A DNA stretch of 64,000 bases, taken from NCBI RefSeq assembly GCF_014201145.1, contig NZ_JACHDP010000001.1, forward strand, positions 2,790,001 through 2,854,000, written 5' to 3'. Made by a program: the position numbers and the translations under genes. A model generated the notes under the pieces. That model was not told the origin of the DNA. It worked only from the letters and a program-made list of their open reading frames with translations, and did no database searches. The stretch's first letter is position 1. Every line of letters begins with the position of its first letter. The stretch is from Micromonospora parathelypteridis. Its GTDB lineage: Bacteria; Actinomycetota; Actinomycetes; Mycobacteriales; Micromonosporaceae. Shown in pieces: positions 1-64,000 of this stretch.

Positions 1-653
1 TCCAGCCGGTCGACGCCGTAGCGGACCTGGGCCGCGTACCCGCCGAACTCCTGTCCCAGGGTGACCGGGGTGGCGTCCATCAGGTGGGTACGCCCGGCCT
101 TGACCACCGTCTCGAACTCGGCCGATTTGGCCTCCAGCGCCGACGCCAGGTGGGCCAGCGACGGCAGCAGGTCTTCCACGATGAACTGGGTGGCGGCCAG
201 GTGGATCGAGGACGGGAAGATGTCGTTACTGGACTGGGAGGCGTTGACGTGGTCGTTGGGGTGCACGTCCCGGCCCAGCTTCCGGGTCGCCAGGGTGGCG
301 ATCACCTCGTTGGCGTTCATGTTCGACGAGGTGCCCGAACCGGTCTGGAACACGTCCACCGGAAACTGGTCGTCGTAGCCGCCGTCGGCCACGTGTGCCG
401 CGGCGGCGGTGATGGCGGCGGCCACGTTGGCGTCGATCACGCCCAGCTCACCGTTGACCTCGGCTGCAGCGCCCTTGATCTGCGCGAGGGCCTTGATCTG
501 GGCCGGCTCGAGGCCCCGACCGGAGATCGGAAAGTTCTGCACCGCACGCTGGGTCTGTGCCCGCCACAGCGCCTCGGTGGGCACCTCCACCTCGCCCATC
601 GAGTCGCGTTCGATGCGGTAACCGGTCGCCTCTGGAGTCGTCACGCGTACCAT
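1..653 (-). CDS. fumC: Fumarate hydratase class II, N-terminal part (cut by window edge)
   Basis: Class II fumarase of the TCA cycle, interconverting fumarate and malate in the cytosol without an iron-sulfur cluster. Translating the minus strand from the ATG at 653 gives a product beginning [20 protein letters not shown], followed by the FumC-type segments [36 protein letters not shown] and [10 protein letters not shown], the last including the TH pair of the lyase superfamily. About 217 residues are present; the rest (signature GSSIMPGKVN and C-terminus) lies beyond the left edge. A GTG at 644 is an alternative start. The gene is downstream of the SARP regulator on the same strand, 35 bp away. 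A second, unrelated class I fumarase is encoded at 3931-5598. Confidence 0.95.
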
Positions 654-688
654 CCTGCCGCGCCCGCCGCCGCCTCGCAGATGATCCG

Positions 689-3667
689 TCAGCCCAACTC
701 GGCGAGCAGGCGTTCCACCTCGTGCTGGTCCGGTGACTCGACCTGGCGAAACAGGAACAGCGCCCGGGTCAGGTGAGTGCTCGCCGCCGCCGGGTCGGTG
801 GGACGCAGGCAGCGGGCGAGGCCCAGCAGAGCCCGAGCCTGCTCGTAGCGGGCACCCAACCGGTTGGCGTCGGCGAGCACCCGGCGATGCAGGTCGAGCG
901 CGCTGGCCACGTCCCCCTGGTCGAGGATCGCCCGGGCCAGCAGGTTGCGCGAGCTGCACTGCGCGATGCGGTCCCCCACCTCGGTCATCGCGACGAGAGC
1001 CGCGCGGTGCAGGTCGGCGGCCCGCTCCGGGCGGCCAGCTTCCCGCTCCATCGTCGCGATCTCGTTGAGCACCTCGCCCTCGCCGAAGCGGGTGCCCACC
1101 TGCTGCTTGAAGCGCAACGCCACCCGCAGCAACCGGCGGGCCGGTGCCACGTCGCCCATCCGGTGCCGCACCATGCCCAGGTGCCCGAAGGCGTTGCCGA
1201 TCCGACGGGGATCGCCGATCTCCCGGGCGAGCCCCAGGTGTCGCCGAGCGGTGCGCAACGCCTCGTCGTGCCGCCCCCACAGCAGGTAGGTGATCGACAG
1301 GTTGTTGAGGACGTTCGCGAGTGCCTCCTTGTCGCGTACCTGCCTCGCCAGAGCAGCGCCGGCGTCGTAGCACTCCCGGGCGCGGCGAAATTCGAAGTTG
1401 GCGGCGTACGAGGTGCCCAGGTTGCCCAGGGTGTTGCGGACGTCGTTGCGCAGGCCGAGCCGACGGAAGATGGCGAGCGACCTCTCCATCAGCCGGATCG
1501 ACTCGGGGAAGTTGCCCAGCCGGTAGTGGGCCGAGGCGAGATAGTTGAGCATCGTCGCCACCGCCCGGTCGTCGCCCAACTCCTCGGCGGCCCGCAGGCC
1601 AACGGTGTGGGTCTCGATCAACTCGTCCAGGTGACCGCCCTCGAACTGGGCGTGCCAGCAGGCCCTCGCCAACTGCCAGCAGTAACGGAAGAGCCCCTCG
1701 GTCTCCGCCAGGCGGACCAGGGTGGTCCACGCCGCCAGGTTCTCGTCGAGCCAGGCTCGACCCTGCTGGGCCACGAGAGTGACCAGGTCAGGGCGGACCG
1801 GCTCCGCCGTCACGATCAGCGAGTGGCCCGAGGAGAGCTCCGTCGTCCGGGCGATCGCCACGGCGACGTGCAGGTGGTGGTCGAGCAGACGCCCAACCGC
1901 ATCCCGCCGCTCGACCGCTCGCTCCGGCTCGGCAACCAGCGTCCGCGCGTACTCGCGAACCAGGTCGTGCAGCCGGTACCGACCCGGTTCCGCCTCCTCC
2001 ACCAGGTGCGCGTCGACCAACTCGTCCAGCAGGTCCTGCGCCTCGGGTAGGGGCAGCTCAGCGAGCACGGCGGCGACCGAGTTGTCGAACCGTACCCCCG
2101 GGTGCAGGCCCAGCAGCCGGAACGTGCGCTGCGCGGTCGGCGACACCTGTGCGTACGACAGGGCGAAGGCCCGGCCGACGGACCGCTCGCCCGCTTCGAA
2201 CTCGGCCAACGGATCGGGTCGGGTGCTCAGTCGCTCGGCCAGGTCGGCGATCCGCCAGCGGGGTCGGTGCGCCAGCCGGGCACCGGCCAGCCGGATGGCG
2301 AGAGGCAGGTGGCCGCAGCGGCGGACCACCTCGGTGGCCGCTTCCGGCTCCGCCGCCACCCGGCTGACACCGGCCACCCGCCCGAGCAGGTCGATCGCCT
2401 CGTCGGTGTCGAGCACGGGCAGCGACGACGGGCGCCCTTCGTCGACGCCGACCAGCCGGCGACGGCTGGTGATCAGAATCAGGCAGTGCGAGCCGTTGGG
2501 CAGCAGCGGGGTCACCTGATCGGCGCTGGAGGCGTTGTCCAACACCACCAGAGCTCGGCGGCCAGCCAGCTCGGTGCGCCAGAGCGCCAACCGGTCGTCC
2601 AGGTTCGTCGGCACCCGCTCGGAGGGCACACCGAGCTGCCGCAGCAGTGTGGCCACCGCCGCCGCTGGCGTCAGCGGTGTGCGTTCGCTGTGCCCGTGCA
2701 GGTCGATGTAGAGCTGGGCGTCGGGGTAGTTGTCCGCGAGGGCGGTGGCGACGTGCACCGCGAGCGCGGTCTTGCCGCTGCCGGCCATGCCGTCGATGAG
2801 CTGGATCCGCGCGCCGGCGTCCACCTCCTTGACCAGGCGGGCCAACGTCTGCTGCCGACCGGTGAAGTCGCCGATCGCCCGAGGCAGCGAGCGGACCGGG
2901 GCGATCGGCCCGGGCTCCCGACCGGCCAGAGCCAGGTCGCCGGCGAGGACCCGCTGGTGCAGCTCCTGCAACTCGGCGCCCGGTTCGATGCCCAGCTCCT
3001 CGGCGTAGAGCCGCCGGCCCTCCCGATAGGCCCTGAGCGCGTCTGCCTGCCGACCCATCGAGGAGAGGGCGATCATCAGTTGGCCGCGCAGCCGCTCCCG
3101 CAACGGGTGCTGGTCGACACTTTCGGCAAGCTCGTCGATCAACTCGACGGCCGGCCCGAGGCGCAGTTCGACGTCGACGCACTCCTCCAACGCGGTGAGG
3201 CGCTGCTCGTCGAGTGCGTGCGCACGGCGGCGGACGCTGCGGCTCGGGATCCCGGCGAGCGCCGGCCCTCGCCAGAGCGCCAGGGCAGCGCGGAATTCCG
3301 CACGTGCGTCGATCAGGCGACCGGCCGTGACGGCGGCACGGGCGGCTTCCACACCTCGGGCGAAGACCTCGGCGTCCAGGTCGGTCGGTGCGACGCGGAC
3401 GCCGTACCCCGCCGGGTCGGTGACGATGGTCTCCGACGGCAGCCCGAGCTCGGCGAACCGGCGACGCAACCGCGACACACAGGTCTGCAACTGGGCCCGC
3501 GCGGTGGCCGGAGGACGTTCCTCCCACACCGCGTCGACCAGCTCGTCGACCGGCACGAGCCGGCCGGCCCGCAACAGCAGCATGGCGAGCACGATCCGGT
3601 CGCGACCAGCGGTGACAGTGGACTCGCCACCGCCGACCCGCAGAGGCCCCATGATCCCGAACCGCAT
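689..3667 (-). CDS. SARP/AfsR-type regulator: winged-helix, BTAD, NB-ARC ATPase and TPR domains
   Basis: Large transcriptional regulator of the AfsR/DnrI class, 992 residues. Residues 1-92 form an OmpR-like winged helix with the typical GPLRV start and DELVDAVW segment. Residues about 97-242 are the bacterial transcriptional activation domain. An NB-ARC P-loop follows, with Walker A GMAGSGKT near 293-301 and Walker B ALVVLDN near 372-378. The C-terminal third (about 690-970) contains TPR repeats such as [22 protein letters not shown]. Such proteins bind direct repeats upstream of target promoters and use the ATPase/TPR part as a sensor switch. No SARP-type direct repeats or obvious target cluster lie next to it; it sits between two fumarase genes. 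Regulatory target unknown. Confidence 0.93.
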
Positions 3668-3815
3668 CTACTCCCCCGCATCGATAACGCAACTTCCAGC
3701 AGAGTAGTCCGACGATCACAGATCGCCGCAGTCAGGCGAGAGTGATGTGAGAGCGGATCGACAGCGGTACAACCGACAATCGCACCGGGTTGTCGGTGAC
3801 GGCATCCGACGGGGG

Positions 3816-3852
3816 CGGTGCGCCCGTCCACCCCAGCGGGGCGGGCGCACCG
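3816..3852. terminator. GC-rich inverted repeat, possible terminator or attenuator
   Basis: Perfect 11-bp arms CGGTGCGCCCG at 3816-3826 and its complement at 3842-3852. A 4-bp inner stem (CCCC/GGGG) nests inside the 15-nt loop. It lies directly beyond the stronger hairpin at 3880-3913, so the class I fumarase transcript would meet two consecutive hairpins. There is no T-run next to this one. Confidence 0.4.
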
Positions 3853-3879
3853 ATGTCGGTGGAGCACAGACGACGGAAG

Positions 3880-3913
3880 AAGGGGTGCCGGGCGGATCCG
3901 CCCGGCACCCCTT
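3880..3913 (-). terminator. Rho-independent terminator of the class I fumarase gene
   Basis: A perfect 17-bp palindromic stem with no unpaired loop bases (centre 3896/3897). On the minus strand it is followed by TTCTTCC, and the plus strand has TTTT right after the stem, so it may work in both directions. It starts 17 bp past the stop codon of the fumarase gene. Confidence 0.85.
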
Positions 3914-3930
3914 TTCGTGTACGCGCCGAG

Positions 3931-5598
<1,668 letters not shown>

Positions 5599-5736
5599 GA
5601 GCGGCAAGCCTAGGGCAGACCGGTCGATCACTCCCACCCGCCGGGCTGGTCCTGGGACGCCGCTCTCATCGCCTGGACGCGCCGCGCTCCGCCGCCAACT
5701 CGTTCAGCGGGCATCCCGGCCGCTCAGCCATGCCGC

Positions 5737-7194
5737 TCAGCCGTCCTTGCCGCCGTCCGGGTCGGGGCAGAGCTCCCCCTTCGGCCCACAGTCGCCGTTG
5801 TTCTGCCCGCCGCCCGGGCCGGTGCCGCCGGGTCTGGGATTTCCGCCGTCGCCGGGCGGTCGGGTGGGCGAGCCCCCGGTGGCGCCGAAACGGACATACC
5901 CGATCTCGCGCCCCTCACCGATGATCATGCCTTGCGACCCGACCGCGAGAGCGTTCGCCGAGGTCCGCAGGACGGCCAGCTCCCGGCCGGTGCGCGGATC
6001 CACCGCGGCCAACCGGGACGGCTTCTCGTCGGCGACCACCGCCGCGTACGGGGTGAGCGCGGCACCGGCCTTGCCGCTGGCGGGACGTGTCCAGAGCACT
6101 CGGTCGGTGCCCAGCTCACGGGCGATAACCGAGCGCTTGTCGGCTGCCCGGAACACCGCGTAGCGGTCGTCGACGGCGATCAGCTTGGTGCCCGAGTCAC
6201 CGACCCAGAGCAGCCGTCCGTCGTACCCGTCGATGACCGCCTCGCGACCGTCCGGGGCGACGCCGATCAGCACGTTGCGCGCGCCCTGTGGGTCCTCACG
6301 TTGCACGCAGCCGGCGCTGTCGGCGGTCCGCAGGTTGACTCCGGCCCGCTGCCAGGCCTCCTGCCCGGTCGCCGGGTCCCGGGCGGAGATGGCGAAGTAA
6401 CAGGTGCCGTCCTGGGAGCGGGCGGCGATCCGTAGCATCCGGCCACCCACCACGGAGAGCCGCTCGTCCCGGCCGGGCTCGACGTTCTGCAGAACCCTGC
6501 CGGTGGCGGTGTCGACCACGTGCACGCGGCCGTCGACCGGGAAGCCGAGCAGCGGTGGCGCGGGCTCCGCCCCGGCCACCCCGTCGTCGATCCGGGTGGC
6601 GGTGAGCCGGCGGGTGCCGCGCAGGCCCGGGTTGTCGGCGAGCAGGCCGCTGTGCACCCCGGGCAGGAAGGCCGTCCAGAGTGGCGCGGTGCCGCGGGGG
6701 TCCCAGGCGCTCAGGGTGCAGTCGGTGGCATCCGTGCACCGGGCATCGAGGAGCAGGTTCCGGTACGTCCACACGGCCACCGCGTCGTCGTCGCGTCGCC
6801 GGGTCACCCCGGTGACCGGGTCGAGCAGCTCGTACCCCTTGACCAGGAGCTTGCCCACGGCGACGACCGGGTCCCGGTCGCCGCCGGCGACCGCCGACCA
6901 GTCCGCCTTGCGCTCCCAGAGCTGCGCGCCGGTCGCCAGGCTGCGTGCCTCGACCCGGGTGCGCTGCTCGACCACGACGGCGTCGCCGGCAATGGTCACG
7001 CTGCGCGGAGTGCCGCCGACCCGCTGCTGCCAGACCACGTCGGGTTCGGAGATGGGTTCGCTGCGGTCCGCCCACTCCCACAGGCCCGGGAAAGGGTTCC
7101 ACACGCCGGTCGCGGCGAGCGCGACGACCACGGCGAGGCCAAGCAGCAGCCCGCCGCGCACCCTCCCCTTCGCCACACCGCACACCGTAGCCAC
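5737..7194 (-). CDS. Membrane-anchored PQQ-like beta-propeller protein
   Basis: Predicted surface protein of 485 residues. An N-terminal transmembrane segment (about 14-31, LLLGLAVVVALAATGVW) is followed by repeats of the PQQ/BamB-type beta-propeller, visible as alternating LATGAQLWERK, PATGQEAWQRA, GTDRVLWTRP and DPRTGRELAVL motifs. The last 60 residues are rich in Gly and Pro, with a Cys pair (DCGPKGELC). Propellers of this kind are usually protein-binding scaffolds; the real quinone ligand residues cannot be confirmed. A shorter paralogue with the same plan is at 14253-15509. Some upstream residues may not be translated, because GTG codons lie a few codons downstream of the ATG at 7194. 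Confidence 0.8.
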   Translation of the reverse strand: MATVCGVAKGRVRGGLLLGLAVVVALAATGVWNPFPGLWEWADRSEPISEPDVVWQQRVGGTPRSVTIAGDAVVVEQRTRVEARSLATGAQLWERKADWSAVAGGDRDPVVAVGKLLVKGYELLDPVTGVTRRRDDDAVAVWTYRNLLLDARCTDATDCTLSAWDPRGTAPLWTAFLPGVHSGLLADNPGLRGTRRLTATRIDDGVAGAEPAPPLLGFPVDGRVHVVDTATGRVLQNVEPGRDERLSVVGGRMLRIAARSQDGTCYFAISARDPATGQEAWQRAGVNLRTADSAGCVQREDPQGARNVLIGVAPDGREAVIDGYDGRLLWVGDSGTKLIAVDDRYAVFRAADKRSVIARELGTDRVLWTRPASGKAGAALTPYAAVVADEKPSRLAAVDPRTGRELAVLRTSANALAVGSQGMIIGEGREIGYVRFGATGGSPTRPPGDGGNPRPGGTGPGGGQNNGDCGPKGELCPDPDGGKDG

Positions 7195-7255
7195 GATCGC
7201 GGATCTTCCGTACGCCCGCGCCGCCGTGTCGCCGCGCTTTCTGCGCTCGGAGGTG

Positions 7256-7759
7256 TTAGAGCGCCCTTCCCTCGGCCCGTACGGCGCTGCGCACCAACGG
7301 CAGCGTGCGGTAGGGAATCTGCTCGGCCAGGGCGATGATCGTCGAAGCCCGGGTAATGCCGGCGGACGAGACGATCGAGTCGATGACCCGCTGCAGGTCG
7401 GTGTTGGAGCGGGCCACGATCCGGCAGAGCAGGTCGCTGGAGCCGGTGATGGTGTGCGCCTCCAGCACCTCGGGGATGGCCGCGAGGTGGGCGGTGACCG
7501 GGTCGTGGCCGTGCCGCTGACTGATCTCCAGGGTGACGAAGCTGGTCACCCCGAACCCGATCGCGGCCGGTGAGATCTCCGGGCCGAAGCCCTCGATGAC
7601 CTGCCGCTCGATCAGCTTGTCCAGCCGGGCCTGCACGGTGCCCCGGGCCACCCCGAGCCGACGGGAGCACTCCAGCACCCCGATCCGCGGCTCCTCGGCG
7701 AGCAGTTCGATCAAGCGCACGTCGAGCGCATCGAGCTGTACATTCTGCTCACCATTCAT
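7256..7759 (-). CDS. Lrp/AsnC-family transcriptional regulator
   Basis: Regulator of 167 residues with the Lrp/AsnC plan: an N-terminal helix-turn-helix (LDALDVRLIELLAEEPRIG ... CSRRLGVARGTVQARLDKL) and a C-terminal RAM/ACT-like ligand domain (residues about 70-150, including GSSDLLCRIVARSNTDLQRV). I chose the ATG at 7759 (MNGEQNVQLD) because it fits the family and leaves a normal 139-bp divergent promoter region to 4-hydroxyphenylpyruvate dioxygenase; longer upstream open sequence does not resemble the family. From the divergent arrangement I infer that it senses an aromatic amino acid or keto acid and controls hpd. Confidence 0.92.
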   Translation of the reverse strand: MNGEQNVQLDALDVRLIELLAEEPRIGVLECSRRLGVARGTVQARLDKLIERQVIEGFGPEISPAAIGFGVTSFVTLEISQRHGHDPVTAHLAAIPEVLEAHTITGSSDLLCRIVARSNTDLQRVIDSIVSSAGITRASTIIALAEQIPYRTLPLVRSAVRAEGRAL

Positions 7760-7790
7760 GGGTGAAGACCATACCGAATGCGCAACCTGA

Positions 7791-9104
<1,314 letters not shown>

Positions 9105-9115
9105 CACTTGCGAGC

Positions 9116-9823
9116 GTGACGCAACCTCCGTCGTACCCGACGCCGCCGGTCGGTGGGCCTCAGCCCGCCGCCGGCGGCTTCGCGCCGCCGCCCGGACCAC
9201 ACCCCCAGGGGTACGCTGCGCCGCCGCAATACGCCCCGCCCGGGTACGCCCCGCCGCACTGGCATGTCGGCCCACCCGGCCCGCTGCCCCCGCCGCTGAG
9301 CCCGAGCGGTCAGCCACTGGCCAGCTTCACCGACCGGCTGCTGGCCTGGCTGATCGACTCGGCGCTGGCGAGCGCCGTGTCGCTTGCGTTGTTCAGCCCG
9401 TTCTTCTTCATCCTCTGGTGGCGGATGTTCACCGAGATGACGCGGACCAATCCCGACGGGACTCTCGTGGAACCCGACCCGGGCACCTTCTTCATCGATT
9501 TCTTCCTGCCGATCGTCCTGCTCCAGCTCGGGCTCCTCGTCCTGATGCTCGGGCTCTACTGGCTCTACCACGTGGAGTACCTCAAGCGCGGCGGCCAGAC
9601 GCTCGGCAAGAAGGTGATGAAGCTGCGCGTGGTGCCGATCGACCCGACCCACACCCTGAACCGGCGGATGGCCGGCCGGCGGTGGCTCGTGCAGTACCTG
9701 GCGGGCTCACTGGTCCCCGGGGTCAGCTACGTCGACGGTTTCTGGCAGCTCTGGGACAAGCCGTGGCAGCAGTGCCTCCATGACAAGTTCGCCGCAACGG
9801 TCGTCGTTAAGGTGTCTTCGTGA
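9116..9823 (+). CDS. RDD-family membrane protein with proline-rich N-terminus
   Basis: Protein of 235 residues starting at a GTG 11 bp after hpd. Residues 1-65 are Pro/Gly/Tyr-rich and probably cytoplasmic and disordered. An RDD domain follows with hydrophobic helices around 75-100, 125-150 and 195-215, including the family features FTDRLLAWLIDSAL, GGQTLGKKVMKLRVV and DKPWQQCLHDKFAATVVV. RDD proteins are small integral membrane proteins; some have been linked to ion transport, but the role here is unknown. The stop overlaps the start of the next RDD gene by GTGA, so the two are probably translationally coupled. Confidence 0.88.
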   Translation: MTQPPSYPTPPVGGPQPAAGGFAPPPGPHPQGYAAPPQYAPPGYAPPHWHVGPPGPLPPPLSPSGQPLASFTDRLLAWLIDSALASAVSLALFSPFFFILWWRMFTEMTRTNPDGTLVEPDPGTFFIDFFLPIVLLQLGLLVLMLGLYWLYHVEYLKRGGQTLGKKVMKLRVVPIDPTHTLNRRMAGRRWLVQYLAGSLVPGVSYVDGFWQLWDKPWQQCLHDKFAATVVVKVSS

Positions 9824-10848
9824 GCGTGCAACCTGGCTGGTATGTCGACCCTGCCGACACTGAGACCCGGCGTTACTGGGACGGCGAGGGTTGGCTCGGC
9901 GCGCCCATCCCCGTCGACGCCACCCCGCCGGACGGTCCACCACCGGTCGAGCCGCCCGCGCCGGTCACCCCGGCCGCGCCGGCCACGCCGGCCACATCGG
10001 GCGGCGCCCCCGGCCCGGCGACCGCAGCGCCCGGCTGGCCACCACATCAGGGCACACAACCGGGGTACGGCCCGCAACCGGGTCACGGCCCAGGCTGGGG
10101 AGCACCCGGCGGCCCTCCCGGCTGGGGTCCGCAGGGTGGTCAGCCCGGCTGGGGTCCGCAGGGTGGTCAGCCCGGCTGGGGTCCGCAGGGTGGTCAGCCC
10201 GGCTGGGCGCCTCCGGCCGGTCAGCCCGGCTGGCCCATGCGGCCGCCCGAGCCGCGCCCGCACGGTTTCGCGCTGGCCGGCTACGGCCGCCGGCTCACCG
10301 CACGGCTGATCGACTTCGGTCTCGTCCTCGCACTGAACGTGGTGGCCAACGGCTGGTTCGTCTGGCGATGGCTGCAGGAGTGGGCGCCGTACTGGCAGGA
10401 GGTCTTCCGGCGGGCCTCGCGGGGCGAGACCTCCGCCGACGGCCTGCCGATGCCCAGTGCGCAGGCCGAGTCCCTCCTGCTGGTGATCCTGCTGATCGCC
10501 ACCGCGCTCTGGTTGGCGTACGAGGTGCCCGCCATGGCCGCTGGTGGGCAGACCGTCGGCAAGCGGGTGATGCGGATCCGAGCGGTGCCGATCGCCGCCG
10601 ACCAGCCGCTGGGCATCGGTCGGTCGTTGAGCCGCTGGAGCACTCTGGGCCTGCCGACCCTGCTCTGGTACTGCGCGGGGCTCGGCCTGGTGCTGCAACT
10701 GGTCGATGCCCTCTCTCCGCTCTTCAACCACCCGCTGCGCCAGGCGCTGCACGACCGGCGCGCGCAGACGGTGGTCGTCGAAGTCCCCCAGCACGTCGCA
10801 TCCGCCCCCTCGAACGACCGCAACCAGCCCCCGGGAGACACCCCATGA
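9820..10848 (+). CDS. RDD-family membrane protein with DUF2510 and tandem Gly/Pro repeats
   Basis: Protein of 342 residues. The N-terminus is a DUF2510-type motif ([21 protein letters not shown]), a small tryptophan-rich module common on actinobacterial membrane proteins. A disordered Pro/Gly linker follows, containing three identical PGWGPQGGQ repeats encoded by a 27-bp tandem. A C-terminal RDD domain has about three transmembrane helices and the typical [16 protein letters not shown] and [19 protein letters not shown] segments. The GTG start overlaps the preceding stop, and the TGA overlaps the next gene's ATG, so the three genes look like one coupled unit. Function unknown. Confidence 0.88.
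10117..10207 (+). repeat. 27-bp perfect tandem repeat inside the DUF2510/RDD gene
   Basis: Three identical 27-bp units (10117-10143, 10144-10170, 10171-10197) plus a 10-bp partial copy. Each encodes PGWGPQGGQ. Because the unit is a multiple of three, slippage would change linker length without breaking the frame. Perfect identity at the DNA level points to recent duplication. Confidence 0.95.
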
Positions 10849-11948
10849 CCGACTCCGGACGTCACCAGCCGGCGCTGCGGCTGACCCGCGCCGACCTGGA
10901 CGCGCTGCCCAACTACGTGCCCGGGCGCAGCCCCGCCGACCTCGCTCGCGAGTTGGGCCTGCCGGAGGCCATCAAGCTGGCCAGCAACGAGGTTCCGTAC
11001 GGGCCGCTGCCCGGTGTGGTGGAGGCGGTCACCGAGGCGGTCACCGCCTCGCACCGCTACCCGGACATGGGTGTGGTCGCGCTGCGTGACGCCCTGGCCC
11101 AGCAGTACGGGGTGGACGCCGACCGGATCGCCACCGGTTGCGGGTCGGTGGCGCTCGCCGAGCACCTGGTCCGGGCGACCTGCCTGCCCGGCGACGAGGT
11201 GCTCTACTCGTGGCGGTCCTTCGAGGCGTACCCGATCATCGCGGCGACCAGCGGTGCGACCAGCGTGCGGGTGCCCAACGACGCCGGGCACGGACACGAC
11301 CTGGCGGCGATGGCCGCCGCCGTGACCGACCGGACCCGGGTGATCCTGGTCTGCAACCCGAACAACCCCACCGGCACCGCGCTGCGCCGGGCCGAGCTGG
11401 ACCGGTTCCTCGACGCGGTGCCGGACGACGTGCTGGTGGTCATCGACGAGGCGTACCGGGAGTTCGTCACCGACCCGGAGGTGCCGGACGGCCTCGACTA
11501 CCTGGACCGGCCCAACGTGGCGGTGTTGCGGACCCTGTCGAAGGCGTGGGGTCTGGCCGGGCTGCGAATCGGTTGGCTGGTCGCCCAGCCGGTGGTGGCC
11601 GCCGCCATCCGCAAGGTGGCGACCCCGTTCTCCACGAGCACGGCGGCCCAGGCCGGGGCGCTCGCGGCGCTGAGCCAGGTCACGGAGATGGAGCGGCGCT
11701 GCGCTCTGGTCGTCGCGGAGCGGGACCGCGTCACCGAGGCACTGCGCAAGTTCGTGCCCGAGGTGCCGACGAGCCAGGCCAACTTCGTCTGGCTGCCGCT
11801 GGGCGAGCGGGCGGTGGCGTTCGGCAAGGCATGTGAGGCGCGTGGAGTGATCGTGCGGCCGTTCGCCGGGGACGGGGTCCGGGTCACCATCGGCACTCCG
11901 GCCGAGAACGACGCGTTCCTGACCGCTGCCGAGGCGGCGCTGACCTGA
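10845..11948 (+). CDS. PLP-dependent aminotransferase, HisC/aromatic-aminotransferase (Pat) type
   Basis: Fold type I aminotransferase of 367 residues. Visible landmarks are SNEVPYGP (residues 47-54), NPNNPTG (171-177), DEAYREF (201-207) and the PLP-binding lysine K233 in [15 protein letters not shown]. The HisC branch includes histidinol-phosphate aminotransferases and the actinobacterial aromatic aminotransferase Pat. Location near hpd and homogentisate genes favours tyrosine/phenylalanine transamination giving 4-hydroxyphenylpyruvate, which is an inference from context, since the two activities cannot be separated by eye. The ATG overlaps the stop of the RDD gene (ATGA). Confidence 0.9.
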
Positions 11949-12087
11949 GCACCACACCAAACGGACGACCCGGATCGGGCCATAAGTTCCGTTTGTCCAT
12001 TTGTGCGCACTAACTGCCCTATCTTCCGAAGTAGCCGGATGTGCTGAGGACTCACGCCGGCTCACTTCGAGAACGGGGTAACAAACA

Positions 12088-12642
12088 GTGCGTACTGCCA
12101 AGATCTGCCTCGCCGGAGCGGCCGCCGCCGCGATGGTGGGCTTCCTCGCCGCGCCGGCCTCCGCCGCGCCCACCGATACCACCACCACCACCTTCGAGGT
12201 GCTCGTCGGCACCCTCGACATCGACGCGCCGGCCACCGCCGACCTGGGCGACGGCGCGCCCGGTGGCACCATCACCGGCCAGCTCGGTGCGGTCACGGTC
12301 ACCGACTCCCGGGGTGCGGCGGACGCGTCCTGGGTGGCCTCGGTAACGGCGACGAACTTCCAGACCGGCGGTGGCACCCCCGCTGAGACGGTGCTGGCAA
12401 CGGAGATCGACTACTGGTCCGGTCCGTCCACGACGACCACCGGCACCGGCACCTTCACGCCCGGGCAGGCCACCGCGGCCGCCGCGGCACCACTGAACAA
12501 CGTCACGCTGCTCCCCGCGTTCACCCACACCGGTGGCACCGGCGGCAACACCGCGACCTGGAACCCGACCCTGATCGTCCACGTGCCGCTGGACAGCATC
12601 GCGGGCGTCTACACCGGGACGGTGACGCATTCGGTGGCCTAG
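12088..12642 (+). CDS. Secreted WxL-like surface protein
   Basis: Secreted protein of 184 residues. It has a Sec signal peptide (MRTAKICLAGAAAAAMVGFL, cleavage near ASAAPTD) followed by a Thr/Gly-rich beta domain with the elements VTVTDSRGAADASW and a C-terminal SIAGVYTGTVTHSV. These resemble WxL-type cell-surface domains, where a Trp-containing strand and a G-x-Y-x-G-T strand close the fold. The GTG start follows GGGGTAAC. The next gene encodes a DUF916-like protein, the usual partner of WxL proteins in Firmicutes, and overlaps its end, so I infer a binding pair. The exact family assignment is by eye only. Confidence 0.65.
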   Translation: MRTAKICLAGAAAAAMVGFLAAPASAAPTDTTTTTFEVLVGTLDIDAPATADLGDGAPGGTITGQLGAVTVTDSRGAADASWVASVTATNFQTGGGTPAETVLATEIDYWSGPSTTTTGTGTFTPGQATAAAAAPLNNVTLLPAFTHTGGTGGNTATWNPTLIVHVPLDSIAGVYTGTVTHSVA

Positions 12643-13684
12643 CCGCCACGGCCGGTCGACCGTAGCGGTCGCACTGGCGCTGCTCTTCCTCGCCGGTCCG
12701 GGTCTGTCGACCCGGGCCGGCGCGGCCGAGCCAGACGCCGACGACCGTCTCGGAATCCGGCTGCTGGAGGCGCCGAGCAACCGCCGCGACGACCCCCGGG
12801 CGTTGCGCTACATCGTCGATCACCTCCCCCCGGGCACCACCATCAAGCGGCAACTGCTGATCGCCAATCGCACCGACGAGGCCCGCCGCATCGACGTCTA
12901 TCCGGCGGCGGCGAGCGTGGATGGTTCGGAGTTCAAGTTCGGCGAGGGCCGCACGGCCAACGAACTGACCTCATGGATCACCCTCGACAAGTCAGCCGTC
13001 GAGGTCGGTCCGTGGGGCGAAGGCCGGATCCTGGCGACCATCAAGGTCCCGCCGCCCGCCTCGCGCGGCGAGCGGTACGGCGTGATCTGGGCGTCCGCCA
13101 CGTCCGCGCCCCGGGATGGCGGGGAGATCACCCAGATCCACCGGGTCGGCGTCCGGATGTACCTCGACATCGGACCCGGTGGCGAACCGGTCTCCGACTT
13201 CTCGATCGGTGAGCTTCGCCCGGCCCGCAGCCCAGAGGGAGTGCCGACGGTCACCGCCCAGGTCACCAACACCGGCGGTCGTGCCATCGACCTGACCGGC
13301 ACGGTCGCCCTGACCGAAGGACCGGCCGACAGCCGTGCCGGCCCGTTCCCGGTGGTGCAGGGCGTCACGCTGCCGCCGGGTGGCTCCGGGCAGGTCACCG
13401 CCCGACTACCCGCCGAGTTGCCGAACGGGCCCTGGAAGATCGAGGTGAACCTGGAGAGCGGGTTGGTGAAGCGCAGCATCACCGCGCAGATCCAGTTCCC
13501 CGACCCGGGTCAGGTCGGAGAGCGGGGCAGCGTCATCTCCCGGATGACGTCCGCCTGGACCGTGGGGGCGGCCATCGCGGGCCTGCTGCTTCTCGCCGGC
13601 CTCGCGGTGTTGGCCCGCCGATCCCGGCAGTCCCCCCGACCCCCCACCGGGACCCCACGAGAGCGGATCCCAGCTGGACGTTGA
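12629..13684 (+). CDS. DUF916-like (WxL-interacting-type) surface protein with C-terminal anchor; apparent ATT start
   Basis: Extracytoplasmic protein of about 351 residues. The frame is open from 12626 and encodes a good signal peptide (TVAVALALLFLAGPGLSTRAGAA), two Ig-like DUF916-type domains (from LRYIVDHLPPGTTIKRQLLI through ERYGVIWASATSAP, then VTAQVTNTGGRAIDL) and a C-terminal transmembrane helix (VGAAIAGLLLLAGLAVLARR) with basic tail. There is no ATG, GTG or TTG between the in-frame stop at 12623-12625 and a TTG at 12803, which would remove the whole signal peptide. ATT at 12629, about eight bases after GGGACGG, gives a basic N-region and is my best start. It overlaps the preceding gene by 14 bp. 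Confidence 0.7.
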   Translation: MRWPSRHGRSTVAVALALLFLAGPGLSTRAGAAEPDADDRLGIRLLEAPSNRRDDPRALRYIVDHLPPGTTIKRQLLIANRTDEARRIDVYPAAASVDGSEFKFGEGRTANELTSWITLDKSAVEVGPWGEGRILATIKVPPPASRGERYGVIWASATSAPRDGGEITQIHRVGVRMYLDIGPGGEPVSDFSIGELRPARSPEGVPTVTAQVTNTGGRAIDLTGTVALTEGPADSRAGPFPVVQGVTLPPGGSGQVTARLPAELPNGPWKIEVNLESGLVKRSITAQIQFPDPGQVGERGSVISRMTSAWTVGAAIAGLLLLAGLAVLARRSRQSPRPPTGTPRERIPAGR

Positions 13685-13705
13685 CACACGCCGGCAGCAG
13701 ACCGG

Positions 13706-13738
13706 CCGCCGGCGGCGGGCGTCACCAGCCGCCGGCGG
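13706..13738. terminator. GC hairpin between convergent surface genes
   Basis: Arms CCGCCGGCGG at 13706-13715 and 13729-13738 with a 13-nt loop, in the 61-bp gap between the convergent DUF916-like and LPXTG genes. There is no T-run; it could act as a bidirectional terminator. Confidence 0.45.
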
Positions 13739-13745
13739 CAACACG

Positions 13746-14150
13746 TCAGACCTGCCGCCTGCGACGGGCCGCGATCCCACCGACGACCAACAGGGTCACA
13801 CCCAGTCCGGCGAGCACCAACGTGGACCCACCGGAACCGGTGACCGGCAGCTCGCCACCATGACTGGGCGAGGGCTGGGGTGGCGCCGGCGTGGGTTGCG
13901 TCGGTGTGGGGGTGGGTGGCGCAGGTTGTGTGGGTGTGGGGGTGGGTGGCGCGGGCTGCGTCGGCGTGGGCGTCGGCGACGCGGGCAAGATCTCGAAGGT
14001 GACGTTGCCGCTCGCCGACGGCGCGGCTCGGACGGTGCTGAACCCCCGCGCCGACGCGGGATCTGCGGCAAGCACCGGCGGAACCGCCAGCGCGAGGCTC
14101 GCGGCGGCTAGTGCGCCACCCACGAGGTAGTTGGCTGTTGTCCTGCCCAT
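13746..14150 (-). CDS. Small LPXTG cell-wall-anchored protein with proline-threonine stalk
   Basis: Sortase-substrate protein of 134 residues. It has a signal peptide (about 1-29, ending PPVLAAD), a short head (30-57), three repeats of PTPTPTQPAP (59-88), then LPVTG at 101-105, a hydrophobic helix (110-126) and a basic tail RRRRQV. This is the complete cell-wall sorting signal. The ATG at 14150 was chosen because AAGGGG lies 6-12 bp upstream; a TTG 18 bp earlier is less likely. No sortase gene lies within the window. It is convergent with the WxL-like/DUF916-like pair and probably belongs to the same surface module. Confidence 0.85.
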   Translation of the reverse strand: MGRTTANYLVGGALAAASLALAVPPVLAADPASARGFSTVRAAPSASGNVTFEILPASPTPTPTQPAPPTPTPTQPAPPTPTPTQPTPAPPQPSPSHGGELPVTGSGGSTLVLAGLGVTLLVVGGIAARRRRQV

Positions 14151-14190
14151 GCGCCGACCCCTTCCCAACGGAAACCTGAACCATGAAAAA

Positions 14191-14216
14191 CATACCCTTT
14201 CTGGACAAAGGGTATG
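14191..14216 (-). terminator. Rho-independent terminator of the beta-propeller gene at 14253
   Basis: Perfect 10-bp stem CATACCCTTT/AAAGGGTATG with a 6-nt loop. On the minus strand it is followed by TTTTT. It lies 37 bp past the stop of the 14253-15509 gene and just upstream of the LPXTG gene. Confidence 0.9.
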
Positions 14217-14252
14217 GACGGTTCAACTGTCCGGGTGCTGGAGACACCACGA

Positions 14253-15509
14253 TCAGGTGGCGGCCAGGATCACCGCCTCCGGCGTCAGGTAGTAGCGCTC
14301 GTCGTCGCCGTCCGGGTCAACCGGCCTGCGGAGCCGTTCCACCGCGACGTAGCCGCCCTCGGCTGCCACCGCCCCGGGTGCCCAGCCCGTCCCATCCCGT
14401 CCGACCTTGAGCGGGAAGCGGGACAGCTGCGTACCGGTCACCGAGTCCAGCGTCACCAGGTCGTTCGCCTCGGTCAGCAGATGCACCCGGCCAGGCTGCG
14501 CGGCCAGAAGCCGTGCCGTACCCAGATCCGCGGAGCGCCACAGCTCGGTGCCCGTACGCGCCGACCGACCCACCGCCACCCTGCCGACCATCACGACGAC
14601 CTGTTCACCGACCACCATGGCACCGGCGGGATCCAGCGCGGGGGCAGCGACCGGCTCGCCGGCGCCCACCAGCCAACCCCGACCGTTTGCGTCGCCCGGC
14701 CCAGCGGTGCGCAGAGCCGAGCAGGACGACCGACCGGTCTGACAACCGAGCGGAGTCACCACCAACTCGTCCGGGCCACCCGGCGGTCGCCACCGTTCGC
14801 GCACCGCACCGGTCGCCATGTCCCGGAACTCGACAGTCGCGGGACCGGCGCAGGTGTCCAGACCGATCAGCTGCCCGGAAGCGGTGGTGCCGACGTCGCT
14901 GCGGCAACCGCCGGGCAGATCGACCTTCCACAACTCCCGACCGGCGCTCACCTCGACCCCGCGCGCCTGGGCGTCTCCGCTGACCACCACCACCGTGCGG
15001 CCGTCCGGAAGGTTGGTGAGGTGAAGCCCGCGCGGGCCCCAGACGGTGGCCGCACCGGTACGCCGCACCAGCGCCGCACTCTCGGCGGGCTCCGGGCCGT
15101 CGGTCTTCCAGCGCACCCGACCGGTCGGCGCGTCGAGCGCGACCAGTTGACCGTCGGACCAACGGCTGACCACCACGCTGCCGCTGGCCACCACCCCGGT
15201 CAACTCCGCCGGCCAACGTCGGTACGACCAGAACGGGCTGTTCCGGTACCGCCCGTCGACCGGCTGATCGGCATAGACCTGACGGTGTGCGGCGTACACC
15301 CGCAGCCTCCCGTCCACGATCAACGGGGCGACCGGCAGTCGACCGACCACACCGGTGGGCGGTCGGGCCGCGGCCGGATAGTCGCTCCGGGCCACCGTGC
15401 TCACCTCGGCCGGCGCGAGCACCCGGTAGACGATGACCACGACGGCCACGGTCGCGAGCAGCGCCGCGACCGCGATCGCGAGCCATCGCCGGCCCCTCGG
15501 GATCCCCAT
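14253..15509 (-). CDS. Membrane-anchored PQQ-like beta-propeller protein (paralogue)
   Basis: Protein of 418 residues. An N-terminal transmembrane anchor (about 9-30, WLAIAVAALLATVAVVVIVY) is followed by a propeller with repeats such as APTGRVRWKTDGP, SAGRELWKVDL, RTGTELWRSADL and SVTGTQLSRFPL. It resembles the 485-residue protein at 5737-7194 in plan, with an outside-facing domain held by one helix, but lacks the Gly/Pro tail. Cysteines at CRSDVG, CAGPATV, GCQTG and SSCSAL suggest disulfides outside the membrane. The ligand is unknown. A strong terminator follows the stop codon. Confidence 0.78.
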   Translation of the reverse strand: MGIPRGRRWLAIAVAALLATVAVVVIVYRVLAPAEVSTVARSDYPAAARPPTGVVGRLPVAPLIVDGRLRVYAAHRQVYADQPVDGRYRNSPFWSYRRWPAELTGVVASGSVVVSRWSDGQLVALDAPTGRVRWKTDGPEPAESAALVRRTGAATVWGPRGLHLTNLPDGRTVVVVSGDAQARGVEVSAGRELWKVDLPGGCRSDVGTTASGQLIGLDTCAGPATVEFRDMATGAVRERWRPPGGPDELVVTPLGCQTGRSSCSALRTAGPGDANGRGWLVGAGEPVAAPALDPAGAMVVGEQVVVMVGRVAVGRSARTGTELWRSADLGTARLLAAQPGRVHLLTEANDLVTLDSVTGTQLSRFPLKVGRDGTGWAPGAVAAEGGYVAVERLRRPVDPDGDDERYYLTPEAVILAAT

Positions 15510-15610
15510 GCCGCACCTCCGCCCGGCACCCTACCCAGCGGCACCGGCCGAACCCCGCCCAGGTCGCGGCGGCCACGGCCGGGCACAGCGCGGAGGTGAC
15601 CGGCTGACGG

Positions 15611-16093
15611 TCAGGCGGCTTCGACGGAGCCGGTGGCAGTGGCCGCCACGGCCAGGTCGGCGAGGTCACGCCGGAGCGCCACCTCGACAGCCCGCGCGGC
15701 GAGGCCACCGAGCAGCAGCGCGACCACTCGACCGTAGGGGGCGGTCGGCACCGCCTCCTGGGTGACGGTGACCGCCGTGCAACCCCGACGGCGACGTCGG
15801 ACCGGCCGCAGGCTCCAGGTGATCCGGTAATCCACGCCGGCACCGGAGGAACAGAGCACCAGCCGGTGTGGGGCGAGTGTCTCCACCACCAGAAACTCTT
15901 CGACAAGCGTGCCACCGCCCGGCTGGGCGCGCTCCTCGCGCCAGGCGGTGCCCGGCCCGAACGGACCCGGGGTGAGCACCTCGATCGGGCCGGCGGCGGC
16001 GAGCCGGGCCGCACGGCCGGGCAGGTCGGTCAACAGACACCAGACATCGACAGCGTGCGCCTCGATGAGCCTGGTAACCGCCACCGTCGACAT
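15611..16093 (-). CDS. SRPBCC-family protein
   Basis: Protein of 160 residues with the START/Bet v1-like (SRPBCC) layout: an N-terminal strand (VAVTRLIEAHAVDVWCLLTDLPGRAAR), central strands (GPFGPGTAWREER ... LVVETLAPHRLVL, YRITWSLRPV) and a long C-terminal helix (LGGLAARAVEVALRRDLADLAVAA). These proteins bind hydrophobic ligands; the ligand cannot be inferred here. The ATG at 16093 is preceded by GGGAGGG. Upstream residues up to 16177 are open but do not belong to the fold. The gene lies 101 bp upstream of, and on the same strand as, the beta-propeller gene. Confidence 0.82.
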   Translation of the reverse strand: MSTVAVTRLIEAHAVDVWCLLTDLPGRAARLAAAGPIEVLTPGPFGPGTAWREERAQPGGGTLVEEFLVVETLAPHRLVLCSSGAGVDYRITWSLRPVRRRRRGCTAVTVTQEAVPTAPYGRVVALLLGGLAARAVEVALRRDLADLAVAATATGSVEAA

Positions 16094-16235
16094 GCCACCC
16101 TCCCGTGTCCCCGACGGTACGCGGAGTAAGGGCCGGACGGGGCCTCCGGGACGGAATTTCCACCACCCGGAGGCCACACTGTCCGATTAGGCGGTCGCTC
16201 GGCACCGGTCGTCGCCGACGCTGCCGGAGCATCGG

Positions 16236-16445
16236 TCAGTGTTCGAAACGACCGACCCGAATGGCGCCGATGAACGCTGTCCATCCAGGCGGGCTGACCG
16301 CGAGTGTGGGGCCGGCCTGATCCTTGGAGTCGCGGATCGCGACCAGACCATGGACATCGACCAGGTTGTCGGCTACCTCCACGCAGAGCCCCTGGTCGTT
16401 TGAGCGGCTACTGGTACGCCAGACCGCGCCCGTGAGATCGTGCAT
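16236..16445 (-). CDS. DUF397 domain protein
   Basis: Small protein of 69 residues with the actinobacterial DUF397 signature WRTSSRSNDQGLCVEVAD, then VAIRDSKDQAGPTLAVSPPGWTAFI. DUF397 proteins normally sit beside an XRE-type helix-turn-helix regulator and are thought to antagonise it; no such partner is adjacent, so this one is solitary. The ATG at 16445 follows GAGGTAACG. Cysteine in GLCVEVA is conserved in the family. Confidence 0.93.
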   Translation of the reverse strand: MHDLTGAVWRTSSRSNDQGLCVEVADNLVDVHGLVAIRDSKDQAGPTLAVSPPGWTAFIGAIRVGRFEH

Positions 16446-16620
16446 CGTCGTTACCTCCGTGTGCGATGGGATGCCCCACCGCTGGCAGCCGGGCATGGCC
16501 CGGCCCGGATCGCGCGGCGAGGCGACGGGATCCGGACGATCAACGGGTTAACCAGGGCGGATGATCGCACAGCCGGTGCGATCACGAGTCCCATGGACGA
16601 GACGGCTGGAACGTGCCCGC

Positions 16621-17817
16621 TCAGTGAGCCGGACGAACCGTGCCGGTGACCTGGCCCAGGGCGATGGTGGTGCCGTCCGGGCCGGGAGCGGTGGCGGTGA
16701 TGGTCACCGTGTCTCCGTCGGCGAGGAAGGTGCGGCTCTCGTCGCCCAACTTGATTGGCTCCGCCCCGCCCCAGGTCAGCTCCAGGAACGAACCGACCTG
16801 CGAGCGGTCCGGGCCGGAGACGGTGCCGGAGGCGTACAGGTCGCCGGTGCGCAGTGACGCGCCGTTGACGGTGAGGTGCGCCAACTGCTGTGCGGGAGTC
16901 CAGTACATGGTGGCGAACGGCGGCTCGCTGACCTGCTCGCCGTTCCACTCGACCGCCAGTCGGAGGTCCAGGCCCAGGTGCGGCACGGCACGCAGGTAGT
17001 CGACGACCGGTGGGTCCTGGTCGGGGGCGGGCACGAAGGCGTCGCTGAGCGCGTCCAGCGGCGTTACCCAGGCCGAGATCGAGGTGGCGAACGACTTGCC
17101 GAGGAACGGGCCGAGTGGCTGGTACTCCCAGGCCTGGATGTCCCGGGCGGACCAGTCGTTGACCAGCACCACTCCGAAGACGTGGTCGGCGAAGTCGTCG
17201 ACCGACACCCGGTCGCCCAACGCACTGGGTACGCCCACCACGAAGCCGACCTCGGCCTCGATGTCGAGGCGTACCGACGGGCCGGTGACCGGGCCCTCGG
17301 CGGAGGCGCGCTGCCCGGTCGGCCGGATCACCGGCGTGCCGGAGACGACCACCGTGCCGGCCCGCCCGTGGTAGCCGATCGGCAGGTGCTTCCAGTTCGG
17401 CAGCAGCGGCGGCTGGCCGGGGCGGAAGATCTGCCCGACGTTCGACGCGTGGTGCTCGGACGAGTAGAAGTCGACGTAGTCGGCCACCTCGATCGGGAGC
17501 AGCAACTCCACGTCGTCGAGAGGCACCAGCATCGGCTCCACCGCGGCCCGGTGCGACGGGTCGGTCAGCAGCTCGGTGATCCGCTGCCGCACCGCCGTCC
17601 ACTGCGGACGCCCGAGCGCCATGAACTCGTTGAGGGTGGGCCGGAGCAGCGCACCGGCGGCCAGCACCAGCTCCGCGGCCTCCGCCGCGGCCAGGTCGAA
17701 GACCCAGGACCCGATCCGTACGCCGATCCGGGGCTGCCCCCCGTCGGTCCGAAACACCCCGTACGGCAGGTTCGTCACCCCGTACGGCGAACCGTCGGCG
17801 CCGGTCACCCAGGTCAT
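16621..17817 (-). CDS. fahA: Fumarylacetoacetase
   Basis: Last enzyme of homogentisate degradation, splitting fumarylacetoacetate to fumarate and acetoacetate; 398 residues. Family features include YVDFYSSEHHASNVG with the catalytic Asp/His region, DIEAEVGFVVGVP with the metal-binding glutamates, NDWSARDIQAWEYQPLGPFLGKSF and the C-terminal SGPDRSQVGSFLELTWGG. The ATG at 17817 (MTWVTGADG) was chosen because it overlaps the stop of the upstream gene by ATGA, a typical coupled junction. It lies in the same two-gene unit as the unknown gene at 17814-18683, divergent from hmgA. Confidence 0.97.
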   Translation of the reverse strand: MTWVTGADGSPYGVTNLPYGVFRTDGGQPRIGVRIGSWVFDLAAAEAAELVLAAGALLRPTLNEFMALGRPQWTAVRQRITELLTDPSHRAAVEPMLVPLDDVELLLPIEVADYVDFYSSEHHASNVGQIFRPGQPPLLPNWKHLPIGYHGRAGTVVVSGTPVIRPTGQRASAEGPVTGPSVRLDIEAEVGFVVGVPSALGDRVSVDDFADHVFGVVLVNDWSARDIQAWEYQPLGPFLGKSFATSISAWVTPLDALSDAFVPAPDQDPPVVDYLRAVPHLGLDLRLAVEWNGEQVSEPPFATMYWTPAQQLAHLTVNGASLRTGDLYASGTVSGPDRSQVGSFLELTWGGAEPIKLGDESRTFLADGDTVTITATAPGPDGTTIALGQVTGTVRPAH

Positions 17818-18683
17818 GCGTCGTAGCCCCCGTTCACCAGCCCAAGCCGGATCAGATCGGTCAGTGGTTCCAGGATGCTGCACGAGCCGAAGCCGACCCA
17901 CAGTGGGCGGGGTTCGTCCAGCCGTACCGTGGCGCGCTCCAGCAGGGGGCGCGGGTCGACCACGGTCAGCAGCTCGGCGACCGCCTCCACACTGTCACCA
18001 TCAGCGGCTGCCAGGGTCGCAGCCAGCACGTTGGCGTAGCCGTGGTGGGTGAACCCGGTCTCCGCATCCAGGTGCCGGACGGCCTGGTGCAGCCCGGCGG
18101 TCAGCTTGAACGGCAGACCACGGTCGCGGCACGCGCAGATGACGGCGGCCAGCTCGGCCGGCGTGGGGAACAGCTCGGCGGCCAGGCCGCCGGTGCGGAA
18201 CTTGGCCGCGATCGGCACCCCGTCGGCCCGAGCGGCGGCGAGCGCGTCCAGCGCACCCATCAACCCGAAGGTCAACGGCAGCTCGGCGTAGACGGCTTCG
18301 ACGCCCGGCACGGTGCCGGTCAGCCGCAGCAACTCGGCGATGCCGGGCAGCGGGTCCTCGCCGCGCTTGGCGACCGCCACCTCGATCTGGCGCGCGGTGA
18401 CGCCGTCCGGTGCCAGAAACGACAGCGCGACAGGTAGGTGCCCGATCCCGGTGTCACCGATCACGCCGACCACCAGGCCCTCGCCGGGGTCGACGAGCCC
18501 GCCCAGGTCCCCGCGCGCCACCTTCGAGGCCGGGACCAGCAGCGGGCCCACCAGGTCGGCGTACCAGGCGGTGCGGTGCTGGCGGTGGGCGGCCAGGGCG
18601 TCCGGCAGCGCGGCGCTGCCCGGTGGGAAGACGGCGGCGTCGTCCACCAGGCCGTCGAGGAGTGCGGGCACCTGCGTTGACAC
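17814..18683 (-). CDS. Conserved protein of unknown function in the homogentisate locus
   Basis: Protein of 289 residues, GTG start at 18683, coupled to fahA by an ATGA overlap and divergent from hmgA. I do not recognise a named family. It is soluble, with no signal or transmembrane segments, and has alternating strand/helix blocks suggestive of a TIM-barrel-like fold. Conserved-looking blocks are DDAAVFPPGSAAL (N-terminus), IAAKFRTGG, ELFPTPAELAAVI, LPFKLTAGLHQAVRH and TGFTHHGYANVLAA. Position between the dioxygenase and hydrolase genes is where maleylacetoacetate isomerase is expected, and no GST-like MaiA is present. A role as a non-homologous isomerase or accessory protein is an inference. 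Confidence 0.75.
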   Translation of the reverse strand: MSTQVPALLDGLVDDAAVFPPGSAALPDALAAHRQHRTAWYADLVGPLLVPASKVARGDLGGLVDPGEGLVVGVIGDTGIGHLPVALSFLAPDGVTARQIEVAVAKRGEDPLPGIAELLRLTGTVPGVEAVYAELPLTFGLMGALDALAAARADGVPIAAKFRTGGLAAELFPTPAELAAVICACRDRGLPFKLTAGLHQAVRHLDAETGFTHHGYANVLAATLAAADGDSVEAVAELLTVVDPRPLLERATVRLDEPRPLWVGFGSCSILEPLTDLIRLGLVNGGYDA

Positions 18684-18725
18684 GGAACAAGAATGTACGG
18701 GACGCTACAAGGAACGGACAACAGC

Positions 18726-18740
18726 GTCCGATTATCGGAC
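18726..18740. promoter_or_regulatory. 15-bp perfect palindrome in the fahA-hmgA divergent promoter
   Basis: GTCCGATTATCGGAC, seven-base arms around one central T, in the 94-bp gap between the divergent unknown-fahA unit and hmgA. Its place and symmetry fit a repressor or activator site for a homodimer controlling both directions. The cognate regulator is not evident; the Lrp protein at 7256-7759 is one candidate. Confidence 0.55.
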
Positions 18741-18777
18741 ACACCTGGCCGGTGGACGGGACATATCGGGAGGCGAG

Positions 18778-19944
18778 ATGCCGTATTACCGCAGCGTCGG
18801 CGAGGTGCCGCGCAAGCGCCACACCCAGTTCCGTCAGCCCGACGGCAGCCTCTACGCCGAGGAGCTGATGGGCCAGGAGGGGTTCTCCTCCGACTCGTCC
18901 CTGCTCTACCACCGGCACGCGCCCACGGCGATCCTGGCCGCCGACGAGTTCGCCCCAGCCGCGTTCACCCGGGCACCGAACCTGCCGCTCAAGCCCCGCC
19001 ACCTGCGCACCCACAAACTGGACACCGGCGGCGTCGACCCGATCCTCGGCCGGCAGTACCTGCTCGCCAACGACGACGTCCGGATCGGGTACGTGCTCGC
19101 GGACCAACCCTCGCCGCTGTTCCGCGACGCGACCGGCGACCACTGCCTCTACGTCGAGTCGGGCACCCTGCGCGTCGAGTCCCCGTTCGGGGTGCTGGAC
19201 GTGGTCGCCGGCGACTACGTCATCATCCCCACCTCGACCATCCACCGACTGGTGCCCACCGGCGACCAGCCCGCCCGGCTGCTCACCATCGAGGCGTCCG
19301 GGCACATCGGCCCGCCCAAGCGCTACCTCTCGGTCCGCGGCCAGTTCCTGGAGCACTCGCCGTACTGCGAGCGCGACGTCCGCGGCCCCGACGCCCCACT
19401 GCTCGTCGACGACGAGGAGGTCGAGGTGCTGGTCCGCCACCGTCGTGGCTGGACCCGCTACGTCTACGCCAACCACCCGTTCGACGTGGTCGGCTGGGAC
19501 GGGCACCTCTACCCGTGGGCGTTCTCCATCCACGACTTCGAGCCGATCACCGGCCGCATCCACCAGCCCCCGCCGGTGCACCAGACCTTCCAGGGCCCCA
19601 ACTTCGTCATCTGCTCGTTCGTGCCCCGCAAGGTCGACTACCACCCGCAGTCGATCCCGGTGCCGTACAACCACCACAACGTCGACTCCGACGAGATGCT
19701 CTTCTACACCGGCGGCAACTACGAGGCCCGGCGCGGCTCCGGCATCGAGCAGGGCTCGATCTCACTGCACCCGTCCGGTTTCACGCACGGCCCCCAGCCG
19801 GGTGCCGCCGAGCGTTCAATCGGCGCGGACTACTTCGACGAGTTGGCCGTCATGGTCGACACCTTCCGCCCCCTGGATCTCTGCGACGCCGCCAGCAACT
19901 GCGAGGACGAGGGGTACGCCTGGACCTGGGCGCGTTCTGCCTAG
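18778..19944 (+). CDS. hmgA: Homogentisate 1,2-dioxygenase
   Basis: Ring-cleaving non-haem iron enzyme producing maleylacetoacetate; 388 residues, within the shorter actinobacterial range. Likely Fe ligands are His300 and Glu306 (YNHHNVDSDEMLFY) and His337 (HPSGFTHGPQPG), with the spacing of the family. The cupin core starts at GDHCLYVESGTLRVESPFGVLDV. The ATG at 18778 follows GGGAGGCGAG. The gene is divergent from fahA and is followed by a palindromic element that may also end its transcript. Confidence 0.97.
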   Translation: MPYYRSVGEVPRKRHTQFRQPDGSLYAEELMGQEGFSSDSSLLYHRHAPTAILAADEFAPAAFTRAPNLPLKPRHLRTHKLDTGGVDPILGRQYLLANDDVRIGYVLADQPSPLFRDATGDHCLYVESGTLRVESPFGVLDVVAGDYVIIPTSTIHRLVPTGDQPARLLTIEASGHIGPPKRYLSVRGQFLEHSPYCERDVRGPDAPLLVDDEEVEVLVRHRRGWTRYVYANHPFDVVGWDGHLYPWAFSIHDFEPITGRIHQPPPVHQTFQGPNFVICSFVPRKVDYHPQSIPVPYNHHNVDSDEMLFYTGGNYEARRGSGIEQGSISLHPSGFTHGPQPGAAERSIGADYFDELAVMVDTFRPLDLCDAASNCEDEGYAWTWARSA

Positions 19945-19953
19945 TCGGCCTTT

Positions 19954-20027
19954 GGGTTTTCGCCGGAGCCCACCCGCTCTGGGCGGTCAGGCTTGATCCC
20001 GACGCGGGCGGGCTCCGGCGAAAACCC
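19954..20027. repeat. Family A palindromic element, copy A1
   Basis: 74-bp palindrome: 18-bp perfect outer arms (19954-19971 and 20010-20027, GGGTTTTCGCCGGAGCCC and complement), a one-base bulge, an inner CCCGC/GCGGG stem, and a loop with the core GGGCGGTCAGGCTTGATCCC. The same core occurs in two copies inside the gene at 49725. It lies 10 bp after hmgA and may also act as its terminator. Confidence 0.9.
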
Positions 20028-20084
20028 TGACCTGGTCGAGCTGGGCGACGCTGGGTGATCTTCTGGATGCTGCCGGAGGGTGGG

Positions 20085-21113
20085 TCAGCGGATGGCGGTT
20101 CTGGTGAAGACGGCGAACTCGGCTACCGCCGTGACCGCGATGGCCAACACCAAGGGCCACGGCGAGCCGACCACCGCGTACACCAGCAGCAGCACCGGCG
20201 CGGCGGCCACGGCGTAGATCGCCAGCGCCATCGCCCGGTCCGAGTGCAGCATGGTGGGCAGGACGGTCCGGGTCAGCCCCGGCAGCCGGGCCGCGAGCTG
20301 CCAGACGACGATCCCGCCGGTGAGTGCGGCGAGCACCGCCAGGATGCGGGAGAAGCCGTCGTTCGCGGAGGCCGCGAACGCCACCAGCACCGCAGCCACC
20401 AGCGTCCAACCCGCGCCGTAGAGCACCAGGCGGTGCAGGCCGTCCGCGAGGGTCCGCGGCGAGTCGATTCGGCTCGGGGTGATCGTCACGGCCTCGGCAA
20501 CGTGCGCCAACGCCTCCGACCAGCGGCGCTGCTCCAGTCGCATGACACCGACATCGTGCCCGGCCTCGGCGATGCGCGGGTCGAGCCGCAACGCCTCCCG
20601 GTAGGCCCGCTCGGCGAGGTCGAACAGGTCCAGGCGGGCAGCGACCAGGCTCAGCACCAGGTGCGCCTGCGGCTCCTCCGGGGCCAGTTCGACCCCACGC
20701 CAGGCCGCGTTCAGCGCCGGCTGGCCGTTGCGGGCGCCGGCCAGGATCGCCGCCGCGCTCCGCTGGGCGTACGCGTCGGCCGGGCCGAGGGCGAGGATCC
20801 GGTCGGCGGTGGCGGCCGACTCGGAGTAGCGCTCCAGATCCGTCAACGCCATGCCCCTGGCGACCAGCGGCGGGAAAGTCTCCGGCGCGGCCGCCACGGC
20901 CGCGTCCGCAGCGGTGAGCGCATCGGCCGGGCGGCCGGCGGCCAGGTGCACCCGGGCCAGCATGGTGAGGGCGTCCACGTCATCCGGCTGCAGGGCCAGC
21001 CCGTAGGTCAGCTCCCCGGCCGCCTCGTCGTGGCGGCCGAGCTCGGCCAGGAGTTGGGCCCGCTGGACGTAGCCGTCGGCGGCGGACCGGTCAGGAGCGG
21101 GGTCGCTGGACAT
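20085..21113 (-). CDS. TPR-repeat protein with C-terminal membrane helices
   Basis: Protein of 342 residues. Residues 10-215 contain about six TPR-type repeats (ADGYVQRAQLLAELGRHDEAAGEL, VDALTMLARVHLAAGRPADAL, AGHDVGVMRLEQRRWSEAL). The C-terminal part has about four transmembrane helices (YGAGWTLVAAVLVAFAAS, ILAVLAALTGGIVVWQLA, AIYAVAAAPVLLLVYAVV, PLVLAIAVTAVAEFAVF), so the TPR domain is probably cytoplasmic and tethered. Such proteins are interaction scaffolds; the partner is unknown. It starts 10 bp after the ispF stop on the same strand and is likely at the end of the carD-ispD-ispF unit. Confidence 0.8.
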   Translation of the reverse strand: MSSDPAPDRSAADGYVQRAQLLAELGRHDEAAGELTYGLALQPDDVDALTMLARVHLAAGRPADALTAADAAVAAAPETFPPLVARGMALTDLERYSESAATADRILALGPADAYAQRSAAAILAGARNGQPALNAAWRGVELAPEEPQAHLVLSLVAARLDLFDLAERAYREALRLDPRIAEAGHDVGVMRLEQRRWSEALAHVAEAVTITPSRIDSPRTLADGLHRLVLYGAGWTLVAAVLVAFAASANDGFSRILAVLAALTGGIVVWQLAARLPGLTRTVLPTMLHSDRAMALAIYAVAAAPVLLLVYAVVGSPWPLVLAIAVTAVAEFAVFTRTAIR

Positions 21114-21123
21114 CGCGGCGAGC

Positions 21124-21606
21124 TTAGGCGGCCGGCGCGTCGTACACCAGGGCCACCGCGACGCCCGCCAGCCCTTCCTCGCGGCCGGTGAAGCCCAGCC
21201 CGTCGGTGGTCGCGGCGGAGACGGTGACCGGGGCGCCGACGGCGGCGGACAGCACCTGCTGGGCCTCCGCCCGGCGGCGGCCGATCTTGGGTCGGTTGCC
21301 GACGACCTGCACGGACACGTTGCCGATCTCCAGGCCGGCAGCCCGCACCCGGCGGGCCGTCTCGGTCAGCAGGGCCACCCCGGACGCGCCGGCCCACTCC
21401 GGCTCGCCCACCCCGAAGGCGGAGCCGAGATCACCGAGGCCGGCGGCGGAGAGCAGCGCGTTGCAGGCGGCGTGCGCGGCCACATCAGCGTCCGAGTGCC
21501 CGGCGAGGCCGTCCTGGTCGGGCCAGAACAGTCCCGCAACCCAGCACGGACGGCCGGGCTCGAACGCGTGCACGTCGGCGCCGATGGCCACCCGGGGAAC
21601 GATCAT
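21124..21606 (-). CDS. ispF: 2-C-methyl-D-erythritol 2,4-cyclodiphosphate synthase
   Basis: MEP-pathway enzyme that cyclises CDP-ME 2-phosphate to MEcPP, 160 residues. Metal-site residues Asp11 and His13 (GADVHAF) and the HSDADV segment (37-42) are present, as is the C-terminal [15 protein letters not shown] nucleotide-binding block. Homotrimeric, cytosolic. It is 16 bp downstream of ispD, as often in actinobacteria, where ispD and ispF follow carD. Confidence 0.97.
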
Positions 21607-21622
21607 GATCAGAGGGTACGCG

Positions 21623-22318
21623 TCAACCGGAGGCGGCGAGCAGGTGCTCCGCCAGGGCCAGATCGAACGGTCGGGTGATTTTCAGGGCGTACTCCGAGCC
21701 CGGCACGCAGCTCACCGTGACGCCCTGCTTCTCGACAAGCCCGGCGTCGTCGGTGAGGGGGTCGCCGCCGACGGCGTGCGCGGCGTTGAGGACGGCCCGG
21801 CGGAAACCCTGCGGGGTCTGCACCGCGCGCAGGGCGGAACGGTCGACGGTGCCGAGCACGACCTCGCCGGCACCGACCTCCTTGATCGTGTCGACGACCG
21901 GCAGAACCGGGATCACCGCGTCACGCCCGTCGCGGACCGCCGCCGCGACGGATTCGACGAGTTCAGGAGGGGTGAGCGCGCGGGCGGCGTCATGCACCAG
22001 GACGATCGTCGGACCGGCGGGCACCGCAGCCAACGCGGCGGCCACCGACGCCTGCCGTTCCGCACCGCCTGCCACCACGATCACCGGCGCGATCGGGGCC
22101 AGCAGCTCGCGGACGGCATGCACCTCGGCGACCGGCGCGGCCACCACGATCGTGTGCACCGAAGGTGCGGCGGCCAACCGACGCACGGCATGCACCAGCA
22201 GCGGCTCGCCGGCGAGCAGGCGCAGCGCCTTGGGTCGGCCGGGGCCGAGCCGTACGCCAGCACCCGCCGCAGGCACGAGGACCGCAACGTCACCGCGCGG
22301 ATTGAGCTGCGCGGTCAC
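21623..22318 (-). CDS. ispD: 2-C-methyl-D-erythritol 4-phosphate cytidylyltransferase
   Basis: MEP-pathway enzyme forming CDP-methylerythritol, 231 residues. The nucleotidyltransferase signature is [20 protein letters not shown] (residues about 13-32), with [12 protein letters not shown] and the conserved [12 protein letters not shown] further on. Starts at GTG 22318, 56 bp after carD. Together with ispF it supplies isoprenoid precursors, also needed for the prenyl donor of the UbiA-type enzyme at 27818. Confidence 0.96.
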
Positions 22319-22374
22319 GTCGCGGTCCTCGGTGGTTTCTCTGCTACGAATCGGGTACGACGATGCTGTGCGGA

Positions 22375-22860
22375 CTAGGCCTCGGTAAGGACCTTGTCGA
22401 GCAGCGTCTCCGCCTCGTCCTTGGTGCTCTTCTCAGCCAGCGCAACCTCGCCGACGAGAATGTCTCGGGCCTTGGCAAGCATTCGCTTCTCGCCTGCGGA
22501 GAGGCCCCGCTCCCGCTCCCGGCGCCACAGGTCACGCACGACCTCGGCGACCTTCAACGGGTTTCCGGAGGCCAGCTTTTCCAGGTTGGCCTTGTAACGC
22601 CGCGACCAGTTGGTCGGCTCCTCGGTGTGCGGAGCCCGCAGAACGTCGAAGACCTTACCGAGGCCCTCTTCGCCGACCACCTCGCGAACGCCCACGATCT
22701 CGGCGTTCTCGGCGGGCACCCGGACCGTCAGGTCACCCTGCGCGACCCTCAGGACGAGGTATTGCTTAGGCTCGCCCTTGATGACCCGAGTCTCGATTGC
22801 CTCGATGAGTGCGGCCCCGTGGTGGGGGTAAACAACGGTCTCGCCGACACTGAAAACCAT
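22375..22860 (-). CDS. carD: CarD-family RNA polymerase-binding transcription regulator
   Basis: Protein of 161 residues, the size of mycobacterial CarD. The N-terminal RNAP-interaction (TRCF-RID-like) domain is [23 protein letters not shown] ... [13 protein letters not shown], and the C-terminal DNA-binding helical domain includes [32 protein letters not shown] with the conserved Trp that stabilises the open promoter complex. It regulates rRNA and many housekeeping promoters by stabilising open complexes. First gene of the carD-ispD-ispF unit. A promoter-like pair lies 28-56 bp upstream. Confidence 0.97.
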
Positions 22861-23187
22861 AGGTTCGAAACCCCTTTCGCTGTGTCTAGGGTAACACGGT
22901 CAGGCAGCGATGTCTCACCGATGTCCTGACCGTTGGCGCAGCTCAGGGGCCCTGTGAGAGGTCTTGCTTCGGCTTGACAGGCGGTCAAACCAATGGTTCG
23001 AACACGCTCTGTAACGTGCAGATGACTGCCCGGCACGAGTGAACAGAACGTCGAGATCAAGGGCTATGCGCTCCTCCTATGGTATCCCGGCCGGCGGGAC
23101 TGCGCCCAGGTGTAGCGGGAGGTGCCCCTGGTGCGGGACCCTGGAGACCGAGCCGCACTCCGCTCTCGAGACCCTTCAGGAGGTCCG
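22861..23187. other. Divergent intergenic region between carD and the thioredoxin-like gene
   Basis: 327 bp without a gene. It holds the carD promoter candidate (22888-22916), a short inverted repeat TTGAC-N5-GTCAA (22974-22988), and at the right end AGGAGG (23179-23184), the ribosome-binding site of the plus-strand gene. I see no small ORF with a convincing start here. Confidence 0.6.
22888..22916 (-). promoter_or_regulatory. Candidate sigma-A-like promoter of carD
   Basis: Read on the minus strand: GAGACA (22916-22911), 17-bp spacer, TACCCT (22893-22888), matching the last four bases of TTGACA and the TAnnnT form of actinobacterial -10 boxes. The predicted start would lie about 20 bp upstream of the carD ATG. 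Confidence 0.4.
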
Positions 23188-23874
23188 ATGGGCAAGCCGG
23201 ATGCAGAGGGCCACGGGCCAGCCGACGGCCTGCCCGGCCTGCCGCCCGAATGGGGCCGGGTGGTGGTCCCCGACGACGCCTCCGCGCTTGCCGCCGAGGC
23301 CGCCCAGATCCGCCGCGAGCTGCGCCGGGCCGCCGGAGGTGGCCCCCGGGCCCTGAGCCTGCCGCTGCTCGTCCTGCTGGTGGCGGTCCTCACCACGCTG
23401 ACCGGCCTGCTCGTGGTCACCTGGCCGCGAGCCAACCGTGGCAACGACCGACCGACCCCGGCCCCCTACTCTCCGCCCGCGACCCTCACCGGACGGGCAC
23501 TGCCCGCACTGGACCTGGTCGACGAGAGCGAGGCGCCGGTGCCGCTGCGTGGCCTGCTGCCCGCCGTGATCATCCTGGTGGACGGCTGCCCCTGCCCGGA
23601 GCGGGTCGCCGACGCCCTGGCGGCCGCGCCCGCCGGCGTCTCCGTGGTCACCGTCGCCGGCGGCCGGACGGTCCCGCCCCCGCCGAGCAACCAGCGGCAG
23701 GTCCGGGCGCTGGCCGACCCCGCCGGCGGGCTGCGCTCGTTCCTGGGCCAACCAGTCCGCCCAGGCGCCCTGACCGCGCTGCTGGTCGACCGCGGCGGAA
23801 TGGTCACCCGGGTGCTGCCCGACCTGGGGCCAGTCGACACGTACCGGCAGGACCTGACCGCTCTCACCGGCTGA
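23188..23874 (+). CDS. Membrane-anchored thioredoxin-like-fold protein with a CPC motif
   Basis: Protein of 228 residues. A cytoplasmic N-terminal helix (AAEAAQIRRELRRAAGG) precedes one transmembrane segment (about 57-79, LSLPLLVLLVAVLTTLTGLL). An extracytoplasmic domain starts like a thioredoxin/AhpC fold: LTGRALPALDL ... GLLPAVIILVDGCPCPERVADAL. CPC at 134-136 occupies the position of a thioredoxin CxxC but with one intervening residue. AGGAGG at 23179-23184 fixes the ATG at 23188. Possibly a redox or thiol-disulfide protein; this is an inference, as the usual CxxC is absent. Confidence 0.75.
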   Translation: MGKPDAEGHGPADGLPGLPPEWGRVVVPDDASALAAEAAQIRRELRRAAGGGPRALSLPLLVLLVAVLTTLTGLLVVTWPRANRGNDRPTPAPYSPPATLTGRALPALDLVDESEAPVPLRGLLPAVIILVDGCPCPERVADALAAAPAGVSVVTVAGGRTVPPPPSNQRQVRALADPAGGLRSFLGQPVRPGALTALLVDRGGMVTRVLPDLGPVDTYRQDLTALTG

Positions 23875-23890
23875 CCTGACGAGGCCGGCG

Positions 23891-23970
23891 GCAGATCAAC
23901 TCCGCGTCGGCGATGTAGCGGTTTCCCGGCACGTGGATGCAGCCACGTCGGCGACATGGAGTTGCTCTTG
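23891..23970. repeat. Family B palindromic element, copy B1
   Basis: Imperfect palindrome: the left arm around 23891-23916 (CAACTCC-GC-GTCGGCGATGT) pairs with the right arm 23946-23970 (ACGTCGGCGACATGGAGTTG) with a few mismatches and G-U pairs; the loop contains TTTCCCGGCACGTGGATGC. It fills the gap between two convergent genes. A related element lies at 35423-35497. Confidence 0.75.
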
Positions 23971-24018
23971 CACCTGACGGTCCGCGGGTAAGGGACGGCC
24001 GGGACGCACGGCAAAGAC

Positions 24019-24624
24019 TCAGGGCACCGCGACGAGTTGCGCCTCGGCGTCGATGGGCTGGTCGCCCACAGCCGACAGGGTCACCCGGATCGGCCCGCCA
24101 GCGGGCAGCACCTCGGCGGCGGCCATCGTGCCGTCACAATCGATGTGCGACGGCCCGGCGATTTCGGCCCCGGTGCTCGTCACCATCAGCGTGCCGGGCC
24201 GGGTGCAGCGGTATTGGAGCAGGTAGCGGGCACCGTCGTCGGTCGATTGTCTGGTCACGTCCTGACCAGGGACGATCTCCCCCTGCTGCCGCCAGATCGT
24301 CTCTTCGAGGTCGGGCAGGTCGCCCGGAGCGTCGCCAGTGCCGAGGGTCAGACTCGTCGGGCGACGTTCGAACTCGATGACCTCGCCCGTCTCGGGGTTC
24401 ACCCGCAACGTCACCGACGCATCGGGCCCCGACGACGCCAGGACACGTTCCAGCGCGCTGCTGACGGTCGGCTCGACGATCGGTGTGGCCGCTGGTGGAC
24501 GCGCCGAACTGGCCGCCGGGGTGGGAGCCGCGGCCCGCCACCACCAGCCGCCGACCGCCAGGGCGCCCACGGCAACCCCGACCAGCACCGCCGATCGCAG
24601 CCGATCGTCTGCCGTTGGATCCAT
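24019..24624 (-). CDS. Membrane-anchored protein of unknown function
   Basis: Protein of 201 residues with a short cytoplasmic N-terminus, one transmembrane helix (about 10-30, SAVLVGVAVGALAVGGWWW), a Pro/Ala linker and an extracytoplasmic domain (about 55-201) with two cysteines (QYRCTRPG, HIDCDG) that could form a disulfide. No family recognised. It starts 24 bp after the type III PKS stop on the same strand, so it may be co-transcribed with that cluster, although its composition gives no hint of a biosynthetic role. Confidence 0.7.
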   Translation of the reverse strand: MDPTADDRLRSAVLVGVAVGALAVGGWWWRAAAPTPAASSARPPAATPIVEPTVSSALERVLASSGPDASVTLRVNPETGEVIEFERRPTSLTLGTGDAPGDLPDLEETIWRQQGEIVPGQDVTRQSTDDGARYLLQYRCTRPGTLMVTSTGAEIAGPSHIDCDGTMAAAEVLPAGGPIRVTLSAVGDQPIDAEAQLVAVP

Positions 24625-24648
24625 GCGGCGAGCGTACCGGCCGGATGT

Positions 24649-25707
24649 TCAGTCCTGTCGATCGAGCAGAGCGGCGTAGAGGGTGAGACCGGGGCCGAAC
24701 GCCAGCATGACGACGCGTCGGGCCGCCGGTGTCGAACGGCCCAGCCGGTCCAGGATCAGCAGCACGGTCGGCGACGAGCAGTTGCCATGCTCGTCGAGCG
24801 TCGCCCGGGACGCCGCCAACCCCTCCGGGGGAAGAGCCAACTCCCGCTCCACCACGTTGAGGATCCGCGGCCCGCCCGGATGCACCGCCCAGCCGTCCAC
24901 GTCGGAGCTGGCGACCCCGTGCCGGGCCAGCAGGTCGTCGACCAGCCCGTGGACATGCCTCGAGAGCACCTGCGGCACCTTCGGTGACAAACCCATCCGG
25001 AAGCCCGCGTCGGTGACGTCCCAGGTCATGTGGTCGGCCGTCGAGGTGTCGGTGACGGCGGTGACCTCGCGTAACGCGTACCCCCGGCCCCCCGGCACGA
25101 CCACGGCGGCGACCGCGGCGTCCGAGAAGAGCGCGTGGGAGACGATCTGCTGGGTGTCCACCCGAGAGCTGGACGGTTGGATGTGCAGGCTGGTCAGCTC
25201 CGCACAGAGCAGCAACGCCGGTCGCCCCCGCGCGGTGACGAAGTCACTCGCCGCACCGAGCCCCGGCAGCGCCGCGTAGCAGCCCATGTGACCGATGAAC
25301 ATCCGCTGGGTGTCCGCAGCCATGCCGAGGTCCCGGGCGAGCAGGATGTCCAGCCCGGGAGTGGCGTACCCGGTGCAGGAGCAGACGATGAACAGCCCGA
25401 TGTCGCCGGCGTCCAGCCCGGCGGCGGTCAACGCACGACCCACCGCTTCCTTGCCCAGCGGCAGAGCCTCCACCTGGTAGCGGCGCATCCGGCGCTCGGT
25501 CGGCCAGTCCGAGACGTCCTCCAGCAGGGGGTTGACCGCGGCCTGCCGTCGGGTCACCCCCGAGTTCGCGAAGATCCGCTGGGCCAACGACCGGGTGGTG
25601 CCGGAGAAGTGCCGAGAGAAGAAGCCCTCCCACAACTCGTCCTGCAGAGCGGACGGCGGCTGTGCAGTCCCGAGCCCTGCGATCACTGGTACGGACACGA
25701 TGCCCAC
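24649..25707 (-). CDS. Type III polyketide synthase
   Basis: Chalcone-synthase-like homodimeric PKS, 352 residues. The catalytic triad is Cys143 (IGHMGCYAALPGL), His276 (WAVHPGGPRIL) and Asn309 (DEHGNCSSPT), all intact. It would extend an acyl-CoA starter with malonyl-CoA units and cyclise to a resorcinol, quinol or pyrone. The neighbours (flavoprotein, SAM methyltransferase, UbiA prenyltransferase) recall the Actinoplanes cluster for alkyl-O-dihydrogeranyl-methoxyhydroquinones, so a long-chain alkylresorcinol precursor is likely. Starter specificity cannot be read from sequence. GTG start; 85 bp after the flavoprotein gene. Confidence 0.95.
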   Translation of the reverse strand: MGIVSVPVIAGLGTAQPPSALQDELWEGFFSRHFSGTTRSLAQRIFANSGVTRRQAAVNPLLEDVSDWPTERRMRRYQVEALPLGKEAVGRALTAAGLDAGDIGLFIVCSCTGYATPGLDILLARDLGMAADTQRMFIGHMGCYAALPGLGAASDFVTARGRPALLLCAELTSLHIQPSSSRVDTQQIVSHALFSDAAVAAVVVPGGRGYALREVTAVTDTSTADHMTWDVTDAGFRMGLSPKVPQVLSRHVHGLVDDLLARHGVASSDVDGWAVHPGGPRILNVVERELALPPEGLAASRATLDEHGNCSSPTVLLILDRLGRSTPAARRVVMLAFGPGLTLYAALLDRQD

Positions 25708-25792
25708 CTCTCGTCAGACGCTGTCCTCCCCCTGGCCGACCCACCGGCCACCTCGGCCGGCGTAACTCCCGTGCGAGTCCCGCACGGCCCGC

Positions 25793-26959
25793 TCACCAAC
25801 GTGGTGCCGATGCGTCGCGATCCGGGTCGCCGCCCAGCGCGGCAATGCCGAGCCAGTCGGCGCAGACATCCGACGTGGCCGGGTGCAACGAGCCGCAGCG
25901 GGCGTCCCGGTAGAGCCGCTCCAACGGATGACCACGGCGGGTCGCCGAGGTGCCGGCCGCCTCCAGCACCGACGCGGCCACCTCGGCCGCCGTGGTGCCG
26001 GCGAGCAGCTTCGCCCGCCACACCCAGCGGTTGGTCTCCGCGTCGCCCGGTGCCTCGTCCACTCGACGGGCCGCCTCGGCGACCACCAGCTGCGCGGCGG
26101 CCGTCGCCGCGTCCGCCCGACCCAGCCGGGCACGCACCGCCGGCAGACCTGCCAGCTTGCGCTGATTGAGGTGCTCGGCCGCCGCGTCGATCGCAGCCCG
26201 GGCGACCCCCACGTAGACAGCCGCGTAACTCGCCACCAGCCAGTGCGGCATCAACTGGGCCACCACCAACGCGAGACCCTCGACCCCGCCGAGCAGCCGA
26301 CCGGCGGGCACCGTGACGTCCAGGTGCAGGTCGTGTGAGGAGGTGGCCCGCATACCGAGCGAGTCCCACGTCGGCTCCACGGTCAGGCCGTCGCCCGCCG
26401 GCACCAGGAACTGCGAGACCACCGACTGGTCGGCCGCGCTGCGCGCCGCCACCAGGTAGCCGTCGGCGTGCCCGGCACCGGAACAGAAGGTCTTGCTGCC
26501 CTTGAGATGCCAGCCCTCGTCGGTCGCCTCGTAGACCGTGCTCAACTGGGACAGCCGGGCACCGGCACCACGCTCGCTCATCGCGACCGCGTACCACGAA
26601 CCCTGCGCGGCGGCGGTGAGCAGGCGGTCCCGGGCGGCCAGCGCCTCCTCCGGTACGCCCAGCGCCTCGGCCAGCTCCTCGGTGACCGCACCCAGCGCGC
26701 CCGTCACCGAGGCGTGCATGTTGAACACCAGGGCGGTCGCGCCATTGCCCCGGGCAAGTTCGGTGGCCACTGCGGTGTATTCGGCGAAGGAGGCTTCCAG
26801 GCCCCCCAGCGCGCGGGGCACCATCAACCCGAACAGACCGGCCTCCCGCAGGTCACGGAAGTCGTCCACCGGAAAGGAACCGTCCCGGTCGTGCTCTGCC
26901 GCCCGCGCGGCGAAACGCGGCGCCAACCGGCGGGCCGCCTCAAGCGCGTGCACCGTCAT
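25793..26959 (-). CDS. Acyl-CoA-dehydrogenase-fold flavoprotein, probable monooxygenase
   Basis: Flavoprotein of 388 residues with the acyl-CoA dehydrogenase fold: N-terminal helices (FRDLREAGLFGLMVPRALGG), middle beta domain (YAVAMSERGAGARLSQLSTVYEATDEGWHLKGSKTFCSGA split across strands) and a C-terminal helical domain. The YEG-type catalytic glutamate of true dehydrogenases is not seen; instead the end reads RDARCGSLHPATSDVCADWLG, as in the HpaB/HsaA-like monooxygenases of this fold. In this cluster it is therefore likely to hydroxylate the alkylresorcinol ring. GGAGGAGG lies upstream of the ATG at 26959. The flavin reductase partner is not in the window. Confidence 0.85.
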   Translation of the reverse strand: MTVHALEAARRLAPRFAARAAEHDRDGSFPVDDFRDLREAGLFGLMVPRALGGLEASFAEYTAVATELARGNGATALVFNMHASVTGALGAVTEELAEALGVPEEALAARDRLLTAAAQGSWYAVAMSERGAGARLSQLSTVYEATDEGWHLKGSKTFCSGAGHADGYLVAARSAADQSVVSQFLVPAGDGLTVEPTWDSLGMRATSSHDLHLDVTVPAGRLLGGVEGLALVVAQLMPHWLVASYAAVYVGVARAAIDAAAEHLNQRKLAGLPAVRARLGRADAATAAAQLVVAEAARRVDEAPGDAETNRWVWRAKLLAGTTAAEVAASVLEAAGTSATRRGHPLERLYRDARCGSLHPATSDVCADWLGIAALGGDPDRDASAPRW

Positions 26960-27000
26960 ATCGCCTCCTCCTCCAGTGCCGTACCCCGCCACGGGCCCGA

Positions 27001-27771
27001 CTATCCGCTTCGGACCCCCCGGCCCTGGTAGAGCACCGCCGTGGACCGGGTCGGCACGATGCGTGGCGCACGACCGGCCGAGGTCGCACCCGTGCGTGCC
27101 GCGCGGGCCCGCCGCAGCAGCCAGGCGACCAGGCCGCCGGCCTCCGGGCGGATGCCGCGCAGCCGTAGGTCGACGCCGTGCCGCGCGCATTCGGCCACCA
27201 ACGCCCGAGCGTCCACGAACAACCGTGGGTCGTGAATGCCCCGCGGCACCGTCGGCAGCCGTTCGGCGATCCGTACCGCGACGAGCCGGGCCAACGCCGT
27301 GTCGTTCAGGGTGTCCAGCACCAGCAGGCCACCCGGGCGCAACAGCCGGCACGCCTCGGCCACCACCCGCGGCCAGGCCGGCACATGCTCCAGCAACTCG
27401 CCCGCGGAAACCACGTCGGCGCACCCGTCCGGGAGCGGAACAGCGGTCGCGTCGCCCTGGATCACGCGCACGCCGTGTTCGGCTGCCTGGACCAGTGCCG
27501 AGCGGGTTACATCCACCCCGACGTGGCGGTAGCCCTTGCCGGCCAGGTGCGGCGCGAGCAGACCGGCGCCACAACCCAGATCGACAAGCAACGCGTCGGG
27601 GCGGGCGGCCGGCGGCACCAGCGCCGCGCGGGCCGCGGCCAGCCAGTGCAGCATCGCGAACGCGCCATCCGGCCGCCACCACTCACCGGCCAGGTCGTCG
27701 TACTGGCGCGGGTCGTTTCGCGGCAGCACCCGGGGGCCGGTGGACGCCGGGGCCGCAGCCACGTCTCGCAT
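27001..27771 (-). CDS. Class I SAM-dependent methyltransferase, UbiG-like
   Basis: Methyltransferase of 256 residues. It has SAM motif I (LLVDLGCGAGLLAPHLA), the acidic loop VGVDVTRSALVQAA, and post-motifs GDATAVPLPDG and EACRLLRPGGLLVLDTLN; N-terminal YDDLAGEWWRPDGAFAMLHWL closely follows UbiG-type O-methyltransferases. Probably O-methylates a hydroquinone hydroxyl made by the adjacent PKS and flavoprotein. The ATG at 27771 leaves 46 bp to the divergent UbiA gene; longer upstream open sequence lies inside that gene and is rejected. Confidence 0.92.
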   Translation of the reverse strand: MRDVAAAPASTGPRVLPRNDPRQYDDLAGEWWRPDGAFAMLHWLAAARAALVPPAARPDALLVDLGCGAGLLAPHLAGKGYRHVGVDVTRSALVQAAEHGVRVIQGDATAVPLPDGCADVVSAGELLEHVPAWPRVVAEACRLLRPGGLLVLDTLNDTALARLVAVRIAERLPTVPRGIHDPRLFVDARALVAECARHGVDLRLRGIRPEAGGLVAWLLRRARAARTGATSAGRAPRIVPTRSTAVLYQGRGVRSG

Positions 27772-27817
27772 GGCTCCGAGCGTGGCACGACTGCTCGGTA
27801 ACGACCAGACTTCCCTT

Positions 27818-28657
27818 ATGTCGTCGAGGGTGTTAGGGCTGGTCAGAGCGAGCCATCCAGAACCGGCCGCAGCGGTGACCACGGTGGCCGGTCTGCTGGC
27901 GTGGGGAGTGGGCCATCGGCCGTCGGGAATCGCCTCGGTGGTGCTCGCCGTGCTGGCCAGCCAGCTCGCCGTCGGCTGGACCAACGACGCGCTGGACGCC
28001 GAGCGGGACGCCACTGTGGGGCGTACCGACAAACCGGTCGCCGCCGGCGTGGTCGGTCGGCGCACCACGGCCTGGGCCGCGACGGCGGCCGCGGTGGCAT
28101 GTCCGCTGCTGGCGCTGACCACGAACCCGACGGCGGCGTTCTGGCTGACCGTCGCCCTGGTTTCCGCGCTGCTCTACGACTGGCCGTTGAAGGCCACCGC
28201 GCTCTCGGTGCTGCCGTACGCCGTCTCCTTCGGCGCGCTCCCCGCCTTCGTGGTGCTGGCGCTGCCCGGTCAACCGACCCCGCCGGTCTGGCTACTGGCG
28301 GCGGCGGCGTGCCTCGGTGCCGGCGCGCACTTCGCCAACGTGCTGCCCGACCTGGCCGACGACGCTCGGACCGGGGTGCGCGGCCTGCCACATCGGCTGG
28401 GTGCCGCCGGGAGCCGGGCAGCGGCGGCGGGACTGCTCCTCGCGGCGACCGCGGCCCTGGTCCTCGGGCCGCCCGGGCCGCCGTCGGCGATCGGGTTGGC
28501 GGCGGTCGGCACGGCCGCCGTGGTGCCGCCGCTGAGCTGGTACGCCGGCCGCTCGGCGGTCCGGGCCGGCCGGCGGCCGGTGGCGGCCTTCCGGGCGGTG
28601 ATGCTGGTGGCCCTGATCGACGTGGTCCTGCTGGTCGCGAGCGGTCGGGTGGTGTGA
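27818..28657 (+). CDS. UbiA-family prenyltransferase
   Basis: Integral-membrane aromatic prenyltransferase, 279 residues, with about eight to nine transmembrane helices. The first Asp-rich motif is NDALDAERD (56-64) and the second is DLADDARTG near residue 180, both needed for Mg-prenyl diphosphate. In the cluster it probably attaches a geranyl-type chain to the hydroquinone. Starts at ATG 27818, divergent from the methyltransferase; the 46-bp gap must hold both start regions. ispD and ispF nearby are housekeeping and not part of the cluster. Confidence 0.93.
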   Translation: MSSRVLGLVRASHPEPAAAVTTVAGLLAWGVGHRPSGIASVVLAVLASQLAVGWTNDALDAERDATVGRTDKPVAAGVVGRRTTAWAATAAAVACPLLALTTNPTAAFWLTVALVSALLYDWPLKATALSVLPYAVSFGALPAFVVLALPGQPTPPVWLLAAAACLGAGAHFANVLPDLADDARTGVRGLPHRLGAAGSRAAAAGLLLAATAALVLGPPGPPSAIGLAAVGTAAVVPPLSWYAGRSAVRAGRRPVAAFRAVMLVALIDVVLLVASGRVV

Positions 28658-28797
28658 ACGGCACCCGGGCAGGTGGCATTGCCGGGTCCGCGTGCGGGCC
28701 TCGATCAGCCCCAACTACCCTGGAGCGCGGTCTGCGCGGGTATGGCCACCGTGCCCGGCGTGCGGCCCGGGTGGGGATTGTGACGAGGAGGACCGAC

Positions 28798-29571
28798 GTG
28801 ACGCGCTCGATCAGGGGATCCCGGCGGGCGGCCCTGTTGCTGTCTGGGATCGCGGCGACCGGCCTGCTGGCGTCCGGATGCGGCACCGGTCAGATCGCCG
28901 AGACCGCGTTGAAGGAGCCGTCGGTCCAGGGCGTCAACCTCACGACCAACAACGGATCCTTCTCCGTGCGTGGTCTGCTGGTGGACTACCCGGGCACCGA
29001 GGGCTTCCGAGCCGGCCAGGACGCCCCGCTCAGCGCCGTGATCTACAACGACTCCAAGCAGACGGTCACCGTCACCGTCACCACCGAGAGCGCTCGTGAG
29101 GTGCGGATCAGCGGTGGCTCGGCGAGCCCGTCGCCGTCCGCCTCGGAGTCCGCCCCCGCCAGCCTGTCCCCGTCCGGCACGCAGAGCCCGTCGACCTCCG
29201 CGTCCGGCTCGGCCCGCCCGACGGCGACGCCGTCCGAGACCGGGTCGTCCTCGGCCACCCCGTCCGCCCCGGAATCGGCGCGGGCGTCGGGTTCGGCCAG
29301 CGCTGCCGCCCCGGGTCAGCCGGCCCGGATCGAGCTGGCCCCGCTGAGCTACATCCAGCTCAACTCCGAGGCCACCACGCAGCTCCGGCTGATCGGCCTG
29401 ACCGAGGCGCTGCGCTCCGGTCAGAACGTCTTCGTGACCTTCGACTTCGGCAACGGCAACACGGTGACCGGCGCGGCCCCGATCGCGGTGCCGCTCACCC
29501 CGGCGGCGCCCCCGTCGCCGATCATCGAGCGCGAGGGCGGCTTCGACGAGGGCGGCACGACCCACGAGTGA
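28798..29571 (+). CDS. LpqE-like secreted lipoprotein
   Basis: Lipoprotein of 257 residues with a type II signal peptide, lipobox LLASGC (Cys28). The start of the mature domain, GTGQIAETALKEPSVQGVNL, and the beta-rich body resemble mycobacterial LpqE, which also precedes radA. A long Ser/Pro/Thr-rich insertion (about 110-175) splits the domain. The GTG at 28798 follows GAGGAGG by 6 bp. Function of LpqE-type proteins is unknown. A classical terminator follows. Orthology is by gene order and short sequence similarity that I recall. Confidence 0.82.
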   Translation: MTRSIRGSRRAALLLSGIAATGLLASGCGTGQIAETALKEPSVQGVNLTTNNGSFSVRGLLVDYPGTEGFRAGQDAPLSAVIYNDSKQTVTVTVTTESAREVRISGGSASPSPSASESAPASLSPSGTQSPSTSASGSARPTATPSETGSSSATPSAPESARASGSASAAAPGQPARIELAPLSYIQLNSEATTQLRLIGLTEALRSGQNVFVTFDFGNGNTVTGAAPIAVPLTPAAPPSPIIEREGGFDEGGTTHE

Positions 29572-29590
29572 CACGACCTGCACATCGACA

Positions 29591-29626
29591 AACGCCCCGG
29601 CGTGGTGACCACCACGCCGGGGTGTT
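29591..29626 (+). terminator. Rho-independent terminator of the lpqE-like gene
   Basis: 16-bp stem (29591-29606 and 29611-29626; one G-U pair) with loop GACC, running into TTTT at 29625-29628. It lies 20 bp after the lipoprotein stop and 28 bp before radA. Confidence 0.88.
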
Positions 29627-29656
29627 TTCGTCGTACGCGAGGGCTAGCGTCCTGAT

Positions 29657-31114
29657 GTGACCACCTCCCGATCGACTCCTCCGCGTGGCGCCACGGCCGG
29701 TGCCTCCCGTGGGCGGGCCACCGCCCGCGAGCCGCGTCCGGCCTACGAGTGCGACGCCTGCGGGCACCAGCCGCCCAAGTGGGTGGGGCGCTGCCCAGAG
29801 TGCGGCGAGTGGGGCTCGGTGGTCGAGAGCACGGTGACCGGCCCGACGGTCTCCGGTCGGGTGGTCAGCTCCCGCATGCCGGCCGAGCCAGCCCGGCCGA
29901 TCGCCACCATCAGCGCCGCACCGGCCCGAGCAGTCCCCACCGGCGTGAGTGAGCTCGACCGGGTGCTCGGCGGCGGCCTGGTCCCCGGTGCCGTGGTGCT
30001 GCTCGCCGGCGAGCCCGGCGTGGGCAAGTCGACCCTGCTGCTGGACGTGGCTCAGCAGTGGGCGGTCGGCGCCGGCAGCCCATCGCTGGTGGTCAGTGGG
30101 GAAGAGTCGGTCAGTCAGGTGCGCCTGCGCGCCGAGCGGATGGGCACCCTGCACGACCAGCTCTACCTTGCGGCCGAGAGCGACCTGGGGTCGGTGCTCG
30201 GGCACCTCGACGCGGTCAAGCCGGGCCTGCTGGTGCTCGACTCGGTGCAGACCATCTCGACCACCGGCACCGAGGGGGTGCCCGGTGGGGTGACCCAGGT
30301 GCGCGCGGTCACCTCCGCGCTGGTCTCGGTCGCCAAGGAGCGGGGCATCGCCACGGTGCTGGTCGGGCACGTCACCAAGGACGGCCAGGTGGCCGGGCCA
30401 CGGGTGCTGGAGCACCTGGTTGACGTGGTGCTGCACTTCGAGGGCGACAAGCACTCCTCGCTGCGCCTGGTGCGCGGCGTGAAGAACCGGTTCGGCGCGG
30501 CCGACGAGGTCGGCTGTTTCGAGATGCACGAGGGCGGCATCAGCAGCCTGGCCGACCCGTCCGGGCTGTTCCTGACCCGCTACGCGGAGCCGGTCCCGGG
30601 CACCTGCGTCACAGTGGCGATGGAGGGGCGGCGGGCGCTGGTCACCGAGGTGCAGGCCCTGATCGGCGCGACGGTGGCCGGCTCTCCCCGACGCACCGTC
30701 TCCGGCCTCGACTCGGCGCGACTGGCGATGGTGCTCGCGGTGCTGCAACGGCGCACCGAGCGGCTGACCCTGCACGATCGGGAGGTCTTCGCCGCGACGG
30801 TGGGCGGCATCCGGGTGGTGGAGCCGGCCGCCGACCTGGCGGTCGCGTTGGCGGTCGCCTCCGGTGGGCTCAACCTGGCCATCGCGCCGCACCTGGTGGC
30901 AATCGGCGAGGTGGGGCTGACCGGCGAGGTGCGCCGGGTCGGGGCGGTGCCGCGTCGGCTGGCCGAGGCGGCACGGCTGGGGTTCAAGGTGGCCCTCGTG
31001 CCGCCCGGTTGCGGCCCGGCCAGCACCGGCGCGGGCCCTGAGAACATGCGCGTGACCGAGGTCACGGATGTCCGTTCGGCGCTGCAACATGCGGCCCGCG
31101 CGTCCGCCGAGTGA
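29657..31114 (+). CDS. radA: DNA repair protein RadA/Sms
   Basis: RecA-like branch-migration ATPase that helps recombinational repair, 485 residues. The N-terminal C4 zinc finger uses Cys32, Cys35, Cys46 and Cys49; Walker A GEPGVGKST lies at 118-126, the RadA-specific KNRFG at 276-280, and a Lon-like C-terminal domain follows (LNLAIAPHLVAIGEVGLTGEVRR). GTG start. It is followed by disA on the same strand, as in mycobacteria and Bacillus; RadA is known to interact with DisA in Bacillus. Confidence 0.97.
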   Translation: MTTSRSTPPRGATAGASRGRATAREPRPAYECDACGHQPPKWVGRCPECGEWGSVVESTVTGPTVSGRVVSSRMPAEPARPIATISAAPARAVPTGVSELDRVLGGGLVPGAVVLLAGEPGVGKSTLLLDVAQQWAVGAGSPSLVVSGEESVSQVRLRAERMGTLHDQLYLAAESDLGSVLGHLDAVKPGLLVLDSVQTISTTGTEGVPGGVTQVRAVTSALVSVAKERGIATVLVGHVTKDGQVAGPRVLEHLVDVVLHFEGDKHSSLRLVRGVKNRFGAADEVGCFEMHEGGISSLADPSGLFLTRYAEPVPGTCVTVAMEGRRALVTEVQALIGATVAGSPRRTVSGLDSARLAMVLAVLQRRTERLTLHDREVFAATVGGIRVVEPAADLAVALAVASGGLNLAIAPHLVAIGEVGLTGEVRRVGAVPRRLAEAARLGFKVALVPPGCGPASTGAGPENMRVTEVTDVRSALQHAARASAE

Positions 31115-31240
31115 CCCACCGTGCCGACGAGGGCGGCGAAACCGGACAGCACGTCGCAAGCGGGAAACGGGTTGGAAGGGCCGCATCGTGACACATCACA
31201 GTAACCACGACAGCACCCACCGCACGGCAGTCCGTAGACT

Positions 31241-32431
31241 GTGCCCGTGCCGATCGACCGCGATACCACCAAGCCAGCCGGCGCGCCGCCCCAGGCCCGC
31301 ACCGGCGCCGTGGGCTCGCCCGCCCGCCCGATCAGCGTGAGCGTGACCGCGGGAGCCACCGGGAGCGCCGGGGATCCGCTGCGCGCCAACCTCGCCCTGA
31401 TGGCCCCGGGCACCGCCCTGCGCGACGGTCTGGAGCGCATCCTGCGCGGCCGCACCGGCGCGCTCATCGTGCTGGGCTACGACAAGGTCGTCGAGGGTCT
31501 GTGCACCGGCGGCTTCCCGCTGGATGTGGAGTTCTCCGCGACGAGGGTCCGGGAGCTGTGCAAGATGGACGGCGCCGTCGTGCTCTCCAGCGACGGCACC
31601 AGGATCGTCCGGGCGGCCGTGCACCTGATGCCCGACCCGTCCATCCCGACCGAAGAGTCCGGCACCCGGCACCGCACCGCCGAGCGGGTGGCCCGGCAGA
31701 CCGGCTACCCGGTCATCTCGGTCAGCCAGTCCATGCGAATCATCAGCCTCTACGTCAACGGTCAGCGGCACGTGCTCGACGACTCGGCGGCGATCCTCTC
31801 CCGGGCCAACCAGGCGCTCGCCACCCTGGAGCGCTACAAGCTCCGACTGGACGAGGTCTCCGGCACGCTCTCCGCACTGGAGATCGAGGATCTCGTCACC
31901 GTGCGGGACGCGGTGGCCGTGGTGCAGCGTCTGGAGATGGTTCGCCGGATCGCCGACGAGATCGCCGGGTACGTGGTGGAGCTGGGCACGGACGGCCGCC
32001 TGCTGGCCCTGCAGCTCGACGAGCTGATGGCCGGCGTGGACGCCGATCGGACGCTGGTCATCCGGGACTACCTCCCGGTCGGCCGCAAGTCGCGCACCCT
32101 GGACGAGGCCCTGGTCGAGCTGGATCTGCTCGGCGCCACCGAGCTGATCGACCTGGTGTCGGTGGCCAAGGCGATCGGCTACCCGGCCGCGTCCGACGCG
32201 CTGGACGCGGCGGTCAGTCCTCGGGGCTTCCGACTGCTGGCCAAGGTGCCGCGGTTGCCCGTTGCGGTGGTCGACCGCCTGGTGGTGCACTTCGGCAGCC
32301 TCCAGCGGCTGCTGGGCGCGACCGTGGAGGACCTGCAGGCTGTCGAAGGGGTCGGAGACGCCCGGGCTCGCGGCGTCCGTGAGGGGCTGTCCCGGCTCGC
32401 CGAGGCATCAATCCTCGAACGCTACGTCTGA
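31241..32431 (+). CDS. disA: DNA integrity scanning protein DisA, diadenylate cyclase
   Basis: c-di-AMP synthase that scans DNA and slows activity at branched structures; 396 residues. The DAC domain (about 55-190) has the catalytic DGA (110-112) and RHR (143-145) motifs; a linker helical domain and a C-terminal helix-hairpin-helix ([22 protein letters not shown]) follow. The N-terminus carries an extra 45-residue Ala/Pro-rich stretch compared with typical DisA; a GTG at 31247 or a later start is possible. Downstream of radA. Confidence 0.95.
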
Positions 32432-32437
32432 CCCGGC

Positions 32438-33163
32438 TCAGCCGGTGACGGTGAGCTTCACCGGCGCGCTGAGCTTCGTGCCGACCCGGGCGAACACCTC
32501 GTACGTCCCGAGCGGCGGGAACGGCCCGGCGGCCAACCCGCTGCCGTCGCACCGGCTGGTGTCCCGCCCGTTCCAGGCCACCTTGTAGGAGCGCTCGAAG
32601 GTCGGAATGAAGGACTGCACGTCCGAGCCCTGAACCTTGCCGCAGGTGTCCGATGACCAGATCTTCTCGGCACCCGACTTGATGAAGATCTCCTGCAGAT
32701 CGGCCCCGACGTTCCGGCTGCACGTCCGGTCCGACGTGTTCTTGATCTTGAGTTGCAGGTCGACCATCGCCCCGCGCTGGACCGAGGTGGGACTCGCCAC
32801 CGAGACCACGCGAATCTCCGCGTCGGTGCAGGTGCTGTCGTCCACCGAACCGGCCGCCGCGCCCAACTGAGGTTCGTTGCTGGTGATCGCGGGGCTCGGA
32901 TTCGACGCCGCATCCGGATCGGCGGACGTCGGCGGAGCACCGGTCTGCGGTGTCAGCACCGGCCCGCCCGAGCCCGACCCGGGAGACTCGGCGGACGTCG
33001 GCGCCGAGGTCGGCGTCCCCCCCGCCTTCGGGTCTCCGTCGGAACGACCCGAGCCGGTGCAGGAGTAGAGCAGGACAATCAGGAAGAGAAGCCCCGCTCC
33101 AAGTACGACGACGCGACGCCGCCAGTACACGGCGGGTGGCAGGGGGCCGACCGTCAGACGCAT
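32438..33163 (-). CDS. Membrane-anchored extracytoplasmic protein of unknown function
   Basis: Protein of 241 residues with one N-terminal transmembrane helix (about 17-36, VVVLGAGLLFLIVLLYSCTG), a Pro/Ser/Thr linker (40-110) and a C-terminal Ig-like beta domain with Cys residues at STCTDAEI, DRTCSRN, SDTCGKV and TSRCDGSG, suggesting two disulfides. The NxS/T-rich domain begins DAEIRVVSVASPTSVQRGAMVDLQLKI. Possibly equivalent to the membrane protein next to disA in mycobacteria. GGAGGG precedes the ATG at 33163. Convergent with disA. Confidence 0.75.
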   Translation of the reverse strand: MRLTVGPLPPAVYWRRRVVVLGAGLLFLIVLLYSCTGSGRSDGDPKAGGTPTSAPTSAESPGSGSGGPVLTPQTGAPPTSADPDAASNPSPAITSNEPQLGAAAGSVDDSTCTDAEIRVVSVASPTSVQRGAMVDLQLKIKNTSDRTCSRNVGADLQEIFIKSGAEKIWSSDTCGKVQGSDVQSFIPTFERSYKVAWNGRDTSRCDGSGLAAGPFPPLGTYEVFARVGTKLSAPVKLTVTG

Positions 33164-33281
33164 GATGCCCTCCACCGTAGCCGCGCTCTGCCCGCCAGTG
33201 CGGCGCGACGCGCCGGGGCCTCTCCGGACCGCGCGCTCCACCCTCCACTCAGGACGGCCATGTCCCTCGTCCGACACCCGA

Positions 33282-33869
33282 TCAGAGATAGACCTTGCGC
33301 TGATAGACGGCGTGCGCGCCGGCCACCCGATCCAGGAAGAGCAGGCCCGCGCAGTGGTCGATCTCGTGCTGCAACGCCCGCGCCTCGAAGCCGTCGGTCA
33401 CCAACCGGACCGGCTTGCCGGTGCCCGGCAGGTCACCCTCCACCACCAGCCGGCTGGCCCGCTTCACATCCCCGGTCAGGTCCGGCACCGACATGCACCC
33501 TTCCCGGCCCGCCTTCCACCGGGTCGCCTCGACCACGCGCGCATTGCACAACACGAAGGTGCCGTGCAGCGTGACCGCCTTCGGGTGCCCGGTCACATCG
33601 ACGGCGAAGACCCGAGCGCCCACCCCGACCTGCGGCGCGGCCAGCCCAACGCAGCCCGGCGAGACCCGCATCGTCGCGACCAGGTCGGCCGCGAGCTGAA
33701 CCGTCTCCTTCGCCGTCGGATCGACCTCGTCGGCGGCACGACTCAGCACCGGATGGGGGGCGGACACCACCGCCCGCACCTCACCCGGCACGACAAGCGA
33801 CTCCGGCGTCCAGTCGCCCAGACCGGCGTACGCCTCGGCGTCCGGCCCGCTCTCCTGGGCGCCGGTCAC
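33282..33869 (-). CDS. def: Peptide deformylase
   Basis: Metalloenzyme removing the N-formyl group from nascent proteins, 195 residues. Motif I is GCVGLAAPQVG (72-82), motif II EGCMSVP with metal ligand Cys125, and motif III QHEIDH with ligands His168 and His172 and catalytic Glu169. An N-terminal extension of about 30 residues is typical of actinobacterial forms. It overlaps the ACT-domain gene upstream by ATGA, so both are probably translated together. Confidence 0.96.
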   Translation of the reverse strand: MTGAQESGPDAEAYAGLGDWTPESLVVPGEVRAVVSAPHPVLSRAADEVDPTAKETVQLAADLVATMRVSPGCVGLAAPQVGVGARVFAVDVTGHPKAVTLHGTFVLCNARVVEATRWKAGREGCMSVPDLTGDVKRASRLVVEGDLPGTGKPVRLVTDGFEARALQHEIDHCAGLLFLDRVAGAHAVYQRKVYL

Positions 33870-34378
33870 AACAGATCCGGGTCCGCCGGCCGGAGCGTGA
33901 CCTCGACGCCCAGCTCGGCAGCCGTCCGGTGCAACCGGTCGACAAGGGTGTCAGCCACACCGGCCGGCAACTCCACCTCGGCCAACACCACGTAGAGCGA
34001 ACCAGCCAACCGAGTGCTCAGGTCGGTGACATTTCCGCCCGCGTCGACCAGCACCCGGGTCATCGCCGCGACGATGCCCATTCGGTCCGAACCGTGCACC
34101 GCCATCACGTACGGCTCACCCACTGGAGGCACCTCGCCGTCGGGGGTGACCGCGCGTACCGTCGCCAGCAGTTGACCCTCGGCGGCCAGCGGCGCCAGCG
34201 CGGCCTCCACCTCGGCGGCTGCCGGCCCGGTGCAGATGAGGGTCATCGCGAAATGCCCCCGCAGCCGCGTCATCGTGCTGTCGGTGAGGTTCGCGCCCAG
34301 TCGGGCCAGCACCTCGGCGACGTCGGCCACGATGCCCGGCCGGTCCCGACCGATGACGGTGATCGCGAGCTCGTTCAT
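33866..34378 (-). CDS. Tandem ACT-domain protein
   Basis: Protein of 170 residues made of two ACT domains: MNELAITVIGRDRPGIVADVAEVL and GEPYVMAVHGSDRMGIVAAMTRVLVDAGGN. ACT pairs bind amino acids; related proteins include the glycine-cleavage regulator GcvR, but no DNA-binding domain is seen. The ATG at 34378 matches the usual start; longer upstream sequence overlaps mutY. Coupled to def by ATGA. Divergent from mutY. The ligand is unknown. Confidence 0.85.
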   Translation of the reverse strand: MNELAITVIGRDRPGIVADVAEVLARLGANLTDSTMTRLRGHFAMTLICTGPAAAEVEAALAPLAAEGQLLATVRAVTPDGEVPPVGEPYVMAVHGSDRMGIVAAMTRVLVDAGGNVTDLSTRLAGSLYVVLAEVELPAGVADTLVDRLHRTAAELGVEVTLRPADPDLL

Positions 34379-34474
34379 CCGCGCATTCTCTCCGATCCGT
34401 CGGCCGTCGCCGCAACACCCCGCCCGAGCCGCCCATCCAGCGGGACCGCGCCGCGTGACATCATCGACGGCGTC

Positions 34475-35386
34475 ATGACTCAACCCGACTTCGCCACCCT
34501 GGTCAGCCGATGGTTCCAGCAGCACGCCCGCGACCTCCCGTGGCGTGAGCCCGGGACCACTCCCTGGGCCATCCTGGTCAGCGAGGTCATGCTCCAGCAG
34601 ACACCCGTGGTCCGGGTGCTGCCGGCCTGGCAGGCATGGCTGGCCCGCTGGCCGGAGCCGGCAGCGTTGGCGGCGGACACGCCGGCCGAGGCGATCCGGA
34701 TGTGGGGACGTCTCGGCTACCCCCGTCGGGCCGTCCGCCTGCGGGAATGCGCGGTCGCGATCGTGGACCGGCACGGCGGCCAGGTGCCGGACCGGCTGGA
34801 GCAACTGCTCGCACTGCCGGGAGTCGGCACCTACACGGCGCGGGCGGTGGCGGCATTCGCGTACGGGCAGCGGCACCCGGTGGTCGACACCAACGTGCGT
34901 CGGGTGGTTTCCCGGGCCGTGGCCGGCGAGCCCGACGCCGGGCCGGTCACCCGGCCAGCCGACCTGGTCGCCACCGAAGAACTGCTCCCGATCGAACCCG
35001 CCGCAGCGGCCCTGGCCAGCGCCGCGTTCATGGAGCTGGGCGCGGTAATCTGCACGGCCCGGTCACCACGCTGTACGGCCTGCCCGGTCGAGTCGGTCTG
35101 CGCGTGGCGTGCCTCCGGCCAGGAGGCCCCGGCAGGGCCAACCCGCCGACCCCAGCGGTACGCGGGCACCGACCGACAGGTACGCGGCCTGCTGCTCGGG
35201 GTGCTCAGGGAGGCCACCGGGCCGGTCCCACACCAACGGCTCGACCAGGTCTGGACCGATGACGTGCAGCGTGCCCGAGCCCTGGCCGGCCTGGTGCAGG
35301 ACGGGCTCGTCGAACCGGCCGACGCCGATTCCTTCCGCCTCGTCGGCGACGGCCCGTCCCAACCCACCGCCGACCTCACCACCTGA
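34475..35386 (+). CDS. mutY: A/G-specific adenine DNA glycosylase
   Basis: Base-excision repair enzyme removing adenine opposite 8-oxoguanine, 303 residues. Catalytic Glu37 (SEVMLQQT) and Asp138 (VVDTNV), the helix-hairpin-helix LPGVGTYTARAVAAF (114-128), and the four [4Fe-4S] cysteines 193, 200, 203 and 209 (C-x6-C-x2-C-x5-C) are all present. The C-terminal part after residue 210 is short; a full NUDIX-like 8-oxoG recognition domain of MutY (350 aa or more) is not obvious. The ATG at 34475 was chosen because upstream open sequence lies over the ACT gene. Confidence 0.95.
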   Translation: MTQPDFATLVSRWFQQHARDLPWREPGTTPWAILVSEVMLQQTPVVRVLPAWQAWLARWPEPAALAADTPAEAIRMWGRLGYPRRAVRLRECAVAIVDRHGGQVPDRLEQLLALPGVGTYTARAVAAFAYGQRHPVVDTNVRRVVSRAVAGEPDAGPVTRPADLVATEELLPIEPAAAALASAAFMELGAVICTARSPRCTACPVESVCAWRASGQEAPAGPTRRPQRYAGTDRQVRGLLLGVLREATGPVPHQRLDQVWTDDVQRARALAGLVQDGLVEPADADSFRLVGDGPSQPTADLTT

Positions 35387-35422
35387 CCCCCATGGGCGGC
35401 GGCCCGCCGCCTCGTCTTTCAT

Positions 35423-35497
35423 GATCGACGCCAGGTCGGCGACGTGGGGGCATCCAGACAGCGCGACACCGCCACATCGGCGACCTGGTGACGATCA
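35423..35497. repeat. Family B palindromic element, copy B2
   Basis: Palindrome with arms of about 26-27 nt around 35421-35447 and 35471-35497 (GATCGACGCCAGGTCGGCGA and near-complement), 22 of 27 positions paired, loop rich in A and C. Related to copy B1: shared arm motifs GTCGGCGA(T/C)GT and CCAC(G/A)TCGGCGAC. It occupies the convergent gap between mutY and clpC. Confidence 0.8.
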
Positions 35498-35549
35498 AGC
35501 TCGTCTCGGCCGCTGCGGCGGCTGGTCTGGTGGGTGGTGGTACCAAAAA

Positions 35550-35585
35550 GGCGGGCCCGATGGCGCTTGCGCCATCGGGCCCGCC
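35550..35585 (-). terminator. Rho-independent terminator of clpC
   Basis: Perfect 17-bp stem (35550-35566 and 35569-35585) with a 2-nt TT loop, followed on the minus strand by TTTTTGG. It lies 15 bp past the clpC stop. Confidence 0.92.
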
Positions 35586-35599
35586 CCTTGCTGGTTGTG

Positions 35600-38143
<2,544 letters not shown>

Positions 38144-38351
38144 GCCCTCGTGCTCCTCACGTGCCGTGCGCCTTGATGGTCAAGATCTTGGCGGGGCCGG
38201 TGCACGAACGTCCGGGACGGGCGTCCGTGCCTCCTTACTCTATCGTCGCTGACCGACTCAGCTGAGGTCGTGTGTCTCTGGTCCGGGTCGGTTGCACGTC
38301 GTTTTGGACAACCGTCCGCGCTCAGGAGGTGTTCCGGTAGTCCTGTCGCTA

Positions 38352-38362
38352 CGCGCAGAGCG
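38352..38362. promoter_or_regulatory. Weak ClgR-like motif upstream of clpC
   Basis: CGCGCAGAGCG followed by AAA. It resembles the CGC-N5-GCG half-site pattern I recall for ClgR, the activator of clp genes in corynebacteria and Streptomyces, apart from one position. It is about 210 bp upstream of the clpC ATG, which is rather far. Confidence 0.25.
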
Positions 38363-38472
38363 AAATCCGACTGGCGCGATGTAGGCCCAATCCCGGCTCC
38401 GAAAGCGTTCCGGGAGGCCCTGGGAGGGCGGACCGGCGGTCTCGACGACCGCCGCGCCCAACCCTGGGAAGG

Positions 38473-38515
38473 TTGTCCACAGGCTGTGGATAGTTGGTCC
38501 ACTGGTTGTGGATAA
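38473..38515. promoter_or_regulatory. Cluster of DnaA-box-like sequences
   Basis: Within 43 bp: TTGTCCACA (38473-38481, plus), CTATCCACA (38485-38493, minus), a degenerate TTGGTCCAC (38494-38502, plus) and a perfect TTATCCACA (38507-38515, minus). The consensus is TTATCCACA. It is not next to dnaA or dnaN and so is not the origin by context; a DnaA titration or regulatory site is more likely. Confidence 0.65.
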
Positions 38516-38614
38516 CGCCGGGGGCCACGGAATGCTTCCCGGCCCCCGGACGCGGTCGGTTGACCGGGCGCGGGCGGGCGACAAGCGTCCGACCGGGGCC
38601 GGTCGCAGAGACGG

Positions 38615-38651
38615 CGACGCCGGCCCGGAGAACTGCTCCGGCCCGGCGTCG
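38615..38651 (-). terminator. Hairpin downstream of lsr2
   Basis: 16-nt arms (38615-38630, 38636-38651) with one mismatch and a 5-nt loop, 43 bp after the lsr2 stop. It has no T-run, so termination is uncertain. Confidence 0.45.
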
Positions 38652-38694
38652 GTGTCGCCTGCGGTGACGTGCTAGCCACCCAGCTGCTGACGGA

Positions 38695-39039
38695 TCAGCG
38701 CTTCGCGTGGTACTCGTCGACGATCTCCTGCGGGATACGACCCCGGTCCGAGATGTCCTTGCCGGCCTTCTTGGCCCACTCCCGGATCGCCTTGTTCTGT
38801 TCCCGATCGGCGGTCGCGCCACCCCGACCGCGGGCAGCCCGCCCACCGATCACCACGCCGCCCCGGCCGACCTTCGTGCCGGCACCCACGTACGAGGCGA
38901 AAGCGTCGCGCAATTTAGCGGCGTTGGCACTCGACAGGTCGATCTCATACTGAACGCCGTCGAGGGCGAACTTGACGGTCTCGTCAGCGTCCCCGCCGTC
39001 CAGGTCATCGACCAGCTTGTGAATGATCTGCTTGGCCAC
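38695..39039 (-). CDS. lsr2: Lsr2-family nucleoid-associated protein
   Basis: H-NS-like DNA-bridging protein that silences AT-rich, horizontally acquired DNA in actinobacteria; 114 residues. The N-terminal oligomerisation domain starts MAKQIIHKLVDDLDGG, and the C-terminal DNA-binding domain has the AT-hook-like RGR at 99-101 (SDRGRIPQEIVDEYH). I chose the GTG at 39039, which gives the canonical MAKQ start; an ATG three codons upstream would add MWD. Gene order lysS-lsr2-clpC equals that of mycobacteria. Confidence 0.96.
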   Translation of the reverse strand: MAKQIIHKLVDDLDGGDADETVKFALDGVQYEIDLSSANAAKLRDAFASYVGAGTKVGRGGVVIGGRAARGRGGATADREQNKAIREWAKKAGKDISDRGRIPQEIVDEYHAKR

Positions 39040-39150
39040 GTCCCACATTCCTTTCGAGCAGGGTGCTCCTGCTAACGAGAGCACAATAACCCGCGCGCTG
39101 CTCGCCCCGTCAATAGGATGCCGTTACAACTCTGCTCGAGCCCGGCGGGA

Positions 39151-40659
39151 CTACTCCGGGCGGACCAACGGGAAGAGGATCGTTTCCCGAATTCCGAGCC
39201 CGGTCAGGGCCATCAAGAGCCGGTCGATTCCCATTCCCATACCGCCGGCCGGCGGCATTCCGTACTCCATCGCCCGGAGAAAGTCCTCGTCGAGACGCAT
39301 CGCCTCGTCGTCGCCACGGGCCGCCAGCTGCGCCTGGGCCACCAGCCGCTCGCGCTGCACAACCGGGTCGACCAGCTCGGAGTACGCGGTGCCCAGCTCG
39401 AAGCCGAGCACGTAGAGGTCCCACTTCTCGGCCAGCCCCGGCTCACTGCGGTGGGCCCGGGTGAGCGGGCTGGTCTCCTCCGGGTAGTCCCGCACGAAGG
39501 TGGGTGCTTCCAGGCCGGGGACGACCAGTTCCTCGAACAGTTCCTCGGCCAGCTTGCCCGGGCCCCACTTCGGGTCCACGGCCAATCCGACCTTGTCCGC
39601 GTACTCCACCAGGCGGGATCGCTCGGTGCGGACCGTGACCTCCTCGCCGAGTGCTTCGGAAAGCACGCCGAACAGCGTCACGGACCGCCACTCGCCGCCC
39701 AGGTCGAACTCCCGCCCGTCGGCGTGGGTCACCACCATCGAGCCGCTGACCGCGATCGCGGCCTGTTGCACGAGATTGCGGGTCAACTCGGCCATCGTGT
39801 CGTAGTCGCCGTACGCCTGGTACGTCTCCAGCATCGCGAACTCCGGCGAGTGCGAAGAGTCGACACCCTCATTACGGAAGTTCCGGTTGATCTCGAAGAC
39901 GCGGTCGACACCGCCGACCACGGCGCGCTTGAGAAACAGTTCCGGAGCGATTCGCAGATACAGATCGGTGTTCAACGCATTGCTGTGGGTCACGAACGGT
40001 CGGGCCGCCGCACCACCATGCAGCAGTTGCAACATCGGCGTTTCCACCTCGATGAAGCCCTGCCCGTGCAATGAATCGCGCAGACTACGTACGGCGGCGG
40101 CTCGAGTACGGACCATCTCCCGTGCCTGCGGCCGGACGATCAGGTCGACATAACGCTGCCGAACGCGGGCCTCCTCGGAGAGGGGCTTGTGCGCCACCGG
40201 CAACGGTCGCAACGCCTTGGCGGTCATCTCCCACTGCTGAGCCAGCACCGACAGCTCACCCCGGCGGCTGGTGATCACCTCGCCGGTGACGCCGACATGG
40301 TCACCGAGGTCGACAAGGCGCTTCCAGGCCTCCAACCGCTCCGGCCCGACCCGGTCCAGGGAGAGCATCGCCTGCAACTCGGTGCCGTCGCCGTCGCGCA
40401 AGGTCGCGAAGCAGAGCTTGCCCGTGTTTCGCACGAAGATCACCCGGCCGGTGACCGCGACCTGGTCGCCGGTCGCGGTGTCGGTCGGCAGGTCGGCGTA
40501 GCTCGCCCGGACCTGCGCCAGGGTGGTCGTGCGGGGGAAGCCGACCGGGTAGGGCTCCACGCCCTCGGCGAGCATCCGGTCCCGCTTCTCCCGGCGGACC
40601 TTCATCTGCTCGGGAAGGTCGTCGGCGGGGTCCACTGGCACGGCGTTCTGCTCGCTCAC
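39151..40659 (-). CDS. lysS: Lysyl-tRNA synthetase, class II
   Basis: Charges tRNA-Lys, 502 residues. An N-terminal OB-fold anticodon-binding domain ([25 protein letters not shown]) precedes the class II catalytic core. Motif 2 is [14 protein letters not shown] and motif 3 is [13 protein letters not shown]. The second GTG (40659) follows GAGGA at a good distance; an in-frame GTG at 40677 would add six residues. First gene of the lysS-lsr2-clpC stretch. Confidence 0.97.
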
Positions 40660-40747
40660 GGCACGCTTCCTCGTCACGGGAGATACAGGGGGTCAGGCCC
40701 GAGCGTACTCAAGCGTCCCGGGGGCTGTTACCGGATAACCTCCCGTC

Positions 40748-41491
40748 ATGGTCGATCACACTCAGGCCCTCTCCTTCGGCGCTGCGGCGAGCGATTACGA
40801 CCGGTTTCGTCCCAGCTATCCCGAAGAGGCGGTCCGCTGGGCGCTTGACGGGTTGGACGACGACGCCCAGGTGGTCGACCTCGCCGCCGGCACCGGGATC
40901 CTGACCCGGGTCGTACGGTCCCTCGGGCACCCGGTGACGCCGGTGGAGCCCGACCCCGGCATGCGCGCCCAACTGGACATCACCACCCCGGGTCTCACAG
41001 CCCGGGCCGGCAGCGCCGAGTCGATGCCGTTGCCGGACGGCAGCGCCGACGCGGTGCTGGTCGGCCAGGCCTACCACTGGTTCGACAAGGAACCCGCGCA
41101 CGCCGAGATCGCCCGGGTGCTTCGGTCCGGCGGGACGTTTGCCCCGATCTGGAACATCCGCGACGAGCAGGCGGCCAGTTGGATGGTGGAGCTGAGCCGG
41201 ATCGCCGACCTCCGGGACAACGCACCCGATCTACGCAGGCAGGTCGCCGGCTTCGGGCCGGCCTTCGGGCCGGTGCAGGTGGCCCGGTTCGCGCACCGGA
41301 CGCTGCTCACCCCGGACGAACTGCTCGGGATGCTGCACACCCGCTCCTACTGGCTGACCGCCAGCAGCCAGGAGCAGGCCGAGGTCGACCGGAACGTACT
41401 CGACCTCCTCGCCCGTCACCCGGACCTGGTCGGCCGGGAGATCATCGAGATGCCGTACCGGACCATGGTCTTCCGCGCCCGACGGCGGTGA
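40748..41491 (+). CDS. Class I SAM-dependent methyltransferase
   Basis: Protein of 247 residues with the methyltransferase 11 type fold: SAM motif I VVDLAAGTGILTRVVRSLG, acidic VEPDPGM, then GSAESMPLPDGSADAVLVGQAYHWFD, a signature seen in the trans-aconitate/ubiquinone-like branch of actinobacterial methyltransferases. The substrate is unknown. It stands alone on the plus strand between lysS and coaX, divergent from lysS with an 88-bp gap. Confidence 0.9.
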   Translation: MVDHTQALSFGAAASDYDRFRPSYPEEAVRWALDGLDDDAQVVDLAAGTGILTRVVRSLGHPVTPVEPDPGMRAQLDITTPGLTARAGSAESMPLPDGSADAVLVGQAYHWFDKEPAHAEIARVLRSGGTFAPIWNIRDEQAASWMVELSRIADLRDNAPDLRRQVAGFGPAFGPVQVARFAHRTLLTPDELLGMLHTRSYWLTASSQEQAEVDRNVLDLLARHPDLVGREIIEMPYRTMVFRARRR

Positions 41492-41528
41492 AGCCCCGCG
41501 CGGCGACCGACCACGGCGGCGCCCGGCG

Positions 41529-42287
41529 TCACAGGTTGCGTTCGTAGACCATCCGCAGGCCGATCAGCGTGATCATCGGCTCGTGGTGGGTGATGGTGCG
41601 GCACTCGTTGATCACCAGGGACGCCAGGCCACCGGTGGCGATCACCGCCTTCACCTCACCCAACTCCTCGGTCATCCGCTCGACGATGCGGTCCACCTGG
41701 CCGGCGAAGCCGAAGTACAGGCCGGCCTGGAGGCACTCCACGGTGTTCTTCCCGATCACCGAGCGGGGCTTGGTGGCCTCGACCTTGCGCAGTTGGGCGG
41801 CCCGGGCGGCCAGCGCGTCGAAGGAGATCTCGATGCCCGGGGCGAACGCCCCGCCGAGGAACTCGCCCCGCCCGCTGATGACGTCGAAGTTGGTGGTGGT
41901 GCCGAAGTCCACCACGATCGACGGCCCGCCGTAGAGGGTGTACGCGGCCAGCGTGTTCACCACCCGGTCGGCACCCACCTCCTTCGGGTTGTCGATCGCC
42001 AGCTGCACCCCGGTCCGCACGCCCGGCTCGACGATGACGCTCGGCAGGTCGGCGTAGTAGCGGCCGAGCATGGTGCGCAGCGACCGCAGTGCGGCCGGCA
42101 CCGTGGAGCAGGCGGCCACGCCGGTGATCTCGACGTTGTCCCCGGCCAGCAGGCCCCGGAACATCAGGCCCAACTCGTCCGCCGTCGAGCGGGCATCGGT
42201 CTTGATCCGCCAGGAGTGCACCAGCTTGTCGCCGTCGAAGGTCGCCAGCACGGTGTTGGTGTTTCCGATGTCGATGCAGAGCAGCAC
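41529..42287 (-). CDS. coaX: Type III pantothenate kinase
   Basis: First step of CoA synthesis from pantothenate, 252 residues. The phosphate-binding DIGNTNT is at 6-12, followed by GADRVVNTLAAYTLYGGPSIVVDFGTTTNFDV (given here in parts: GADRVV, VVDFGTTTNFD) and the C-terminal ATGGLASLV. Requires a monovalent cation in this family. In M. tuberculosis it directly follows panC and panD; here nadB-nadC and other genes lie between, but the same set is conserved. Confidence 0.97.
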   Translation of the reverse strand: MLLCIDIGNTNTVLATFDGDKLVHSWRIKTDARSTADELGLMFRGLLAGDNVEITGVAACSTVPAALRSLRTMLGRYYADLPSVIVEPGVRTGVQLAIDNPKEVGADRVVNTLAAYTLYGGPSIVVDFGTTTNFDVISGRGEFLGGAFAPGIEISFDALAARAAQLRKVEATKPRSVIGKNTVECLQAGLYFGFAGQVDRIVERMTEELGEVKAVIATGGLASLVINECRTITHHEPMITLIGLRMVYERNL

Positions 42288-42405
42288 GCACGCAGCCTAG
42301 ACAACGACCGTACGGGCGGGTGCGGACCGGCCGCCGGACCGTATCCTTGTCGTATCGCGACATGAGCATGGATCTATCCACGGCGCGGCCGGACGGGGAG
42401 CGGAC

Positions 42406-43497
42406 ATGTCGGGGACGTGGTGGGTGCGGGGCCGTAACACCCTGCGCCGACGTCGACGACACGTGCTGGTGCTGGTCGCGTTGGCCGGCGGCGCGATCTG
42501 GATGATCGTGCAGGCGTGGCGGGCGTCCGTTCGGGAGAGCGGCAGCTTCGCCGGCGACCTCTACCTCAACATCGGCGCCGCTCTGATCATGACGCTGCTG
42601 ACCTACGTGGTGCTCAACCCGCTCTTCCGCGAACTCCAGACGGTCAGCATCATCGAGCACCCCCGACTGGACCGGGACGCCCTGATCGAACGGGTCGCCC
42701 AGTCCCGGGAGATCGTGGCCATCCTGGAAACCTGGACCAGCATGCTGGAGGGCCCGTACGCGGCCCGGTTCGTGGCCGCGCTGCGCTCCGCGCTGGTCAA
42801 CGGCGCGGCCGTCAAGGTGCTCCTGCTCGACCCGGACTCACCGGCGGTCCGACTGCGCGGCGAGGAGTTACGCCGGCGGGACGCCTCGGTCGCCATCCTC
42901 AACAACCTGTGGCACCTCGCGCGGCTCAGCGAGGAACTGCCCGAGTCGGCCCGCGCCCGACTTCAGGTCCGGGTCTACAGCGCCGCCCCCTCCGTCCAGA
43001 TGTACCGCTGGGACGGCAAGGCCTTCATCTCGTTCTTCCCGGTGCAGGGCAGCACCTTCGACACCCAGCAGATCGAGGCGTTCGTCTCGACCCCGTTGGG
43101 CGAGTTCGTCGACGACCGGTTCGCCGAACTGTGGGACACCGCCCCCCTGGAGGACCTGGCGGCCTGCCTCACGCTGCGGCTCTGCCTGCGCCAGGCCGGT
43201 CGGGACCTGGAGACCTGCGACGCGCACTACGTACGCTCCGACGGCGAGTGGTACATCGCCGGCACCGACCTGGTGCGCAACGTGGCCCGGCACGGCCTGG
43301 CCGGGTTGACCGTCGTGCTGGACCGGCCCGAGGCCGACGGCGAGATCTTCGCCATCGGAGAGGCCGACGAACTGCCGCCCGAGATCTACAACCGGGTGCT
43401 GGAGCTCTTCCGGGCCAAGTACGGCCTGGACGGCCGACAGGACACCGAGAGCCGAGTGATCTTCAACCTGGCCACCAGCTCGCTGACCACCGTCTGA
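42406..43497 (+). CDS. Membrane protein with a possible DUF5919/PLD-like C-terminal domain
   Basis: Protein of 363 residues. An N-terminal basic stretch precedes two transmembrane helices (about 20-35, VLVLVALAGGAIWMIV; 50-68, LYLNIGAALIMTLLTYVVL). The cytoplasmic part contains a fold reminiscent of DUF5919, related to phospholipase D-like signalling or effector domains (GAAVKVLLLDPDSPAVRLRG, LQVRVYSAAPSVQMYRWDGKAFISFF). The classical HKD catalytic motif is absent, so no enzymatic activity is implied. It stands between coaX and nadC and resembles proteins with a predicted nucleotide-sensing role, but that is a guess. Confidence 0.6.
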   Translation: MSGTWWVRGRNTLRRRRRHVLVLVALAGGAIWMIVQAWRASVRESGSFAGDLYLNIGAALIMTLLTYVVLNPLFRELQTVSIIEHPRLDRDALIERVAQSREIVAILETWTSMLEGPYAARFVAALRSALVNGAAVKVLLLDPDSPAVRLRGEELRRRDASVAILNNLWHLARLSEELPESARARLQVRVYSAAPSVQMYRWDGKAFISFFPVQGSTFDTQQIEAFVSTPLGEFVDDRFAELWDTAPLEDLAACLTLRLCLRQAGRDLETCDAHYVRSDGEWYIAGTDLVRNVARHGLAGLTVVLDRPEADGEIFAIGEADELPPEIYNRVLELFRAKYGLDGRQDTESRVIFNLATSSLTTV

Positions 43498-43515
43498 GTC
43501 GCCGTCGCGCGCCCG

Positions 43516-44412
43516 CTACTCGGTCCGCAGGTCCAACGCGATGTCCAGGATCGGCGACGAGTGGGTCAACGCGCCCACCGAGAGGAAGTCGACGCCGGTG
43601 GCCGCGTACCGACCCGCCACCTCCAGGGTCAGCCCGCCGGTCGCCTCCAACTCCGCCCGGTCACCCACCGCGGCCACCGCCTCGGCCAACACCTCAGGCG
43701 TCATGTTGTCGCAGAGCAGGAAGTCCGCCCCGGCCTCCACCGCCTCCACCGCCTCGTCGACGGTGGTCACCTCGACCTGCACCGGCACCTCCGGGAACGC
43801 CTCCCGGACCCGCCGGTAGGCCGGCGTGATGCCCCCGGCCGCCAGCTTGTGGTTGTCCTTGATCATGGCCACGTCGTAGAGGCCCATCCGCTTGTTGGTG
43901 CCCCCGCCGGCCCGCACCGCGTACTTCTCCAACGCCCGCAGGCCCGGCGTCGTCTTGCGGGTGTCCAGCACCATCGCCTTCGTGCCGGCCAACGCGTCCG
44001 CCCAGGCGCGGGTGTGGGTGGCCACCCCGGACATCCGGCAGAGCAGGTTGAGCGCCGTCCGCTCGGCCGTCAGCAGCAGCCGGGTCGGGCCGGTCACCGT
44101 CGCCAGCACCGCACCGCGGGCCACCCGCTCGCCGTCGCGGGCCACCACCGACACCTCGACGGTACGACCGAAGCCCGTCACCTCGCCCACCAGCTCGAAC
44201 ACGGCGGCGGCCACCGCCATCCCGGCCACCACACCGTCCGCGCGGGCCACCAGATCGGCGGTGTCGGTCTGCTCCGCGGGGATGGTGGCCACGCTCGTGA
44301 CGTCCAGGAAGTCCGGGCCCAGATCCTCGATCAGCGCGGTCTCGATCACCTGCCGCACCTGCGCCGGATCCAGCCCGGCCGCCCGCAAAGCCGCCTGCGT
44401 CGACTCCGTCAT
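43516..44412 (-). CDS. nadC: Nicotinate-nucleotide pyrophosphorylase (quinolinate phosphoribosyltransferase)
   Basis: Converts quinolinate and PRPP to nicotinate mononucleotide in de novo NAD synthesis, 298 residues. Landmarks are ERTALNLLCRMSGVAT, DTRKTTPGLRALEKYAVRAGG, NKRMGLYD, KDNH and the C-terminal EATGGLTLEV. The ATG at 44412 overlaps the nadB stop by ATGA. nadA is not present in the window, so the usual nadA-nadB-nadC operon is incomplete here. Confidence 0.97.
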   Translation of the reverse strand: MTESTQAALRAAGLDPAQVRQVIETALIEDLGPDFLDVTSVATIPAEQTDTADLVARADGVVAGMAVAAAVFELVGEVTGFGRTVEVSVVARDGERVARGAVLATVTGPTRLLLTAERTALNLLCRMSGVATHTRAWADALAGTKAMVLDTRKTTPGLRALEKYAVRAGGGTNKRMGLYDVAMIKDNHKLAAGGITPAYRRVREAFPEVPVQVEVTTVDEAVEAVEAGADFLLCDNMTPEVLAEAVAAVGDRAELEATGGLTLEVAGRYAATGVDFLSVGALTHSSPILDIALDLRTE

Positions 44413-46106
44413 GAAGAACGCCCCTCCCAGTGCTGCCCTATCCGGCCCTGCGCCCCGACCGACCCGACCAGGTGGCCCAGCCACCGCTCGTCGGCTGTCG
44501 GAAAGTCCTCCCGCCAGTGGCAACCCCGGGTCTCGCCGCGCGCGTACGCGGCAGCGACCAGCGTGGACGCCACGGTGAGCAGGTTTGTCGCCTCCCAGTC
44601 GGCGGTCCGCGGCCGGCCCCGGGCAGCGCCCAGCTCGGTCAGCGTCCCGGCCGTCTCGGCCAGCGTCGCCGCGGATCGGAGCACCCCGGCGCCCCGGGTC
44701 ATCGCCCGTTGCAGGGTCGGCGTCACCTCCGCGGGCAGCACCCAGCCCGTGCCCCCACGCCAGGCGCCAGTGTCCGCCGGCTGGACCTGCTCGGGCAGGC
44801 CGGCCGCGATGTCCTCGGCGATCCGCCGCGAGAAGACCAGACCCTCCAGCAGCGAGTTGCTGGCCAGCCGGTTCGCGCCGTGCACACCCGTGCAGGCCAC
44901 CTCGCCGCAGGCGTACAGGCCCGGGATGGAGGTGCGGCCGCGCAGGTCGGTGCGGACGCCGCCGGAGGCGTAGTGGGCGGCCGGCGCCACCGGGATCAGG
45001 TCGGTCGCCGGGTCCACGCCGATCGCCAGGCAGGACGCCACGATGGTCGGGAACCGCCCGGCCAGGAAATCCCCGCCCAGGTGGCGTGCGTCGAGGAAGA
45101 CGTGGTCGTCCCCGGTGGCCAGCAACACCCGGTGGATGCCCTTGGCCACCACGTCCCGGGGTGCCAGCTCGGCCAACTCGTGCTGGCCCACCATGAACCG
45201 CTTGCCGTCGGCATCCACCAGGTACGCGCCCTCACCGCGCAGCGCCTCGGAGACCAGCGGCTGCTGCGCGTGCCCGGCACCGGGGACTCCCGCGCCCGGC
45301 GGAGTGATCAGGGCGGTCGGGTGGAACTGGACGAACTCCACATCGGTCACCGCCGCGCCGGCCCGCATCGCCAGCGCAACCCCGTCGCCGGTGGAGACCG
45401 CCGGGTTGGTGGTCGCCGCGAAGATCTGCCCCATCCCGCCGGTGGCGAGCACCACCGCCCGGGCCAGCAGCGCACCGACGCCGTCCTCGCTGCCCTCGCC
45501 GAGCACGTGCAGGGTGATCCCGCAGGCCGGTCCGAGCCCGTCCGGGCCGTCGCCCGGCGCTCGCAGCAGGTCGAGCACCAGCGCGTGTTCGACCAGGCGG
45601 ATCCACGGGTCGCGTTGCACCGAGGCGTGCAGGGCCCGCTGCACCTCCGCGCCCGTGGCATCCCCGCCCGCGTGCACGATCCGGTCCGCCCGGTGCCCGC
45701 CCTCACGGGTCAGCATCAAGGAGCCGTCCGGGTGGCGATCGAACTCCGCCCCGATGCGCATCAACTCCCGCAGCCGGGTCGGGCCCTCCTCGACCAGCAC
45801 GCGGACCGCCGCCGGGTCGCAGAGCCCCACCCCGGCGACCTCGGTGTCCCGGGCATGCGCCGCCGGGGTGTCCGCCGGGTCGAGCACCGCGGCGATGCCG
45901 CCCTGCGCCCATCGGGTCGAACCATCATCGATGTTGACCTTGGTGACCACCGTGACATGCAGACCCGCCTCACGCAGGTGCAGCGCGGCGGTCAACCCGG
46001 CCACCCCGGAACCCACCACGATCACGTCGGTGGTCTCCACCCAGCCGGGCGCGGGCGCGGCCAGCAACGCGGGCAGGGCCGGCAGGTCGACGGTGGAGAG
46101 GTCCAT
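44409..46106 (-). CDS. nadB: L-aspartate oxidase
   Basis: FAD enzyme oxidising aspartate to iminoaspartate for quinolinate, 565 residues. The FAD-binding VVGSGVAGLTAAL is at about 32-44; also present are the succinate-dehydrogenase-like RWAQGGIAAVLD, the substrate region (HRADRIVHAGGDATG) and CGEVACTGVHGANRLASNSLLE. The ATG at 46106 follows GGGGGG; a TTG four codons upstream is unlikely. Coupled to nadC. Confidence 0.96.
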   Translation of the reverse strand: MDLSTVDLPALPALLAAPAPGWVETTDVIVVGSGVAGLTAALHLREAGLHVTVVTKVNIDDGSTRWAQGGIAAVLDPADTPAAHARDTEVAGVGLCDPAAVRVLVEEGPTRLRELMRIGAEFDRHPDGSLMLTREGGHRADRIVHAGGDATGAEVQRALHASVQRDPWIRLVEHALVLDLLRAPGDGPDGLGPACGITLHVLGEGSEDGVGALLARAVVLATGGMGQIFAATTNPAVSTGDGVALAMRAGAAVTDVEFVQFHPTALITPPGAGVPGAGHAQQPLVSEALRGEGAYLVDADGKRFMVGQHELAELAPRDVVAKGIHRVLLATGDDHVFLDARHLGGDFLAGRFPTIVASCLAIGVDPATDLIPVAPAAHYASGGVRTDLRGRTSIPGLYACGEVACTGVHGANRLASNSLLEGLVFSRRIAEDIAAGLPEQVQPADTGAWRGGTGWVLPAEVTPTLQRAMTRGAGVLRSAATLAETAGTLTELGAARGRPRTADWEATNLLTVASTLVAAAYARGETRGCHWREDFPTADERWLGHLVGSVGAQGRIGQHWEGRSS

Positions 46107-46214
46107 CCCCCCAGTCAACCCGAACCATCCTCGCTCGGGGCGGCGGGGGCGGGACGAGTGTTTTCGGCGACCCCGTCCGGCGTCGCCCGCGCGGCGCCGA
46201 CCGTCAGGCCGTGG

Positions 46215-47111
46215 TCACTTCGTCCGAACCGGTAGGCCAGCCGGGCCCGCGCCCTTCAGCGAGACAGTCACCGTACGGTCGCTGAGCCACAGGTAGCAGC
46301 GGACGCCCCGGTCACCGACCCGCCAGCGTCCCGCACCCGGCGGGCGGACCACCACACCGCTGCGAAAGGCCAGGTCGGCGTCGTCGGGCACGCCCACGAA
46401 CCGGGCGAGAGCGCTCCGACAGCCGGTGTAGAGCGGAGCCCAGTCGGAGTCGCGGCTCGGGTACGCCGTGTCCGGTGCACGCCACACCCCGACGAACTCG
46501 GCGTCGTGCTGCTGTGCGCACTCCACCGGGGCCAGCGTCTGCACGGCCCGACCGGCCGCCTTACGGGTCTGCTGACAGCCGAGCCGCAGCCCGGCGGCCC
46601 CCTTCAACGCGTCCCGCAGACTGCCCGAGCGAACCACCACCGTGCCCCCAGCCTCGACCGTGGTCAGCTCGATGAGGTCGCACCGGAAGAAGCGGGAACC
46701 CGCCGCCCACCCCGGCCCGGAGGGCAAGGCCACCGACAGCCGTAGCCGGCCGGCCCGCCAGTCGTCGCCCACGTAGCCGGTCGCCCGGGTGTCGCACTCG
46801 GCGAACGCGCCCCGCAACTCCGCCGAGCCACCCGCCGGGGCACTCGGCCGCTCGATCGGGAACGCCCCCACATGCACGGTCTCCACCCGGTGCGGGCCGG
46901 CGCAGTCCACCGGCTCGTAGCTGGCCAGGGTGACCACGTCGATGAAATCGGCGGCCTGACACACACCGGCGGCCGGGGTGAACGCCGACGGTGGCGGCAT
47001 CGCCGCCCAGTCGTCGGTCAGGTCACCGTCCAGGTCACCGGAGCCGGCACAGCCCACCAGCAGCACTGCCGTCACGGCAGCGGCGAACAGGGTCGTCGTG
47101 GCACTGCGCAT
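46215..47111 (-). CDS. Lipoprotein with septum-formation-type domain
   Basis: Lipoprotein of 298 residues, lipobox LLVGC (Cys21). Two repeats of a Cys-containing domain follow (GVCQAADFIDVVTLASYEPVDCAGPHRVETVHVG; split into GVCQAAD and PVDCAGPH as the key elements, and PVECAQQHDAEFVG) that fit the septum-formation (Septum_form) family, whose role is not established. It sits in the nadB-pan region on the same strand; expression with panD is possible. Six or more cysteines suggest disulfides outside the cell. Confidence 0.78.
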   Translation of the reverse strand: MRSATTTLFAAAVTAVLLVGCAGSGDLDGDLTDDWAAMPPPSAFTPAAGVCQAADFIDVVTLASYEPVDCAGPHRVETVHVGAFPIERPSAPAGGSAELRGAFAECDTRATGYVGDDWRAGRLRLSVALPSGPGWAAGSRFFRCDLIELTTVEAGGTVVVRSGSLRDALKGAAGLRLGCQQTRKAAGRAVQTLAPVECAQQHDAEFVGVWRAPDTAYPSRDSDWAPLYTGCRSALARFVGVPDDADLAFRSGVVVRPPGAGRWRVGDRGVRCYLWLSDRTVTVSLKGAGPAGLPVRTK

Positions 47112-47207
47112 AGCGGCCTCCCCCAGCCACCCGCCAGCTTGCGCCAGCGCGCCAAGGGTAACCGGAAATGACCTTCCGGTAACAGACCGGAATCGCGTCG
47201 CGCGAGA

Positions 47208-47636
47208 TCAGACTCCGGACACAGCCAGCGGGCTGGGCACCGGGTCACCGGCCATGCCGGGCGCCACCGCAGCCGGGTCAGCGCCCAACTCGATCACCCG
47301 GTTGTCGGCGTCCACGTGTACCACCCGCGGCCGGTACGACCGGGCCTCGGCGTCGTCCATCTGCCCGTACGAGATCAGGATGACCAGGTCACCGGGGTGC
47401 ACCAGGTGCGCGGCGGCACCGTTGATGCCGATCACACCGCTGCCCCGCTCGCCCGGGATCACGTACGTCTCCAGCCGGGCACCGTTGGTGATGTCCACGA
47501 TCGCGACCTGCTCGCCGGGGAGCAGGTCGGCGGCGTCGAGCAGGTCCTCGTCCACCGTCACCGAACCGACGTAGTGCAGGTCGGCCTGGGTCACCGTGGC
47601 CCGGTGGATCTTCGACTTGAGCATGGTCCGCAGCAT
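47208..47636 (-). CDS. panD: Aspartate 1-decarboxylase
   Basis: Pyruvoyl-dependent decarboxylase producing beta-alanine for pantothenate, 142 residues. Self-cleavage at Gly24-Ser25 ([10 protein letters not shown]) creates the pyruvoyl group. The conserved [16 protein letters not shown] start and [19 protein letters not shown] are present. Located 44 bp downstream of panC, as expected for a pan operon. Confidence 0.97.
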
Positions 47637-47680
47637 TGGGGTGGCCTTTCACGAAAGTGGTGGAGGGTGGTGCGGCCAGG

Positions 47681-48529
47681 TCAGTGGCGTGGGGCGAGGT
47701 GGATCGCCGCGTTGTCGATCAACCGGGTGGCGCCCACCCAGGCGGCGATCACCAGCCGAGCCGGCCCGGACTCCAACCCCGGTGCCAACTCGGGATCGGT
47801 GAGCACCAGGTAGTCGAGGCGGGCACCGGGCGTACCGGCACCGAACGCGGCGTGCGCGGCGGCCAACACCGCCTTCGCGTCCAGGCCCTCGTCGGCGGCC
47901 TGCCCACCGGCCCGCAGCGCGGCGGACAGACTCAGCGCGGCTGCCCGCTCCGACTCGCTCAGGTACCGGTTGCGGCTGGACAGCGCCAACCCGTCCGGCT
48001 CCCGAACGGTCGGCACGCCGACCACCTCGACCGGCACGTCCAGGTCCCGGGTCATCCGCCGGACCAGGGTGAGCTGCTGGTAGTCCTTCTCGCCGAAGAA
48101 CGCCAGGTCCGGCCGAGTGAGCTGGAGCAACTTCAGCACGACGGTGAGCACACCGTGGAAGAAGCCGGGGCGACTCGCGCCCTCCAACTCCGCGCCGAGC
48201 GGGCCCGGGTCGAGGCGTACGCGGGGCTGGCCGTCCGGGTACATGTCGGCCACCGACGGGGCAAAGACAAGATCTGCGCCCGCCCGCCGGCACACCTCAA
48301 GGTCGGCGTCGAGGGTGCGCGGGTAGCGGTCGAAGTCCTCGTTCGGCCCGAACTGCAGCGGGTTCACGAAGATCGTCACCAGCACGTGGTCGGCCTGCTT
48401 CCGGGCCGCACGCAGCAACGTCTCATGCCCGGAGTGCAACGCACCCATGGTCATCACCACACCGACCGTGCCCGTCAGCGCAGCGCGAGCCGCAGCCAAC
48501 TCCGCACGCGTGTGCACAACCTGCGTCAC
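47681..48529 (-). CDS. panC: Pantothenate synthetase
   Basis: Joins pantoate and beta-alanine with ATP, 282 residues. The class I nucleotidyltransferase MGALHSGH (28-35), [13 protein letters not shown], and the C-terminal [13 protein letters not shown] (KMSKS-like) are all present. GTG start. 55 bp downstream of the DUF2520 gene and 44 bp upstream of panD. Confidence 0.98.
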
Positions 48530-48584
48530 AGCGCCACCTCGGTTCGCGACTGCGGGGCTCGCAAGATCGGCTCACTCCTCACGC

Positions 48585-49541
48585 TCACAGCGTCACCTCC
48601 CGATTGGTGTCGGCGAGCACGCCGAGCAGCGACTGCGCGTCGACCGGCCGCAGCCGGCCGGCGGCGATCGCCCGGTCGGCGGTCCGCCGGGCCAACGCAC
48701 GGTACGCGGGAACGGATTCCGGTGCGGTGGCGGCCAACCGATCCAGGTGCCGCTGGACGGTGCCCGCGTCGCCGCGGGAGACCGGCCCGGTCAACGCGTC
48801 GTCACCGAGCCGCAGCGCGTTCTCCAGTGCGGCCCGCAGCAGCGGGGCGAGCACCTTCTCCGGCCGGGCCACCCCGGCGTCGCGCAGCCGGTCGGTCGCC
48901 TCGTTCACCAGGGTCACCAGGTGGTTCGCGCCGTGAGCCAGCGCGGCGTGGTACAACGGGCGGTCCGACTCGGCCACCCACTCGGGCACGCCGCCCAGGT
49001 CGGCGACCAGCCGGGCAGCGAGCGGGCGCAGTTCCGCCGGGGCGGTCACGCCGTACGAGATGCCGGCCAGCCGGGTCAGGTCGTCCGGCGTACCGGTGAA
49101 GGTCATCGCGGGGTGCAGGGCGAGCGGCCGGGCACCGACCTCGGCGGCCGGCGCAAGCACGGCCAGACCATGCGCGCCTGAGGTGTGCGCGACCACCTGG
49201 CCGGGCCGCAGCGCCCCGTGATCGGCCAGCTCGGCCACCACACCGGCCAGGGCGTCGTCCGGCACCGCGATCAGCAGCAGGTCGACGGCGGCGTGGGCCA
49301 CGGCGGCGACCGGGCGGCGGGGCACCTCGGGCAGGAGCAGGGCGAGTCGGGCGCGGCTGGCCCCGGAATCGCCGGTGACGGCGACCACCCGATGCCCGGC
49401 GGCGACGAGTGCGGCGCCCAGCACCGCTCCGACCCGACCGGCGCCAACGACACCGACGGTGAGCAGACGGGAGGTGGCAGGGGTGCCGAGAACGGCGGGC
49501 CCGCGAGGGGCGGCCGGACGCGGGCGCAGCGGTGCGCTCAT
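48585..49541 (-). CDS. DUF2520/Rossmann-like oxidoreductase of the pantothenate locus
   Basis: Protein of 318 residues. A Rossmann NADP-binding domain ([27 protein letters not shown]) is followed by a helical DUF2520 domain (HPAMTFTGTPDDL, SDRPLYHAALAHGANHLVTL). In actinobacteria, including M. tuberculosis, this protein is consistently encoded upstream of panC-panD, so a ketopantoate-reductase-like role has been suggested from context, but the canonical PanE residues cannot be verified by eye. The ATG at 49541 was chosen because the preceding open stretch is not conserved-looking. Divergent from the NDUFAF7-like gene with a 183-bp gap. Confidence 0.88.
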   Translation of the reverse strand: MSAPLRPRPAAPRGPAVLGTPATSRLLTVGVVGAGRVGAVLGAALVAAGHRVVAVTGDSGASRARLALLLPEVPRRPVAAVAHAAVDLLLIAVPDDALAGVVAELADHGALRPGQVVAHTSGAHGLAVLAPAAEVGARPLALHPAMTFTGTPDDLTRLAGISYGVTAPAELRPLAARLVADLGGVPEWVAESDRPLYHAALAHGANHLVTLVNEATDRLRDAGVARPEKVLAPLLRAALENALRLGDDALTGPVSRGDAGTVQRHLDRLAATAPESVPAYRALARRTADRAIAAGRLRPVDAQSLLGVLADTNREVTL

Positions 49542-49724
49542 GACGACGATCCAGTCCTCGAGAAGGGGTACCGGTCGATCGCAAGTATGCGCCCGGCCTG
49601 CCGAACCAGGACAAGCATGTGTGAAAACGTTCACCGCCGAAGGAAGTGCCCCTTGTCACCTGGTCCGGCGCACCGATGACCGTAGGGTCGGCACGGTGAC
49701 GCACCCTGAACTCGGAGTGAACTG

Positions 49725-51002
49725 ATGTCGATCCTGTGGCGGGACGCGATGAGCCAGGCCCTCTACGGGCCGGGCGGCTTCTTCGTCACCGACACCGGGC
49801 CGGCCGACCACTTCCGAACCAGCGTGCACGCCTCCCGCGCCTTCGCCACCGCGCTCCTACGCCTGATCACCGAGGTTGACACCGCCCTCGGCCACCCGTC
49901 GCGCCTTGACGTGGTCGACGTGGGCGCCGGGCGTGGGGAGCTGCTGCGAACCATCCATGAGGCCGTCGGGGTTGCGGTGGGGGTTTCCGGGGAGCCCACC
50001 CGCTCCGGGCGGTCAGGCTTGATCCCTCCGCGGGCGGGCTCCCCGGAAACCCTGACTCCCACGGCCTCCGCCGGCGAGCCGTCGTTGGTTGCCGTTCGTC
50101 CGTCGCTTGCGGAGCGGGTGCGGTTCACGGCAGTGGAGTACGCGGTCCGCCCCGAGAACCTGCCCGAAGAGATCGACTGGGTGTCCGAGATTCCCGGTGA
50201 GATCACGGGAGTGCTGCTGGCTACCGAGTGGCTGGACAACGTCCCGCTGGACGTGGCGGTGCACACCACCGATGGCTGGCGATACGTGTTGGTCGATCCC
50301 GAGAGTGGCACGGAAACGGTTGGTGAGCCGGTCAGTCCTCCTGATCTTGATTGGCTGACTACCTGGTGGCCCGGCCCCACGAGTCCTCGCAGTACGAACA
50401 GTCCCCCTGATCCGGGGCTGACCTGGACCGACGCGACCAGCGCTAGCGAGTCGGGTTTCGGGGCAGCCCGGCCGGCGCAGGGATCAAGCCTGACCGCCCG
50501 GAGCCGGCCGGGCTGCCCCGAAACCCCCCACAGCGACCACCCACGAGCCGAAATCGGCCGAAGCAGGGATGAGGCCTGGGCCAACGCAGTCCGGAAGATC
50601 AGCCGAGGGCTGGCGGTGGCGGTGGACTATGGGCACCTCAGGGAGGGCCGACCTGTCGACGGGACGTTGACCGGGTACCGGGATGGGCGGCAGGTGCCCC
50701 CGGTGCCGGACGGGACGACTGATGTGACCGCGCACGTCGCCATGGACTCGGTCGCCTCCGGTGGTGCGGCGGTCGCCCGGTGTGCGTACTCCCTGGTCCT
50801 GCAGCGGGAGGCGCTGCGCGCGCTCGGGGCCGACGGCGGCCGACCGCCGCTGAGCATGGCCGGCACCGACCCGGCGGGGTACGTGCGGGCGCTGGCCGCC
50901 GCGTCGGAGGTGGCCGAGCTGACCGACCCGGCTGGACTCGGTGGGCACTGGTGGCTGCGCCAACCGGTCGGCATCCCGCTCGGCCCGGGCGTGGCACGAT
51001 GA
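49725..51002 (+). CDS. NDUFAF7/MidA-family SAM methyltransferase interrupted in frame by two palindromic elements
   Basis: Protein of 425 residues related to MidA/NDUFAF7, arginine methyltransferases that act on the NDUFS2/NuoD subunit of complex I. Seen here: N-terminal FRDAM-like [19 protein letters not shown] motif [12 protein letters not shown] (64-72), EWLDNVP (168-174), DEAW and DYGH (301-304), and [12 protein letters not shown]. Two stretches have no family counterpart: about 86-110 and 243-268, and both coincide exactly with hairpin elements A2 and A3. Despite them the frame is open, and the stop overlaps the nuoD start (ATGA), which argues that it is expressed. Whether the enzyme is active is not known. 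Confidence 0.85.
49981..50052. repeat. Family A palindromic element, copy A2 (in frame)
   Basis: 72-bp palindrome with 17-bp perfect arms (49981-49997, 50036-50052), an inner CCCGC/GCGGG stem and loop core GGGCGGTCAGGCTTGATCCC. Its 72 bp equal 24 codons, so it can be inserted without frame change. Encodes residues about 86-110 of the methyltransferase ([20 protein letters not shown] in part), in a surface loop after SAM motif I. Confidence 0.9.
50453..50526. repeat. Family A palindromic element, copy A3 (inverted, in frame)
   Basis: 74-bp palindrome with 23-bp perfect arms (50453-50475, 50504-50526); the 28-nt loop contains the reverse complement of the A1/A2 core. Encodes residues about 243-268 ([20 protein letters not shown] in part). 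Its orientation is opposite to A2 in the same gene. Confidence 0.9.
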
Positions 51003-52186
51003 CGGGCATGACCACCGACGCCGGGGACCTCCGTGAACTGACCGTCGGCACCGGGGCCGGCCTCGTCGCCGGCACCGGCGATCAGCAGCTCGGCACCGAC
51101 ATGGTGCTGAACATCGGCCCGCAGCACCCCTCCACGCACGGTGTGCTGCGGCTGAAGCTGGTGCTCGACGGCGAGCGGGTGGTCGCCTGCGAACCGATCA
51201 TCGGCTACATGCACCGGGGTGCCGAGAAGCTCTTCGAGGTGCGTGACTACCGGCAGATCATCGTGTTGGCCAACCGGCACGACTGGCTCTCGGCGTTCTC
51301 CAACGAGTTGGGCGTGGTGCTCGCGGTCGAACGCCTGATGGGCATGGAGGTGCCGGAACGCGCCACCTGGCTGCGGATGGCGCTGGCCGAGCTGAACCGG
51401 GTGCTCAACCACCTGATGTTCCTCGGCTCCTACCCGCTGGAGATCGGGGCGATCACGCCGATCTTCTATGCCTTCCGGGAGCGCGAAACCATCCAGGCGG
51501 TGATGGAGGAGGTCTCCGGCGGCCGAATCCACTACATGTTCAACCGGGTGGGTGGCCTCAAGGAGGAGGTGCCGTACGGGTGGACGGGCCGGGCCCGCGC
51601 GGCGATCGGCGAGGTGCGCCGGCGGTTGCCCGACCTGGACCATCTGATCCGACGCAACGAGATCTTCCTGGCCCGGACCGTGGGCGTGGGCGTGCTGTCC
51701 GCCGCTGACGCCGCCGCGTTCGGCGCGTCCGGGCCGGTGGCCCGCGCCTCCGGGCTCGACCTGGACCTGCGCCGCGACGACCCCTACCTGGCGTACGACG
51801 AGCTGGACGTGCCGGTGGTCACGCGGACCGCCGGGGACTGCCACGCCCGCTTCGAGGTGCTGCTGGACCAGGTGTACGCGTCGCTGGACCTCGCCGACCA
51901 GTGCCTGGACCGGGTGGACCAACTGACCGGGCCGATCAACACCCGTCTACCGAAGGTGCTCAAGGCGCCGGAGGGGCACACCTACGCCTGGACGGAGAAC
52001 CCGCTCGGCATCAACGGCTACTACCTGGTGTCCCGCGGGGAGAAGACGCCGTGGCGGTTGAAGTTGCGCACCGCCTCGTACGCGAACGTGCAGGCGCTGG
52101 CCACCCTGCTCCCCGGGTGCCTGGTGCCGGATCTGATCGCGATCCTCGGCTCGATGTTCTTCGTGGTCGGCGACATCGACAAGTGA
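50999..52186 (+). CDS. nuoD: Orphan NADH-quinone oxidoreductase subunit D (NuoD homologue)
   Basis: Homologue of the 49-kDa complex I subunit, 395 residues. Quinone-site landmarks [13 protein letters not shown] (40-52) and the Arg73 in MHRGAEK match NDUFS2 positions around His59 and Arg85, the site methylated by NDUFAF7. At the position of the quinone-binding Tyr (Tyr108 bovine, Tyr87 Thermus) this protein has Trp96 (HDWLSAF). It stands alone: no other nuo gene is in the window, and a complete nuo operon presumably exists elsewhere. The ATG overlaps the methyltransferase stop. A second-copy or specialised role is an inference. Confidence 0.9.
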
Positions 52187-52204
52187 CGTCAGCCGCCTGA
52201 CGTC

Positions 52205-53872
52205 TCAGCGCCAGCGGTCACCGGGCGGAGCCCCGCCGGCGCGCGGAACGTCGTCCTGGGGCGGGTAGCCGTAGCGCTCGTCGACCCGACGCCGACCGGG
52301 CCGCTCGGGTGCGGGTTCGGCCTGGTGACCGCGCTGGCGCGGCGGGCGCCACTCGTCCGGCACCGGGACACCGCCCACCGGCAGCGCCGGCCGGTCCGCT
52401 GGCTCGGCCCGCCAGCCGCCGTCACGCTCGGACCGACGTGCCGGCTCGTCCCGGTGGTACGACTCGTACTCCTCATGGCGGCGCGGCTCCTCGTGACGGC
52501 GCGGCTCCTCGTGACGGCGCGGCTCCTCATGACGGCGCGGCTCCTCATGGCGGACGGCGGCCCAGCGGTCGGCCATCCGGTACTCGGTGCCGGCGGCGTC
52601 GGCGTGCATCTCGGCGCGGCGCTCGCCGACCCGCAGCTCGCGGCCGTTCTCGTCGTCGCGGACGGCGGCCCACCGATCACCGGCCCGCAACTGCGACCAG
52701 TACTCACCCGTGTCGTCGGCCCGCAAGGGTGGCCCAGGCTGCGGCGCGGCGGCGCTCGCCCGATCGCGCTGCTCCGACCAGCCGCGATCGTCCGGGCTGT
52801 CCCAGGAGTCCGCGGCCGGCCTCTCCGGTGAACGGTGCGACCTGGCGGCCGGGCCGGGCTCGTCGGGCTCGGCGTAGGCGTCGCGCGGATCGGTCCACTC
52901 GGGCTCGCCCCGGGTCGCGGCCGACGCCCCCCAGGAGCGGTCGTCGCCGGAGCGTCGGTCGTCGCCGTACCCGGCTCGGGGACGTTCATCGGCGTCGCCG
53001 CCCCGGGTCCACTCCTGTGCCGGCGAGGTCCACTGGCCGGCGTACCCGCCGCCGTAGCGCCCAGCCGGCTCGGCGGGCCCACCGTCCACCACGGTGTGTC
53101 GGGTGGTGACGTGCACGGTCTCGGTGTGCCGGACCACGCCAACCGGCCGGTGCGCCGGCTCCGGGCGATCGTGCTCTCGGGGGCGGGCCGAGCCGTACGC
53201 GGTGGCAGCCGACCGTTCCGCGCCGTACGTCCCCGTACTCGCCGGCGACTCGGCGGCCTCTCGCGGGTACGCCGGCTCGCCGTCGTCCGCGTGCTGGGAG
53301 CGACCCCACCGGGCCGCGTCGTCCGGGCCGGCGACCCGGGCCCGGCCCGGCGCCGCCTCACCCGGCACTGACACCCGGCTACGGGCCACCGGCACGTTGT
53401 CCACCGGCGGCTCGACCGCCGGCACTCGCGCCCGGCCAGCACCCGCCGAATCCCCGGCTGGCACCGCGGCACCGGCAGGGGCGGCGCCGGCGAGGGCGGC
53501 ACCGCTGGCGTCGAGACGGCGGCGGACCGTGGCGAGCCCTTCCTGGGCCCGGTGCGCCTGGTCGAGCGCCTGGTTGACGCGCTGCGCGACAGCCCCGATC
53601 TCGGCGCGCACCTCCCGGCGGAGCTCCTCGATCTCATCCAGCAGCTCGTCGGCTCGCACCGACGCGTCCTCACCGTCGGGCCGCAGAGCGATGGAGAGGC
53701 CGATCAGCACGACCGCGAGGATGGCGAGCACCGCGGCGAGGCGCAACGGGCCGTTACCGTCGGCAACCAGCAGGATCAGCGCCGCCACCGGCGCGATAGC
53801 GACGCCCGCCCAGAAGAGCATGGTCAGCAGGGGTGGTTGACGCCGGGCGTCGGAGGTGGCCGGGGCTGGCAT
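52205..53872 (-). CDS. Membrane protein with coiled coil and long disordered, HEEPRR-repeat tail
   Basis: Protein of 555 residues. Two transmembrane helices (about 15-36 and 42-64) are followed by a coiled coil (VRADELLDEIEELRREVRAEIGAVAQRVNQAL, listed here by its key start VRADELLDEIEEL) and a long disordered Arg/Asp/Pro/Glu-rich region. Repeats RHEEPR occur four to five times near residues 445-470, encoded by an 18-bp tandem. No catalytic domain is seen. Similar membrane-plus-disordered proteins in actinobacteria are of unknown function. It is convergent with nuoD with an 18-bp gap. Confidence 0.7.
   Translation of the reverse strand: MPAPATSDARRQPPLLTMLFWAGVAIAPVAALILLVADGNGPLRLAAVLAILAVVLIGLSIALRPDGEDASVRADELLDEIEELRREVRAEIGAVAQRVNQALDQAHRAQEGLATVRRRLDASGAALAGAAPAGAAVPAGDSAGAGRARVPAVEPPVDNVPVARSRVSVPGEAAPGRARVAGPDDAARWGRSQHADDGEPAYPREAAESPASTGTYGAERSAATAYGSARPREHDRPEPAHRPVGVVRHTETVHVTTRHTVVDGGPAEPAGRYGGGYAGQWTSPAQEWTRGGDADERPRAGYGDDRRSGDDRSWGASAATRGEPEWTDPRDAYAEPDEPGPAARSHRSPERPAADSWDSPDDRGWSEQRDRASAAAPQPGPPLRADDTGEYWSQLRAGDRWAAVRDDENGRELRVGERRAEMHADAAGTEYRMADRWAAVRHEEPRRHEEPRRHEEPRRHEEPRRHEEYESYHRDEPARRSERDGGWRAEPADRPALPVGGVPVPDEWRPPRQRGHQAEPAPERPGRRRVDERYGYPPQDDVPRAGGAPPGDRWR
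52480..52551 (-). repeat. 18-bp tandem repeat encoding HEEPRR
   Basis: Four units of 18 bp (GGCGCGGCTCCTCGTGAC type, 52480-52497, 52498-52515, 52516-52533, 52534-52551) with one or two base changes. On the minus strand they encode HEEPRR. Lies in the disordered tail. Confidence 0.92.
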
Positions 53873-53927
53873 GGATGTGCAGCCTACCGAGGTTCTCCAC
53901 CGGAGGGAACGGGGTCCCGGGACGCGC

Positions 53928-53959
53928 GGACGCCCCCACCCGGGAGGGCGGGGGCGTCC
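53928..53959 (-). terminator. GC hairpin downstream of the osmoprotectant-binding protein gene
   Basis: 10-bp arms GGACGCCCCC (53928-53937) and complement (53950-53959), 12-nt loop, 17 bp past the stop codon. It has no T-run; probable terminator. Confidence 0.5.
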
Positions 53960-53976
53960 TCAGCACGCAGGGAGAG

Positions 53977-54981
53977 TCAGCTCGTGGCGAAGGCCCCGTC
54001 CGAGGAGAAGATCAGGCCCACGCTGATCGAACCGTCGCGCAGCCCGCTCTTGGTCAGCGGTCCACCCTGGTCCAGCGAGGAGAACTTGCCCACCGACAAC
54101 CCGTACGTCTTCTCCAGGCCCGGCTTGCAGAACGGACGCTGCTCGCACTCCGGCGGGCCGCCCAGCACGGTGGCGTTGCCGGAGCACTTGGCGGCGAGCT
54201 CGGAGAGGGTCCGCACGCCGTACTTGTCGGCGAAGGCCTGGGTGACGGCGAAGGCGTTCTGGTCCTGTGCGGCGGCCGGGGTGCCGAAGGTGAGGCCGGC
54301 CTTGTCGCCCTCGGCCTTGAGCGCGGTCACCGTCGTGTTGATGTCCGGCGAGGAGACCGGCTGGGCGTTCTGGCCGTTGGCCTTGGTGTTGAGGAACTCG
54401 GCCATGGTCGCCGCGTACTCCGGGACGACCTGGATCTCGCCCTTCTCCAGAGCCGGCGCGTAGAGCTCCCGGTTGCCGATCTGCTGCACCTTGACCTCGT
54501 AGCCGGCGGCGGTGAGCGCGATCCGGTACAGCTCGCCCAGCGTCTGGCTCTCGGCGAAGTTGCCGGCGCCCACCGTGATCGCGCCGCCCGGACCCTTGGC
54601 GATGCCCGCCGTGAGGTTGTTGGCCGCCGCGAACTCCTCGGCCGCCACCTTGGGGGTCTTGCGGTCGTCGTTCACGGCCTTGTTGAGCTGGATCAGCTTC
54701 GGCGTGTCGAGCGCTGCGGAGACCTTGTCCAATGCGGCGATCAACTGCGGGTTGGCCGCCTTGCTGTTGACCGCGGGAATGACGTTGTCCGAATTCTGCA
54801 GCTTCTTGTCGTCCTGCAGAGCGATGAGCTGCTGTCCGGCGACCGGGGCGCACCCGGCGCCGGAGGCGCCCGGCTTGGGCGCATCGGTGCCGGACGAGCC
54901 GGCGTCACCGCACCCGGTGAGAAGCGCTGCCCCGGCGACGGCGCTGATAGCGCCGATCGCCAGACGTGTACGTGCGCGCAT
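53977..54981 (-). CDS. Osmoprotectant (glycine betaine/choline-type) ABC transporter substrate-binding lipoprotein
   Basis: Lipoprotein of 334 residues, lipobox LLTGC (Cys24), with the OpuAC/ProX-type binding fold: GAITVGAGNFAESQTLGELYRIAL, PEYAATMAEFLN, TAAAQDQNAFAVTQ-like and ECxxR cysteines (ECEQRPFC). It binds quaternary amines in this family; residues of an aromatic cage cannot be assigned without alignment. The ATG at 54981 follows GAAGGCGGG and gives a clean signal peptide. Downstream of the two permease genes on the same strand, and 200 bp away from the second. Confidence 0.9.
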   Translation of the reverse strand: MRARTRLAIGAISAVAGAALLTGCGDAGSSGTDAPKPGASGAGCAPVAGQQLIALQDDKKLQNSDNVIPAVNSKAANPQLIAALDKVSAALDTPKLIQLNKAVNDDRKTPKVAAEEFAAANNLTAGIAKGPGGAITVGAGNFAESQTLGELYRIALTAAGYEVKVQQIGNRELYAPALEKGEIQVVPEYAATMAEFLNTKANGQNAQPVSSPDINTTVTALKAEGDKAGLTFGTPAAAQDQNAFAVTQAFADKYGVRTLSELAAKCSGNATVLGGPPECEQRPFCKPGLEKTYGLSVGKFSSLDQGGPLTKSGLRDGSISVGLIFSSDGAFATS

Positions 54982-55182
54982 GTGCCCGCCTTCCGTGTCC
55001 CGGCGCGGCCCGTCCCGGGCCGGCCGCGTGTCCGACGGACGATCCTGACTGTCGGTCGCCCGCGAATATCCACCCAACATGCTCCGCAACCGACCGACAA
55101 CTTGGGATGGACTTCGTCACCGCATCGTCACCGATCGGCCCACCGTTGGTCGCTGGCTCGACGGAAGGCTCACCCGGACGAG

Positions 55183-55923
55183 TCAGGCGCTCCCGGTGGC
55201 GTCAGCGGGGCGGGGCCGGCCTGCGCGCTGCCGCCCGCGCCGCAACGGTCGGGGGGTGACCAGCCGTTCGACACCGCCGAGGACCACCTCGGCCAGCAGC
55301 GCGAGCCCGGCCACCAGCACACCACCGGCGACGATCTGCCCCCCGCCGGCGGCGATACCGATGCCGAACCCGGTCCGGATGATCTGGCCGAGGCCGCCGC
55401 CGTTGACGAACGAGGCCAGCGCGGCGGTCGCGATCACCTGGACCGCGGCGGTCCGGAACCCGGCCGCCAGGTAGGGCACCGCGAGCGGCAGCTCCACGCG
55501 GCGGAGCAACTGCCCGCCGGACAGGCCCATCCCCCGGGCCGCGTCGAGCGCCTCCGGGTCCACCTGCCGCACCCCGGTGTACGCGTTGGCCAGCAGGGGT
55601 GGGACGGCGAAGACGGCCAGCGCCACCACCACCGGCGTCCGCCCGAAGCCGCTGGCGAAGACCACCGGCAGGATGGTCAGCAGTGCCAGGGTGGGGATGG
55701 CCAGGGTGGCGTTGGACACCAGCACCACCAGACCGCCGCCACGACCGAGGTGCCCCAGCCAGAGACCCAGCGGCCAGGCCACCAGGCAGCCGAGCGCCAC
55801 CGCCAGGGCCGAGATCGTCAGGTGCTCGCCGAGGCGGTCCAGCATCCCTCCGGGATTGGTCCAGTTCAGTGGGTCGTTGATCCAGACGACCGCCTGGCCG
55901 ATCGGGTTCGTCGCGACGGTCAC
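55183..55923 (-). CDS. Osmoprotectant ABC transporter permease
   Basis: Membrane permease of 246 residues with about six helices and the OpuCB/OpuCD pattern (HLTISALAVALGCLVAWPLGL, DPEALDAARGMGLSGGQLLRRVELPLAVPYLAAG giving the EAA-type loop, SFVNGGGLGQIIRTGFGI). GTG start at 55923 overlapping the previous permease by GTGA. The C-terminus is rich in Arg. Confidence 0.92.
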   Translation of the reverse strand: MTVATNPIGQAVVWINDPLNWTNPGGMLDRLGEHLTISALAVALGCLVAWPLGLWLGHLGRGGGLVVLVSNATLAIPTLALLTILPVVFASGFGRTPVVVALAVFAVPPLLANAYTGVRQVDPEALDAARGMGLSGGQLLRRVELPLAVPYLAAGFRTAAVQVIATAALASFVNGGGLGQIIRTGFGIGIAAGGGQIVAGGVLVAGLALLAEVVLGGVERLVTPRPLRRGRQRAGRPRPADATGSA

Positions 55924-56606
55924 CGTGCCCTCCGGGTGGACCAGGGGGTCACCAGGCGGGCGACCAGGACGAGCAGTAGATCGAGCACGACCGCGAGCGC
56001 CACGCAGAGCAGAGCGGCGGTCATGATCTCGGCCTTGTAGAGGTTGTTCTGGAAGCCCGCGAAGATCAACTGCCCGAGGCCGCCGTGCCCGACCAGCACT
56101 CCGACCGTGACCAACGCCACCGTGGAGACGGTCGCCAACCGCACGCCGGTCACGATGCCCGGCAGGGCCAGCGGCAGGTCGATCCGGAACAGCCGCCCCC
56201 ACCGGCCGTACCCCATCCCCTCGGCTGCCTCGCCGACCTCCGGAGGCACCTGGTTGAGCCCGGCCACCACGTTGCGCACGATCAGCAGCAGCGCGTAGAG
56301 GACCAGCCCGACCAGCACGGTGGTGCTCCCGGTGCCCAGGTAGGGCGCGATGAACGCGAAGAGCGCCAACGATGGAATGGTGTAGACGACCCCGCTGACG
56401 GCGAGGATCGGACCGGCGAGCGGCCGGAACCAGTACGCCAGCACGGACAACGGCAGGGCGATCAGCACCGCGATCAACACCGCGCGCCCGGTGAGGGAGG
56501 CGTGTTCGCGCACGGCGGCGAGGATCGTGTCAGAGTTGTCCCGCACGTACTGCCAGGAGAACCAGGGGTTACCCGGGTCGGCCCGGTAGCTCAGGCGGAA
56601 GGACAT
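55920..56606 (-). CDS. Osmoprotectant ABC transporter permease
   Basis: Membrane permease of 228 residues with about six helices. Family pattern: HASLTGRAVLIAVLIALPLSVLAYW, PSLALFAFIAPYLG, EAAEGMGYGRWGRLFRIDLPLALPGIVTG (EAA loop), VGHGGLGQLIFAGFQN. First gene of the minus-strand permease unit; its ATG at 56606 lies 30 bp from the divergent ATPase start. Confidence 0.93.
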   Translation of the reverse strand: MSFRLSYRADPGNPWFSWQYVRDNSDTILAAVREHASLTGRAVLIAVLIALPLSVLAYWFRPLAGPILAVSGVVYTIPSLALFAFIAPYLGTGSTTVLVGLVLYALLLIVRNVVAGLNQVPPEVGEAAEGMGYGRWGRLFRIDLPLALPGIVTGVRLATVSTVALVTVGVLVGHGGLGQLIFAGFQNNLYKAEIMTAALLCVALAVVLDLLLVLVARLVTPWSTRRAR

Positions 56607-56635
56607 ACGTGGACGTTACCCCGGAGGCTGCCGAC

Positions 56636-57613
56636 GTGACCCAATCCCCTCGCGCGGCATCGATCTCCCTACAGGGCATCCAGAAGCGCTACCCGGATGG
56701 CACCGAGGCTGTCCGAGGGCTCAGCCTGGACGTCCGGGCCGGCGAACTCGTGGTGCTGATCGGCCCGTCCGGCTGCGGCAAGTCGACCGTGCTGCGCATG
56801 ATCAATCGTCTGATCGAACCGACCGCCGGCCGCATCACGCTCGGTGACGAGGACGTCACCGACGTCGACCCGGTGCGGCTGCGCCGCCGGATCGGGTACG
56901 TCATCCAGAACGTCGGCCTCTTTCCACACCAGACGGTTCGGGCCAACGTGGCCACCGTGCCCGGCCTGCTCCGGTGGCCCAAGAATCAGACCCGGGCCCG
57001 GGTCGACGAGCTGCTCGACCTCGTCGGACTGGACCCGGCCCAGTTCGGCGGCCGCTACCCGCACGAGCTGTCGGGTGGCCAGCGGCAGCGGGTCGGAGTG
57101 GCCCGTGCGCTCGCCGCCGACCCGGTGGTGCTGCTGATGGACGAGCCGTTCTCGGCCGTCGACCCGATCGTCCGGGCCCGCCTCCAGGAGGAGTTCCTGC
57201 GCCTGCAGGCCGAGGTCCGCAAGACGATCGTCCTGGTCACCCACGACCTCGACGAGGCGGTCCGGCTCGGCGACCGGATCGCGGTGCTCTCCGAGGGCGG
57301 GCACCTGGAGCAGTACGACACGCCAGCCGCGCTGCTCGGCGCACCCGCCACCCCGTTCGTACGCGAGTTCGTCGGAGCCGACCGGGGCATCCGCCGGCTG
57401 GCGGTCACCCCACTCGATCGGGAGTCGCTGGAACCAGTACCCGGGGACGCCGCGGCGGACCTGCCCACCGTGGCACTGGACGGCTCGGCGTACGACGCTC
57501 TGGCGGTGCTGCTCACCTCGGGACGGGACCAACTCGTGGTGACCGACGCCGGCCGACCGGTGGGTGCGCTCAGCCGACAGCGCCTGCTCGACCTCGGCCG
57601 CCCGACGAGCTGA
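56636..57613 (+). CDS. Osmoprotectant ABC transporter ATP-binding protein
   Basis: ATPase of 325 residues. Walker A GPSGCGKST (43-51), Q-loop, signature LSGGQRQRVGVARAL, Walker B VVLLMDEPFSAVDP, and H-loop LVTHDLDEA. The C-terminal 60 residues resemble a single CBS-type segment (AVLLTSGRDQLVVTDAGRPVGAL) seen in OpuCA. I chose the GTG at 56636 because GGAGG lies 8 bp upstream; a GTG at 56609 is possible. It is divergent from both permeases, so the operon is split around a roughly 30-bp promoter region. Confidence 0.94.
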   Translation: MTQSPRAASISLQGIQKRYPDGTEAVRGLSLDVRAGELVVLIGPSGCGKSTVLRMINRLIEPTAGRITLGDEDVTDVDPVRLRRRIGYVIQNVGLFPHQTVRANVATVPGLLRWPKNQTRARVDELLDLVGLDPAQFGGRYPHELSGGQRQRVGVARALAADPVVLLMDEPFSAVDPIVRARLQEEFLRLQAEVRKTIVLVTHDLDEAVRLGDRIAVLSEGGHLEQYDTPAALLGAPATPFVREFVGADRGIRRLAVTPLDRESLEPVPGDAAADLPTVALDGSAYDALAVLLTSGRDQLVVTDAGRPVGALSRQRLLDLGRPTS

Positions 57614-57627
57614 CCTGCCCGGTCGGA

Positions 57628-58119
57628 TCAGGCGCGACCGCCGAGGCTGGCGGTGCCGATGATCCACCCGGTGAGGAAGCCGTAGCCGGCACCGGTGCTG
57701 GCGTCCTGCAAGGCGCCCAGCAGCGACGGGGTCGGACCGAGCAGCGCCGCCAGCACGGCGGCGAGCCCGCCGGCCAGCACGTACGCGGCCCAGCCGGAGA
57801 AGAACTGGCTGACCGAGCCGGGCACCCGGGCCACCTGCGCGGCGGGCAACAGGTAGAGCAGGGCCACCGCGAGGACCACCAGCAGCACGGCCCGCAGGTC
57901 GGCGGCGAACAAGCCGCCGGCCTGCCCGTCCGCGTCGAGCCGCCAGGCCGGCCACGCGAGCAGGCGCACGTAGAAGGCGCCCGCCGACTCCGGGTCGGTC
58001 TGCGTGGCGGCCCAACCGGTGAACGCCGGGCTGCCACAGATGCCGACCAGCAACAGCACGGCGAGCGCACCGGTGCCGGCGGCCGTGCCGTAGCGGCCGA
58101 CCGGGCCGGAGCGGTGCAT
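57628..58119 (-). CDS. Small membrane protein of unknown function
   Basis: Protein of 163 residues with about four transmembrane helices (AAGTGALAVLLLVGICGSPAF, LRAVLLVVLAVALLYLLPAA, FFSGWAAYVLAGGLAAVLAALLG, GYGFLTGWIIGTASLG). No recognised family. The ATG at 58119 follows GGAGCGG. Convergent with the ATPase (14-bp gap), 65 bp after the small gene at 58185 on the same strand. Confidence 0.7.
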   Translation of the reverse strand: MHRSGPVGRYGTAAGTGALAVLLLVGICGSPAFTGWAATQTDPESAGAFYVRLLAWPAWRLDADGQAGGLFAADLRAVLLVVLAVALLYLLPAAQVARVPGSVSQFFSGWAAYVLAGGLAAVLAALLGPTPSLLGALQDASTGAGYGFLTGWIIGTASLGGRA

Positions 58120-58184
58120 GAGCGATGCGATCCGCCCAGGCCCCGACCCGGTCGCTCGGGCGGACCTGGGCTGCCTCGAGCGGT

Positions 58185-58493
58185 TCAGTGCTTCATCAGG
58201 TAGTCGATGAAGGCAGCCCGCAGCAACGGCGCGGACTCCTCGTAGCCGTGACCGGTCAACTCCCGCCACAACGCGTTGGCCTCGTCGATGGTCGGGCCGA
58301 TCGAGTTCGGTGCGCCGTCCAGCACCGTGGCCTCGTCCGCGTTCGGCAGGTGCCGCAGCACCGACCAGTAGAACCCCACGTCGCGGCGCTCCCGGGCCAG
58401 GGCGAACGCCCGCTCCCGCAACTCCTCGGTGGACAGCGCGTCAAGCTCCTCGAACGAGGTTCCGCCGGGGGTGGCGGCAGGTGTGTCGGTCAT
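58185..58493 (-). CDS. Small conserved-looking cytosolic protein
   Basis: Protein of 102 residues, acidic and helical (FEELDALSTEELRERAFALARERRDVGFYWSVLRHLPNADEAT; key element ELRERAFALARERRD). Ends in HGYEESAPLLRAAFIDYLMKH. I recognise it as a conserved actinobacterial hypothetical, without name or function. ATG at 58493. Between two membrane-protein genes on the same strand. Confidence 0.75.
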   Translation of the reverse strand: MTDTPAATPGGTSFEELDALSTEELRERAFALARERRDVGFYWSVLRHLPNADEATVLDGAPNSIGPTIDEANALWRELTGHGYEESAPLLRAAFIDYLMKH

Positions 58494-58546
58494 GCCGCCG
58501 AGCCTAACGGTCGAGATCAGCTCCGGCTTGGCGGACGCGACGTCGG

Positions 58547-59761
58547 TCACCGCTCGTCGGTGTCCCACCTGCGCGGGCTGTCCTCCCAACGCGGATCCCG
58601 CCACGGGTCCACGGGTTGGGGTGCGGCCGGCGTCGGCAACGTCGGCGGCCAGTTGTCGACCGACTGCGACTGCGGCATGGTCCAACCCGTGCTGATCGTG
58701 CCGTCACCGACCGGCTCAGGTTTGTCGGTGCTGCCCGCTCGGGGCCGACCGAACGTCTCGACCAGCCGGGTGACCAGCAGTCCGACGCCCAGCGCGACGC
58801 CGCCGACCACCCAGGTGCTGAACGTCCAGCCGCGCTCCGACGCGTACACCTGGAAGGCGGCGACCAGGCTGACCGCCAGCAACGTTCCGAACACACCGCC
58901 CCGACGGCCGTACGCGCTGGTGCCGGCGAGCAGGGCCACCCCGATCGCCAGCACCGTCAGGTCCAGCCCCGAGGTGGGCTCGACGACCCCGGGGCCGTTG
59001 GCCGCGAGCAGCACCCCGGCGAGAGCGGCCAGCACGGTCGAGCCGACCAGCCCGAGCGCGGTGACCACGGCGGCAACCGCGCCCCGCCGTTGGGCCGGAT
59101 CGGCGATCGGCCGGTACCGGCCGACCAGCCGGCGGATCGCCCGGATCGCGCCGAACAACCCGCCGAGGACGGCCAGCGCGGCGAACCCGGCGAAGAGGTA
59201 TCCGGCGTTGCGCCCCGGGTCGTAGTCGCTCTGCACCAGCACAGGCCCCGAACGGCGTTCGATGAACACCACCACACCGGCCGCGCCGGCCAGGCTGGCA
59301 GCCCAACCCGGCACGTGCAGCCCCACCACGGCCAGCGCCAGCGCGAGCCCGCCCAGCGCGGCGACCGCCACCGCCGGGCCGACCGACGCGGGTAGACCCC
59401 GATCGCCCTGCTCGGCGTAGTGCAGGGCGGTGGCGACCGCGACCGGCCCGACGGCCAGGTTTGGCGCGGCCGTACGCAGGCTCAACCCGGCGGCCAGGGC
59501 GAGCAACCCCAGCCCCACCGCGTCGACGAGCAGCGTGCGCAGGTTGTCGGCGCGCAGGGCGGCCGGATTTTCCTGCCAGAGCAGCCAGCCCAGGACCGCC
59601 AGCCCAGCCAGCAGCACAAGCTCCCAGCCCAGATGGACGCCGACCCGATCCCGGCCCGGCTCGCCGTGGGTGGGGTCGTCGAAGACGTTCTCCAGAACGG
59701 CGACGGGCACCCCGGACGAGGGCTCGGTCGCGCGGTCCCGCCCCGCTTCTTCGTACCCCAT
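58547..59761 (-). CDS. Multi-spanning membrane protein of ABC permease type (BPD_transp_2-like)
   Basis: Protein of 404 residues with about eight to ten transmembrane helices (LGWELVLLAGLAVLGWLLWQ, ALAAGLSLRTAAPNLAVGPVAVA, FAGFAALAVLGGLFGAI, VVTALGLVGSTVLAALAGVLLAANG, FGTLLAVSLVAAFQVYA). The layout and GLSLRTAAPNLAVGP resemble sugar/branched-chain permeases (RbsC-like), but no ATPase or binding protein lies beside it. The last 60 residues are Pro/Trp-rich (DPRWEDSPRRW). In the position of mycobacterial Rv3604c, a transmembrane protein; orthology uncertain. ATG at 59761 chosen over upstream open sequence. Confidence 0.75.
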   Translation of the reverse strand: MGYEEAGRDRATEPSSGVPVAVLENVFDDPTHGEPGRDRVGVHLGWELVLLAGLAVLGWLLWQENPAALRADNLRTLLVDAVGLGLLALAAGLSLRTAAPNLAVGPVAVATALHYAEQGDRGLPASVGPAVAVAALGGLALALAVVGLHVPGWAASLAGAAGVVVFIERRSGPVLVQSDYDPGRNAGYLFAGFAALAVLGGLFGAIRAIRRLVGRYRPIADPAQRRGAVAAVVTALGLVGSTVLAALAGVLLAANGPGVVEPTSGLDLTVLAIGVALLAGTSAYGRRGGVFGTLLAVSLVAAFQVYASERGWTFSTWVVGGVALGVGLLVTRLVETFGRPRAGSTDKPEPVGDGTISTGWTMPQSQSVDNWPPTLPTPAAPQPVDPWRDPRWEDSPRRWDTDER

Positions 59762-59880
59762 GACGCCGCCTCCCCAGTGGCCGGCCGTCCCCGGTCCGGC
59801 GCGCGGACGATCGGTGGGCGGCCCTTGCTCCCCGATCGCAGGCACCGTACCCGCGCCCGGACCCGGGCGTAACCCCATGC

Positions 59881-60420
59881 TCAGCGCTGCCCGGGGCGGC
59901 TCTCCCGTGGGTCCTGCTCGCGCTCGTCGTCCGGGCGTTCCGGCACCCGGCAGGAGCGCTCGAGCCACAGGGCGGCGCCGACCAGAGCCAGCGAGGCGAG
60001 CAGACCCCCGCCGGCAGCCGGTCGATCGTCCAGGGCCGCGCGGGTGGTCTCCACGAAGAGCCAGCCGGTGAGACCCGCGTAGAAACCGGCGAAGATCGCC
60101 GCAGCCAGCGCCGATGCCTTGGCCAGCACCACGAAGCGGGCAACCAGCAGCGGGTCGACCGCGTCCCGGCCGGGTTTGCGCTCGATCCGGCCCCGGGTGT
60201 TGATCGCGGCGTACGCCTCGAGCACGGCGAGCCCGGCCAGCGTCACCACCGGCAGCCAGGGCAGCCGTGGGATGCCGCTGTAGTAGAGGGTGCTGATCAG
60301 CAGCCAGGCCACCGCCGCCGCAGCCAGGGCGGCCACGACCAGGGTCGAGATCCGGGTGGGGCCCATCCGTGACCGATCCGGGCCCGACCCGCCCGGTGGT
60401 GGGGACTTCGCCTGCGTCAT
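59881..60420 (-). CDS. DUF3180 membrane protein
   Basis: Protein of 179 residues with four transmembrane helices (VVAALAAAAVAWLLISTLYYSG, WLPVVTLAGLAVLEAYAAI, ALAAAIFAGFYAGLTGWLFV, LLASLALVGAALWLE) and the DUF3180 pattern VDPLLVARFVVLAKASALAAA. Immediately downstream of folK, as in mycobacteria. Function unknown. Confidence 0.9.
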   Translation of the reverse strand: MTQAKSPPPGGSGPDRSRMGPTRISTLVVAALAAAAVAWLLISTLYYSGIPRLPWLPVVTLAGLAVLEAYAAINTRGRIERKPGRDAVDPLLVARFVVLAKASALAAAIFAGFYAGLTGWLFVETTRAALDDRPAAGGGLLASLALVGAALWLERSCRVPERPDDEREQDPRESRPGQR

Positions 60421-60439
60421 GCCGGCCGGCTCCGCTCGG

Positions 60440-60967
60440 TCATGTCGTCGACTCTAACGCCAACTCCGGCCGGGGGCGCAGTTCCAACGCGTCGTCGGCC
60501 GCGGGGCCGGTGGTGAGCAGGTCGGTCAGCCAGCCGTGACCGGGCAGCCGCCCGTAGGGCTGGATGTCGATCCACGGCCGCAGCACGAAGGCGCGCAGGT
60601 GCGCCCGGGGGTGCGGCAGCGTCAGCTCCGGGTCGTCGCTGAGCACCGGCGTGTCGTCGTCGTCCCAGACCGCGATCACGTCCACGTCGAGGGTGCGCGG
60701 CCCGAACCGCCGCTGCGGGTCACGGACCCGACCGGCCGCGCGCTCCGCGCCGCGAGCCCGCTCCAGCCAGTCGCGCGGCGTCGCGGTCTCGTCCTGGGCC
60801 AGCAACACCGCGTTGAGGTACGCGGGCTGGTCGGTGTCGCCCCACGGTGGAGTCTCGTACACCCCGGAGAGCACGAGTACGGCGTCGCCGAACGTGGCGA
60901 CAGCCGTGCGCAGGTGATCCAGCCGGTCACCCAGGTTGCTGCCGAGCGACAGCACGGCCCTGGTCAC
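60440..60967 (-). CDS. folK: 2-amino-4-hydroxy-6-hydroxymethyldihydropteridine diphosphokinase
   Basis: Folate-pathway pyrophosphokinase, 175 residues. LSLGSNLGDRLDHLRTAV at the N-terminus, the RFGPRTLDVDVI catalytic region with paired Asp and the ELTLPHPRAHLRAFVLRPW block are canonical. GTG at 60967 overlaps the folB stop (GTGA). Part of the folP-folB-folK unit. Confidence 0.96.
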   Translation of the reverse strand: MTRAVLSLGSNLGDRLDHLRTAVATFGDAVLVLSGVYETPPWGDTDQPAYLNAVLLAQDETATPRDWLERARGAERAAGRVRDPQRRFGPRTLDVDVIAVWDDDDTPVLSDDPELTLPHPRAHLRAFVLRPWIDIQPYGRLPGHGWLTDLLTTGPAADDALELRPRPELALESTT

Positions 60968-61332
60968 CGGGAACGCGTCCGGGTCATGGTGACGGCCACG
61001 TCGGTGAAGGTGTGCGGCACCGGGGCCTCCGGCTTGTGCACGGTGATCGTGGCCACCGCGACCCGCTCGTCGGCCAGGCAGACCGCGAGAAGTCGGTCCG
61101 CGAGGGTCTCGATCAGGTTGACCGGCTCGCCGGTCACCACCGCGACCAGTCGTTCGGCCAGTTCGCCGTAGTGCACGGTGTCGGTGACGTCGTCGCTGGC
61201 GGCGGCCGGGGCCAGGTCCAGTTCGAGGACGGCGTCGACCACGAAGTCCTGCCCCTGTGCCCGCTCGAAGTCGTACACCCCGTGCCGGCCGCGGGCCCGC
61301 AGGCCGGTCAGTTGGATCCGGTCGGTCGTCAT
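60964..61332 (-). CDS. folB: Dihydroneopterin aldolase
   Basis: Folate-pathway aldolase, 122 residues. Features: RGRHGVYDFERAQGQDFVVD (conserved Glu in YDFERAQGQ region), TVHYGELAE, LIETLADRLLA and VHKPEAPVP with the catalytic Lys. Octameric in this family. Overlaps folP by ATGA on one side and folK by GTGA on the other. Confidence 0.97.
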   Translation of the reverse strand: MTTDRIQLTGLRARGRHGVYDFERAQGQDFVVDAVLELDLAPAAASDDVTDTVHYGELAERLVAVVTGEPVNLIETLADRLLAVCLADERVAVATITVHKPEAPVPHTFTDVAVTMTRTRSR

Positions 61333-62231
61333 CGCTGCACCTTCTGCTCGTGATCGTCGGAGGCGGCGGCCAGGCGCGGGTTGCTGGTAGCGGCGGCCAG
61401 GCGCGGGCTGCCGGTAGCGGCCCAGACGGCGAGCGCGTCGGCGGTGGCCTGTACGTCGTGCACGCGTACGCCCCAGGCACCCGCCGCGACCGCCAGCACA
61501 CTGGTGGCCACGGTGGCCGCCTCCCGCTGGGCGGTCGGTCGCGGGGTGCCGTCCGGGGCGGCGAGCAGCCTGCCGAGGTACGACTTGCGGCTGGCCCCGA
61601 AGAGCAGCGGGTAGCCGAGGTCCAGCAGCTCCGGCAGGCGGGCGCTGAGCTCCCAGTTGTGCGCCGCGGTCTTGGCGAAGCCGAGTCCAGGGTCGACGAT
61701 GAGGCGGTCGGCGGAAACCCCGGCGGCCAGCGCCGCGTCGATCCGTTGGGCCAACTCGGTCCGGACGTCGACCACCACGTCGGTGTAGTTGGCCAGCTCG
61801 CGCATCTCGCGGGAGTGGCCACGCCAGTGCATCAACACCCAGGGGCAGCGTGCGTCCCGGACCACCCGGGCCATGTCCGGGTCGGCCAGTCCACCGGAGA
61901 CGTCGTTGACCACCGCCGCCCCGGCGCCCAGGGCGGCCTCCGCCACCCGTGCGCGGCTGGTGTCGATGCTGACCGCCACGCCGGCGGCGGTCAGCTCGCG
62001 GATGACCGGCAACACCCGGGCGACCTCGGTCGCGGCGTCGATCCGCTCAGCGCCCGGGCGGGTCGACTCACCGCCGATGTCGACCAGGTGCGCGCCAGCG
62101 TCGCGGAGACGGACGCCATGTCCGACAGCCGAGTCGAGGTCGGCGTACCGTCCGCCGTCGGAGAAGGAGTCCGGTGTGACGTTGAGGACGCCCATCACCA
62201 CCGGGCCCGAAGCCCGCACCAGATCGGTCAC
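61329..62231 (-). CDS. folP: Dihydropteroate synthase
   Basis: Folate-pathway enzyme and sulfonamide target, 300 residues. MGVLNVTPDSFSDGG (13-27), DIGGESTRPGAERID, SIDTSRARVAEAAL, NDVSGGL, DPGLGFAKT and the C-terminal GASRKSYLG are all present. Residues 275-290 contain two near repeats of NPRLAAA. First gene of the unit; no folE or ftsH is seen in the window, which ends soon after. Confidence 0.97.
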   Translation of the reverse strand: MTDLVRASGPVVMGVLNVTPDSFSDGGRYADLDSAVGHGVRLRDAGAHLVDIGGESTRPGAERIDAATEVARVLPVIRELTAAGVAVSIDTSRARVAEAALGAGAAVVNDVSGGLADPDMARVVRDARCPWVLMHWRGHSREMRELANYTDVVVDVRTELAQRIDAALAAGVSADRLIVDPGLGFAKTAAHNWELSARLPELLDLGYPLLFGASRKSYLGRLLAAPDGTPRPTAQREAATVATSVLAVAAGAWGVRVHDVQATADALAVWAATGSPRLAAATSNPRLAAASDDHEQKVQR

Positions 62232-62587
62232 GACTAGACGGTACCGGTCGCGGCAGCGGCGCTTACCGACCCGGGTCGGCTCGCATCACCATCCCTGACG
62301 TGCTCATTGGAACAGGTGTACGATCGGTCATCCGGGCAGCATCGGGCAGCCCCTTCGCGGCTTGTCGCAATCCGGGGCGGCCCGTACGCTTTGGAATTGG
62401 CCAGCATCGAGATGGCGAAGCTTGGAGGGAGGGCCGAAGCGGGGAAAAACCGCCCAAACCTCGCCACGCTCTGTGGTGAGTAACGAACACAGGGTCAAGA
62501 TCGCTGCGCCCTGTGGAGCACTTTTCCCGCCAGGCTCGCCTATTGCACCGCCGCGGCACCGCCGGCCGCGCTATGGGGAGGTTTCCA
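62232..62587. other. Intergenic region upstream of the secretion-like operon
   Basis: 356 bp without a supported gene. It holds a nested inverted repeat (62414-62465), a hairpin CACAGGG/CCCTGTG (62491-62517) and, at its end, GGGGAGG before the GTG at 62588. No small ORF has a convincing start and family match. Confidence 0.55.
62414..62465 (+). promoter_or_regulatory. Nested inverted repeat, candidate structured leader
   Basis: Outer arms GGCGAAGCTTGG (62414-62425) and CCAAACCTCGCC (62454-62465), 10 of 12 pairs; inner stem GCGG/CCGC (62439-62442 and 62450-62453) directly abuts the outer right arm; the left internal loop is purine-rich (AGGGAGGGCCGAA). It lies 120-170 bp before the first small membrane gene. 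No known riboswitch family is recognised. Confidence 0.4.
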
Positions 62588-62902
62588 GTGATCGCCTTCG
62601 AGCTCATGGAGACGGCGTCGTCCGGCGTCGCCCACGCGCTCTCCACTCTGGCGTCGACTCCGCTCGCCGAGCCGGCACCGAAGGGGATCGACACCAACAG
62701 TGTCGTCACCTTCTTCGCCAGCAAGATCGCGCCGATCCTGCTCGCCGTCCTGGGCGTCATCTTCATCGGCCGTGCCAGCCGGGGCGAGATCTCCAAGGTG
62801 CTGACCAGTTCCGCGATCGCCATCGTCGGGCTCGCCTTCATCGCGGGCGCGGCAACACTCTTCTTCGTCGGCGATTACCTGATCGACCTCATCTTCGAAT
62901 AG
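62588..62902 (+). CDS. Small two-helix membrane protein, VirB2/TcpD-like in size
   Basis: Protein of 104 residues. Residues 1-38 are polar; two transmembrane helices follow (about 47-63, SKIAPILLAVLGVIFIG; 72-96, SSAIAIVGLAFIAGAATLFFVG) with a basic loop between (RASRGEISKV). The topology matches small pilin-like or TcpD-like proteins of conjugation systems but sequence alone does not prove it. The GTG at 62588 follows GGGGAGG. First gene of a plus-strand unit that continues past the window end. Confidence 0.8.
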   Translation: MIAFELMETASSGVAHALSTLASTPLAEPAPKGIDTNSVVTFFASKIAPILLAVLGVIFIGRASRGEISKVLTSSAIAIVGLAFIAGAATLFFVGDYLIDLIFE

Positions 62903-62915
62903 GCGCGTTCACCAG

Positions 62916-63278
62916 ATGCGGCTGCGCACCGACGACGACATCTACCGGGCCCGCCTGGTCTACCTCGGGCCGCCCGGTTACACCCTTCCGGTCCACCTGC
63001 CCTACGCCCAGTACGGGCTCTTCATGCTGCTGGTCCCCCTCTACATGTTCATCCACTGGCTGTTCACGTTGACGGTCGAGCTCTTCCCCGCCTGGGAGAT
63101 CGCGCTCGCCATCGTGACCACGTCGTTCATCTTCCGGCACGTCGACCCCGATCGGCCGGCGCGGGTGGTCATCCGCACCGCGCTGACCGACTGGCGACGC
63201 ACCCGGGAGCCGGCGATCGAGCAGCGCGACCCGCGCCTGGTCGGCAGCCGGATCAGGATCCGGGAGGAGCTGGCATGA
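62916..63278 (+). CDS. Small membrane protein of TcpE/PrgI-like type
   Basis: Protein of 120 residues. A short cytoplasmic start (RLRTDDDIYRARLVYLGPPG) precedes two close transmembrane helices (about 30-51 and 53-74), then a basic C-terminus with DPDRPARVV and DWRRTREP. The arrangement resembles TcpE/PrgI-type conjugation proteins, which sit between a pilin-like gene and a VirB4-like ATPase, but the match is weak. 13 bp after the previous gene, and overlapping the 25-codon ORF by ATGA. Confidence 0.75.
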   Translation: MRLRTDDDIYRARLVYLGPPGYTLPVHLPYAQYGLFMLLVPLYMFIHWLFTLTVELFPAWEIALAIVTTSFIFRHVDPDRPARVVIRTALTDWRRTREPAIEQRDPRLVGSRIRIREELA

Positions 63279-63352
63279 CCGGGCGTACGCCGATTGGTCC
63301 GTCGTACTACGCGGGTAACAGCCTGCCGCCAGTCACTAAGGCGGTCGCATGA
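63275..63352 (+). CDS. 25-residue coupled small ORF
   Basis: Codons from 63275 give MTGRTPIGPSYYAGNSLPPV followed by TKAVA and TGA at 63350-63352. Its ATG overlaps the stop of the preceding gene, and its TGA overlaps the ATG of the next at 63349, both as ATGA. This double coupling strongly suggests that ribosomes read through it. Product unknown; it may act mainly to couple translation of the neighbours. Confidence 0.6.
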   Translation: MTGRTPIGPSYYAGNSLPPVTKAVA

Positions 63353-64000
63353 GTCGCTCTTCCACGCCGGGTTCCCCGGCCGGCCACCCGGCCGTGCCGG
63401 CAAGTCACCGTGCGCAGTCATACGGCTACACCGGCGCCGAGGACGAGGACGAGGTCGCGCTCGATCCTGCGCTGGTGACGTCGCCCGGCCACGGTGCGGT
63501 CGGCGTGTTCCAGGCACCCCGGCCGGTCCCCCGCCGGACGCCACCCGCCGAGCCCACCGCGGTGTCGGCCGGCGAGAACGCCGACATCGACTCTCCCTTC
63601 CTGGACCTGTTCGGCGGGGCACGGCCCGGCGCGGCGCGAGCCGTCTCGGCCGGTCCGAGCACCCGGGAGCAGCCGGCGATCCCACAGCAGCCGCCACCCG
63701 CAGCCGGCCCGGCCCCAGGCCGGCCGATTCCCGAACTGGAACCACCGTGGACGCCCGACGACCGGCCCGGCAGCGGTCGCCGGCCCGTCGAGCCGCGACA
63801 CGGGGGCGGCCACCCGGCCAGCGAGTCCCGGGTGCCGCATCAGGCCGGCGATCGCCTGCCGATGCTCCGTCCACCGGCCGAGGCCGACCCGACCGCCGCC
63901 GCGCCGCCGCCGGCGACCACCGGTCCCACCAGCCGCCCAGCCAGCACCGCGCCGGGCAACGGCTCCACGGCTACGCCGGCAGGCCGGCCGACGACACAAG
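63349..64000 (+). CDS. Proline-rich protein, N-terminal part (cut by window edge)
   Basis: At least 217 residues beginning MSRSSTPGSPAGHPAVPASH. Almost entirely Pro/Ala/Gly/Arg-rich and disordered, with acidic patches (AEDEDEVALDPALVT, NADIDSPFLDLFGG). No domain is recognised before the window ends. Position in the operon would fit the disordered N-terminus of a large cytoplasmic ATPase or coupling protein of a secretion system; this is an inference. ATG at 63349 chosen from the ATGA overlap. Confidence 0.75.
   Translation, partial: MSRSSTPGSPAGHPAVPASHRAQSYGYTGAEDEDEVALDPALVTSPGHGAVGVFQAPRPVPRRTPPAEPTAVSAGENADIDSPFLDLFGGARPGAARAVSAGPSTREQPAIPQQPPPAAGPAPGRPIPELEPPWTPDDRPGSGRRPVEPRHGGGHPASESRVPHQAGDRLPMLRPPAEADPTAAAPPPATTGPTSRPASTAPGNGSTATPAGRPTTQ

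Follow-up and report, generated by a model that had tools for sequence, protein, structure and literature searches.

Hairpin elements of Micromonosporaceae and their two in-frame copies in the midA methyltransferase gene of Micromonospora

The gene encoding a MidA/NDUFAF7-type methyltransferase in Micromonospora parathelypteridis carries two palindromic elements, A2 and A3, inside its open reading frame. Both belong to a family of hairpins found across the Micromonosporaceae, and both are present or absent at the same two sites in orthologues of the genus. In the reading that we favour as somewhat more probable than otherwise, they derive from a palindromic mobile element of the Micromonosporaceae, non-autonomous and similar to REPs and MITEs, which entered midA early in two insertions and was then lost in frame many times. 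Palindromes within reading frames are known as a curiosity of Rickettsia and Wolbachia. Among the matches listed from the open-licence literature, none described such elements for Micromonospora or the Micromonosporaceae, in agreement with the preliminary description, which knew of no such case in Micromonospora; one Actinoplanes genome paper mentioned neither palindromes nor hairpins.

The elements lie in a window of 64,000 nucleotides, i.e., the whole stretch of DNA analysed (Table 1). A2 and A3 share the 17-nt core GGGATCAAGCCTGACCG in opposite orientations, on the minus strand in A2 and on the plus strand in A3. The arms of A2 were 23 nt long (49981–50003/50030–50052) and 96% complementary, and those of A3 were 30 nt long (50453–50482/50497–50526) and 93% complementary. 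The folding energies were −62.2 kcal/mol for A2 (z = −6.3) and −68.5 kcal/mol for A3 (z = −8.4), with 0 of 200 shuffles as stable in either case, and −60.7 kcal/mol (z = −7.4) for the intergenic copy A1. Three exact core matches were found in the window versus 0.30 expected even with three mismatches allowed; the combined hairpin and core pattern is far beyond chance. A search of Rfam with positions 49700–51010 gave no match at the gathering score, and below it gave microRNA-type hairpins and one antisense-RNA match.

The host ORF has no interruption according to both the sequence and the ORF list, and its product matched Pfam Methyltransf_28 (PF02636) with 67.9 bits against a curated cut-off of 23.3, which upholds its earlier naming as an NDUFAF7-like methyltransferase. 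Weak, partial sequence matches were obtained with 1zkd DUF185 (E = 5.7e-07) and the 5ztz NDUFAF7 homologue (E = 0.0066). An AlphaFold2 model of the protein had a mean pLDDT of 34.3 (47 close sequences, the diversity of which was probably too low), and the inserts were placed in the fold from sequence alignment to 1zkd and from length variation; the two linkers that house them are probably surface loops. The TGA at 51000–51002 overlaps the ATG at 50999, which is in frame with the NuoD-like ORF, in line with the coupling of the stop to nuoD given in the preliminary description. The dN/dS ratio of midA was 0.15–0.27 (317 codons, seven orthologues), indicating that the gene is constrained and ruling out a pseudogene. 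The open frame, the complementarity of the arms and the dN/dS ratio together bear out the original account of A2 and A3 as real in-frame elements, correctly delimited, in an intact gene.

Table 1. Coordinates of the midA locus and of the hairpin elements in the window
Feature	Position	Strand	Remarks
MidA/NDUFAF7-type SAM-dependent methyltransferase gene	49725..51002	+	425 aa plus stop, ATG start; houses A2 and A3
NuoD-like gene	50999..52186	+	ATG 50999 overlaps MidA stop; NuoD assigned by eye from motif
Element A2 (region 1, R1)	49981..50052	-	72-nt hairpin 3' of GRGEL motif; ~residues 86–110
Core of A2, GGGATCAAGCCTGACC	50011..50026	-	exact match
Element A3 (region 2, R2)	50453..50526	+	74-nt hairpin ahead of EIGRxRDEAW segment; ~residues 243–268
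Core of A3, GGGATCAAGCCTGACC	50480..50495	+	exact match
Element A1, same family, intergenic	19954..20027	-	directly behind stop of + gene ending near 19943
Core of A1	19985..20000	-	exact match to 16-nt core

The genome from which the window was taken (G000; 7.01 Mb, single contig) contained 12 matches to the 16-nt core and 0 matches to a reversed-pattern control. All 12 copies were located within 1.22–3.99 Mb, i.e., in 2.8 of 7.0 Mb. A covariance model built from these copies recovered all 12 places, with hits on both strands at ten, and no further place with E ≤ 0.01 among the 150 of 18526 first-look candidates that were scored, a scope within which decayed copies may be missed. The tip of the hairpin, approximately 28 nt around GGGATCAAGCCTGACC, was near-invariant, whereas the arms diverged widely between copies yet remained complementary: among the 12 paralogues, 18 of 28 stem pairs had changed on both sides with pairing kept, and when one representative was taken from each of 49 positional clusters, the two arms of an element matched better than 95% of swapped arms in 43. 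Paired arm changes were also seen by eye at fixed sites between species (clusters 2, 3 and 8). Template-switch repair of quasi-palindromes could likewise yield such paired changes. A flank motif, C[CA]GC[AG]ACC, was present to the right of the hairpin in 10 of the 49 clusters and mirrored on the left in one. At locus L232 (~1977–2170), two intact cores on the same strand were separated by 175 nt, and the interval contained a related but decayed stretch with an altered core.

The 17-nt core was detected in 147 of 300 Micromonosporaceae genomes belonging to 17 of 44 genera, with 0–28 copies each and with 0 for the control among the matches listed; copy number spanned the same range, 0 to 28 per genome, inside one genus. 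A wider draw gave the core in 33 of 61 genomes, namely, in 32 of 37 from the genus and in 1 of 24 from outside the family. Named records with the core, among the matches listed, belonged to Micromonospora, Actinoplanes, Plantactinospora, Hamadaea and Verrucosispora. It should be noted that the genome surveys, the named records, the fixed-site comparisons of arms and the cluster, arm-swap, 197-site, 187-site and identical-copy counts all start from exact or one-mismatch cores and thus have an intact core by construction; the midA copies, which were found via the protein, and the covariance-model searches are less subject to this ascertainment. In 12 genomes, 83 loci formed 27 positional clusters, 15 of which were common to at least two genomes (cluster 1 certainly merges places, as it holds two or three loci from single genomes). 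Orientation agreed in 144 of 151 locus pairs of shared clusters, and the discordant pairs belonged to clusters 1, 9 and 14, of which cluster 9 is the A1 spacer. Several draft contigs (C370 and C52 of G028, C195 of G088, C18 and C22 of G089) start inside elements or within ~200 nt of them, as if hairpins had broken the assemblies there.

Orthologues of midA were found in 60 of the 61 genus genomes searched, and all 60 loci were read. The segments had been expected to be absent from relatives with an otherwise collinear protein; instead, the R1 element and the R2 element were each present in 23 of the 60 orthologues (some loci being partial and not scorable at both sites), at the same sites and in the same phases, and the elements are accordingly optional and old. 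R1 was on the minus strand of the gene in phase 1 in 22 of 23 orthologues, and all 23 R2 elements were in phase 2 on the plus strand. The exception, L030, had the usual region 1 arms with an inverted loop in phase 0 and a frame that was still open, a result of either arm-to-arm inversion or separate insertion. The frame of midA appears disturbed at L070. All 46 elements at the 60 loci, recovered both by a scan with ≤2 mismatches inside ORFs and by the covariance model over whole loci, were within an open frame; their phase was constant despite varying spacer lengths, and partial deletions within them preserved the frame. These regularities bear on the idea that translation bypasses the hairpins by ribosome hopping, as happens with the mitochondrial GC clusters of Magnusiomyces, so that the peptides are never made: hairpins in the mRNA would be very stable and bypassed hairpin insertions in coding regions have been described (PMC8811140), but a hop needs neither an open frame nor a constant phase, and we regard it as highly improbable. 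The midA hairpins are more probably translated.

Presence and absence of the elements varied inside species labels, e.g., chokoriensis, zamorensis and saelicesensis. Among the best 120 database proteins, 71 carried both elements, 23 carried R1 only, 22 carried R2 only and 4 carried neither; these states were judged from simple peptide patterns, and a small number of them may be wrong. In a 56-orthologue tree, from which the partial loci L019, L032, L037 and L070 were left out and for which NuoD was available in 48 rows, both R1 and R2 were scattered over the entire genus. Fitch parsimony required 13 changes for R1 and 10 for R2, versus means of 17.6 and 16.0 and minima of 13 and 11, respectively, in 500 label shuffles. 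A single gain would require 18 losses for each site, and together with the Fitch counts this makes re-gain or exchange at the midA sites possible. In-frame scars derived from the arms were found in 9 of 32 R1-empty and 7 of 31 R2-empty genes scored, by short peptide patterns picked after the alignment had been viewed, some of the scars being weak (L057, L048); most empty genes had no scar. In 25 midA orthologues from 15 other Micromonosporaceae genera, no element was found, and both linkers were mostly short (region 1 was not measurable in four). Two of them, L286 and L287, had longer repeat-like peptide stretches without the element core in region 2. Apart from these two proteins, the result is in line with the earlier statement that these regions have no counterpart in the protein family.

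The pairwise divergence of R1-bearing genes (n = 21) was 0.355 at fourfold silent sites, 0.000 in the core, 0.057 in the surrounding 37 nt and 0.061–0.068 in the arms. The corresponding values for R2-bearing genes (n = 19) were 0.355, 0.007, 0.034 and 0.072–0.076; the loci L019, L032, L037 and L070 and the inverted R1 of L030 were left out here. Third codon positions within the R1 and R2 cores (5 and 6 sites, respectively) had no variation. A core that is near-frozen against silent sites diverging by 0.355 was unexpected and means that the nucleotide sequence itself is held or that the copies are renewed. Since a dead mobile copy should decay, these values count against a passive passenger and are more readily explained by a function for the host or by continual renewal. 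Of the possible reasons for the exactness of the core, the most interesting is that the hairpin is recognised and either has a function or is protected by a partner.

In another explanation, midA would be the target of repeated site-specific insertion or homing, the copies being young and at a favoured site rather than old and inherited. The near-zero divergence of the core, with arms at 0.06–0.08, is what such copies would have, and the patchy distribution behind the Fitch counts, the opposite orientations of the element in the A1 spacer of different species (see below) and the inverted R1 copy of L030 point the same way. However, by eye each midA site has one arm type across species, and phase and strand are constant save for the one inverted loop; arm scars remain in frame in some empty genes, and the orientation shared by most locus pairs of intergenic clusters likewise speaks for inheritance. 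Repeated insertion appears quite unlikely, and early insertion in midA is the more plausible course.

The position of the elements relative to genes was analysed in 47 clusters that do not lie inside genes (187 sites), for which genes were predicted with an in-house codon score that had been trained on 6850 codons of the window. In 41 of the 47 clusters, the gene on the right (in the orientation of the core) has its 3' end towards the element, and its stop was located within 60 nt on the right-hand side in 32 of 47 versus 9 of 47 on the left. Only 1 of the 47 element clusters was in a divergent gap versus 148 of 463 control gaps (32 of the 463 controls were convergent). The preferred orientation prevailed in tandem (15 vs. 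5) and convergent (18 vs. 6) clusters (pooled p = 0.0013). Clusters were joined by flank similarity, so that some may merge two places, and the 187 and 197 sites include orthologous sites, some of them twice (named records overlap the genomes surveyed), and are not all independent. In a two-sided coding test, 8 of 197 element sites passed, seven of which were MidA and the eighth probably a spurious frame. The codon-score gene caller, which is cruder than this test, assigned an intragenic position to 12 of the 187 sites and to 2 of the 49 clusters, and the non-MidA cluster was unsupported by the two-sided test. MidA is the only credible host gene among the 197 element sites tested. Close pairs of elements (L099, L111, L147 and L184, and others in G250, G258, G219, G166, G243, G205, G287 and G264) had a core on the minus strand followed by one on the plus strand; this is the order expected at convergent genes, and A2 and A3 in midA follow it as well.

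The orientation and placement behind stops, the invariance of the core in midA and the covarying arms, also at fixed sites, are all features that a host control element of gene 3' ends would have, i.e., a terminator, mRNA stabiliser, processing site or protein-binding site with an invariant recognition core, of which the midA copies would be misplaced or dual-use examples. This explanation has to reckon with 0 to 28 copies per genome in one genus, which means that no site is needed, with neighbouring genes of apparently unrelated functions (by eye) and with hairpins that are followed by no U-run (by eye). Moreover, A2 and A3 face opposite ways within a gene that is translated, and the copy in the A1 spacer differs in orientation between species. 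We consider control of 3' ends a tentative and rather unlikely explanation. Also rather unlikely is a reading in which a trans-acting factor reads the core in DNA or RNA, the core is selected even in frame, midA is dual-coded, and a directional process independent of Y1 delivers the hairpins behind stops. If this were true, the hairpin and not the protein would freeze the silent positions of the midA core codons, and copies with a mutated core would mostly be deleted as naked palindromes, leaving scars yet few decayed copies.

With regard to the mobile element that we favour, copies were found to have spread: 74-nt elements were 100% identical at loci with unrelated flanks, namely, L135/L141 and L141/L142 of G035 and L150/L153 of G006. 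The A1 site was filled in G047 and G039. The entire spacer was absent in G030, G029, G034, G002, G052, G056 and G028. Remnants were seen in G048 and, weakly, in G033, and the anchors were too far apart for alignment in G024 and G006. In the A1 spacer (window 19954–20027; L146, L149), the copy of G000 was opposite in orientation to those of G032 and G006, which indicates that the copies there are not simply one inherited insertion. Loss has thus occurred in the A1 spacer, along with an inversion or an independent insertion. Among the empty A1 sites, neither precise excision of the element only nor a target duplication was seen. Movement was probably carried out by an enzyme. Transposition driven by RAYT was rejected, as Y1_Tnp (PF01797) had no match in G000 at E ≤ 0.001, with positive results in 5 of 14 control genomes. 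Within four pairs in minus/plus order (L147, L184, L099 and L111) and the tandem pair L232, no recognisable transposase or parent transposon was detected by eye; these five loci hold only spacers and one ORF resembling that of a secreted protein.

The element was compared with known systems. Rickettsia palindromic elements (RPEs) were described in 19 reading frames (PMC2229807), and 44 integrations are given in PMC10969869. As in the present case, a palindromic repeat is inserted into the frame of a gene for a conserved protein, the resulting protein is apparently tolerated, and orthologues have an insert at the same locus (PMC3767692). In contrast, RPEs are 105–146 bp in size and occur in many genes (PMC2229807), whereas the Micromonospora hairpin is 72–74 nt, is low-copy, has one credible host gene, and differs further in its near-invariant core, freely covarying arms and bias behind stop codons. 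The analogy drawn in the preliminary description therefore covers the outcome, a palindrome in frame in a protein gene, but not the many-gene habit, because MidA is the only credible host.

REP sequences are hairpins located mostly downstream of genes, between convergent or co-directional genes, with some inside genes (PMC3733652), and the position of the Micromonospora element downstream of genes, with a single divergent cluster, agrees with this. However, REPs are 20–40 bp, abundant and tagged with GTAG or CGTC (PMC3733652), whereas the present copies are 72–74 nt with 0–28 per genome, end at the hairpin foot in TGAC or CGTC-like sequences that are not constant (by eye), and have no accompanying RAYT (Y1_Tnp) in G000. 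The main text of that REP paper mentions neither Actinobacteria nor Micromonospora (PMC3733652). The GC clusters of the yeast mitochondrial var1 gene are likewise short palindromes rich in GC, which lie mostly between genes, are optional and occur in frame in a single coding gene (PMC8811140), but they are mitochondrial, have been described with unidirectional inheritance and gene conversion, and change fastest in the loop (PMC8811140), whereas the tip is the most conserved part of the Micromonospora element. Bacterial MITEs are non-autonomous, have inverted repeats and are known from in-frame fusions (PMC2229807, PMC10969869). The identical copies at unrelated loci in G035 and G006 are MITE-like; in contrast to MITEs, no target duplication or parent transposon was seen at the A1 site or in the five loci read, no conserved terminal repeat was found, and the arms diverge between copies.

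Region 2 of midA also contained an unrelated palindrome, FAM2, with arms GATCAAGARGTTYGCGTC and a size of ~55 nt in L028. It was present in 9 of 56 orthologues and never together with the R2 element among these 56. Region 2 of the FAM2 type was seen in L028, L063, L036, L057, L061, L065 and L069. The FAM2 half-site was detected in 51 of the 61 genomes of the genus, mostly in several copies and with up to 145 in G049, and it was not found in the window. The presence of FAM2 indicates that the linker tolerates palindromes.

In the favoured reading of a mobile element, the unit would be a hairpin of ~72–74 nt with a near-invariant tip of ~28 nt and arms of ~23–30 nt that are free to change while pairing, and it would usually settle directly behind a stop codon in a preferred orientation. 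Early in Micromonospora, two copies may have inserted, in frames free of stops, into two linkers of midA that vary in length. Both hairpins would be read through by the ribosome, yielding an enzyme with two extra peptides of ~25 residues each, which would be tolerated and are presumably neutral. Later, the copies would have been kept as hairpins or lost repeatedly by in-frame deletion, sometimes with short arm-derived scars left behind, while in other lineages the same linker would have taken in the unrelated palindromic family.

Thus, the midA gene of Micromonospora offers a GC-rich actinobacterial case of in-frame palindromes and amounts to a natural experiment, since alleles of this conserved gene with an element, without one or with a scar occur both genus-wide and within species. 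Two questions are thereby made testable, namely, whether a protein tolerates a peptide encoded by a hairpin and whether a DNA or RNA element can freeze silent codon positions.
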